NCBI GenBank assembly: GCA_945872435.1
Contig: CAMBYP010000007.1
Coordinates: 1-36,960 of the forward strand
Origin: an uncultured Mycoplasmatota bacterium
GTDB lineage: Bacteria; Bacillota_I; Bacilli_A; RF39; UBA660
Reading direction: 5' to 3'
Length of the DNA stretch: 36,960 bases
The position numbers and the translations under genes were made by a program. Numbering within the stretch: position 1 is the stretch's first letter; each line of letters begins with the position of its first letter. The notes under the pieces are model-generated. The model was not told the DNA's origin. It was given only the letters and a program-made list of their open reading frames with translations, and searched no databases. This document shows positions 1 to 36,960 of this stretch, one piece after another.

Positions 1-1
1 T

Positions 2-115
2 GGGACGTTATTATCATCTATGGTGAAAGGAATTACAATATTACTAGAATTAGGAAAAAGTTTGGGTTCTTCTATTAGAAGAATGGTAGATCATAACATT
101 TGTTTTTATGAATGA
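2..115 (+). CDS. C-terminal fragment of an unidentified protein (left edge)
   Basis: An open frame runs in from the left edge and stops at TGA 113-115, giving 37 residues. The visible tail contains ELGKSLGSSIRRMVDH and ends in a cysteine-containing segment. I do not recognise the family. No start codon is visible because the gene begins outside the window. It precedes the rpsU promoter on the same strand and no hairpin terminator follows it, so even the coding status is moderate. Confidence 0.35.
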   Translation, partial: GTLLSSMVKGITILLELGKSLGSSIRRMVDHNICFYE

Positions 116-148
116 TTGCTGAAAATGACAAATTTCTTATATTTCTTG

Positions 149-177
149 TTGAAAATAGGGGATAAACATGTTATAAT
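149..177 (+). promoter_or_regulatory. rpsU promoter
   Basis: TTGAAA (149-154), a 17-bp spacer and TATAAT (172-177), with an extended -10 TG at 169-170. Predicted transcription start is near 184, giving a leader of about 24 nt before rpsU. Confidence 0.75.
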
Positions 178-207
178 AGCTCTAGCAAAAGAAGGGAGGG
201 AAATGTC

Positions 208-411
208 ATGGAAAGAGTTATTGTAAGAAAAGATGGACTTGATAATGCCTTAAGAATGATGAAACAAAGAGGCATTAAAAACGGCTCCCTTAAAAAAGTA
301 CGCGAACGTCAAGAAGGATATTTAAAACCTGGAGTAAAAAGAAGAATTCGTAAAGAAGAGGCTAGAAAAAATAGTCGTAAAAAGGAACGCAGGGAAAGAA
401 GTTACAACTAA
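208..411 (+). CDS. rpsU: 30S ribosomal protein bS21
   Basis: Small, very basic protein of 67 residues with the bS21 pattern: an N-terminal VIVRKDGLDNALRMMK helix followed by a Lys/Arg-rich tail (KPGVKRRIRKEEARK). bS21 binds the 30S platform near the anti-Shine-Dalgarno region of 16S rRNA and helps initiation. The start at 208 is set by GGGAGG seven bases upstream; an ATG at 203 is out of frame. At 67 residues it is a little longer than the roughly 57-60 typical of Bacilli, the extra length being basic tail. It has its own promoter and is followed by a hairpin, then yqeY, the neighbour order seen in Bacillus. Confidence 0.95.
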   Translation: MERVIVRKDGLDNALRMMKQRGIKNGSLKKVRERQEGYLKPGVKRRIRKEEARKNSRKKERRERSYN

Positions 412-439
412 TTAGAAGCCGAAAGGCTTCTTTTGTAAC
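401..439 (+). terminator. Hairpin between rpsU and yqeY
   Basis: AGAAGCC (414-420), a GAAA tetraloop and GGCTTCT (425-431), then a short T-run. The flanks GTTACAA (401-407) and TTGTAAC (433-439) can extend the stem. The T-run is only 4 nt, so this may be a partial terminator or attenuator that gives rpsU more transcript than yqeY. Confidence 0.7.
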
Positions 440-459
440 TATCATAAAGGAGAGTAAAC

Positions 460-906
460 ATGAAAGATCGTATTTTAAAAGATATCATTACTGCGATGAA
501 AGAACACAATAAAGAAAAGTTAACTGTACTTCGTATGGTAAAAGGTGCTATGCAATTAGAAGAAATCAATAAAAAAGAAACCTTGTCAGATGAAGATGTT
601 ATTGGCGTTTTGGCAAAACAAATTAAAACTAGAAAAGAATCAATTGCCGAATTTGAAAAAGGAAATAGAAAAGATTTAATTGATCAGACAAATGCTGAAA
701 TTAAAATTTTAGAAGAATATATGCCAGAACAATTAAGTGAAGAAGAGGTTGACAAAATCATTGCTACTGCTTTTCAAAATATAACCCCAACTAGCATGAA
801 AGATATGGGGCGTATTATGAAAGAAGTAACACCAAAATTAAAAGGTAAAGCTGATATGAGTATGGTTAGCAATAAGATTAAAAATCAATTAGCAGAAATG
901 TTATAA
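460..906 (+). CDS. yqeY: GatB/YqeY domain protein
   Basis: 148-residue protein matching the YqeY family along its whole length: helical N-terminus (MKDRILKDIITAMKE), the conserved LRMVKGAMQLEEI segment, and a C-terminal GatB-tail-like domain containing LEEYMPEQLSEEEVDKII and MGRIMKEVTPKLKGKADM. The C-terminal part is homologous to the tRNA-binding tail of GatB, the amidotransferase subunit, but YqeY lacks the catalytic domain and its role is unsettled. Start at 460 follows AAGGAGAG. It lies directly downstream of rpsU as in Bacillus. Confidence 0.93.
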   Translation: MKDRILKDIITAMKEHNKEKLTVLRMVKGAMQLEEINKKETLSDEDVIGVLAKQIKTRKESIAEFEKGNRKDLIDQTNAEIKILEEYMPEQLSEEEVDKIIATAFQNITPTSMKDMGRIMKEVTPKLKGKADMSMVSNKIKNQLAEML

Positions 907-942
907 AAAGAAGATATGACAAAATTCATATTTTCTTTTTTT
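907..942 (+). terminator. Terminator after yqeY
   Basis: Stem AGAAGATATGA (909-919) with TCATATTTTCT (926-936), one G-T wobble, followed by a run of Ts to 942. Confidence 0.75.
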
Positions 943-978
943 CCCTCATATATTATCAAAGCGAAAGGAGAAGATAAA

Positions 979-1233
979 ATGGAAAAAGTAAAAAATTACT
1001 TAGAAGTAGAAAAACATTGGTTTGATATTGATGCAAGATTTATTGAAAATGGAGATTTGTTTCACTTACATCGTATAAAAGAAGGATTGTATTCTTTTGC
1101 ACTAGATCAAAAACGTTATTTATTAAATACTGAACATGATATTAACTTAGATAACGATTATGAATTTGAAGTAGAAAACCAATCTTTTGTATTAACTTCT
1201 AAAGGAAAACAAAAAACGTTAGGACGTAGATAA
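979..1233 (+). CDS. Small hypothetical protein
   Basis: 84 residues starting MEKVKNYLEVEKHW and ending KGKQKTLGRR. I chose ATG 979 rather than the longer frame beginning at 916 because AAAGGAG (964-970) sits 8 nt upstream and the 916 start lies inside the yqeY terminator hairpin. No membrane segment, signal peptide or recognised motif. Acidic middle (NTEHDINLDNDYEFEVEN) and basic end. It could be read from low read-through of the yqeY terminator or a weak local promoter that I could not define. A terminator follows. Function unknown. Confidence 0.7.
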   Translation: MEKVKNYLEVEKHWFDIDARFIENGDLFHLHRIKEGLYSFALDQKRYLLNTEHDINLDNDYEFEVENQSFVLTSKGKQKTLGRR

Positions 1234-1261
1234 AATCTTTCAATGAAAGGTTATTTTTTTC
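1234..1261 (+). terminator. Terminator before rpsB
   Basis: AATCTTTC (1234-1241), loop AAT, GAAAGGTT (1245-1252), then ATTTTTTT. It isolates the upstream genes from the rpsB promoter. Confidence 0.75.
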
Positions 1262-1291
1262 TTGCAATTTTAATACATTTTATGTTATATT
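1262..1291 (+). promoter_or_regulatory. rpsB promoter
   Basis: TTGCAA (1262-1267), 18-bp spacer, TATATT (1286-1291) with extended -10 TG at 1283-1284. Predicted transcription start is near 1298, leaving a leader of about 98 nt. Confidence 0.65.
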
Positions 1292-1297
1292 AATTAT

Positions 1298-1395
1298 GGC
1301 TTTTTTATCACACACATTGTGAATTTCGATGCCTAGTGCCAAAAGGTGGTGTCGTTTAGAAACAATGGAGGCTTAACAAAAGGAGGAATGAAAAT
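1298..1395 (+). promoter_or_regulatory. Structured rpsB leader (putative uS2 autoregulatory RNA)
   Basis: The 5' untranslated region can fold into nested stems: an outer CATTGT (1315-1320) with ACAATG (1362-1367), and an inner CGATGCC (1327-1333) with GGTGTCG (1348-1354) containing wobbles. Alternatively GCCT (1331-1334) can pair with AGGC (1369-1372), which would be incompatible with or pseudoknotted to the outer stem and lies just before the AGGAGG site. Ribosomal-protein leaders bound by their own product are well known for many operons; that this one binds uS2 is inference. Confidence 0.5.
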
Positions 1396-2436
1396 ATGAC
1401 AGTTGTGTCAATGAGTTATTTATTAGAAGCTGGTGTTCATTTTGGACATCAAACAAAACGTTGGAATCCTAAAATGAGAGAGTATATTTATACTTCAAGA
1501 GATGATATTTATATTATCAATCTAGAAAAAACAGCAGAAAAAATTGAAGAAGCATATGCTGCTTTAAAAAATATTGCTGCAAATGGTGGAAAAGTTTTAT
1601 TTGTTGGAACAAGAAAACAAGCTCAAGAAGCAATGAAAGAAGAAGCAATCCGTTCTAACAGTTATTATGTAACTGAAAGATGGTTAGGTGGAACTTTAAC
1701 AAACTTCAGAACAATTCGTAAAAGAGTAAAACGTTTAGAAGAAATCGAAAAAATGGAAAAAGATGGAACATTTGATGTGTTACCTAAAAAAGAAGTTATT
1801 GGATTAAAAAAAGAATATGACAAATTAAATAAATTATTATGTGGTATTCGTGATATGTACAAATTACCAGATGCTTTATATATTGTAGACCCTTCAAAAG
1901 AAGCAAATGCAATTCATGAAGCTAGAATTCTTGGAATTCCAGTATTTGGTATTGTAGATACAAATTGTGATCCAGATACAGTTGACTATGTAATTCCAGG
2001 AAATGACGATGCAATTCGTGCTGTTCGTTTAATTACTGGTGTTATGGCTAATGCTATTTGTGAAGCAAATGGTGGAAAGATGAATGAATATGTAAAAGCA
2101 GATGATAAATCACAAGCTAGTGAAATTATGGCTCGTGCTGTAGATTCTGTAAAACGTAAAGAACCAAAAAGATTTGAAAAACGTAACTTTAAGAAACCAT
2201 TTAATAAAGAAGTAAAAGAAAATAATTCTAACGTAAAAGAAGAAAAGAAAAATAATGATGTAAAAGCTAAAGAAGAAGTAAAAAAAGAAAAAGAAGTTGA
2301 AGTAAAAGAAGAAAAAGCCACTACAACAGATTTTTCAAAAATGACAGTTAGTGCACTTCGTGAATTAGCAAAAGAAAAAGATATCAAAGGTTACTCAACA
2401 ATGAAAAAAGCTGAATTAATTGACGCTTTAAAATAA
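1396..2436 (+). CDS. rpsB: 30S ribosomal protein uS2 with C-terminal extension
   Basis: Residues 1 to about 235 are a conventional uS2: [59 protein letters not shown] and [15 protein letters not shown]. uS2 sits at the head-platform junction of the 30S subunit and is needed for bS1 binding in many bacteria. The protein is 346 residues, about 100 longer than typical. The extra part is a Lys/Glu-rich linker (about 240-310) and a compact end (315-346) with [19 protein letters not shown] and KKAELIDAL, which fits the Rho N-terminal/SAP-like helix-extended-loop-helix pattern. Start at 1396 follows AAAGGAGG. A structured leader precedes it and a terminator-like hairpin separates it from tsf. Confidence 0.96.
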
Positions 2437-2442
2437 AAAAAC

Positions 2443-2471
2443 GTTAGATGATTTTATATCATCTAACTTTT
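2443..2471 (+). terminator. Hairpin between rpsB and tsf
   Basis: Perfect 10-bp stem GTTAGATGAT (2443-2452) with ATCATCTAAC (2458-2467), followed by only TTTT. Probably a partial terminator, since I see no strong separate tsf promoter in the short gap. Confidence 0.7.
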
Positions 2472-2490
2472 GTAAAGAGGAGGAAAAAAT

Positions 2491-3357
2491 ATGGTAAGTG
2501 CTAGTGCCGTAAAGGAATTAAGAGAAAAAACAGGAGCTGGAATGCTAGACTGTAAAAAAGCTTTAGAAGCAAACAATGGAAATATGGAAGCTTCTATTGA
2601 TTGGCTAAGAGAAAAAGGAATTTCTAAAGCAGCTAAAAAAGCAGATCGTATTGCAGCTGAAGGTCTTGCAGAAATTAAGATTGATGGAAATACTGCAGCA
2701 ATCGTAGAAGTAAACTCTGAAACTGATTTTGTTGCTAAAAATCCTGAATTTAAAGAATTAGTAGATCAAATTTTAAATACTGTTTTAACTAGTAATGCAC
2801 AAGATGTAGAAGGTGTTTTAAGTGAAAATGGATTAAATGATTTACTTGTTGCTAAAATTGCAAAAATTGGAGAAAAATTAAGTTTTCGTCGTTTTGCAAA
2901 AGTAGAAAAAACTGATAGTGCACATTTCGGTTCATATATTCATATGGGTGGAAAAATTGCTGTATTAACAGTAATTGAAGGTGCAAATGAAGAAGTAGCA
3001 CGTGATGTAGCAATGCATGCTGCTGCTATGAGACCTGAATATGTTACAAAAGAAGAAGTACCAGAAGATGTAGTAGCAAGAGAAAAAGAAGTTTTAACTG
3101 AACAAGCCGTAAATGAAGGAAAGCCAAAAGAAATTGCTGAAAAAATGGTACAAGGAAGAATTCAAAAATTCTATAAAGAAATTTGTTTAGCAGAACAACC
3201 ATTTGTTAAAGATAGTGATGTAACAGTTTCACAATATGTAAAAAATAATGGTGGTTCTATTGTAAAAATGATTCGTTTTGAAGTTGGAGAAGGAATGGAA
3301 AAACGTGAAGAGAATTTTGCTGAAGAAGTAATGAAGCAAATGAATCAATCAAACTAA
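2491..3357 (+). CDS. tsf: Elongation factor Ts
   Basis: 288-residue EF-Ts, the nucleotide exchange factor for EF-Tu in the cytoplasm. The N-terminal UBA-like domain has VKELREKTGAGMLDCKKALE, and the EF-Tu contact motif TDFVAKNPEF is present. The core includes FGSYIHMGGKIAVL and the C-terminal part has ICLAEQPFVKDSDVTV. Length is close to the family norm. Start at 2491 follows GAGGAGG. The rpsB-tsf pairing is nearly universal in bacteria, but pyrH and frr, which usually follow in Bacilli, are not here. Confidence 0.97.
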   Translation: MVSASAVKELREKTGAGMLDCKKALEANNGNMEASIDWLREKGISKAAKKADRIAAEGLAEIKIDGNTAAIVEVNSETDFVAKNPEFKELVDQILNTVLTSNAQDVEGVLSENGLNDLLVAKIAKIGEKLSFRRFAKVEKTDSAHFGSYIHMGGKIAVLTVIEGANEEVARDVAMHAAAMRPEYVTKEEVPEDVVAREKEVLTEQAVNEGKPKEIAEKMVQGRIQKFYKEICLAEQPFVKDSDVTVSQYVKNNGGSIVKMIRFEVGEGMEKREENFAEEVMKQMNQSN

Positions 3358-3364
3358 AATTATA

Positions 3365-3394
3365 AAAGCAGTATTTATGAATACTGCTTTTTTT
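3365..3394 (+). terminator. Terminator after tsf
   Basis: Perfect 11-bp stem AAAGCAGTATT (3365-3375), loop TATG, AATACTGCTTT (3380-3390), then a T-run. Confidence 0.85.
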
Positions 3395-3414
3395 GTCTTA
3401 GAAAGGAAACTACA

Positions 3415-3876
3415 ATGATTAAAAGAAGCGATATTTATTTAGGAGTAAGATATGAACAAGGAGTTGTTACACCATTAATTGGTAAATATGAAGGTAAAAA
3501 AATAAAAAATTTAGAGAATGGAGAATTACTAGAACAAACAGGGCAAGTTTATGGAGCAATTGATGGTTTTCCAACGTGTTCTTTAAATTCTATTTTAGAA
3601 GAGTGGAATTTTGGTGATGAACTAAATGAAGAAGCATTAAAAATAATTGTTACAATTTTTAAAAATCCATCTTTAGTAAAATTTGAACTAAATAGAATCA
3701 ATCAAAATAAAATTGATCCATATGATTCATTTGTCATAGAATCACTTTATTTATTATGTTTGAATTCAAATCAAGAAAAAAAGTTAGAACAAATTATGCA
3801 AACAAGAGAACAATTATTTACATTGAGACAACAATTAGTAAAGAAATTAGAAAGTGGAAAAGTAAAGAAAAAGTAG
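3415..3876 (+). CDS. Hypothetical protein downstream of tsf
   Basis: 153-residue soluble protein of unknown family. Start ATG 3415 is preceded by GAAAGGAAAC. The N-terminal half looks globular and mixed alpha/beta (IKRSDIYLGVRYEQGVV), the middle carries a conspicuous GAIDGFPTCSLNSILEEW, and the C-terminal third is a charged helix (EQIMQTREQLFTLRQQL) with a Lys-rich end. No signal peptide or membrane segment. It replaces the pyrH/frr genes that commonly follow tsf. The stop codon lies in a bidirectional terminator shared with yigZ. I cannot assign a function. Confidence 0.75.
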   Translation: MIKRSDIYLGVRYEQGVVTPLIGKYEGKKIKNLENGELLEQTGQVYGAIDGFPTCSLNSILEEWNFGDELNEEALKIIVTIFKNPSLVKFELNRINQNKIDPYDSFVIESLYLLCLNSNQEKKLEQIMQTREQLFTLRQQLVKKLESGKVKKK

Positions 3877-3894
3877 CGTGAATGCTACTTTTTT
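3871..3894. terminator. Bidirectional terminator between converging genes
   Basis: AAGTAGC (3871-3877), loop GTGAAT, GCTACTT (3884-3890), with a T-run on the plus side and an A-rich flank that gives a T-run on the minus side. It contains the stop codon of the upstream gene and abuts the yigZ stop. Confidence 0.8.
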
Positions 3895-4471
3895 AAATGC
3901 GATAACTATTTTCTAATTGTTGAAGCTTAATTTTGGAATGACTTTTTAATGTTTCTAACTCGTCTATAGTGGCATATCCTTCATAAGTAATATTTTCTAA
4001 ATATTGTTTACAAATGATTTCTAAATTGGGACACAATTTATGAATTGTTTGTTCTATTTCATATGAAAATGACAAAATAATATGAGTTTTTAATTGTAAT
4101 GGTTTTATTGTAGAGATATTTATTGCTTCTACAACTGCTTTAGAATATGCTCGAACAAGTCCACCAGCACCTAGTTTAATTCCACCAAAATAGCGAATTA
4201 CGATTGCTAAGATATGTGATAATTGGTGTTTTTCTAAGACATTTAAGATAGGTTGTCCTGCTGTTTTAAGAGGTTCACCATCATCACTACATTTTTTATT
4301 TTGTAATAAAATGTAAGCATAACAATAGTGTGTAGCCAGAGGGTAATCATCTTTTACTTGTTTTAATTTTTCGTTAATTTCTGAAATAGAATGAATAGGG
4401 AATAATAAAGTAATAAATTTAGATTTTTTTATTTCAATTTCATTCATTACTGGATTTATAATTGTATTCAT
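3893..4471 (-). CDS. yigZ: YigZ/IMPACT family protein
   Basis: 192-residue member of the YigZ (UPF0029/IMPACT) family. Seen: the N-terminal IKKSKFITLLFPI, the ATHYCYAYIL segment followed by CSDDGEPLKTAGQPIL, and the VIRYFGGIKLGAGGLVRAYSKAV signature. This is followed by an EF-G domain-V-like C-terminus. The eukaryotic relative IMPACT modulates Gcn2; the bacterial role is unknown. Start at 4471 is supported by GAGGTGA on the minus strand and an extended -10 (TGATATAAT, box at 4489-4494). It is divergent from the Nudix-like gene. Confidence 0.92.
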   Translation of the reverse strand: MNTIINPVMNEIEIKKSKFITLLFPIHSISEINEKLKQVKDDYPLATHYCYAYILLQNKKCSDDGEPLKTAGQPILNVLEKHQLSHILAIVIRYFGGIKLGAGGLVRAYSKAVVEAINISTIKPLQLKTHIILSFSYEIEQTIHKLCPNLEIICKQYLENITYEGYATIDELETLKSHSKIKLQQLENSYRI

Positions 4472-4548
4472 GAGTTCACCTCATAGTTATTATATCAATC
4501 TTGTCAAAAAAAGAAAAGTAATGACATATCTTATAATAGGTGAAAAAT

Positions 4549-4938
4549 ATGTATGATAAAATGTATGTAAGAGGAATTTTGATAAGAAATAATAAAATTT
4601 TATTGGAAAAAATAAATGGTGTTTATCAATTACCTGGTGGTGTTGTTATTGATAACGAGTTTCTAAAAGAAGCGTTAATTAGAAATTTTTATGTGAAGTA
4701 TGGATTACATATTACAGTAAGAAGAGGGCGTGTTTATGATTTGTTGCAAATTCCATTAGAATATATTTATTTTGTCAAAACAGATGATGATATGTTAGAT
4801 CCAAATTTAAAGTGGATATCTATAGATCAATTTTTTAATATTCCATTTTATCAAGAACAATTAAAACAAAAAATGTTAGAGCATTTTCCTTCATATGATG
4901 AAATGGAAGATGTTATTTTTATTGAAAATACCAATTAG
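4549..4938 (+). CDS. Nudix-fold protein with a degenerate Nudix box
   Basis: 129 residues. The fold signature is clear: YVRGILIRNNKILLEK then YQLPGGVV, as in Nudix hydrolases that cleave nucleoside diphosphates linked to X. The Nudix box should read GX5EX7REUXEEXGU. Here GX5EX7R is kept, but the next residues are NFYVK and then YGL, so the Glu of RE and both Glu of the EE pair that bind Mg2+ are gone. The protein is probably not a normal hydrolase; a binding or regulatory role is inference. I chose ATG 4549 over GTG 4540 because the GTG belongs to the AGGTGA site at 4538-4543. TATAAT lies at 4532-4537, so the leader would be very short. Confidence 0.75.
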   Translation: MYDKMYVRGILIRNNKILLEKINGVYQLPGGVVIDNEFLKEALIRNFYVKYGLHITVRRGRVYDLLQIPLEYIYFVKTDDDMLDPNLKWISIDQFFNIPFYQEQLKQKMLEHFPSYDEMEDVIFIENTN

Positions 4939-4952
4939 GTATTTTTATTTTT
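4925..4952 (+). terminator. Terminator after the Nudix-like gene
   Basis: AAAATACC (4925-4932), loop AATTA, GGTATTTT (4938-4945), then a T-rich tail. The stop codon lies in the loop and at the base of the right arm. Confidence 0.75.
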
Positions 4953-4993
4953 TTAGGAAGCATGTTATAATAAAAACACGAAAGAGGGATATC

Positions 4994-5896
4994 ATGAAAA
5001 AAAATAACAGTGTTTGTTTTACAGATTTTGAACTTTATTATTTTTTGTTAAAACTGAATGATATGGGAGCATTAAATTCATATATGAATGTAACAAATGA
5101 TGAAATTTCTGAAATTTTTCATCAATATCTTACGATAGTTGAAAATAAGAATGGACAGTCATTTGATCCTGATGTTCTTCATGCTATATATAAACAAGAT
5201 GATGAAAACTATGATTATTCTGATGAAGCTTATGTGCAAAAATGTAAAGAATATTCTGCTTTCCTTCTTACTTATAAAAATATGATAGAAGCATTGTTAA
5301 TGATTGATAGGGTTATGCCAGAGCCAAGTGAAAAGGAAATCCATTTATTAGAAAGTTTTATTTTATCAGATGATTCTCAATTTGAAGATTTTGAAGAACC
5401 AAGTGAAGAGGAAATAGAGTGTATGAAATTGATTTTTAATACGGATCAAGAAACAAATTTGGTTTATCCTACGGAAGAATTAAATCTTATTTCATATGCT
5501 TGGAAAAGTGGCATGTTAAACATGATTGAAAATGACCTTGGGCATAAAAAAAATAAAAGATTGTTGTTAGAAACAAGAACATTATTATTCATCATATGGG
5601 GAGCATTATCAGTCATTCACTATAAAAATCAACAATATTTAAACATTTTAGGAGATGTTTCTACATGTATACTTTTTAATATCATTCTTTCTATTAATAA
5701 AAAAGAACAAGATGAAGTTTTAAAATATGAGAAAATTTCTTATATTTATAAATGGTTAATGTCTAGCGGATTACTTACAGGACTTAGTCAGAATCAAATT
5801 ACAATGTCTTCAATTGTATTAGTTTCTATGTATTATATAGCAAGTAAATTGACTGGTTGGTATGCAGAAAACGAAAAAATAAAAAGAATAAAATAG
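4994..5896 (+). CDS. Hypothetical protein, 300 residues
   Basis: I place the start at ATG 4994 (GAAAGAGGG upstream, extended -10 TGTTATAAT with box 4966-4971) rather than at the longer frame's 4895, which overlaps the preceding gene. The first half is acidic and helical, with runs such as DDENYDYSDEAY and EDFEEPSEEEIE. The second half is more hydrophobic (LLFIIWGALSVIHY, ILFNIILSI, IVLVSMYYIAS), but the segments are short and broken by polar residues, so membrane association is uncertain. No motif was recognised. It ends 14 nt before uvrC and may be read together with it. Confidence 0.75.
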   Translation: MKKNNSVCFTDFELYYFLLKLNDMGALNSYMNVTNDEISEIFHQYLTIVENKNGQSFDPDVLHAIYKQDDENYDYSDEAYVQKCKEYSAFLLTYKNMIEALLMIDRVMPEPSEKEIHLLESFILSDDSQFEDFEEPSEEEIECMKLIFNTDQETNLVYPTEELNLISYAWKSGMLNMIENDLGHKKNKRLLLETRTLLFIIWGALSVIHYKNQQYLNILGDVSTCILFNIILSINKKEQDEVLKYEKISYIYKWLMSSGLLTGLSQNQITMSSIVLVSMYYIASKLTGWYAENEKIKRIK

Positions 5897-5910
5897 TAGG
5901 GTGATTATAT

Positions 5911-7686
5911 ATGTTAAAAGAAAAATTAAGTTTAGTGCCAAATAAACCTGGATGTTATTTGATGAAAAATGAAGATGGCAATATTATTTATGTAGGTAAA
6001 GCTAAAAAATTAAAAAATCGTTTAAGTTCCTATTTTCGTGGTACGCATACAGGAAAGACAGCTCGTTTAGTAAGTGAAATTAGAGATTTTGAATATATCA
6101 TTGTTGGTAGTGAAAAAGAATCTTTAGTTTTAGAATTAAACTTAATTAAAAAGTATAATCCCAAATATAATATTCTTCTTAGAGATGATAAAAGATATCC
6201 TTATATTGAACTTACAAATGAAGCAGTACCAAGACTTACCATTGTTCGTAATGTGAATCGCAAAAAGAAAAATCAGACACGTATTTTTGGACCATATCCT
6301 AATGTTACAGCTGCTAGAAATACTGTTAATTTATTGAATCGTATATATCCACTTAGAAAATGTCGTACTTATGAAAAAAAGCCTTGTCTTTATTATCATA
6401 TTGGACAATGTCTAGGATATTGTACGAATCAAGTTCCAAAAGAAAAATTAAAACAATTAGAAGAAGATATTTTAAAATTTTTAAGAGGAGATGCTTCTTC
6501 TTTATTAAAAGTATTAGAAGCTAAAATGTATGAGGCAAGTACATCTTTAAATTTTGAAAAAGCAAAAGAATATAAGGAATTATATGATTATGTAACAATT
6601 ACGATTCAAAAACAAAAAGTAGAAATTAATGATATTACTTCCAGAGATGTTTTTGGATATTATGTTGATAAGGGATATTTGTCTATGCAAGTTTTCTTTA
6701 TTCGTGGTGGGAAAATTTTAGAAAGACATTCTGCAATCTTTCCACTTATTGATGAAGTAGAAAATGAAGTGACTCGTTATATTGCTACTTTTTACGAAAA
6801 AGATATTTTACCACCTAAAGAAATTATGGTTCCAAATATAAGTGGAATGGATGAGCTTGCAAGTTATTTAAATATTCCAATTCATATTCCAATCCGTGGT
6901 ACAAAAAAGAAACTAGTTGATATGGCATGTAAAAATGCAGAAAATGCTTTACATGAAAAATTTGAATTGATTAAAAAAGATGAAGATAGAACCATTGGAG
7001 CAAATGAATCTTTAAGAGAAATATTACATTTGAAAAAACTACATCGTATTGAGTTGTTTGATAACTCTAATTTGTTTGGTAGTTATAATGTATCTGGAAT
7101 GGTTGTATTTAAAGATGGAAAACCTAGTAAAAATGATTATCGTAAGTTTAAAATTACAATGGATAAAAATGATGATTATGGTACTATGAGAGAAGCAATT
7201 TATCGCCGTTATTTTAGAGTTTTAAAAGATAATTTGGAAAGACCTGATTTAATTATTGTAGATGGTGGAGTGGGACAAATTCACGTTGCTAGAGAAGTGT
7301 TACAAAGTCTTTCTATGGAAATACCAGTAGTGGGACTAAAAAAAGATAATCATCATGCAACAAGTAAACTTCTTGCTTTTTTTCCATTACAAGAAATTGA
7401 AATTGATAAGCGTAGTAATTTATTTTATTATCTAGAAAGAATGCAAGATGAGGTTCATAATTTTACGATTCATTATCATAAACAATTACGTAGTAAAGGA
7501 GCTTTAGAAAGTATTTTAGACCATGTAGAAGGAATTGGCGAAAAAAGAAAAAAACAATTATTAAAAAAATATCATAGTACTACAAAATTAAAAACATTAA
7601 GTATTTCTGAATTAGAAGAAGTACTACCACATCAAGTTGCACAAAATTTATATTATTTTTTACAAGAAATGGATGAAAAAAAGTAA
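5911..7686 (+). CDS. uvrC: Excinuclease ABC subunit C
   Basis: 591-residue UvrC, the dual-incision nuclease of nucleotide excision repair. An N-terminal GIY-YIG domain makes the 3' incision (KPGCYLMKNEDGNIIYVGKA, about residues 12-38). A Cys-containing region (RKCRTYEKKPCLYYHIGQC) follows, then a UVR helix pair that contacts UvrB (about 199-230). The RNase H-like domain makes the 5' incision (RIELFDNSNLFGSYNVSGM and DLIIVDGGVGQIHVA). A C-terminal helix-hairpin-helix (VEGIGEKRKKQLLKKY) completes it. Start at 5911 follows AGGGTGAT. uvrA and uvrB are not in the window. Confidence 0.97.
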   Translation: MLKEKLSLVPNKPGCYLMKNEDGNIIYVGKAKKLKNRLSSYFRGTHTGKTARLVSEIRDFEYIIVGSEKESLVLELNLIKKYNPKYNILLRDDKRYPYIELTNEAVPRLTIVRNVNRKKKNQTRIFGPYPNVTAARNTVNLLNRIYPLRKCRTYEKKPCLYYHIGQCLGYCTNQVPKEKLKQLEEDILKFLRGDASSLLKVLEAKMYEASTSLNFEKAKEYKELYDYVTITIQKQKVEINDITSRDVFGYYVDKGYLSMQVFFIRGGKILERHSAIFPLIDEVENEVTRYIATFYEKDILPPKEIMVPNISGMDELASYLNIPIHIPIRGTKKKLVDMACKNAENALHEKFELIKKDEDRTIGANESLREILHLKKLHRIELFDNSNLFGSYNVSGMVVFKDGKPSKNDYRKFKITMDKNDDYGTMREAIYRRYFRVLKDNLERPDLIIVDGGVGQIHVAREVLQSLSMEIPVVGLKKDNHHATSKLLAFFPLQEIEIDKRSNLFYYLERMQDEVHNFTIHYHKQLRSKGALESILDHVEGIGEKRKKQLLKKYHSTTKLKTLSISELEEVLPHQVAQNLYYFLQEMDEKK

Positions 7687-7769
7687 TGTTGGACTCTATT
7701 GCAACATTGTAACTTTTTTCATCTCTTTTTTACAATACAAACATTAAAGTGTGTAATCTATTTATATCA

Positions 7770-7797
7770 TAGAATATTTAAAATATTCTATTTTTGT
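7770..7797 (+). terminator. Terminator after uvrC abutting the next promoter
   Basis: TAGAATATT (7770-7778), loop TAA, AATATTCTA (7782-7790), then TTTTTGTTTT. The -10 box TATAAT of the next gene begins at 7800, immediately after the T-run. A weaker hairpin lies closer to the uvrC stop (7685-7708). Confidence 0.7.
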
Positions 7798-7818
7798 TTT
7801 ATAATAGTAGATGAAGTG

Positions 7819-8790
7819 ATGAAAATGAGAACAAATTTTATTTATAACAAAGATGTTAAAAAACGTGAGAAAAAATATTATAATTATTTTTATAGTATAC
7901 ATAAAAATATCCAGAATGATATGAAACAATTATTTATGGAATTATCAAAACGATGTAATTCATTGACTGTAAATGAAAATAATATTTATAGTGATAAAAT
8001 CACTCTCCATTTAGATCAGACAGTTATGATTGTAGAAGATATTTTAAAAGCATATTTTCCTCTTAAATATTATCGCTGTTTTAAAGAAATGAAACAAAGT
8101 GACCAAATCAAGTTTTATGATAGTGAATCTATTTATTTATGTGAACAATATGATCATGGTGTTGGAAACTGTAGTTATTCTGATATGGATGAAAGAAATA
8201 ATTATATTTATATTTGTTTAACAAATGAAATATATGATGTATTTGCCATGATTCACGAAGTAAGCCATTTTATGCATGGTGGGTATAAAGATTTAATTTC
8301 TAAAGAATTTCTAAGCGAATTAAGTCCAATTTTTTCAGAATTTATTGTATTAGATGCCTTGTTAAAGTATGATACGATAACGTATTCTGTGTTGGGACAT
8401 ATGTGTGATAGATATTTAGAAATTACGGAAACAGTAGAATACTTGCTTCAAAAGCAAGAATATATTGATACATTTGATTTTTTTGATCGATTTAAATATT
8501 TATTATGTCTTTTATTAGCAAGTCATTTATTTTATGAATATCAATTGAATCCCGAAAGTATTTCTATAAAATTAGAAAAATTTGAACGAAATTTAGGGGT
8601 TGCTCATTTTAATCATTTATTACAAAATTTAGGAATTCATGTAAAATATTATGATGGAGAAATTCATGTTTCAAAAGAAACCATAAGGCAATTATTAAAT
8701 AGTTTTGAATGGTCAATAGACTATTTAAACCAGCAATATCAACAAGTTGAAAAGAAACAACAAAAATTAAAAATGATTAGCAAAAAATAA
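7819..8790 (+). CDS. Small M3-like zinc metallopeptidase
   Basis: 323 residues from ATG 7819. The longer frame from 7699 runs through the uvrC terminator and the promoter, so I rejected it. The motif HEVSHFMHG (residues 146-154) matches the HExxHxxH signature typical of M3 oligopeptidases (usually HEFGHxxH). E174, 24 residues after the second His, stands where the third zinc ligand should be, in the context SPIFSEF. No signal peptide, so cytoplasmic action on peptides is likely. M3 enzymes are usually near 600 residues; this one keeps mainly the catalytic half. The Shine-Dalgarno site is weak (GAAGTGATG). An alternative start is ATG 7825. Confidence 0.65.
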   Translation: MKMRTNFIYNKDVKKREKKYYNYFYSIHKNIQNDMKQLFMELSKRCNSLTVNENNIYSDKITLHLDQTVMIVEDILKAYFPLKYYRCFKEMKQSDQIKFYDSESIYLCEQYDHGVGNCSYSDMDERNNYIYICLTNEIYDVFAMIHEVSHFMHGGYKDLISKEFLSELSPIFSEFIVLDALLKYDTITYSVLGHMCDRYLEITETVEYLLQKQEYIDTFDFFDRFKYLLCLLLASHLFYEYQLNPESISIKLEKFERNLGVAHFNHLLQNLGIHVKYYDGEIHVSKETIRQLLNSFEWSIDYLNQQYQQVEKKQQKLKMISKK

Positions 8791-8833
8791 CAATGTGATA
8801 GTTTTGTATGTTAAAATAAAGTAGGTGATTGAT

Positions 8834-10636
8834 ATGTCAAAAATACATGTAATGGATGAGATTTTAGCAAATAAAATCGCAGCTGGAGAAGTTGTTGAGC
8901 GTTGTAGTTCTGTTGTAAAAGAATTAGTAGAAAATAGTATTGATGCAGGTGCTACACTGATTAAAGTTGAATTAAAAGAAGCAGGAACAAAAGAAATTAA
9001 AGTAACAGATAATGGAAGTGGTATGGATAGAGAAGATGCTGTACAGGCTTTTTCAAGACATGCAACTAGTAAGTTAATTTCAGAAGATGATTTATATCGC
9101 ATTGATACTTTAGGATTTCGTGGTGAAGCATTACCTTCTATTGCGTCTGTTAGTGAGGTTACATTGATTACTTCTACAGGAGATGTTGGTACTATTGTAA
9201 AAATTAGTGGAGGAAAACTTCTTTCTGTTGAAAACGGAGATGCTAGAAAAGGAACTATTTTTCAGGTTCAAAATTTATTTTATAATACTCCAGCACGTTT
9301 AAAACATTTAAAAAGTTTATATGCAGAATTGGGAAGCATTACTGATTATATGAATAAAATTGCTCTTTCTCATCCTGATATTCAATTTCGTCTTTATAAT
9401 AACGATAATGAGATATTAAATACGGATGGAACGAATCATTTATTAAAGACAATTAAAGCGGTATATGGGTTAAATGTAGCTCGTAAAATGATAGAAGTGA
9501 ATACAAGTGATGAAGATTATAAAGTGACAGGTTATATTTCTATGCCAGAAGTGCATCGTTCATCAAGAAATCATATGGTAACAATTGTAAATGGAAGAGT
9601 TGTACGTAATCAAGAATTAAATCGTATCATCAATGACTCTTATCATTCATTTAAACCAGATACGAGATATCCAATTGTGGTATTAGAAATTGAAGTAGAC
9701 CCTAGTTTGGTTGATGTAAATATTCATCCTACGAAAATGGACATCAAATTTAGTAAATTAGAAGAATTAAAAGAATTGATAGCAAATGAGATTCAAAATA
9801 AATTACATCATAAAAATTTAGTAGTAAAAGCAGAGCCTACTGTATCAGAAGAAGTGATAACGAAACCAAAATATGTAGAACAAACTCTTGTATTAGAAAA
9901 GGAAATGCCTGAACAAAAAGTTACTTTTCCAGAATGGGAAGAAGAAGAGATTATAGTGAATTCTGATTTTGTAAACGAAGATGAAACTTTGTTTGAATCT
10001 CAAAATGAAAATAATCAAGAACTAGAGATGGAAAAAAGAATGCCTGAAATGTATCCGGTTGGAATTGTTCATGGGACATATATTATTTGTCAAAATGAGG
10101 AAGGAATGTTTTTAATTGATCAACATGCTGCTAAGGAAAGAGTTAATTATGAGTATTATATGAAAAAGTTAGGTAACCCTAATCAAATATCTACGCCATT
10201 GTTATTTCCGATTACGATTGAACTTTCAACCTCAGAATTTATTTTAATCAAAGGAAAATTAGATGTTTTAAGAAATATGAAATTTGTAGTAGAAGAATTT
10301 GGCTATCAATCTTTACTTGTAAAAGAACATCCAACATGGTTACCAAAAGATTATGTAGAAGATAGTATTCGTAAAATGATAGAAATTATCATACAAGAAG
10401 GAAAACATTTTTCAATTGAAAAGTTTAACGAAAAAATTGCTACGATGATGAGTTGTAAACATGCAATCAAAGCAAATCAATATGTTGATATGAAAGAAAT
10501 AGAACAGTTGATTTTTGATCTTAGAAAATGTGATAATCCATTTAATTGTCCACATGGTAGACCAACAACTGTATTTTTTACAAATTATGATTTAGAAAAA
10601 TTATTTAAACGAAGTGGTTTTGAAAATTTAAAATAG
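8834..10636 (+). CDS. mutL: DNA mismatch repair protein MutL
   Basis: 600 residues. The N-terminal GHKL ATPase motifs are all visible: ELVENSIDAGAT, DNGSGM, TLGFRGEALPSIASVSEV and an NTPARLKHLKS loop. An acidic linker (about residues 330-400) leads to the C-terminal dimerisation domain. This carries the endonuclease motif DQHAAKERVNYE and the supporting SCKHAIKAN, CPHGRPT and FKRSGF elements, so this is a nicking MutL as in Bacillus. I set the start at ATG 8834 because the longer GTG start at 8825 is part of AGGTGA. mutS, the usual upstream partner, is absent here. -10 box TAAAAT at 8812-8817 with TGn. Confidence 0.96.
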   Translation: MSKIHVMDEILANKIAAGEVVERCSSVVKELVENSIDAGATLIKVELKEAGTKEIKVTDNGSGMDREDAVQAFSRHATSKLISEDDLYRIDTLGFRGEALPSIASVSEVTLITSTGDVGTIVKISGGKLLSVENGDARKGTIFQVQNLFYNTPARLKHLKSLYAELGSITDYMNKIALSHPDIQFRLYNNDNEILNTDGTNHLLKTIKAVYGLNVARKMIEVNTSDEDYKVTGYISMPEVHRSSRNHMVTIVNGRVVRNQELNRIINDSYHSFKPDTRYPIVVLEIEVDPSLVDVNIHPTKMDIKFSKLEELKELIANEIQNKLHHKNLVVKAEPTVSEEVITKPKYVEQTLVLEKEMPEQKVTFPEWEEEEIIVNSDFVNEDETLFESQNENNQELEMEKRMPEMYPVGIVHGTYIICQNEEGMFLIDQHAAKERVNYEYYMKKLGNPNQISTPLLFPITIELSTSEFILIKGKLDVLRNMKFVVEEFGYQSLLVKEHPTWLPKDYVEDSIRKMIEIIIQEGKHFSIEKFNEKIATMMSCKHAIKANQYVDMKEIEQLIFDLRKCDNPFNCPHGRPTTVFFTNYDLEKLFKRSGFENLK

Positions 10637-10648
10637 AGGAGGGAATTT

Positions 10649-11494
10649 ATGAATATAGATACGACAACTGCTTTTTCACATGATAATGCTTTTCAACTTT
10701 CTGTAACAATTGCTACTCCAACTGGAAACCCACGAGGAATTATTTTATTCATTCCCGGTATTTATCAAACGAAAGAGCAATTTCAGGCAAGTTATGAATA
10801 TTTTACTAATGAACAATTTATTTGTGCGAGTTATGATCATCGTGGTACTGGAAAAAGTGTTCGATTTGATGCAGAAATTGGTTATTTTGGAGCAAATGGT
10901 GAAACTGGACTTATAGAAGATATTCATAGTGTGATTGATGCAATTCAAAAAAAATATTCTGGTATTCCATGCTTTATTGTTACAACTGATTATGCAAGCT
11001 TGATGGCAATTAACTTTTTAAAACAATATGATGATAGTATTCGTGCTTTAGCAATGATTAGTCCAATTTCGTTATTTTCTGAATTAAAAAGACAAAGATT
11101 ATTATTGGAGTATATTTCTATTGTTACACCAACATATTTTAAAAGTAATTTTTTTAATCGACTATTTTATAAAAAAGTGCGCAAAGAACATGTTTCCCAA
11201 TTACCATTTTTATATACAAATAAAGGATTATATCATTTATGTGATGTTGGCTATATGATAAAACATCAGGGAAATTATTATTTAAAGAGAAGTCAATTAC
11301 CAATTTTTATTGCAAGTGGTAAAAAAGATAAAATAAAAGAATATGCAAAAGAAACAAAAAGTTTATTAAATGAAATTGGTTATCGTAATATTGATTTTCG
11401 TAATTATTTAGAAGGAACTCATGATTTATTACAAAGTGAACAAAAAGACCAATTGTTACATGATTTATTATTATTTTTTACATTAAGTTTATAA
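10649..11494 (+). CDS. Alpha/beta-hydrolase (S33-like) with Asp at the nucleophile position
   Basis: 281 residues with the layout of the monoacylglycerol lipase/lysophospholipase-like (serine aminopeptidase S33) group. The oxyanion strand is LFIPGIYQTKEQF and the strand-4 motif is YDHRGTGKS. D227 (IASGKKDK) is the candidate acid and H258 (EGTHDLL) the candidate base. The nucleophile elbow, normally GHSMG, reads TTDYAS (112-117), so Asp114 stands where Ser should be. The enzyme is therefore either inactive or an Asp-nucleophile hydrolase. Asp nucleophiles are known in haloalkane dehalogenases and epoxide hydrolases of this fold. Start at 10649 follows GAGGAGGG, 12 nt after mutL, so the two are probably cotranscribed. 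Confidence 0.75.
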   Translation: MNIDTTTAFSHDNAFQLSVTIATPTGNPRGIILFIPGIYQTKEQFQASYEYFTNEQFICASYDHRGTGKSVRFDAEIGYFGANGETGLIEDIHSVIDAIQKKYSGIPCFIVTTDYASLMAINFLKQYDDSIRALAMISPISLFSELKRQRLLLEYISIVTPTYFKSNFFNRLFYKKVRKEHVSQLPFLYTNKGLYHLCDVGYMIKHQGNYYLKRSQLPIFIASGKKDKIKEYAKETKSLLNEIGYRNIDFRNYLEGTHDLLQSEQKDQLLHDLLLFFTLSL

Positions 11495-11514
11495 ATGCTA
11501 TATATATTTAAAGA

Positions 11515-11545
11515 AAAAGATATCAAAACTGATATCTTTTCTTAT
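11515..11545 (+). terminator. Terminator before proS
   Basis: AAAAGATATC (11515-11524), loop AAAACT, GATATCTTTT (11531-11540), then CTTAT. The stem is strong and the T-tract short. Confidence 0.65.
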
Positions 11546-11552
11546 AATATTA

Positions 11553-11582
11553 TTGATAGAATGAAAATAAATATAGTATAAT
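11553..11582 (+). promoter_or_regulatory. proS promoter
   Basis: TTGATA (11553-11558), 18-bp spacer, TATAAT (11577-11582). The leader would be about 18 nt, so there is no room for a T-box. Confidence 0.6.
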
Positions 11583-11606
11583 GATATAGACAAGGGAGCG
11601 TTATAT

Positions 11607-13298
11607 ATGAAATTAAGTAATCAGTTTTTTTATACATTAAGAGAAGATGCAAAAGATGAAGAAACAAGAAGTGGTAATTATTTAGTTCGTAGTGGTATGA
11701 TTAAAAAAGTAGGGACTGGAATTTATTTATTTATGCCATTAGGACTGAAAGTTTTGAAAAAAATTGAAACAATCATTCGTGAAGAAATGAATAAAGCTGG
11801 AGCACAAGAAGTGTTAATGCCATCTTTAATTCCAGAGGATTATTATATTCAAAGTGGTCGAAAAGATGTGTTTGGTCATGATATGTTTTCATTAAAAGAT
11901 CGTTATAATAGGGGATATGTATTAGGCCCAACGCATGAGGAATTATTTGTGTATGCTGCAAAAGAAATGATACATTCTTATAAAGATATGCCATTTAATA
12001 TTTATCAAATTGCTAATAAGTATCGTGATGAACCACGTCCACGTTTTGGATTAATTCGTACTCGTGAATTTGCTATGAAAGATGCTTATAGTTTTGATGT
12101 AGATGAAGAAGGTTGCGAAGTATCTTATCAAAAAATGTTTCAAGCATATCAAAATATTTTTGATCGAATTGGTTTGAACTATAAAATTGTTCGAGCTGGA
12201 ACAGGTGCTATGGGAGGAAGTTTATCAGAAGAATTTCAAGCAGTTGTTGAGATTGGAGAAGATACTTTAGTATTGTGTCCAAATTGTGATTATGCTTCTA
12301 ATTTAGAAGTCAGTGCTTGTATTGTAGATGAAACTGAAAGTTATGAAGAAGAAAAAGAATTAGAATTAGTACATACACCAAATGCTGGAACGATTGAGGA
12401 AATTTCAGAATTTCTAATGGAAGACAAAAATCGCTTTGTAAAAACATTGATTTATAAAGTTGATGATAAATTTTATGCATGTTTAATTCCAGGTGATAGA
12501 GATTTAAACGAAGACAAATTAAGACAATTATTGAATGGAAAAGAAGCTGTTCTTGCGGATATAGAAGAAGTGGAAAGAATTACAAAGGCAAAAGTAGGAT
12601 TTGCTGGCCCAATTGATCTTTCTATACCAATTATTATGGATCACCATGTACAAATGATGAAAAATTTCATTGTTGGAGCTAATAAAACAGATTATCACTA
12701 TAAAAATGTAAATTTAAAGGATTTTAAAGTGAAAAAAATAGGTGATATTATTAATGTACAAGAGGGTGATTTATGTCCAAAGTGTGGGGCAAAATTAACT
12801 TTTAAAAAGGGTATTGAATGTGGAAATACTTTTAAGTTAGGAACTAAATATTCAGAAAGTTTAGGATTGAATTATTTAGATAAAGAAAATAAATTAAGAC
12901 CAGTTGTAATGGGATGTTATGGAATTGGATTAGCACGTATTATGACTTCTGTAGCAGAACAAAATGCTGATGATATGGGAATTGCATGGCCAGCTCAAAT
13001 TGCTCCATTTGAAGTTGCACTTGTTTTAATTAATGAAAAAGATGAAGTACAAAAGGCAGTTGCTGATAAGTTATATCAAACAATTCAAAGTATGGGGTTT
13101 GATGTTGTTTATGATGATCGTAAAGAAAGACCAGGCGTTAAATTTAAAGATATGGAATTAATTGGAGTTCCTGTACAAATTACAGTTGGAAAAAGAGCAG
13201 TAGAAGGAATTGTTGAAATTAAACGCAGAGGAAAAGAAAAAGAAGAAATTTCTTTAGATTTATTAAATGAAAAAATTGTTGAATTATTAAATTGTTAA
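11607..13298 (+). CDS. proS: Prolyl-tRNA synthetase
   Basis: 563-residue class II synthetase of the bacterial (long) type, which charges tRNA-Pro in the cytoplasm. Visible: the class II motif 1 region (FMPLGLKVLKKIETIIREEM), motif 2 (YRDEPRPRFGLIRTREFAMKD), an inserted editing (INS) domain between about residues 225 and 390, motif 3 (GCYGIGLARIMTSVAEQ), and a C-terminal anticodon-binding domain with DDRKERPGVKFKDMELIG. The cysteine pair context LCPNCDYASN just before the insertion is normal for the family. Start at 11607 follows AGGGAG. It is a single-gene unit with its own promoter and terminator. Confidence 0.97.
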   Translation: MKLSNQFFYTLREDAKDEETRSGNYLVRSGMIKKVGTGIYLFMPLGLKVLKKIETIIREEMNKAGAQEVLMPSLIPEDYYIQSGRKDVFGHDMFSLKDRYNRGYVLGPTHEELFVYAAKEMIHSYKDMPFNIYQIANKYRDEPRPRFGLIRTREFAMKDAYSFDVDEEGCEVSYQKMFQAYQNIFDRIGLNYKIVRAGTGAMGGSLSEEFQAVVEIGEDTLVLCPNCDYASNLEVSACIVDETESYEEEKELELVHTPNAGTIEEISEFLMEDKNRFVKTLIYKVDDKFYACLIPGDRDLNEDKLRQLLNGKEAVLADIEEVERITKAKVGFAGPIDLSIPIIMDHHVQMMKNFIVGANKTDYHYKNVNLKDFKVKKIGDIINVQEGDLCPKCGAKLTFKKGIECGNTFKLGTKYSESLGLNYLDKENKLRPVVMGCYGIGLARIMTSVAEQNADDMGIAWPAQIAPFEVALVLINEKDEVQKAVADKLYQTIQSMGFDVVYDDRKERPGVKFKDMELIGVPVQITVGKRAVEGIVEIKRRGKEKEEISLDLLNEKIVELLNC

Positions 13299-13300
13299 TG

Positions 13301-13329
13301 AAGTGTCAATCATATGATTGACACTTTTT
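13301..13329 (+). terminator. Terminator after proS
   Basis: AAGTGTCAAT (13301-13310), loop CATATG, ATTGACACTT (13317-13326), then TTT. Strong palindrome. Confidence 0.8.
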
Positions 13330-13378
13330 CTTTTCATCATTATTTGATATACTAAATATATAAGAGAGGTAGATTATT

Positions 13379-13903
13379 ATGTTGAAAAATGCAGATCGTG
13401 TTACAAAAAGATATTATTTAATAGGTGTTTTAGCAATTATTGTGTTTATGTTAGTCGGTGTTGGGTATTCAGTATTAACAGAACAGTTAAACATCCAAGG
13501 AACTGCTAACATTACTTCTAATTGGAATATTTTATTTACTGATGTTCAAGAAATGAAAATGACAAATGCTACAACAATTTCTAAGGAAATTAAAGATGGT
13601 ACTACTTTGACTTTAAATACAGAACTTACAAAACCAGGAGCTTCAGCAGTTTATCAGGTAACAGTAGAAAATCAAGGAACTTTAGATGCTGTTGTTTCTA
13701 GCATTGGGGGAGTTACGGAAACAAATGAAAAACAACCACAAAGTATTAAAGTAGCTGTATCAGAAATCGAAGTAGGAGATGAATTATTGGTTGATGGAAC
13801 AAAAACATTTCAAGTCACAGTACAATGGGATCCAGAAGTAGATTTTAATGAAACAAATATGTCAAAAGAAATTGAAATCACAGTGAATTACAAACAGCAA
13901 TAA
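13379..13903 (+). CDS. Secreted or membrane-anchored beta-rich protein (TasA/CalY-like layout)
   Basis: 174 residues. A positively charged N-terminus (MLKNADRVTKRYY) precedes one hydrophobic segment (about residues 13-31, IGVLAIIVFMLVGVGYSVL). The rest is Ser/Thr-rich and beta-rich, with TEQLNIQGTANITSNWNI right after the membrane segment and VYQVTVENQGTLDAVV in the middle. This order resembles SipW-type signal peptides and TasA/CalY-like sandwich proteins of Bacilli, but I cannot confirm the family. No LPXTG or lipobox. Start at 13379 follows AGAGAGGT. It is monocistronic, with a terminator right after the stop. Confidence 0.7.
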   Translation: MLKNADRVTKRYYLIGVLAIIVFMLVGVGYSVLTEQLNIQGTANITSNWNILFTDVQEMKMTNATTISKEIKDGTTLTLNTELTKPGASAVYQVTVENQGTLDAVVSSIGGVTETNEKQPQSIKVAVSEIEVGDELLVDGTKTFQVTVQWDPEVDFNETNMSKEIEITVNYKQQ

Positions 13904-13930
13904 AGTCTAATGATGAGTTAGACTTTTTTT
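13902..13930 (+). terminator. Terminator after the beta-rich protein gene
   Basis: AAAGTCTAA (13902-13910), loop TGATGAG, TTAGACTTT (13918-13926), T-run to 13930. Confidence 0.85.
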
Positions 13931-13996
13931 GTGTCTTTTTTCAAAACATGACAAATTATCATAAGCCTTTATGGAATAATATATTTGGTGATATTT

Positions 13997-14452
13997 ATGA
14001 AAAAGACTTATTTGATTCCAGCAATCATTTCTATAATAATCGGTTTTATGGTAGGAAAAGCTATGTGTGATGAATATCATACAACAAGCGAAACAAAAAC
14101 AGTATTTCAAGCAACCAATTCTTTAACTGTATATTATCTACAATATGGTGTTTATTCTTCAAAAGAAAATATGGAAAAAAGTGTATTGCAATTACCGTAT
14201 TATATATATCAAATAGAAGATAATCAATATCATGTTTATATTGGAGTTTCTAGTAAAGAAGAAAATTTAAAAAAGTTACAGGATTACTTTCATTCATTAG
14301 GGTACAATACTTATAAGAAAGAAGGAATGATTAGAAATCAAAAATATATAGAAACATTAAATGTTTTAGATGAAATGCTATCAAAAGTAAGTGATAGTAA
14401 AAATATAGATGAAATTAACCAAAAAATATTAGAAAATTATAAGGAGGTTTAA
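13997..14452 (+). CDS. SPOR-like domain protein with N-terminal membrane anchor
   Basis: 151 residues from ATG 13997. The longer TTG start at 13985 overlaps the GGTGAT site. Residues 4-22 form a membrane segment (TYLIPAIISIIIGFMVG). Residues about 45-108 resemble a SPOR domain in pattern: VYYLQYGVYSSKENM, then YHVYIGVSSKEENLKKLQDY, then LGYNTY. SPOR domains bind denuded peptidoglycan glycans at division sites. The C-terminal part is a charged helix. It lies 3 nt upstream of radC, and the radC Shine-Dalgarno site is inside its last codons, so the two form an operon. Confidence 0.65.
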   Translation: MKKTYLIPAIISIIIGFMVGKAMCDEYHTTSETKTVFQATNSLTVYYLQYGVYSSKENMEKSVLQLPYYIYQIEDNQYHVYIGVSSKEENLKKLQDYFHSLGYNTYKKEGMIRNQKYIETLNVLDEMLSKVSDSKNIDEINQKILENYKEV

Positions 14453-14455
14453 AAG

Positions 14456-15136
14456 TTGTCTATTACAGTAAAAGAATTGCCTAAAAATGAAAGACCTCGT
14501 GAAAGGTTATTATATTATGGAATAAAAAATTTATCGAATGAAGAATTATTAGCTATATTATTAAAAACAGGTACAAAAGATATGAATTCGAAAATGTTAT
14601 CTTCTTATATGTTAAAAGAATTAGGAGGAATTCATGCTTTTCAAAATTGTTCTTATCAAAAGTTATCAAATATTAAAGGAATTGGTACAGCAAAAGCCTG
14701 TACCATTTTAGCGGCTATGGAATTTGGTAAAAGAGTTTATCAAAAAGAACAAATTTTATTTCAAAAGTTTGAAGATGCATATCAGATTGCGTCTTATTAT
14801 CAAGATAAGATGGGAAAATTAAAACAAGAAAATTTTTTATGTATTTATTTAGACGTTACCAAAAAATTAATTCATGAAAAAACATTATTTATTGGAACTT
14901 TAAATCGTAGTTTAGTTCATCCAAGAGAAATATTTAAAGAGGCTTATCAAGTAAGTGCTAGTTCTATTATATGTATTCACAATCATCCAAGTGGGGAAGT
15001 ACTTCCCAGTAAAGAAGATATTCTATTTACATCACAATTGGTAAAGGTAGGAAGAATGCTTGGAATTGATGTTATTGATCATATTATCATTGGGGATGAA
15101 AAATATTATAGTTTTTTTGAAAATCACAGAATATGA
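14456..15136 (+). CDS. radC: RadC family protein (JAB/MPN domain)
   Basis: 226 residues, full length for RadC. The N-terminal helix-hairpin-helix region has LSNEELLAILLKTGTK and ISNIKGIGTAKA-like spacing (SNIKGIGTAKACTILAA). The C-terminal JAB/MPN metal site is IHNHPSGEVLPSKED with D174-region SSIICIHNHP. RadC was linked to DNA repair historically but its biochemical role is unclear. The start is TTG 14456, chosen because AAGGAGGT sits 8 nt upstream and no in-frame ATG is near. Stop is TGA, which supports the standard genetic code. Confidence 0.93.
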   Translation: MSITVKELPKNERPRERLLYYGIKNLSNEELLAILLKTGTKDMNSKMLSSYMLKELGGIHAFQNCSYQKLSNIKGIGTAKACTILAAMEFGKRVYQKEQILFQKFEDAYQIASYYQDKMGKLKQENFLCIYLDVTKKLIHEKTLFIGTLNRSLVHPREIFKEAYQVSASSIICIHNHPSGEVLPSKEDILFTSQLVKVGRMLGIDVIDHIIIGDEKYYSFFENHRI

Positions 15137-15160
15137 CTTTCAAAAATAAAGGATTTATAT

Positions 15161-15166
15161 TATAAT
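15161..15166 (+). promoter_or_regulatory. mreC -10 box
   Basis: TATAAT followed by GAATAAAGGTGAT and the start at 15183. The ATG overlapping the box (15165) is not the start. A weak TTTCAA lies 17 nt upstream. The same 19-mer recurs at 25137-25155 before the M14 gene. Confidence 0.55.
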
Positions 15167-15182
15167 GAATAAAGGTGATTTT

Positions 15183-16031
15183 ATGTACGAAAAAAAGACA
15201 ATTGATAAGAAATATATTATTTTTATTGTTGTATTTGTAGTTGCTTTAGTACTAGGAATCACAAATGCAATTATCATGAATAAAGAAGATTTAAGTCCAA
15301 TTGAAAAAGCAATGAAAGATGCAACTTTAACTGTGACAAAAATTTTATATAAACCAGTACAAGTTGTGAAAGATAAAATGAAAGAATATCAAGAAAAACA
15401 AGACTTATATGAAAAGTATAAAGAATTAGAGAAAAAGGTAAAGGAAACAGATTTAATTCAAAGTGAAAAAGAAGAATTAGAAAAAGAAGTAGAAAGTTTG
15501 AAAAAAACTTTAGAATTAAATAGAACTTTATCGGAAAGTAGTTACTTAAATGCTACAGTTGTAAATCGAAATATTGGTTATTGGTATAATACAATTACAA
15601 TTGACAAAGGCAGTTATAATGGTGTTAAAAAAGATATGCCAGTGATTGTAAGTGAAGGATTGATAGGTAAAATTACCAAAGTAACTAGTTTTAATAGTAC
15701 AGTAAAATTAATTACGAGTGATGATGTAAATAATAAAATTTCTGTAAAGATTAAAGTAAATGATAAATATGTTTATGGATTGCTATCTGGCTATGATAAG
15801 AAAAAACAAACTTTTATTGTTGAAGGAATTAGTGATAATACAGAAATTCCAAAAGATGCAACTGTTACAACGACAGGAATGGGAGATTCATTTCCAAGCG
15901 GAATTGTAGTTGGAAAAGTAAAAAGAGTTACGACTGACAATTTTGATTTAGCAAAAACAGTAGAAGTAACAAGTAGTGTAGACTATGATGATCTAAGTTT
16001 TGTGACAATATTAAAAAGGAATGATCAATAA
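15183..16031 (+). CDS. mreC: Rod shape-determining protein MreC
   Basis: 282 residues from ATG 15183, supported by AAAGGTGA at 15171-15178. One N-terminal membrane segment (about residues 9-27, YIIFIVVFVVALVLGITNAI), a coiled coil (about residues 60-115, KMKEYQEKQDLYEKYKELEK), then the extracytoplasmic beta domain with ATVVNRNIGYWYNTITIDKG and VIVSEGLIGKITKV. MreC links the MreB cytoskeleton to the cell-wall synthesis machinery of the elongasome. The final bases overlap mreD by 1 nt (TAATG). mreB is not in the window. Confidence 0.93.
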   Translation: MYEKKTIDKKYIIFIVVFVVALVLGITNAIIMNKEDLSPIEKAMKDATLTVTKILYKPVQVVKDKMKEYQEKQDLYEKYKELEKKVKETDLIQSEKEELEKEVESLKKTLELNRTLSESSYLNATVVNRNIGYWYNTITIDKGSYNGVKKDMPVIVSEGLIGKITKVTSFNSTVKLITSDDVNNKISVKIKVNDKYVYGLLSGYDKKKQTFIVEGISDNTEIPKDATVTTTGMGDSFPSGIVVGKVKRVTTDNFDLAKTVEVTSSVDYDDLSFVTILKRNDQ

Positions 16032-16531
16032 TGCAATTAGCAATTATTATTACAATATTTTCTTTCTTTTTAGAAAGTATTGTTAGTAATTTTGTATCCA
16101 TAAACAGTCAACTTTTTTTACCATTATTTAGTATTGTCGCACTAGTTATTATTTATCCTTATTTAAAAAAAGAACGCTCTAGTTATTTTAAAATTGCAGC
16201 AGTTCTTGGATTTTTCTATGATGTTGTTTATACAGATACATTAATTGTTAATTTGATTTTATTTGTTTTTACTGCTTATTTTATTGAAAAAATAAATTAT
16301 GCTTTATCAAATAATTATTTTAATGTAGCAATTATTACAGGATTAGCAATTACTTTTTATCGTGTAATTACATTTCTCGTATTAGTTATTATAGGTTATT
16401 TACCATTTTCATGGTATGCATTATTTTTAGGAATTACTAGTAGTTTATTATTAAATATGATATATGCGATTATTTTATATACAATTACTGATTTTCTTTC
16501 ACAAAAATATCATATTACGAAAATTGATTAG
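16031..16531 (+). CDS. mreD: Rod shape-determining protein MreD
   Basis: 166-residue polytopic membrane protein with about five hydrophobic segments and the MreD hallmark GFFYDVVYTDTLIVNLILF near residue 65. MreD works with MreC, RodA and PBP2 in elongation-phase peptidoglycan synthesis. The start codon overlaps the mreC stop (TAATG), which implies translational coupling. A terminator follows, so spoIVFA is a separate unit or depends on read-through. Confidence 0.88.
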   Translation: MQLAIIITIFSFFLESIVSNFVSINSQLFLPLFSIVALVIIYPYLKKERSSYFKIAAVLGFFYDVVYTDTLIVNLILFVFTAYFIEKINYALSNNYFNVAIITGLAITFYRVITFLVLVIIGYLPFSWYALFLGITSSLLLNMIYAIILYTITDFLSQKYHITKID

Positions 16532-16554
16532 ATGGAATGTTTCCATCTTTTTTT
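16530..16554 (+). terminator. Terminator after mreD
   Basis: AGATGGAA (16530-16537), loop TGT, TTCCATCT (16541-16548), T-run to 16554. Confidence 0.85.
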
Positions 16555-16577
16555 CATATATCTAATTAGGTGATAAG

Positions 16578-17219
16578 ATGGATATTGAAACTGTTAAACA
16601 AAATATGAAGAAAAAACATCATCAAACAAATCATCAGACACATAAAAAAGTGATGATTCAAAAAAAACATAAAAGGTATTTTTTCTTATTTAGTATTCGT
16701 TTTTTATTATGTATAGTAATTACTATCGTATGTGTCATGGCATTAAAAGAAAATAAGGAGTGGAAGAGTAAGTTTTATCAATATGTTTTTGAACAAAATT
16801 TTAGTTTTGCAACCATTAATAAAACATATCAAAAGTATTTTGGTAGTCCAATTCCATTTTTTAATCAATTAATTAAAGAACCAACGAAAGCCGTATTTCA
16901 TGAAAAATTAACTTATCAAAAAGAGCAAAAGTATCAAGATGGAGTGAAATTAACTGTAGAGAATCAATTTTTAGTTCCTTCCTTAGAAAGTGGAATTGTA
17001 GTGTTTATTGGTAAAAAGGAAGGATATGGAAATACACTCATTGTTCAACAAGCGAATGGAATTGATTGTTGGTATGGAAATATCAAAAATTTAAGTGTAA
17101 AATTATATGATTATGTAGAAAAGGGCAGTGCTTTAGGAGAGGTAGAGAATAATCTATTATATTTAGTATTTAAAAAAGATGGTGCTGTATTAGATTATAA
17201 AAATTATATCAATGAATAA
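16578..17219 (+). CDS. spoIVFA: SpoIVFA-like protein (degenerate M23/LytM fold)
   Basis: 213 residues: a Lys/His-rich cytoplasmic N-terminus (KKKHHQTNHQTHKK), one membrane segment (about residues 35-56) and an extracytoplasmic C-terminal domain with the LytM pattern SGIVVFIGKKEGYGNTLIV and LYDYVEKGSALGEVE. The M23 zinc ligands (HxxxD and HxH) are absent, as in SpoIVFA, the partner that tethers and inhibits the SpoIVFB protease. It overlaps the next gene by 8 nt, and the position between mreD and rplU matches Bacillus. That position supports the name more than the sequence does. Start follows AGGTGAT. Confidence 0.7.
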   Translation: MDIETVKQNMKKKHHQTNHQTHKKVMIQKKHKRYFFLFSIRFLLCIVITIVCVMALKENKEWKSKFYQYVFEQNFSFATINKTYQKYFGSPIPFFNQLIKEPTKAVFHEKLTYQKEQKYQDGVKLTVENQFLVPSLESGIVVFIGKKEGYGNTLIVQQANGIDCWYGNIKNLSVKLYDYVEKGSALGEVENNLLYLVFKKDGAVLDYKNYINE

Positions 17220-17943
17220 AAAAATATATTTTCACCCTGTATTTATTTTCTGTATGATGATTATGCTAATTACAGGTTATATTAAACCTTTTCTATTATT
17301 ATTTTCTATTTTTTTCATTCATGAAATGGGACATATTCTGGCATCGCAATATTATCATTGGAAAATCAAAAAGATCATGATATTACCATTTGGTGGATTA
17401 ACTATTTTTGAAGAAAGTTTAAATCGCCCTATGAAAGAGGAATTTATAATTGTGATAATGGGACCAATTTTTCAAATCCTAGGTTTTTATATATTAAGTC
17501 AGTGGTATCCGTATCCATATTTTCAAAAACTTCATATGTTTTATTTACTTTTTAATTTGATGCCTATTTATCCATTAGATGGATCTAAATTATTACTTTT
17601 AGTATTTCAAAAAATACTACCATTTTATACAAGCTATTTAAATATATTATGGGTTTCCTTTATTTTTGTAAGTGTTTTAATTTTATATATGCCATTTAAT
17701 TTAGTATTATGGATTAGTTTATTATTTTTATTAAAAAGTGTGTTTGAAGAGAGTAAAAAGATAAAACTTGTATTTTCTAAATTCTTATTAGAACGATATT
17801 TAAATCAATATCATTTTAAAAAATATGAGAAAATAAAAAAAGGAGGATTAAAGAAGATGAAAAGGGATAAAAATCATATTTTTTATTTACAAAATAAATG
17901 GTTAACTGAAACTACAATTTTAAAGAAATGGTTTGACAAATAA
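17212..17943 (+). CDS. spoIVFB: SpoIVFB-like site-2 intramembrane metalloprotease
   Basis: 243 residues with about six membrane segments. The zinc motif HEMGH is at residues 37-41 and the third ligand is in NLMPIYPLDG (D123). Both lie within hydrophobic segments, as expected for S2P proteases. In Bacillus, SpoIVFB cleaves pro-sigma-K in the mother cell. Whether this organism sporulates cannot be judged here, so the substrate is unknown. There is a Lys-rich cytoplasmic tail (about residues 175-243) in the place of the usual CBS-like domain. The gene overlaps spoIVFA by 8 nt, and the rplU promoter -35 element is inside its last codons. Confidence 0.85.
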   Translation: MNKKIYFHPVFIFCMMIMLITGYIKPFLLLFSIFFIHEMGHILASQYYHWKIKKIMILPFGGLTIFEESLNRPMKEEFIIVIMGPIFQILGFYILSQWYPYPYFQKLHMFYLLFNLMPIYPLDGSKLLLLVFQKILPFYTSYLNILWVSFIFVSVLILYMPFNLVLWISLLFLLKSVFEESKKIKLVFSKFLLERYLNQYHFKKYEKIKKGGLKKMKRDKNHIFYLQNKWLTETTILKKWFDK

Positions 17944-17961
17944 GTTATTTTCTGCTAAAAT
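17933..17961 (+). promoter_or_regulatory. rplU promoter
   Basis: Consensus TTGACA (17933-17938), 17-bp spacer, TAAAAT (17956-17961) with TG at 17953-17954. The -35 element lies inside the end of spoIVFB. Predicted transcription start is near 17968. Confidence 0.85.
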
Positions 17962-17967
17962 TTTATA

Positions 17968-18058
17968 TTGTGTAGTACCCCTTGGTAACTACAACCGCAC
18001 GAACAAGGTTTAAAACATGTTTTATGTACCTTTTAGGCGAGTCTTAGATTGTAAGGAG
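17968..18058 (+). promoter_or_regulatory. L21 leader (ribosomal protein leader RNA)
   Basis: The rplU leader has GTAGT (17972-17976) pairing with ACTAC (17988-17992), and AAGGT (18005-18009) pairing with ACCTT (18028-18032), then a single-stranded stretch to AAGGAGGG. Position and layout match the L21 leader known upstream of rplU in Firmicutes, where bL21 or a partner is thought to control the operon. Confidence 0.75.
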
Positions 18059-18065
18059 GGAAAAT

Positions 18066-18368
18066 ATGAAAGCTGTTATTGAAACTGGTGGAAAACAATA
18101 CTATGTTGAAGAAGGAACAGAACTTTATGTTGAAAAATTAGATTTAGAAGCTGGAAGTACTGTAGAATTTGACAAAGTATTAATGGTAGATGGAGCATTT
18201 GGTCATCCATACTTAACAAACGCTAAAGTAACAGGTGAAGTTGTAAAACACGGTAAAGATAAAAAAGTTGTTGTATTCAAATATGTACAAAAGAATAAAT
18301 ACCGTAAAAAACAAGGACACCGTCAACCATATACAAAGGTTGTTATTAAATCTATTAAAGTAAAATAA
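18066..18368 (+). CDS. rplU: 50S ribosomal protein bL21
   Basis: 100 residues, full length. It begins [17 protein letters not shown] and carries [13 protein letters not shown] and the basic C-terminal [17 protein letters not shown] that contacts 23S rRNA domain VI. AAGGAGGG lies upstream. First gene of the rplU-prp-rpmA operon, whose order is conserved in Firmicutes. Confidence 0.98.
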
Positions 18369-18369
18369 T

Positions 18370-18690
18370 ATGACGGAAGTAATTATAAGAAAAAATAAGA
18401 ATGAAATTCATGAGATTACAATGAATGGTCATTCAGGTTATGAAGTAAGTGGTAAAGATATTGTTTGTGCTAGTATAAGCAGTATTTTAATTACAAGTGT
18501 AAATGCAATTATAAGATATCAAAAAGATGCCTTAGAAATTACAAAAGAAGAAAATGATAACATTTTCATTCATATAAAAATATTAAAACATGATAATATG
18601 ATTGATTTATTATTAGAAAACTTTGTGGCATTATTAGAAGAACTTGCTTCAGATTACCCAAACAATATTAAAATTAAAAATAGAAAATAG
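18370..18690 (+). CDS. prp: Ribosomal-processing cysteine protease Prp
   Basis: 106 residues (YsxB family). The active-site pattern is [19 protein letters not shown], with His21 and Cys33 as the catalytic pair. Prp cuts the N-terminal extension off bL27, as shown in Staphylococcus aureus. The bL27 gene immediately downstream has exactly such an extension. It starts 1 nt after the rplU stop and has no strong Shine-Dalgarno site of its own, so translation is probably coupled to rplU. Confidence 0.93.
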
Positions 18691-18701
18691 GAGGTGTCCT
18701 C

Positions 18702-18992
18702 ATGTTGGAATTATTACAATTAAATATTCAATTATTTGCTCATAAAAAAGGACAAAGTTCTACTAAAAACGGACGTGATTCTGCTGGTAGAAGACTTGGT
18801 GCAAAAGCAAGTGATGGTGAATTTGTAACAGCTGGTTCTATTTTATACCGTCAACGTGGTACAAAAGTATATCCAGGAACTAATGTAAAAATTGGAAAAG
18901 ATGATACTTTATATACAGTAATTGATGGATATGTAAAATATGAACGTCGTGGTAAGGATAAAAAACAAGCAAGCGTTTATCCTACTAGATAA
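18702..18992 (+). CDS. rpmA: 50S ribosomal protein bL27 with cleavable N-terminal extension
   Basis: 96 residues. The N-terminal LQLNIQLFA followed by HKKGQSST matches the Prp cleavage site (after residue 13, LFA|HKKG). Removal exposes the mature N-terminus that reaches the peptidyl transferase centre. The body shows [18 protein letters not shown] and [23 protein letters not shown] precedes the ATG. A strong terminator ends the operon. Confidence 0.97.
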
Positions 18993-19017
18993 AATGATTG
19001 AAAAATAAGTAAATAAA

Positions 19018-19044
19018 AAAGAAGTATGTTGTATACTTCTTTTT
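19018..19044 (+). terminator. Terminator after rpmA
   Basis: AAAGAAGTAT (19018-19027), loop GTTGT, ATACTTCTTT (19033-19042), TT. It ends the rplU operon and isolates the downstream islet. Confidence 0.85.
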
Positions 19045-19068
19045 GTGCATGAAAAAGAAAGAAAATGA

Positions 19069-19097
19069 TTGAAATTTTCTTTAAAAAGTGCTATACT
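19069..19097 (+). promoter_or_regulatory. Promoter of the islet RNA
   Basis: TTGAAA (19069-19074), 17-bp spacer, TATACT (19092-19097) with TG at 19089-19090. Predicted transcription start is near 19104. One of the best promoters in the window, yet it serves no long ORF. Confidence 0.75.
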
Positions 19098-19140
19098 TTA
19101 GGTGTGAAGAGAGAGTAGAAAAGGGTGGAGGTGAAAGTCT

Positions 19141-19170
19141 ATGTGGAGATGGCTAACTAGATTTTTCTAA
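19141..19170 (+). CDS. 9-codon ORF with optimal Shine-Dalgarno
   Basis: ATG 19141 to TAA 19170 encodes MWRWLTRFF. GGAGGTGA (19127-19134), an 8-nt match to the anti-Shine-Dalgarno, sits 6 nt upstream, which strongly suggests translation. The peptide is cationic and rich in Trp and Phe. Its end overlaps the left arm of a long-range stem (19155-19160), so a ribosome on the ORF would block that pairing, as in leader-peptide attenuation. A bioactive micropeptide is the other option. Nothing in the sequence decides between them. Confidence 0.5.
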   Translation: MWRWLTRFF

Positions 19171-19231
19171 TAGGGACATTAACCAAACGTATATGCACTG
19201 GTAATGATATAGAATAGTTAATGTTGACTAG

Positions 19232-19262
19232 TTTCCGGCACTAATTTTAGTGTCGGGAATTT
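19232..19262 (+). terminator. GC-rich hairpin at the end of the islet RNA
   Basis: CCGGCACTA (19235-19243), loop ATTT, TAGTGTCGG (19248-19256); TTT/GAA flanks extend the stem. The T-tract is weak (TTTCATT), so it may be a structural domain or a conditional terminator. Confidence 0.6.
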
Positions 19263-19328
19263 CATTATATAACAAAATATAGGTAAACTTCAAGACTTAT
19301 TTAAGAAAAATTTATACTTTACATAATT

Positions 19329-19362
19329 TGATATTTCGACATTGAAATATCATTTTTTTTTT
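19329..19362 (+). terminator. Strong terminator upstream of the CPBP gene
   Basis: TGATATTTC (19329-19337), loop GACATT, GAAATATCA (19344-19352), ten Ts. The stretch 19263-19328 between the two hairpins shows no gene. Confidence 0.8.
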
Positions 19363-19370
19363 GCTACAAT
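19342..19370 (+). promoter_or_regulatory. Promoter of the CPBP-like gene, embedded in the terminator
   Basis: TTGAAA (19342-19347) lies in the loop and right arm of the preceding terminator. A 17-bp spacer follows, then TACAAT (19365-19370) with TG at 19362-19363. Confidence 0.65.
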
Positions 19371-19393
19371 ATTTTTAGAATAGGAGTGGGAAA

Positions 19394-20074
19394 GTGAAAA
19401 ATAAAAATATTATGGAACTTTGTAAAGTATTTATTATTTTTCTAATTTATTTAGTATATAATAGTGTTTTCCATATGATATTCGATATGCTACATATTGA
19501 CAATGGTATTATTACTATGTTTACTGGAGATGTTTTATTTTTAGCAGGTATGTTGATGTTATATCGAAGTGATTTAAAAGAGAGTTTAAATCAGTTAGAT
19601 GGAAGCAAACGAAAATTTATTGGAAAAGTGATTTTAGGTGTTGTATTATTATTTGCAGTAAATATGATTGTTGGTATGATTGTAGAATTGTTAGTTCCAT
19701 CTAATACAATTAGTGACGATAATACTACATCTATTTATAATTTGTCACAAATATCATTTGCTTATACATTATTTAAAACAATGGTGTTTGGTGTGGTTGC
19801 AGAAGAATTATTGTTTAAACAATCGCTTCGTAAAGCGATTACCAATAATGTTTTATTTGTAATATCTAGTAGCTTTATATATGCAGTAATGAATGTAATA
19901 TATGGTGATTTAAATAGTCCATATTTTTTAACAGATATGCTTTCATATTTTGTTGTTTCAGCTACTTTAGCAACAATTTATGTTAAAAATAATGATAATA
20001 TTGTTCTTGTTATGTTTATTAAATTCTTTTATAATTTACTTCCAATGTGTATTCTGATTGCGGGGATATTTTGA
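19394..20074 (+). CDS. CPBP/CAAX-protease-like membrane protein with degenerate motifs
   Basis: 226-residue membrane protein with about six to seven hydrophobic segments. The segment VAEELLFKQSLRKAI matches CPBP motif 1 (EExxxR; here the Arg position is Lys). The later FIYAVMN and KFFYN lie where FxxxH and HxxxN are expected, but both His are replaced. CPBP proteins include intramembrane proteases and bacteriocin-immunity proteins. With the glutamates kept and the His lost, protease activity is doubtful. The start is GTG 19394, 7 nt after GGAG; an alternative ATG is at 19412. Its stop overlaps the ATG of a microprotein (TGATG). Confidence 0.7.
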   Translation: MKNKNIMELCKVFIIFLIYLVYNSVFHMIFDMLHIDNGIITMFTGDVLFLAGMLMLYRSDLKESLNQLDGSKRKFIGKVILGVVLLFAVNMIVGMIVELLVPSNTISDDNTTSIYNLSQISFAYTLFKTMVFGVVAEELLFKQSLRKAITNNVLFVISSSFIYAVMNVIYGDLNSPYFLTDMLSYFVVSATLATIYVKNNDNIVLVMFIKFFYNLLPMCILIAGIF

Positions 20075-20217
20075 TGAAGTTAAGTCATTTGATAAATACA
20101 TTAGCCGTCGTACAAAAAACTACTTCTGGTCAAAAGAACATGAACATTATTATCATCGTTGCAGTGATAGTTATTGTAGTTTTGGTAGCTAGTACTGTAT
20201 TTTCAAATAAAAAATAG
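20074..20217 (+). CDS. 47-residue membrane microprotein coupled to the CPBP-like gene
   Basis: ATG 20074 overlaps the previous stop by one base (TGATG), a classic reinitiation arrangement. The peptide has a polar N-terminus (MKLSHLINTLAVVQKTTSGQ), one hydrophobic segment (NIIIIVAVIVIVVLVASTVF) and ends SNKK, so a single-pass membrane protein is expected. The stop TAG lies in the left arm of a terminator. No family recognised. Being tied to the CPBP-like gene suggests a joint function such as a toxin or substrate with its partner, or a membrane complex; this is inference. Confidence 0.7.
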   Translation: MKLSHLINTLAVVQKTTSGQKNMNIIIIVAVIVIVVLVASTVFSNKK

Positions 20218-20237
20218 TAGTGACACTATTTTTTTTT
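20209..20237 (+). terminator. Terminator after the microprotein gene
   Basis: AAAAAATAGT (20209-20218), loop AGTGAC, ACTATTTTTT (20225-20234), with further Ts. Confidence 0.75.
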
Positions 20238-20281
20238 GTTGGTTTCGTGTATAATGGGAATAGTTTAAAGGAGGAATCTTG

Positions 20282-21553
20282 ATGTTTGTAGATGAAGCGA
20301 TTGTTGAAGTGTTAGCTGGATCTGGTGGAAATGGATGTATGGCTATGCGCCGTGAAAAATATGTGGAAATGGGTGGCCCATTTGGTGGAAATGGTGGCCA
20401 TGGTGCAGATATTATTTTCGAAGCAGACGAAGGATTAAATACATTATTAGATTTACGATATCAAAAACAAATTAAAGGCCCTCGTGGTGAAAATGGAATG
20501 GGAAAAGGAATGCATGGAAAGAGTCGTGATGCGGTAATTGTGAAAGTTCCTGTTGGAACAGTTGTAACAGATTTAGAAACAGGACAATTACTTGCAGACT
20601 TAACTAAGAATAAGGAACAAGCTGTGATTGCAAAAGGTGGTCGAGGTGGCCGTGGTAATATGGCTTTAGCTACTCATTCTAATCCCGCACCAAGTATTTC
20701 TGAAAATGGTGAACCTGGAGAAGAAAAAAAAGTAAAAGTAGAATTAAAATTACTTGCTGATGTTGGATTAGTTGGTCTTCCTAGTGTTGGGAAGTCTACA
20801 ATTATTTCCATGATTAGTGCTGCAAAACCAAAAATTGCTGAATATCATTTTACAACGTTAAAACCAAATTTAGGGGTTGTAAGAGCAAGTAACCATCGTT
20901 CTTTTGTTGTTGCAGATTTACCGGGTTTAATTAAAGGTGCATCTTTAGGAGAAGGATTAGGGGATCGCTTCTTAAAACATATCGAAAGAACAAGAGTGAT
21001 TGCTCATGTAATTGATATGGGTGGTTATGAAATGCGTGACCCTTATGAAGATTACATGACAATCAATGAAGAGTTGAAAAATTTTAAAGAAGATTTATTA
21101 CAAAAACCACAAATTATTATTGCCAATAAAATGGATATTGAAGGTGCGAAAGAACGTTTAAAGAAATTTAAAGAAAAAGTAAAACTTCCAATTTATGAAG
21201 TAAGTGCTGCTACAAATCAAGGTTTAGGAGAGGTTATAGAAGTGTTAGCAGATATGTTAGATCATATTAAAAAAGAGCCTTTAAAACATTCTGTAAAACA
21301 AGAAAAACATGTTGTATATGAATATAAAAAAGAAGAACCTTTTACAATTTCTAAGGACAATGAAGTATGGGTTGTACGTGGTAGTGAAATTGAAAAATAT
21401 GTTCGCATGATGAATTTTTCTACAGAAGAAGCATATATCCGCTTATCTAGAAAATTAAGATTATTAGGTATTGAGGATGAACTTAGAAATCGTGGTGCAA
21501 AAGATGGCGATTATGTTAGAATTTTAGATTTTGAATTTGAATATGAAGAATAG
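20282..21553 (+). CDS. obgE: GTPase Obg
   Basis: 423-residue Obg GTPase, which associates with the 50S subunit and acts in ribosome maturation and stress response. N-terminal glycine-rich Obg fold (VLAGSGGNGCMAMRRE, GGPFGGNGGHGAD), G domain with GLPSVGKS (165-172), DLPGLI and NKMD, and a C-terminal OCT domain. ATG 20282 is chosen over TTG 20279 because AAAGGAGG lies 7 nt upstream. TATAAT is at 20250-20255. In Bacillus, obg follows rpmA and spo0B; here the spo0B position is taken by the islet. Confidence 0.97.
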   Translation: MFVDEAIVEVLAGSGGNGCMAMRREKYVEMGGPFGGNGGHGADIIFEADEGLNTLLDLRYQKQIKGPRGENGMGKGMHGKSRDAVIVKVPVGTVVTDLETGQLLADLTKNKEQAVIAKGGRGGRGNMALATHSNPAPSISENGEPGEEKKVKVELKLLADVGLVGLPSVGKSTIISMISAAKPKIAEYHFTTLKPNLGVVRASNHRSFVVADLPGLIKGASLGEGLGDRFLKHIERTRVIAHVIDMGGYEMRDPYEDYMTINEELKNFKEDLLQKPQIIIANKMDIEGAKERLKKFKEKVKLPIYEVSAATNQGLGEVIEVLADMLDHIKKEPLKHSVKQEKHVVYEYKKEEPFTISKDNEVWVVRGSEIEKYVRMMNFSTEEAYIRLSRKLRLLGIEDELRNRGAKDGDYVRILDFEFEYEE

Positions 21554-21570
21554 AAACATCTATTCTTTTT
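21546..21570 (+). terminator. Terminator after obgE
   Basis: AGAATAG (21547-21553), loop AAACAT, CTATTCT (21560-21566), then TTTT. The stop codon TAG forms the end of the left arm. Confidence 0.7.
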
Positions 21571-21592
21571 ATGATATATGAAAGGAAAAAAT

Positions 21593-22294
21593 ATGAAAAA
21601 TTTACAAGAAATTATTAATGAAAGTAAAAATATTGTCTTTTTTGGAGGAGCAGGTGTATCAACTGCTAGTGGTATTCCGGATTTTAGAAGTGATAATGGA
21701 CTTTATCATAAGTATCCTTATCGTGCAGAGATTATGTTATCACATACTTATTTTATGAATCATACAGATGATTTTTTTCAATTTTATTTTCAAGAAATGA
21801 TTCATAAAGAAGCAAAACCAAATGTCTGTCATCAAAAGTTAAAAGAGTTAGAAGAATCTGGAAAACTAAAAATGATTGTAACACAAAATATTGATGGTTT
21901 ACATCAAATGGCAGGAAGTCAACACGTTTTAGAATTACATGGTACAGTTCATAAGAATACTTGTATGAAGTGTCATAAGAAGTATTCATTAGAAGAACTT
22001 TATGAAAGTCATATTTGTTCATGTGGGGGAGTAATTAAGCCAGATGTTGTGTTGTATGAAGAACCACTGCCAAACGGAGTTTTTGAATCTGCTATTGAAG
22101 CTATTTCTAAATGTGATACATTTATTGTTGGTGGGACATCACTCGCTGTTTATCCAGCAAATAGCTTAGTACAGTTTTTTCATGGTAAAAATTTGGTAGT
22201 GATTAATAAAGATAAAACTTCTTTGGATAAAAAGGCTACTTTGGTGATTCATGATGACATTGCTAAAGTTTTTTCCAAAATAAAAACAGATTAA
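21593..22294 (+). CDS. Sir2 family NAD-dependent protein deacylase (sirtuin)
   Basis: 233 residues. The NAD-binding motif is FFGGAGVSTASGIPDFRS, then TQNIDGLHQMAGS and the catalytic His in LELHGTVHKNTC. The zinc Cys pairs are CMKC and CSC, and the C-terminal FIVGGTSLAVYPA completes the Rossmann fold. Sirtuins remove acyl groups from lysines and link protein modification to NAD. ATG 21593 is used because AAAGGA lies just upstream; the longer start at 21578 would place that site inside the gene. It converges with the DUF192 gene. Confidence 0.94.
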   Translation: MKNLQEIINESKNIVFFGGAGVSTASGIPDFRSDNGLYHKYPYRAEIMLSHTYFMNHTDDFFQFYFQEMIHKEAKPNVCHQKLKELEESGKLKMIVTQNIDGLHQMAGSQHVLELHGTVHKNTCMKCHKKYSLEELYESHICSCGGVIKPDVVLYEEPLPNGVFESAIEAISKCDTFIVGGTSLAVYPANSLVQFFHGKNLVVINKDKTSLDKKATLVIHDDIAKVFSKIKTD

Positions 22295-22306
22295 GCAATC
22301 TGTTTT
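22283..22306. terminator. Bidirectional terminator holding both convergent stop codons
   Basis: AAAACAGATT (22283-22292), loop AAGC, AATCTGTTTT (22297-22306). The sirtuin stop (22292-22294) and the DUF192 stop (22291-22293, minus) overlap at the loop. Confidence 0.8.
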
Positions 22307-22608
22307 ATTCTTTCTCCTGTTTGAAAGTTGGTCATGCCTGCTGGAAATTCATAGGTTCCATATCCTTTTTTATAAAAAGCAAATTTCCATGGCTTTATTT
22401 TCTTTTTACAAAATATAATTGTATTGTTATAATCAACAATATAAATATCAATTGGAAACTTCATAAAGCAAGTATGGATACTATGACAATGAGGGAAAAA
22501 TAAGCCATAATTTGGCTCTTTTTTTTGACCCATCATTCCTAAAAAGCGATTTTTGAAATTCAAACAAACATGAACAGTTAATTGTTGATTATTATTTAGT
22601 ATTTTCAT
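22291..22608 (-). CDS. DUF192 protein
   Basis: 105 residues. The DUF192 pattern is visible: FKNRFLGMMGQKKEPNYGLFF, the SIHTCFMKFPIDIYIVD core (usual form: fwM.n..ipLDviFid), and PAGMTNFQTGERIKQI at the end. No signal peptide, unlike many DUF192 proteins, so it would be cytoplasmic. Function is unknown for the family. ATG 22608 is preceded by GGTGATG on the minus strand. It is divergent from the pilin gene. Confidence 0.85.
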   Translation of the reverse strand: MKILNNNQQLTVHVCLNFKNRFLGMMGQKKEPNYGLFFPHCHSIHTCFMKFPIDIYIVDYNNTIIFCKKKIKPWKFAFYKKGYGTYEFPAGMTNFQTGERIKQIA

Positions 22609-22645
22609 ATCATCACCAAATTTATCATAACATACAAAAAGTGAA

Positions 22646-22674
22646 TTGACAAACCCATCTTTTCGCTGTAAACT
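22646..22674 (+). promoter_or_regulatory. Pilin gene promoter
   Basis: TTGACA (22646-22651), 17-bp spacer, TAAACT (22669-22674). Good -35, moderate -10. Confidence 0.6.
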
Positions 22675-22706
22675 ATTAATATAGAGAATAGTATTGGGAG
22701 GGTCAC

Positions 22707-22907
22707 ATGAATAAGTTAAATAATAAAGGACAAGCTTTAGTAGAATATCTTTTAATTATAGCAGTAATTAGTGTTATTGTTGTAGGAATTGTAAAAGTAC
22801 TAGGTGGTTATTTACAAGATTCTATGACTAAATCAAGTTGTAATTTAGTAGATAAAGTGTATGTAGAAGGATCTAAACCAGGCGAAGGAACTTGTGTTGA
22901 TAAATAA
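22707..22907 (+). CDS. Flp-type pilin precursor
   Basis: 66 residues. The prepilin signature is NNKG|QALVEYLLIIAV: Gly8 before the cut, Glu at +5 and Tyr at +6, then a hydrophobic helix to about residue 34. This is the Flp/TadE-like layout, cut by a TadV-type prepilin peptidase at the membrane. The mature part is short and has two Cys (C45, C63), which could form a disulfide. TTGGGAGGG lies upstream. No tad/flp secretion genes are in the window, so the machinery must be elsewhere. Single-gene unit with promoter and terminator. Confidence 0.8.
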   Translation: MNKLNNKGQALVEYLLIIAVISVIVVGIVKVLGGYLQDSMTKSSCNLVDKVYVEGSKPGEGTCVDK

Positions 22908-22929
22908 GAAGTGTTTACTTCTTTTTTTT
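22906..22929 (+). terminator. Terminator after the pilin gene
   Basis: AAGAAGT (22906-22912), loop GTTT, ACTTCTT (22917-22923), T-run to 22929. Confidence 0.85.
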
Positions 22930-22943
22930 ATTTATTTTCATTA

Positions 22944-22982
22944 CCATAATTTCCCATAATGTTCTAGAAATTTAACCATAAT
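22944..22982 (+). repeat. Three CCATAAT direct repeats upstream of the response regulator gene
   Basis: CCATAAT at 22944, 22954 and 22976, offsets of 10 and 22 bp, i.e. about one and two helical turns. OmpR-family regulators typically bind such phased direct repeats. A possible -10 (TAGAAT, 22990-22995) follows. Autoregulation by the adjacent regulator is inference. Confidence 0.5.
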
Positions 22983-23162
22983 GTTTTTATAGAATGTAAT
23001 CAAGGGAGGTGATTAATAGAAAAAAAGAAAAACCAAAAACATACAAAAGCTTACAAAATAAATAATAGATAGATAGAAAATATACTCCTAAAATGATTGA
23101 AAGGGTAGTGATAATGTAGAAAAAGAAATTAAGATTTGATATACTAATGTAGAGGTGTTATT

Positions 23163-23819
23163 ATGTATAAGATTTGTTTTGTAGAAGATGAAAGAGACCT
23201 AAATAATCTTATGAAGACCTATTTAGAACGCGAAGGCTATGAAGTACTAAACTTCTATGATGGACAAAGCGCGCTTGACTATGTAGGTAATGTTGCTCAT
23301 TTATGGATTCTAGATATTATGCTAGGTGATTCTATTAGTGGTTATGATTTAATTAAGAAAATTAGAGAAACGGATAGTACAGTTCCAGTTATCTTTACGT
23401 CAGCTCGTGATCAAGATTTGGATAAAATCATAGGATTAGAGCTTGGAAGTGATGACTATGTAACAAAACCTTACTCCCCTAAGGAACTAGTGTTACGAGT
23501 AAATAATATTATGAAAAGAGTTTATTTAAAGTCAACTGATAAAGTAACTTATGAGAATTATGTGATAGATATTGATAAGAGAACTGTATTTGATGGTGAA
23601 AAAGAATTATCTTTAACGACTTTAGAATTTGATTTATTGATGATGTTTTTACAAAATCGTAATAAATCATTTAGTAGAGAAGATATTTTAGAAACTGTAT
23701 GGGGTAGTGATTATTTTGGTAGTGATCGTGTGGTAGATGATTTAGTAAGAAGATTACGTAAAAAAATGCCAAATATTCATATTAATACATTATATGGATT
23801 TGGATATAGATTCTTATGA
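23163..23819 (+). CDS. OmpR/PhoB-family response regulator
   Basis: 218 residues. Receiver domain (1-120): acidic pocket VEDERD, phospho-acceptor D51 in LDIML, and Lys in VTKPYSPKEL. The winged-helix DNA-binding domain (about 125-218) has LTTLEFDLLMMFLQN, a recognition region VVDDLVRRLRKK and the wing INTLYGFGYRF. It is followed by its kinase with ATGA overlap. Likely regulated genes are nearby (the phased repeats suggest autoregulation), but the signal is unknown. A TATACT box lies at 23140-23145. Start follows AGAGGTG. Confidence 0.95.
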   Translation: MYKICFVEDERDLNNLMKTYLEREGYEVLNFYDGQSALDYVGNVAHLWILDIMLGDSISGYDLIKKIRETDSTVPVIFTSARDQDLDKIIGLELGSDDYVTKPYSPKELVLRVNNIMKRVYLKSTDKVTYENYVIDIDKRTVFDGEKELSLTTLEFDLLMMFLQNRNKSFSREDILETVWGSDYFGSDRVVDDLVRRLRKKMPNIHINTLYGFGYRFL

Positions 23820-25081
23820 AAAAGTTAAAATATGCTTTAAATCGTCAATTAATATCGATTGGTATATTAATATGTGGGATTATCTTCATTGCTCTTGGTA
23901 TACTCCTCCCAAAAGTATTGATGCCCATTTATGAAAATAATATATACCAATATTTAAAACAACCACTCGAATTAATAGATTATGAAATTGGAGAAAATGA
24001 AATTGGTAGTGATGTCGCATACCTTTATATCACAAGCCAAAAAGAAGTGATATCTTCTGAAAATTTCTCTAAAATAATCAATGTAAATCCTACAGAAATT
24101 TTAAGTCAAATTAACAGTGATTATGGAAAATTTCAGTATCGTGCTCAAACTTATTATTACAATACCTCTTATAATAAGTTTGTTACAAAAATTTCATTGA
24201 CTGATGATTCTTATATCACTGATATGAGAAAAGATATACTATATACTATATTTCCTATATTATTAATTACTTTATTAATGATTTCTGGCTTATTACTCCT
24301 ATGGTCTAGAAAATTAGTAAAGAAGATTGAGCATTTAAAACAAAAAGTTGACAACTTGTCAAATGATGAATATGATGACACCTATACTTATGATGAAGAT
24401 GATGAATTAAAAGCCTTATCAGTTGCCATTGATAAAATGCGTGAAAACTTAAAAAAACAAGAAAACTATAAAAATCAAATGTACCAAAATATATCGCATG
24501 ATTTTAAAACTCCTCTCACTGTCATAAAATCATATATAGAAGCGATTAAAGACGGTATACAAACTGTTCCACAAGGTTTAAAAGTCATTGAAGAACAGGT
24601 TGGTAAATTAGAATTAAAAGTACACTCCTTACTATATTTAAATAAATTAAACTATTTTAAAGAACGCAAAGATCTTACTGTTGAAAAAGTCAATGTGCAA
24701 CAAGTAATTAAAAACTCGGTAGAAAAAATGAAGAATATAAGACCTGATATAAAATGGAATGTATATACTCCAAAAAATGAAACCATTTTAAAAGGTACTT
24801 ATGATATGTGGGAAGCTGTTGTCGATAATATTTTAAGTAACTTTGTTAGATATGCACAAACAGAGATTAAAATTACGATAAAAGGAAATAAGATTATTTT
24901 ATATAATGATGGTCCAAAATTAGAAGAGAAAGAATTAGAAAATATATTCTCACCGTATAAAAAAGGAATTAATGGACAGTTTGGACTAGGTCTTTCTATT
25001 GTTCGTGAGACATTAGCTTTCTGTGGTTATGAAGTGACTGTAAAAAACGAAAAGAAAGGAGTCAGTTTCATGATTCAATAA
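23816..25081 (+). CDS. Sensor histidine kinase
   Basis: 421 residues. Two membrane segments (about 12-33 and 141-163) flank an extracytoplasmic loop of roughly 105 residues that should sense the signal. HAMP-like linker, then HisKA with phospho-acceptor H228 in NISHDFKTPLTVIKS. The ATPase domain has an N box (AVVDNILSNFVRYA), a short G1 (LYNDGP) and FGLGLSIVRETL. It overlaps the response regulator by 4 nt (ATGA), so it is the cognate partner. No transporter or other target operon is adjacent. Confidence 0.94.
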   Translation: MKKLKYALNRQLISIGILICGIIFIALGILLPKVLMPIYENNIYQYLKQPLELIDYEIGENEIGSDVAYLYITSQKEVISSENFSKIINVNPTEILSQINSDYGKFQYRAQTYYYNTSYNKFVTKISLTDDSYITDMRKDILYTIFPILLITLLMISGLLLLWSRKLVKKIEHLKQKVDNLSNDEYDDTYTYDEDDELKALSVAIDKMRENLKKQENYKNQMYQNISHDFKTPLTVIKSYIEAIKDGIQTVPQGLKVIEEQVGKLELKVHSLLYLNKLNYFKERKDLTVEKVNVQQVIKNSVEKMKNIRPDIKWNVYTPKNETILKGTYDMWEAVVDNILSNFVRYAQTEIKITIKGNKIILYNDGPKLEEKELENIFSPYKKGINGQFGLGLSIVRETLAFCGYEVTVKNEKKGVSFMIQ

Positions 25082-25118
25082 AAAAGGAAGGGTTGCCTAA
25101 ATGGATCTCTTCCTTTTT
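25081..25118 (+). terminator. Terminator after the two-component operon
   Basis: Arms AAAAAGGAAG (25081-25090) and CTTCCTTTTT (25109-25118) with an 18-nt loop. Confidence 0.7.
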
Positions 25119-25136
25119 ATGTTTATAAAATTATGT

Positions 25137-25142
25137 TATAAT
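25137..25142 (+). promoter_or_regulatory. M14 gene -10 box (extended)
   Basis: TATAAT with TG at 25134-25135, followed by GAATAAAGGTGAT. The predicted transcription start falls next to the Shine-Dalgarno site. Confidence 0.6.
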
Positions 25143-25158
25143 GAATAAAGGTGATGAT

Positions 25159-26358
25159 ATGGAAAATTGGAAAGATACCAAAAAGGGAAGTTGTTGTTTA
25201 TTTGGTGATTATTCAGGACATCGAATTTTAGATTTTGATGAAATGAATGAACAATTAAACCAACTTGTACATTTTAAAGAACAGGAAGCGATTGGTATGA
25301 CAACATTTCAATATCCAATTCGTCATTTCACTTATGGTACTGGTCCTTATCATGTGATTTTAACTGCAGGAACACATGCATCAGAATTAATTACAAATTG
25401 TTTTTTAATTCATTTTATGAAAGAATTAGATCAACACATGTTTTTAGATCCAAAACAGTTTACATTACATTTTATTCCTATTTTAAATCCAGAGGGGACG
25501 ATTATATTGACGAGTGCTATTAGAACAGTAATTCCAAGAAAAATTACTCCATTTTGGGAAGAATTATTATGTATACAATATTATACAAATTCTAGATTGG
25601 AAGATAATTATGTGATTGAAAAAGAGGATAAAGATAATAAATTACAAATGTGGATGTTTCGTTACGCAGATAGTAATTGTATTCCTAAAAAGCATAAACA
25701 ATTAAGAGAAAGTGTAAAAGAGATTATTGAAACTGAGAAGTTACCTAAAGGTGCTATGATTGCTTGGTCTAGTAATGGAGTAGGGATTGATTTAAATGCT
25801 AATGTACCAAATCCTAGATATATTAAAGCGATGAGACAAAAAATACCATTTTATCACGAGTTAAGATTAAATCAAATTTCTATGACTTCAAAAGGTCCAA
25901 TTGGTTGTCCTTTTCGTTCTAATCAATTTCAATTTGAACCTGAAAATAAAGCGATTATTCGCTTATATAAAGATTTGATAAAAAAGGAAAAAGTACTCGG
26001 TTCTTTTATTTATCATGCATGTGGTAATTTAATTTATTATTTAGATGAGATAGATGAAAAAGTGAATAAAGAAAATAGTATTCAAAATACAAAATATAAT
26101 CTTCAAATTGCTAAAAAATATCAAGAAGCAACTGGGTATCGCATTTTAAAAGACCATAAAGAAACAACAGTAGATTATATGTTAAAAAAGATACTTCCAG
26201 GAACAATATTAGTGGAGTTAGGAAATATTCGTTCGACACCATTATCACAATTTATAGATAGTATTGATTTGGTTTATAGCCATATTATGAATGATAATAA
26301 AAAGGCATTAATTGAAACGATAGAAATGATGAAAAAACTATATGAAAATAAAGGGTAA
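25159..26358 (+). CDS. M14-family zinc carboxypeptidase-like protein
   Basis: 399 residues from ATG 25159 (AAAGGTGA at 25147; the ATG at 25141 overlaps the -10 box). M14 elements: AGTHASE (H73, E76, zinc ligands), HFIPILNPEG, GIDLNANVPNP (usually DLNRNF), FIYHACGN for the third ligand, and VELGNIRSTPLSQF for the catalytic Glu. Bacterial relatives include MpaA and gamma-glutamyl-diaminopimelate peptidases. The Arg that clamps the substrate carboxylate (N-R) is Ala here, so specificity is probably unusual. No signal peptide, so cytoplasmic, perhaps in peptidoglycan fragment recycling. Confidence 0.82.
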   Translation: MENWKDTKKGSCCLFGDYSGHRILDFDEMNEQLNQLVHFKEQEAIGMTTFQYPIRHFTYGTGPYHVILTAGTHASELITNCFLIHFMKELDQHMFLDPKQFTLHFIPILNPEGTIILTSAIRTVIPRKITPFWEELLCIQYYTNSRLEDNYVIEKEDKDNKLQMWMFRYADSNCIPKKHKQLRESVKEIIETEKLPKGAMIAWSSNGVGIDLNANVPNPRYIKAMRQKIPFYHELRLNQISMTSKGPIGCPFRSNQFQFEPENKAIIRLYKDLIKKEKVLGSFIYHACGNLIYYLDEIDEKVNKENSIQNTKYNLQIAKKYQEATGYRILKDHKETTVDYMLKKILPGTILVELGNIRSTPLSQFIDSIDLVYSHIMNDNKKALIETIEMMKKLYENKG

Positions 26359-26381
26359 ATTTTATTTTACTCTTTTATTTT
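26350..26381 (+). terminator. Terminator after the M14 gene
   Basis: AAAGGGTAAA (26350-26359), loop TTTTAT, TTTACTCTTT (26366-26375) with one wobble, T-rich tail. It contains the stop codon. Confidence 0.65.
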
Positions 26382-26426
26382 GATGAAAAATTTTGTATAA
26401 TGAAACTAATGGATGGAGGAAAAACA

Positions 26427-27704
26427 ATGCGACAAGATGTAATGAATTTGAAAAAAATGTCAAAAAATCAGCTTATTGATTTTAGCAAACCTAAATATGT
26501 TTATATTCCTCTAGCAAGTGGTAAAGATGAAAATGTTACGGTATTAGTAAAAAAAGGTGATTATGTTAAAATTGGCACAGTCATTGGGAAAAGAAAAGGT
26601 ACGAAAAAAATTCCAATTCATGCTACTGTATCAGGTTATGTGATGGGAATTGAAAAAAAATTATATGTAACGGGACAGCTAGTAAGATGTATAAAAATAG
26701 AAAATGATGGTAAAGAGTGTTATTTGGAAGAAAATATTGATCAAAAGAAAATGAGTCAATATACCAAAGAAGAGTTTTTAGAAACAATTTTAGATACAGG
26801 AATTGTAGGTTTAGGGGGAGATGCTTTTCCAACTTATATCAAATATAATACTGATAAAAAAATAAATACATTGGTGATTAATGCAGTCGAGTGTGAACCC
26901 TATAACACTTCTGATACAACTTTATTATTTGAAAAATGCGAAGAAATTTTAGAAGCAATTGATGCGATTATGGAAATAAATCATATTGAGCATGCTATAA
27001 TTGCTGTTCCAAAAGAAGAAACGGAACTAATTCGTAAACTGAATAATTTTATTGGTACATATTTGAATATTGAAGTGAAGGCACTTTCTTCTTCATACCC
27101 AATTAGATGGGAAAGAAAATTAGTAAAAGAAACAAAACATGTAAATTATAAATTTATTCCATTAGAAAAAGGAATTATCGTGAATAATGTATCAACAATT
27201 TATGCAATATATGAAGCATTAAAACAAAAAAAACCACTGGTAGATAGAATTGTTACATTTACGGGAAATGGTTTAAAAAAACAGTGTAATGTAAAGTTGA
27301 AAATTGGTACTTTAGCAAAAGATGTAATAAAAAAAATAGGTGGTTACCAAAATGTGGATGATATGATTTTAATTGCTGGGGGAGCTATGATGGGAAATGC
27401 TTTACCTAGTGATGAACTTGCTATTTCACCAGAAGTAAGCTGCGTTTTAGTATTACCATATGAAAAAAATAAAATTGCTAATCCATGTATTCGTTGTGGT
27501 AAATGTGTTCAGATGTGTCCTGCAAAATTAAATCCAGTGATGATTGCAGAAGCATACCAAGAAAAAAATATAAAATTGCTACAACAACTAGAAGTAAAAA
27601 GATGTATTGGATGTGGTCTTTGTTCCTTTATTTGTCCTTCTAACCGTAATATTAGAAATCAAATAAAACTTGCTAAAAAATTATGTGAGGAGGAAGGAAA
27701 ATGA
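26427..27704 (+). CDS. rnfC: RnfC-like electron transport complex subunit
   Basis: 425 residues from ATG 26427 (ATGGAGG upstream; the longer ATG at 26400 overlaps the TATAAT box at 26396-26401). RnfC architecture: an N-terminal barrel-like domain (HATVSGYVMGIEKKLYV), the NADH/FMN-binding domain (GIVGLGGDAFPTYIK, NAVECEPYNTSD), an SLBB segment, and two [4Fe-4S] motifs, CIRCGKCVQMCP and CIGCGLCSFICPS. In the Rnf complex this subunit exchanges electrons with NADH on the cytoplasmic side. It overlaps rnfD by 4 nt (ATGA). Confidence 0.93.
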   Translation: MRQDVMNLKKMSKNQLIDFSKPKYVYIPLASGKDENVTVLVKKGDYVKIGTVIGKRKGTKKIPIHATVSGYVMGIEKKLYVTGQLVRCIKIENDGKECYLEENIDQKKMSQYTKEEFLETILDTGIVGLGGDAFPTYIKYNTDKKINTLVINAVECEPYNTSDTTLLFEKCEEILEAIDAIMEINHIEHAIIAVPKEETELIRKLNNFIGTYLNIEVKALSSSYPIRWERKLVKETKHVNYKFIPLEKGIIVNNVSTIYAIYEALKQKKPLVDRIVTFTGNGLKKQCNVKLKIGTLAKDVIKKIGGYQNVDDMILIAGGAMMGNALPSDELAISPEVSCVLVLPYEKNKIANPCIRCGKCVQMCPAKLNPVMIAEAYQEKNIKLLQQLEVKRCIGCGLCSFICPSNRNIRNQIKLAKKLCEEEGK

Positions 27705-28780
27705 AAGCATTTGTATTAAAAGATGGTCCTTTTTTAAAAAGTAAACAAAAGGTAAGTCATATAGAACTAACATGGTTATATAGTCTGGGCATTTTATTTT
27801 TATTTGCATGGACAAAAAATGGTATTTATCCTTTTTTAAATCACAATATGTCATTAAAAGAAATGTTACTTCCTTTTTTTCTTTTAGGAATAACTTTTAT
27901 CATTAGTACGATTACATTTTTTACTACAAAAAAAATAAAGCATGATAGAATTTATTTATTTGAAATCATTCATTTAATTGTTTCTAGCTTGATTTTAGTA
28001 TTACTTTTACCAATTCAAGTACCAATTTATGTCTTGATTTTCGGTAGCGTAATTATGGCTATTTTAGAATGTTTTGACAAGATAAAAAAATATATGAATC
28101 CGATTGTTATTAGTATTTTAATTGTCATAATGGGGACATCTATTTTAACATCTACACCAAATATATATTATAACGCTTATGAGCAAAAAAACTTAGAAGC
28201 AATATCAATGCCATCGTTGATTGATCATAATCACTTAGTGGGATACCAACAATTGGTACAGCCATATGGAAAAATTAAAAATTTTGCGATTGGAAATGTA
28301 CCAGGAGCTTTGGGAGCAACATCTATTATTTTATTAAGTATCATTTTTTTATATTTGGTATATAAGAAAAATATAAAATGGGAGATTACACTTACTTATT
28401 TATTTACCATTTTTATTATGAGTTCTTTTATTGGGAACTTATCACATTTTGGATATTGGTATCCAATTTATCAAATATTAAGTGGAGGAGTGATGTTTGT
28501 AGCAATTGTTTTAGCTACAGATAATATATCAACACCTGTTACACCAATCGGTAAGATATTATATGGTTTGGGGTTAGGTATACTTACAATTTTATTTAGA
28601 TATTTTACTCCTTATTATGAAGCAGCGTTACTTAGTGTTTTATTAATGAGTTTTTTAAATTCCATTTTAGATCGTATTGGATCAATTGCTAGATTCCATT
28701 TTGAAAAGAGTATTCCATTCTTTTTATCATTATGGGTTCTAATGATTGGAATTAGCGTTTTTATAGGTACAAAGTATTAA
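27701..28780 (+). CDS. rnfD: RnfD-like membrane subunit
   Basis: 359-residue membrane protein with about nine or ten hydrophobic segments. The GALGATS motif near residue 205 fits the flavin-attachment Thr region of RnfD/NqrB proteins. TPVTPIGKILYGLGLGILT is the conserved RnfD stretch in the C-terminal half. Translationally coupled to rnfC (ATGA). A strong terminator follows directly, so rnfG, rnfE, rnfA and rnfB are not part of this operon. Confidence 0.9.
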   Translation: MKAFVLKDGPFLKSKQKVSHIELTWLYSLGILFLFAWTKNGIYPFLNHNMSLKEMLLPFFLLGITFIISTITFFTTKKIKHDRIYLFEIIHLIVSSLILVLLLPIQVPIYVLIFGSVIMAILECFDKIKKYMNPIVISILIVIMGTSILTSTPNIYYNAYEQKNLEAISMPSLIDHNHLVGYQQLVQPYGKIKNFAIGNVPGALGATSIILLSIIFLYLVYKKNIKWEITLTYLFTIFIMSSFIGNLSHFGYWYPIYQILSGGVMFVAIVLATDNISTPVTPIGKILYGLGLGILTILFRYFTPYYEAALLSVLLMSFLNSILDRIGSIARFHFEKSIPFFLSLWVLMIGISVFIGTKY

Positions 28781-28810
28781 AAAAGAGAATCATAAATGAT
28801 TCTCTTTTTT
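28779..28810. terminator. Terminator between rnfD and rpmB (convergent)
   Basis: AAAAAAGAGAATCAT (28779-28793) with ATGATTCTCTTTTTT (28796-28810). Perfect long stem with a 2-nt nominal loop. A/T flanks allow it to work for both strands. The rpmB stop begins at 28811 on the minus strand. Confidence 0.85.
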
Positions 28811-28982
28811 AGTTATTAGCCATTTTTTTTAAACTTCTAAGTTCTCTTGCACTCACACGAACTGATTTTCCGTTAACAGTTACTTTTTGTAAATTAACAC
28901 CTTGTTTTTTTCTAGTTGCATTCAAGGCATGACTTCTAGCGTTTCCAAATAATGGCTTTTTTACTGTAATTTTTCTTGCCAT
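28809..28982 (-). CDS. rpmB: 50S ribosomal protein bL28
   Basis: 57-residue protein: starts [18 protein letters not shown], continues [19 protein letters not shown], then [13 protein letters not shown]. This is the bL28 pattern. It has no Cys, so it is the zinc-free form. The start at 28982 (minus strand) is supported by GGAGG a few bases upstream. bL28 is needed for 50S assembly. Single-gene unit with a clear promoter, converging with rnfD. The gene is short and easily missed. Confidence 0.95.
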
Positions 28983-29014
28983 AATATTCCTCCTTAATTA
29001 AGACTCTGAAAATA

Positions 29015-29043
29015 ACTTTACCATAAACTAGGTAATAAGTCAA
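29015..29043 (-). promoter_or_regulatory. rpmB promoter
   Basis: On the minus strand: TTGACT (29043-29038), 17-bp spacer, TAAAGT (29020-29015) preceded by TGG, an extended -10. Confidence 0.65.
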
Positions 29044-29045
29044 TA

Positions 29046-29918
29046 TTATTCGTCATATAATTCTTGTTTCAATGTCTCGATATTTTGATTCATTAAAGTA
29101 GTATAATTTTGATTACTTTCATTTTCTTCTTCTGTGATATTTGATAAAGTATTAAAATTTAATGTTTCAACATTTGTTTGATCAATTAAACGTTGGATAG
29201 TGCGATTTGGTTCTTCTCCTTGTTTTAAGAAAATATAACTAATTTGATCATTTTTGATTAATTGTTTGACATCGGAAATTGTTTTATCAGTTAAGTTATT
29301 ATTTTCTTCCAAAGAAATAACCGTTAAACCATACTTTTCTAAAAATTTAAATAAATCACTTGAAACAACTATAGTTTTATTAGAACTACTTTCTACTGCT
29401 AATTTAATATTGGCATCGATATTAGAAATTTCTACTTTTAATTCATCGTATTTTTTATTAATTTCATTTTTTAAATAGTGATCGTTAATATATTCTTGCA
29501 AACCATTTTTAATGTTTTGAGCAAGCATTAAAAAATTTGAAGGATCTAACCATAATTCTTCCATATCATTGGTATATTCCATACTTAAGGATGTATCAAT
29601 GATTTTAATATTTTTATTATATTGAAACATTGGAACAACATAGTCTTTTTCTTGTGATAAACCATTAAAAATATAAATGCTTGATTTACTATAATCTTTT
29701 ATTTGTTTATCTGTTAATTTGTAATTTTTTATATCAACTCCTAGGGGATAAATACTCTCAATTGTACTGTAATCACCATATAATTGTTCAGTAATATATT
29801 GAATAGGGTATGAAGTTGTAGTAATTTTAATATCTTCTAAATTATCTCTTTTAAAACATCCTGTAAATAGGGATACACCTAGTAAAAATGTAGTACAAAG
29901 TAACAATTTTTTTTTCAT
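29046..29918 (-). CDS. ZnuA/AdcA-like lipoprotein lacking the metal ligands
   Basis: 290 residues. Signal peptide with lipobox LFTGC (Cys21). The fold pattern of zinc/manganese ABC substrate-binding proteins is clear: TTTSYPIQYITEQLYGDY, IYPLGVDIKNYKLTDKQIKD, IYIFNGLSQE, ELWLDPSNF and FLEKYGLTV. The four metal ligands appear replaced: PHxY His by Lys64, the His before WLDP by Glu, the HDxF His by Ser, and the C-terminal Asp by Asn. It probably does not bind zinc in the usual way. It is coupled to yidD by an ATGA overlap. No permease or ATPase is nearby. Confidence 0.8.
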   Translation of the reverse strand: MKKKLLLCTTFLLGVSLFTGCFKRDNLEDIKITTTSYPIQYITEQLYGDYSTIESIYPLGVDIKNYKLTDKQIKDYSKSSIYIFNGLSQEKDYVVPMFQYNKNIKIIDTSLSMEYTNDMEELWLDPSNFLMLAQNIKNGLQEYINDHYLKNEINKKYDELKVEISNIDANIKLAVESSSNKTIVVSSDLFKFLEKYGLTVISLEENNNLTDKTISDVKQLIKNDQISYIFLKQGEEPNRTIQRLIDQTNVETLNFNTLSNITEEENESNQNYTTLMNQNIETLKQELYDE

Positions 29919-30139
29919 TTTTTCACTCCTTTTTGTGGTACGGGGTCATATCCACCTTTGTTCCAAGGATTACACCTTAGTATTCTTTTTACCCCTAAAT
30001 AACTTCCTTTTATAGTACCGTATCTTGTAATTGCAATTTTTGTATATTCACTGCATGTAGGAATAAATTTACAATGACTATGACTGGATAACGGCATATT
30101 TTGATAAATAGTAATCAATTGTAATATTAATTTTTTCAT
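29915..30139 (-). CDS. yidD: Membrane protein insertion efficiency factor YidD
   Basis: 74 residues, full length. The YidD signature is CKFIPTCSEYTKIAITRYG, then GVKRILRCNPWNKGGYDPVP. YidD assists the YidC insertase at the membrane, where it is peripheral via an amphipathic helix. The usual neighbours rnpA and yidC are absent. On the minus strand TATAAT (30153-30148) ends only 8 nt before the ATG, so the mRNA may be almost leaderless, and no Shine-Dalgarno is visible. Confidence 0.94.
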   Translation of the reverse strand: MKKLILQLITIYQNMPLSSHSHCKFIPTCSEYTKIAITRYGTIKGSYLGVKRILRCNPWNKGGYDPVPQKGVKK

Positions 30140-30147
30140 ACAATAAC

Positions 30148-30176
30148 ATTATACTAAAATCTACATATAATGTAAA
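30148..30176 (-). promoter_or_regulatory. yidD promoter
   Basis: On the minus strand: TTTACA (30176-30171), 17-bp spacer, TATAAT (30153-30148). The predicted start of transcription is at about 30141, two bases before the ATG. Confidence 0.7.
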
Positions 30177-30210
30177 CTGATTATTCTCACTATGAAAGAA
30201 GTAAAAAGTA

Positions 30211-30239
30211 TTGGGGGAAAAATTGTTTTGTGATACAAT
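30211..30239 (+). promoter_or_regulatory. rnc promoter
   Basis: TTGGGG (30211-30216), 17-bp spacer, TACAAT (30234-30239) with TG at 30231-30232. The predicted transcription start lies at the GGTGA site. Confidence 0.5.
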
Positions 30240-30254
30240 AGATTTGGTGATAAC

Positions 30255-30917
30255 ATGAAAAGTTTAGAACATTTAAAAATTGTAACAAATCAAATTTCAT
30301 TATATGAAACGGCATTTACTCATACATCATATGCCAATGAAATGGGAACGGAAAGTTATGAAAGATTAGAATATTTAGGTGATGCGGTATTAGAATTATT
30401 TGTAAGTAATTATTTATATCATAAAAAAGATATGGAAGAAGGAGAAATGACTAAAAAAAGAAGTCATTTAGTATGTGAAAACGCATTATTTGAATATTCT
30501 ATGAGATTAGGTTTAAATCAAGACTTAAGACTAGGTAAAGGTGAATTAGAAAACGGCGGAATGTATCGTAAAGCAATTGTTGCTGATATTTTTGAAAGTT
30601 TTTTAGGTGCTTTATATCTAGATAAAGGTTATCCAGAAGTTTCTCAATTTATGGAAAAATATATTGTTCCAATTATGGAAGATGAATCGTTAGATTTTTT
30701 TGATGATTATAAATCTATTTTGCAAGAACAAGTGCAAACAGATAAACGTTCTTTACAATATGTCGTTACAAATGAGGAAGGACCAGCACATAACAAAACT
30801 TTTACAGTGATTGTAAAAATAGATGATATTGTGTATGGGGAAGGAACTGCTCATTCAAAGAAAGAAGCAGAAAATTTAGCAGCAAAAGATGCACTTTCAA
30901 AATCTGTTACAAAATAG
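30255..30917 (+). CDS. rnc: Ribonuclease III
   Basis: 220 residues. Catalytic domain signature ERLEYLGDAVLE (36-47) with E39 and D43, and the second metal-site segment VADIFESFLGALYLDKG. The C-terminal dsRNA-binding domain starts near residue 151 (DYKSILQEQVQ) and ends SKKEAENLAAKDAL. Cleaves double-stranded RNA in rRNA processing and mRNA decay. Start follows GGTGATAAC. smc and ftsY, the usual downstream neighbours, are replaced by yebC. Confidence 0.97.
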   Translation: MKSLEHLKIVTNQISLYETAFTHTSYANEMGTESYERLEYLGDAVLELFVSNYLYHKKDMEEGEMTKKRSHLVCENALFEYSMRLGLNQDLRLGKGELENGGMYRKAIVADIFESFLGALYLDKGYPEVSQFMEKYIVPIMEDESLDFFDDYKSILQEQVQTDKRSLQYVVTNEEGPAHNKTFTVIVKIDDIVYGEGTAHSKKEAENLAAKDALSKSVTK

Positions 30918-30978
30918 TGTTGTCAAAATTGAAAATATCAAGTAAAATATAATAGGTTTAAAGGAAAAAGGTGAAAAC

Positions 30979-31695
30979 ATGGGAAGAGCTTATGAAGTAA
31001 GAAAAGCAAGTATTCAAAAAACAGGAGCTGCCAAAGCAAAATTATATTCAATGTATGCACGTGAAATTTATCAAGCTGCAAAAGCAGGTGGAGTAGAATT
31101 AGAAAGTAATAGTTCATTAAAACGTTTAGTAGAACGTGCTCATAAAGAACAAGTACCAAGTGATATTATTAAAAGAGCTATTGATAAAGTAAATAGTGGT
31201 GCTGATGAGTCATATCAAACAGTAAGATATGAATTATTTGGACCAAGTGGTTCTACAATGATTGTTGAATGTTTAACTGATAATGTAAATCGTTCTGTAA
31301 GTGCAGTACGTGCAGTTGTAAATAAGTGTCATATTAAAATGGGAGCAATTGGTAGCGTTATTTATATGTATGAAAATTTATCAATTATTGGATTTAAAGG
31401 TTTAGATGAAGAACAAGTTATGAATGCTTTTATTGAAAATGATGTTGATATTGAAGATATGGAAGAAAACAATGGACTAATGATGGTGTATGGTGGTCCA
31501 CAAGATTTATTTGCAATGAAAGAAGCAATTCATACAATAGATCCTAAAATTGAATTTGAAGTAGAAGAAATTACTTGGCTACCAAAAGAAAAAGTAACGC
31601 TTTCAGGAGAAGATAAAGAAATTTTTGAAAAGGCAATTCATTTATTAGATGAATGTGAGGATGTAAATCATATTTATCATAATGTTGCATTATAA
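30979..31695 (+). CDS. yebC: YebC/PmpR family protein
   Basis: 238 residues. Family features: an N-terminal basic domain (ASIQKTGAAKAKLYSMYARE), PSDIIKRAIDKVNSGADESY, then YELFGPSGSTMIVECLTDN and NRSVSAVRAVVNK, and the acidic third domain. The start resembles the shorter YeeN-type members (MGRAYEVRKASIQK). Members act as transcription regulators, and more recent work links them to relief of ribosome stalling at proline stretches. AAAGGTG precedes the start. It follows rnc by 61 nt and may be cotranscribed. Confidence 0.93.
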   Translation: MGRAYEVRKASIQKTGAAKAKLYSMYAREIYQAAKAGGVELESNSSLKRLVERAHKEQVPSDIIKRAIDKVNSGADESYQTVRYELFGPSGSTMIVECLTDNVNRSVSAVRAVVNKCHIKMGAIGSVIYMYENLSIIGFKGLDEEQVMNAFIENDVDIEDMEENNGLMMVYGGPQDLFAMKEAIHTIDPKIEFEVEEITWLPKEKVTLSGEDKEIFEKAIHLLDECEDVNHIYHNVAL

Positions 31696-31720
31696 AAGGA
31701 GAATTTAATTCTCCTTTTTT
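31694..31720. terminator. Bidirectional terminator between yebC and the minus-strand Xre gene
   Basis: AAAAGGAGAA (31694-31703), loop TTTAA region, TTCTCCTTTT (31709-31718), T-run. It contains the yebC stop, and the last codons of the minus-strand gene form part of it. Confidence 0.8.
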
Positions 31721-31950
31721 TCATAGAATAATTCATTTACAGGAATATCTAAAGCTTTTGATAATTTTAAGATAGATGTTAAAGTAACATTTTTATATTC
31801 TTTGCATGATTCAATTTGTTTAATATAAGAGATGGATAGTTCAGCTTTTTCTGCTAACATTTCCTGAGTTAGTCCTTTTTTTCTACGATAATAACGAATA
31901 TTATTACTAAAAATAGTATATTGATTGATCATGTTTACATTTGATAGCAT
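31705..31950 (-). CDS. Xre-family transcriptional regulator
   Basis: 81 residues from ATG 31950 on the minus strand, set by GGAGGG (31961-31956) 5 nt upstream. The GTG at 31956 is within that site. Helix-turn-helix: IRYYRRKKGLTQEMLAEKAE then LSISYIKQIESCKEYKNVTL and LSKALDIPVNEL. It consists of the DNA-binding domain with a short N-terminal extension and no sensor domain. A perfect palindrome lies 14 nt upstream of the start, suggesting autorepression. It is divergent from a second Xre gene. Confidence 0.88.
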   Translation of the reverse strand: MLSNVNMINQYTIFSNNIRYYRRKKGLTQEMLAEKAELSISYIKQIESCKEYKNVTLTSILKLSKALDIPVNELFYEKKEN

Positions 31951-31963
31951 ACACACCCTCCAA

Positions 31964-31978
31964 TGGTAAAAATTACCA
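31964..31978. promoter_or_regulatory. Palindromic operator candidate
   Basis: TGGTAA, AAA, TTACCA: a perfect 6-3-6 inverted repeat directly upstream of the Shine-Dalgarno site of the minus-strand Xre gene. Typical size for an Xre dimer. Which regulator binds is unknown. Confidence 0.5.
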
Positions 31979-32086
31979 ATATTACTACAATGTATTTTCT
32001 CATAATTAAATTATAATTGCAGTACACTAATAGTAGACTTTTCAAAGTGGCCATGGTATTATATTCATATAAGGGAGAGAAGTAGT

Positions 32087-32293
32087 ATGTATCTAAAATT
32101 AAAAGAATTAAGAAAACAAAAAAAATACACAACAAATGATATGGCAGAAAAATTAGGAATTAGTAAACCTTTTTACTGTCAAATTGAAAATCAAAAAAGA
32201 AGATTAAGTTATGAAATGGCTGTTAAAATAGCGGCAATTTTCAAAAAAAAGCCAGATGCTATTTTTTATGAAAACTATAAAGATGAAAAATAA
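32087..32293 (+). CDS. Small Xre-family regulator
   Basis: 68 residues made almost entirely of an HTH_3 domain: LKELRKQKKYTTNDMAEKLG, the turn ISKPFYCQIENQKRRLSYEM and AVKIAAIFKKKPDAIFYE. The Cro/C1-like fold binds operator DNA as a dimer. AAGGGAGAG precedes the start. It is transcribed divergently from the other Xre gene with 136 bp between starts. A terminator follows immediately. No phage genes are nearby. Confidence 0.87.
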   Translation: MYLKLKELRKQKKYTTNDMAEKLGISKPFYCQIENQKRRLSYEMAVKIAAIFKKKPDAIFYENYKDEK

Positions 32294-32295
32294 TG

Positions 32296-32327
32296 AAAGA
32301 GAATTTGAAATATCAAATTCTTTTTTT
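32296..32327 (+). terminator. Terminator after the small Xre gene
   Basis: AAAGAGAATTTGA (32296-32308), loop AATA, TCAAATTCTTTTT (32313 onward) with one wobble, T-run. Confidence 0.8.
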
Positions 32328-32385
32328 GTTATTTTCGCCTAAAAAGGAAATTTATATGGTATACTTAAGAATGGAGGTGTTTCAT

Positions 32386-35300
32386 ATGAGAGTGGTACGA
32401 GTAGAGGAAATTACAAATTTAGTTGGGATGGATAGTTATATCGCATCACTTTCTTTAGATGAAACAAAATTAATACAAAAATCAGTAGAACCACTAGAAA
32501 ATACAGATTTAAAAGTGATTTATCAATATGAAGACAAAATAGTTGAGATGGTTATTTCTAGAGATATGTTTATAAGAAAAAAAGAGTGTAGTTGTTCTAA
32601 AAAAAATTGTGGGCATATTGCTCTTGCTATGAAATATTTATTCGCTCATTTTGATACTTTAAAATTTCCAAAAGAAAAAGATTGTTTTCAAGAAATATTA
32701 TTCGGAACTTTTAAAACCAAACCCAAAAAAGAAAATATCCATCTTGCAGTTGAATTAAAACAACTAGACAATCATCCTATTACTTATGAAGTAAATATAA
32801 AAATAGGAATAGATAAGATGTATTCATTAAAAAAAGTATTAATTCCATTTTTATTAAATTATCAAAAAGAAAACTATGAAATTTCATTAGGAAAGTATTT
32901 CTCATTTGAAACAGATAAATATCAATTTTCTAAACAAGATGAGAAAATATTAAAATTTATTAAATTATATATTGAAATGAAAGAAAGAGGGGGAGTTTAT
33001 TCTTTTTACCAAACCTCACCAAATATTGTTTTAAAAGACGAGATGGTTTTAGAATTTTTGAAATTATTAAATAAAAAAATGTTTTCAATTGAGACAAAAT
33101 TACAGTTCTTAGATCATACTAAAATTTATGAAACACCTAATATTACAATAGATGTGATTCATAAAGAAAAGGAATTTCAATTACTATTTCCTGATCTTGA
33201 TATAGAATTTATTACAACAGATGGTACTTATATCATATATCAATCGCAATTATTTCATATTTCAAGAAAAGCTGGCCAATTTTTAAAAATGATGATTGAA
33301 CATCAAAGAACAGAGTTTACTTTGACAAAAGAATATTATAAGAACTTTGCAAACGAGTTATATCTTGTATTAGTTGAACTAAATCCTGATATGAAAGAAA
33401 AACTTGCTTCTAATTTTTTGTATCAATTGCCAAAATGTAAATTTTATTTTGAAAAAAAAGGTACTGATATTGTCTCTTTTATCAAATTACAGTATGGAAA
33501 AGATGAAATTAATATTTTGAGCCCAAGAAATTATATTGGTGATACTTATGTTATTCGTAATATAGAAGCTGAAGAAGAATATATGAATGAGCTAAAATCT
33601 TATGGTTTTGTACCTTCTTATCAAAAAGGTATTTTTAAAATGCAAAGTTCGGAGCAAGCTTGTAATTTTTTGCAATATGGTTTAAAAGAGATTGTAGAAA
33701 AGTATGATACATATGTATCAAATCACTTAAAAAAAATAAAAATATTGAAAAAATCAGCTGTTAAAAATACTTTTTCTATTGGAACTGATGGTATTATGAA
33801 CTATCAATTTACAATTGATGGAATTGACAAAGATGAAGTTAATCAGTTACTAAAGAGTGTAAAACAAAAAAAGAAATATTATAAAATGAAAACGGGAGAC
33901 TATTTATCACTTGAAAATAATGATGGTTTAAATTCATTATTGAGTTTGCAAAAAAAATTATCATTGAATGCTGAGTTATTAGAACAGGAAAATATTACGA
34001 TTCCTAAGTATCAAAGTTTAAAATTGGCTGATTTTACCAATAGTGAATATTATAAAATTGATCAAAGTATTCATGATTTAATCAAAAAGTTTGAAGCTTA
34101 TAAAAATTGTGAAGTGAAATTTTCTTTAGAAGAAAATGAAATACTGCGTAGTTATCAAAAAACTGGAGTAAAATGGTTAACTATGATTTCTGAGTGTGAA
34201 TTTGGTGGTATTTTAGCAGACGAAATGGGTCTTGGTAAGAGTATTCAATCAATTACGTATATGAAACATCGTTTAAAGCAAAAACCAGATGCAAAAATGT
34301 TAGTGGTTGTACCAACTTCATTGTTATATAATTGGGAAGATGAATTTAAAAAATTCGGAAAAGATATTGTAATTACTGTAGTAAATGATACAAAATTAAA
34401 ACGCGTTGAAAAATTAAAACAGTTAGACCAAGTTCAAGTAATTATTACTTCTTATGGATTATTACGACAAGATTTAGAGTTATATGAAAAAATTTCATTT
34501 GATACTATGATTTTAGATGAAGCCCAAAATATTAAAAATCCAAAATCAGATACTGCAGTTGCTACAAAAAGAGTTCCAGCTCGTGTTAAATTAGCTTTAA
34601 CAGGAACTCCTCTTGAAAATTCAATTTATGAATTATGGAGTATTGTTGATTTTATCATGCCTGGTTATTTAGGAACATTAGAAACTTTTAAAGAAGAATA
34701 CGGATCACAAGAATTAGAACATGAAAAATATCAACAATTAAAAGAACAAATTAGTCCTTTTATCCTAAGAAGAAAAAAACAAGATGTATTAAAGGATTTA
34801 CCAGAAAAACTAGAAAATAAAGTATATGTAGAATTAAATGAAGAACAAAAAAAATTATATTTAATGGAATTAGAAAAAGTTCAAAAAGAGATTAAAGAAT
34901 TAGAAAAAGAAGATGCTATTTCAAAGAATCATTTCTTTATTTTATCTTTATTAACAAGATTAAGACAGCTTTGTATTGACCCTAGTTTAGTATTTGATAA
35001 TTATCATGGTGGAAGTAGTAAGTATGATACATTATTACAAATTTTAGATGAAATGGTTCAAAACAATCATAAAGTATTGTTGTTTTCTCAATTTACTTCA
35101 GCTTTAAAAAACTTAATGCCATTATTAGAAGAAAATCGTATTACATACTTTTATTTAGATGGTGGAACCAAGGCTGGAGAGCGAATAGAACTTGTAAAAA
35201 AATTTAATCAAGATGATACGAATGTATTTTTGATTTCTTTAAAAGCTGGAGGAACAGGCCTTAATTTAACAAGTGCAGATGAAGTGATTCATTTAGATCC

Positions 35301-35532
35301 ATGGTGGAATCCACAAGTAGAAAATCAAGCAACAGATCGTACACATCGTATTGGCCAAACTAAAAAAGTGGAAGTTGTAAAATTAATTAGTAGCGGAACA
35401 ATTGAAGAAAAAATTATAGAATTACAAGAAAAGAAAAAAGAGCTTAGTGATATGATTATTGAAGGTGAAGAACGTCATGAAATGGTATTATCAAAACTAA
35501 CAAGCGAAGAATTATTAAACTTGTTTCGATGA
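32386..35532 (+). CDS. SWIM-domain SNF2-family helicase
   Basis: 1048 residues from ATG 32386 (TGGAGGTG 6 nt upstream, TATACT at 32360-32365 with TGn); the longer frame from 32293 lies in the preceding terminator. A SWIM zinc finger (CSCSKKNCGH, about residues 67-76) is followed by a long middle region of the bacterial SNF2-associated type. The ATPase has DEMGLGKS (about 612-619), DEAQN (near 711), LTGTPLENSIYELWS, then a C-terminal RecA lobe with LFSQFTSAL, AGGTGLNLTSADEVIHLDP and QATDRTHRIGQ. This is a DNA translocase that remodels nucleoprotein, similar to Bacillus YwqA/YqhH. No linked restriction or defence genes are seen. Confidence 0.93.
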   Translation: MRVVRVEEITNLVGMDSYIASLSLDETKLIQKSVEPLENTDLKVIYQYEDKIVEMVISRDMFIRKKECSCSKKNCGHIALAMKYLFAHFDTLKFPKEKDCFQEILFGTFKTKPKKENIHLAVELKQLDNHPITYEVNIKIGIDKMYSLKKVLIPFLLNYQKENYEISLGKYFSFETDKYQFSKQDEKILKFIKLYIEMKERGGVYSFYQTSPNIVLKDEMVLEFLKLLNKKMFSIETKLQFLDHTKIYETPNITIDVIHKEKEFQLLFPDLDIEFITTDGTYIIYQSQLFHISRKAGQFLKMMIEHQRTEFTLTKEYYKNFANELYLVLVELNPDMKEKLASNFLYQLPKCKFYFEKKGTDIVSFIKLQYGKDEINILSPRNYIGDTYVIRNIEAEEEYMNELKSYGFVPSYQKGIFKMQSSEQACNFLQYGLKEIVEKYDTYVSNHLKKIKILKKSAVKNTFSIGTDGIMNYQFTIDGIDKDEVNQLLKSVKQKKKYYKMKTGDYLSLENNDGLNSLLSLQKKLSLNAELLEQENITIPKYQSLKLADFTNSEYYKIDQSIHDLIKKFEAYKNCEVKFSLEENEILRSYQKTGVKWLTMISECEFGGILADEMGLGKSIQSITYMKHRLKQKPDAKMLVVVPTSLLYNWEDEFKKFGKDIVITVVNDTKLKRVEKLKQLDQVQVIITSYGLLRQDLELYEKISFDTMILDEAQNIKNPKSDTAVATKRVPARVKLALTGTPLENSIYELWSIVDFIMPGYLGTLETFKEEYGSQELEHEKYQQLKEQISPFILRRKKQDVLKDLPEKLENKVYVELNEEQKKLYLMELEKVQKEIKELEKEDAISKNHFFILSLLTRLRQLCIDPSLVFDNYHGGSSKYDTLLQILDEMVQNNHKVLLFSQFTSALKNLMPLLEENRITYFYLDGGTKAGERIELVKKFNQDDTNVFLISLKAGGTGLNLTSADEVIHLDPWWNPQVENQATDRTHRIGQTKKVEVVKLISSGTIEEKIIELQEKKKELSDMIIEGEERHEMVLSKLTSEELLNLFR

Positions 35533-35570
35533 TTCTTAACATCAACTTGACAATGTTCTAGTAAAAAGAA

Positions 35571-35600
35571 AAAGTTGGAAATTATTGTTTCCAACTTTTA
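35571..35600 (+). terminator. Terminator after the SNF2 gene
   Basis: AAAGTTGGAAA (35571-35581), loop TTATTG, TTTCCAACTTT (35588-35598), then TA. The next gene's extended -10 (TGTTACAAT, box 35604-35609) follows at once. Confidence 0.75.
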
Positions 35601-35628
35601 TGTTACAATAACGATAGGAGATGCAAGT

Positions 35629-36672
35629 ATGAAAAGAGTAAAACGTAGTAAAAAGAAAAATAGAATTCCAATTTTGCTAATTTTATTATTTATTTTAGCG
35701 TTTGCTTTGGGAATTTATTTTTTCGTATTTCATGAAAATGCTCCATTAAAAGATGCGGCAGAAAAACTAGTAAAACCAAAAAAGACTTTAAAAATATTAG
35801 ATTTAAATAGTGATGAAAGACCGTATGCAGTGATGATTGATAATAATGTTGGTTATAATGCTCATGCTGGATTACAAGATGCTTATTTAACTTATGAAAT
35901 TATTGTAGAGGGTGGATTAACACGTTTGATGGCTATTTTTAAAGATCAAGATACAGAATTGATTGGCCCTGTTCGTAGTTCAAGACATTATTTCTTGGAT
36001 TATGCATTAGAAAACGATGCGGTATATGGTCATTATGGATGGAGTGAATTTGCTAAAAATGACATTTCATTACTAGGAGTAGATAATCTAAATGGTATTA
36101 CCAATGCACAAGGAGCATATTGGAGAGATAAAAGTGTAAAAGCACCTCATAATGTATTTACAAGTATTAAAAATTTAAAAGCAGAAGCAACTGATAAAAA
36201 TTATAGTGTTACGAGTCATGATTTTGAAAATTTAAACTATAGTGTGGATCCAATCCAATTAAATGAAATGGAAGGTGCTACAGTTGCAAATCAAATACGT
36301 ATTCGTTATTCCTCATATCATACAACTGGATACACTTATGATTCAAATCGAGGAGTATATTTACGCAGTATGGATTCACAGCCACATGTTGATAAAATTA
36401 CAAATGAGCAATATTATACAAAAAATATTATCATTCAAAAAATGGGTAACCATACAATTGATAACTATGGAAGACAAGATATTGACGATGTTGGTAGTGG
36501 AGATGGTTATTATATTACAAATGGTTATGCAGTACCTATCAAATGGGAAAAAGCAAGTCGTAGTGCTAAAACCAAATATACATATTTAGACGGAAATGAA
36601 GTAAAAGTAAATGATGGAAATACATATATTGAAATTCAACCAACTGACGAACCTCTTGATATTACAGAGTGA
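35629..36672 (+). CDS. DUF3048 (YerB-family) membrane-anchored protein
   Basis: 347 residues from ATG 35629 (AGGAG at 35616-35620; the longer frame from 35575 overlaps the terminator). Basic cytoplasmic tip (KRVKRSKKKNR), one membrane segment (about 13-34), and a large extracytoplasmic domain with the DUF3048 pattern: RPYAVMIDNNVGYNAHAGL, VEGGLTRLMAIF, IGPVRSSRHYFLDYA, and AVYGHYGWS. The family is secreted or lipid-anchored in Firmicutes and lacks a firm function. This one uses a membrane anchor instead of a lipobox. It overlaps the next ORF by 4 nt (GTGA). Confidence 0.85.
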   Translation: MKRVKRSKKKNRIPILLILLFILAFALGIYFFVFHENAPLKDAAEKLVKPKKTLKILDLNSDERPYAVMIDNNVGYNAHAGLQDAYLTYEIIVEGGLTRLMAIFKDQDTELIGPVRSSRHYFLDYALENDAVYGHYGWSEFAKNDISLLGVDNLNGITNAQGAYWRDKSVKAPHNVFTSIKNLKAEATDKNYSVTSHDFENLNYSVDPIQLNEMEGATVANQIRIRYSSYHTTGYTYDSNRGVYLRSMDSQPHVDKITNEQYYTKNIIIQKMGNHTIDNYGRQDIDDVGSGDGYYITNGYAVPIKWEKASRSAKTKYTYLDGNEVKVNDGNTYIEIQPTDEPLDITE

Positions 36673-36854
36673 AACCACTTCCTAATCAAAAAAATTATGA
36701 TTCATTTTCTAAAAATGAACAATTAATGATATATACTTATTTGTATCGTAAAGCAAAAAAAGAAGGAAGAGAAGAGGATAGTCAGATTTATCGCGAACAT
36801 GCGATTCATATCTTATTAGAAGAACAAAAAAAGAAAGAAAATTATGCATCTTAA
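36669..36854 (+). CDS. Small helical protein coupled to the DUF3048 gene
   Basis: 61 residues starting at GTG 36669, which overlaps the preceding TGA (GTGA). The product is hydrophilic and mostly helical (KNEQLMIYTYLYRKAKKEG, AIHILLEEQKKKENYAS), with no membrane segment. No Shine-Dalgarno site is visible, so it would depend on reinitiation after the upstream gene. The stretch is followed by a terminator, which supports a real end of unit. Family unknown. Confidence 0.6.
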   Translation: MKPLPNQKNYDSFSKNEQLMIYTYLYRKAKKEGREEDSQIYREHAIHILLEEQKKKENYAS

Positions 36855-36879
36855 TGGATTTGCAAATTTTCTTTTTTTG
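36834..36879 (+). terminator. Terminator at the right edge
   Basis: GAAAATT (36837-36843) with AATTTTC (36865-36871), A/T flanks extending the stem, then a T-run to 36878. The remaining 80 bases show no gene; the last ATG opens only seven codons. Confidence 0.6.
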
Positions 36880-36960
36880 TTGTAGAATGATACTTGGCTT
36901 GAAGATAAAAATTTTGTCGAGAGATAGTAAATTTTTATGATTCAAAATATAAAATTATGA

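Follow-up and report, generated by a model that had tools for sequence, protein, structure and literature searches.

The micro-gene and its surroundings

In the window, that is, the whole stretch of 36,960 nucleotides that was analysed, a short element is flanked upstream by rpmA (18702-18992) and downstream by a CPBP membrane-protein gene; next come a gene whose product has one transmembrane (TM) helix and then obgE (Table 1). An earlier note on this DNA had proposed a new structured RNA that carries a translated nine-residue peptide, and the parts that it named were all recovered: the extended -10 promoter, the Shine-Dalgarno sequence GGAGGTGA ahead of the ATG, an open reading frame (ORF) encoding MWRWLTRFF, the two stems AACTAG/CTAGTT and ACATTAAC/GTTAATGT, and a GC-rich hairpin. 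The ORF is strongly initiated and probably translated. The string GGAGGTGAN6ATG occurs once in the window, against an expectation of 0.36 in each shuffled window (at most one mismatch). The micro-gene element folds with a z-score of -2.2, and Rfam covariance models gave no match at it. The sole Rfam match in the window is an L21 ribosomal protein leader (RF00559; 17983-18054, plus strand; 54 bits) upstream of rplU-prp-rpmA.

Table 1. Positions of the micro-gene features and of the two module genes downstream.
Feature	Position	Strand	Remarks
Micro-gene promoter, TTGAAA-17-TATACT, extended -10 (TG)	19069-19097	+	Similar promoter type in most other modules
Shine-Dalgarno sequence GGAGGTGA, ATG 6 nt downstream	19127-19134	+	Invariant within the genus; strong Shine-Dalgarno sequence in every module
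Micro-ORF MWRWLTRFF-stop, start ATG at 19141	19141-19170	+	9 codons
AACTAG, 5' arm of stem 1	19155-19160	+	Not conserved
ACATTAAC, 5' arm of post-stop stem	19176-19183	+	Conserved at genus level only
GTTAATGT, 3' arm of post-stop stem	19217-19224	+	Pairs with ACATTAAC
CTAGTT, 3' arm of stem 1	19228-19233	+	Not conserved
Micro-gene intrinsic terminator, GC-rich hairpin with weak U tract	19235-19256	+	
Predicted antisense promoter, TTGAAG-18-TATAAT	19264-19293	-	Points back into the micro-gene
Predicted promoter for CPBP alone, TTGAAA-17-TACAAT, extended -10	19342-19370	+	Conserved in the window genus amid diverged surroundings
CPBP/Rce1-like membrane protein without the two catalytic His, putative pseudoprotease	19394-20074	+	PF02517, motif table, AF2 model
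47-residue single-TM protein (MKLSHLINTLAVVQKTTSGQKNMNIIIIV...FSNKK)	20074-20217	+	Third gene of the module, its start overlapping the CPBP stop

Peptide and RNA were compared in homologues found at the same place in four genomes of the window genus, the stem alignment comprising five sequences. In the most divergent homologue (G001, 73% identity), the Shine-Dalgarno sequence and the ORF are intact; three codons differ (CTA to CTT, ACT to ACA and the stop codon TAA to TAG), each silently, and the peptide frame is maintained. The AACTAG/CTAGTT stem is lost in this genome and shortened in another (G002), with no compensatory change counted in the alignment. The ACATTAAC/GTTAATGT stem retains its eight pairs across the five sequences, the single change being A-U to G-U. 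Four pairs of the terminator hairpin are altered on one side only and one by a compensatory change, the only such change in the genus alignment. Since the Shine-Dalgarno sequence and the ORF stay intact where AACTAG/CTAGTT is lost, conservation covers the peptide frame and a terminator but not the proposed switch. Across genera, the Shine-Dalgarno sequence, the peptide and a terminator are retained and the RNA between them is not. The proposal of a new structured RNA is therefore not borne out: AACTAG/CTAGTT disappears in relatives, compensatory changes in both stems are absent, and the pattern is the opposite of an RNA that persists while its Shine-Dalgarno sequence and ORF are lost.

A micro-ORF family and its CPBP partner

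The sequences compared come from one bacterial family and are mostly MAGs; the hosts are small-genome, largely uncultured Bacilli/Mycoplasmatota, related gut bacteria, and the taxonomy of one relative is Candidatus Pelethosoma. Scans with the pattern MW[RK]WL..FF detected the same kind of ORF in further genera of this family. Matches elsewhere (L017, L018, L020, L024, L031 and, in part, L122-L143) were read as chance or as longer ORFs. Viral contigs contained no match to the pattern and a distant blastn search found none in plasmids or phages, and a mobile origin was rejected on these grounds.

Regions 3' of rpmA were surveyed in 90 genomes of the family, a minority of the contexts being incomplete or unreadable. 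An ORF rich in Trp and Phe and preceded by a Shine-Dalgarno sequence was present in 12 of the 13 contexts with a CPBP gene next and in none without CPBP. Anchoring on CPBP instead, with a 12-sequence profile searched in the family genomes, yielded more micro-ORFs at loci unrelated to rpmA (L128/L148, L156, L162 and others); the peptides there are more diverged, as exemplified by MWAWFRRFF, MSWLRRLFGWV, MWSFILRIFGFH and MWWKIFFGWL.

A uniform rule was then applied to the loci from the profile searches of the family genomes, requiring a Shine-Dalgarno sequence within 4-13 nt, 8-13 codons and aromatic content, with canonical CPBPs and reversed sequence as controls for chance micro-ORFs. A micro-ORF was found upstream of the His-less CPBP at 29 of 31 loci and upstream of canonical, His-bearing CPBPs at 0 of 44, and the reversed upstream sequences gave 0/31 and 0/44. 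The Fisher p of about 1e-18 is to be read as a contrast between the two groups and not as a discovery, because the rule was fixed after the family had been seen, and the related genomes in the count are not fully independent. The family scans contained no micro-ORF without its CPBP, and two such CPBPs without a micro-ORF (L167 and L183). When the profile was run against 296 genomes sampled across the class, strong matches were confined to the family; matches outside it did not exceed 98.8 bits, and three of these, two in f13 and one in f14, were examined and had no micro-ORF. Because it stands almost always just upstream of one His-less type of CPBP, the micro-gene probably encodes a working micro-peptide rather than an RNA switch, and we are highly confident that it is a real, functional peptide gene.

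The micro-peptides follow the consensus M-W-x-W-L-x-[RK]-F-F; they are rich in Trp and Phe, usually cationic and amphipathic, and variable outside the W/R/F core. Among 27 distinct peptides, each contains 2-7 aromatic residues and the net charge is mostly +1 to +3, and the helical hydrophobic moment exceeds the mean of the peptide's own permutations in all 27 (mean z 1.4, Stouffer z 7.4). In the nonapeptides, positions 3, 6 and 7 are polar and positions 1, 2, 4, 5, 8 and 9 hydrophobic, a pattern that would fit a short helix lying on the surface of the membrane. The suggestion that the cationic, Trp-rich product might be directly active is in keeping with these properties.

The window CPBP matches PF02517 with 30.4 bits (cut-off 22.4) and no NCBIfam family. 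Its motif 1 Glu-Glu is present (AEELLFK), and IYAVM and KFFYN replace FxxxH of motif 2 and HxxxN of motif 3, removing both catalytic histidines; we infer from the absent residues that the protein is inactive as a protease. A second CPBP encoded in the same genome (G000:C1:30047-30706) retains FGGLH, HTFHN and all catalytic residues, and has no micro-ORF. In the CPBPs linked to micro-ORFs, too, motifs 2 and 3 are without their catalytic histidines, and most of these proteins keep the motif 1 Glu. In a tree of 74 CPBPs the His-less proteins group together (support 95/91), and the distribution of the micro-ORF on it needs three changes, as against about 23 with shuffled labels. One gain and two losses would account for this, the losses being at L167 and L183; the L183 protein retains one histidine of the pair. 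A window CPBP match was also sought with PADLOC, which gave none, and a defence role was discarded.

An AF2 model of the CPBP built from a 37-sequence alignment has a pLDDT of 91, the single-sequence model being poor. Comparison with solved structures gave Z 9.9 over 197 residues for Rce1 (4cad) and Z 8.6 for SpdC (6u0o), the next row having 5.2; these values support the CPBP fold without proving it, because helical membrane proteins often give modest Z values. The assignment to the CPBP/Rce1 fold is independently supported by PF02517. Foldseek alone returned no significant PDB match for the model.

The usual gene 3' of a His-less CPBP encodes a protein whose last part is a single TM helix bearing the pattern N-x-N-I-I-I-I ... 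K-K. There is a short flavour of 45-82 residues, which includes the window copy, and in other genera a long flavour of about 208-234 residues, in which the same C-terminal tail is joined to an outside domain with the motifs YSWSFDK and HCSDYFLT. No such gene was seen after the canonical CPBPs checked. At L183 this third gene is present and the micro-ORF absent; at L167 both are absent. As judged from these arrangements, the module appears to have three members: the micro-peptide, the His-less CPBP and a protein whose one TM helix is C-terminal.

Transcription units and antisense promoters

An intrinsic terminator was found 3' of the micro-ORF in all 31 modules examined, its stem beginning 2-72 nt past the stop codon. 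Overall, promoter scores exceed those of shuffles both upstream of the micro-ORF (Stouffer 12.7) and upstream of CPBP (7.6); they vary by locus, with a weak -35 in several. A promoter site similar to that of the window CPBP gene is predicted for most CPBP genes of the modules. At L147 (G106), micro-ORF and CPBP are 519 nt apart, and this interval contains a broken extra gene. The latter, disrupted by a frameshift, is the relic of a short gene for a pilin-like or TM protein.

On the minus strand just 3' of the terminator, a promoter-like TTGnnn-18-TAnAAT element that points back into it, with constant spacing and variable spacer sequence, recurs at eight loci in three genera and is absent in most modules. 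Its conservation leads us to predict an antisense RNA over the micro-gene at those loci. An antisense promoter directly behind the terminator may explain the weak U tract.

Possible roles of the module

At the level of comparative sequence, we observe a family of ORFs, an amphipathic pattern in their products, near-exclusive pairing with His-less CPBPs, terminators throughout the modules and, in most of them, separate predicted promoters. We give about even chances to the reading in which the micro-peptide is a small partner or ligand of a complex between the CPBP and the single-TM protein. The self-contained micro-gene (promoter, strong Shine-Dalgarno sequence, nine codons, intrinsic terminator) would produce a leaderless, amphipathic, aromatic and cationic peptide. 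Its ORF would be translated, probably many times per mRNA, by analogy with the seven-codon mccA gene of microcin C, which has a terminator right after it and for which reiterative translation was measured (PMC6495379). The peptide would bind the membrane interface and be recognised by the non-catalytic CPBP; the CPBP would scaffold the single-TM protein in a manner resembling the binding of SagB by SpdC, and the peptide would tune this complex. Within the window genus, the micro-mRNA is probably held in check by an antisense RNA.

A toxin with its immunity protein would predict almost the same linkage between peptide and CPBP. The peptide would then be a micro-toxin or mini-bacteriocin that harms the membranes of its own cell or of neighbours, the His-less CPBP would be the antidote, and an antisense RNA would limit expression in some genera in the style of type I toxin-antitoxin systems. 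The cationic, amphipathic and Trp-rich nature of the peptides agrees with this, as do the predicted antisense promoter at eight loci in three genera and the finding that the micro-ORF never stands without CPBP in the family scans, yet CPBP twice stands without the micro-ORF. CPBP/Abi proteins have also been tied to bacteriocin self-immunity (Kjos et al. 2010, as far as relayed in PMC12214887), but known Abi immunity requires the catalytic motifs (PMC12214887) that the His-less CPBP lacks. Moreover, most modules have no antisense promoter, inheritance on the CPBP tree is stable and largely vertical, no transporter adjoining the module was seen in the ORF lists inspected, and the third gene suits a simple toxin pair poorly. 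We know of no type I toxin as short as nine residues. We regard this explanation as possible but unlikely.

Leader-peptide attenuation, put forward in the earlier note, would let the position of the ribosome on the micro-ORF decide terminator formation and hence CPBP transcription. The gene order ORF-terminator-CPBP and a terminator stem that begins just 2-12 nt past the stop codon in many loci would suit it. However, the switch stem AACTAG/CTAGTT is broken or shortened in relatives, the distance from stop to stem ranges up to 72 nt, and the peptides retain amphipathicity rather than one arrest sequence. Because of the terminators, the CPBP genes' own predicted extended -10 promoters in most modules and the broken gene between micro-ORF and CPBP at L147, a leader role is improbable. 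A regulatory RNA with an incidental ORF would account for the stable fold (z -2.2), for the post-stop stem kept within the genus and for the predicted antisense promoter, but the peptide pattern is conserved across genera whereas nothing outside the Shine-Dalgarno sequence, ORF and terminator is, and we consider this very improbable. Finally, the position of the window micro-gene after prp-rpmA raised the idea that the peptide mimics the N-terminal extension of L27 that controls Prp; its C-terminal ..FF recalls the Prp cleavage motif. The probability of this idea is close to nil: rpmA sites without CPBP are also without the micro-ORF, and we rejected it as a general explanation because the micro-ORF accompanies CPBP to loci without rpmA (the non-rpmA loci named above).

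The partner or ligand reading can be set against the nearest known systems, each of which has just one aspect in common with the module. Like mccA, the micro-ORF is a dedicated ultra-short gene separated from the next gene by a terminator; unlike there, adjoining genes encode no MccB-type adenylating or modifying enzyme, the peptide is amphipathic and aromatic, and the second gene encodes a CPBP-fold membrane protein and has a predicted promoter of its own. SpdC/LyrA is a CAAX-family scaffold that acts through transmembrane contacts and non-proteolytically (PMC5854430, PMC12214887). The SpdC/LyrA-SagB pair of Staphylococcus aureus may be a parallel, in that a CPBP fold (6u0o, Z 8.6) scaffolds a single-TM protein there without proteolysis, but our third protein is not a SagB-type hydrolase and sequence identity is low. 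To our knowledge, no micro-peptide belongs to that system. Abi/CPBP self-immunity loci resemble the module in that a peptide gene adjoins a CPBP gene; here the peptide is leaderless and has 8-13 residues, the CPBP is without catalytic His, and no transporter or regulator genes were seen. With type I toxin-antitoxin systems the module shares a small membrane-prone peptide and, in a subset, a conserved convergent promoter predicted to drive an antisense RNA, whereas this promoter is mostly absent, the CPBP partner is obligate and the peptide is far shorter. The glutamic intramembrane proteases MroQ/MrtJ are the nearest named NCBIfam CPBP families for part of the 37-member set; they are active proteases, unlike the window CPBP with its missing NCBIfam match and motif 2/3 His. 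A limited search of the open literature found no described counterpart of the three-gene module.

Gene finders and smORF catalogues apply length cut-offs that genes of 8-13 codons just reach or fall below; a large catalogue, for instance, begins at 30 nt (PMC11364881). That such a micro-ORF family occurs in many genera, paired almost constantly with a pseudo-intramembrane protease, shows that anchoring on a partner can reveal genes of this size, and the module offers a directly testable system for the role of inactive CPBP proteins. We tentatively propose an undescribed class of membrane module, in which an intramembrane pseudoprotease would scaffold a single-TM surface protein and have as its ligand or subunit a ribosome-made peptide of 8-13 residues with a gene of its own, under antisense RNA or c-di-GMP control in some lineages; if so, the micro-gene would rank with the smallest known genes dedicated to a protein product. 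In G149, a c-di-GMP-I riboswitch (L149:2484-2566, minus strand, 52.5 bits) lies directly upstream of the micro-ORF for MLRWLRKFL. The other four c-di-GMP-I riboswitches of this genome precede type IV prepilin-like genes (three) and the gene for a secreted-looking protein (one). Near two non-rpmA module loci we also noted a T-box leader (L169:462-723, minus strand) and a group II intron match (L148:3023-3098, minus strand).
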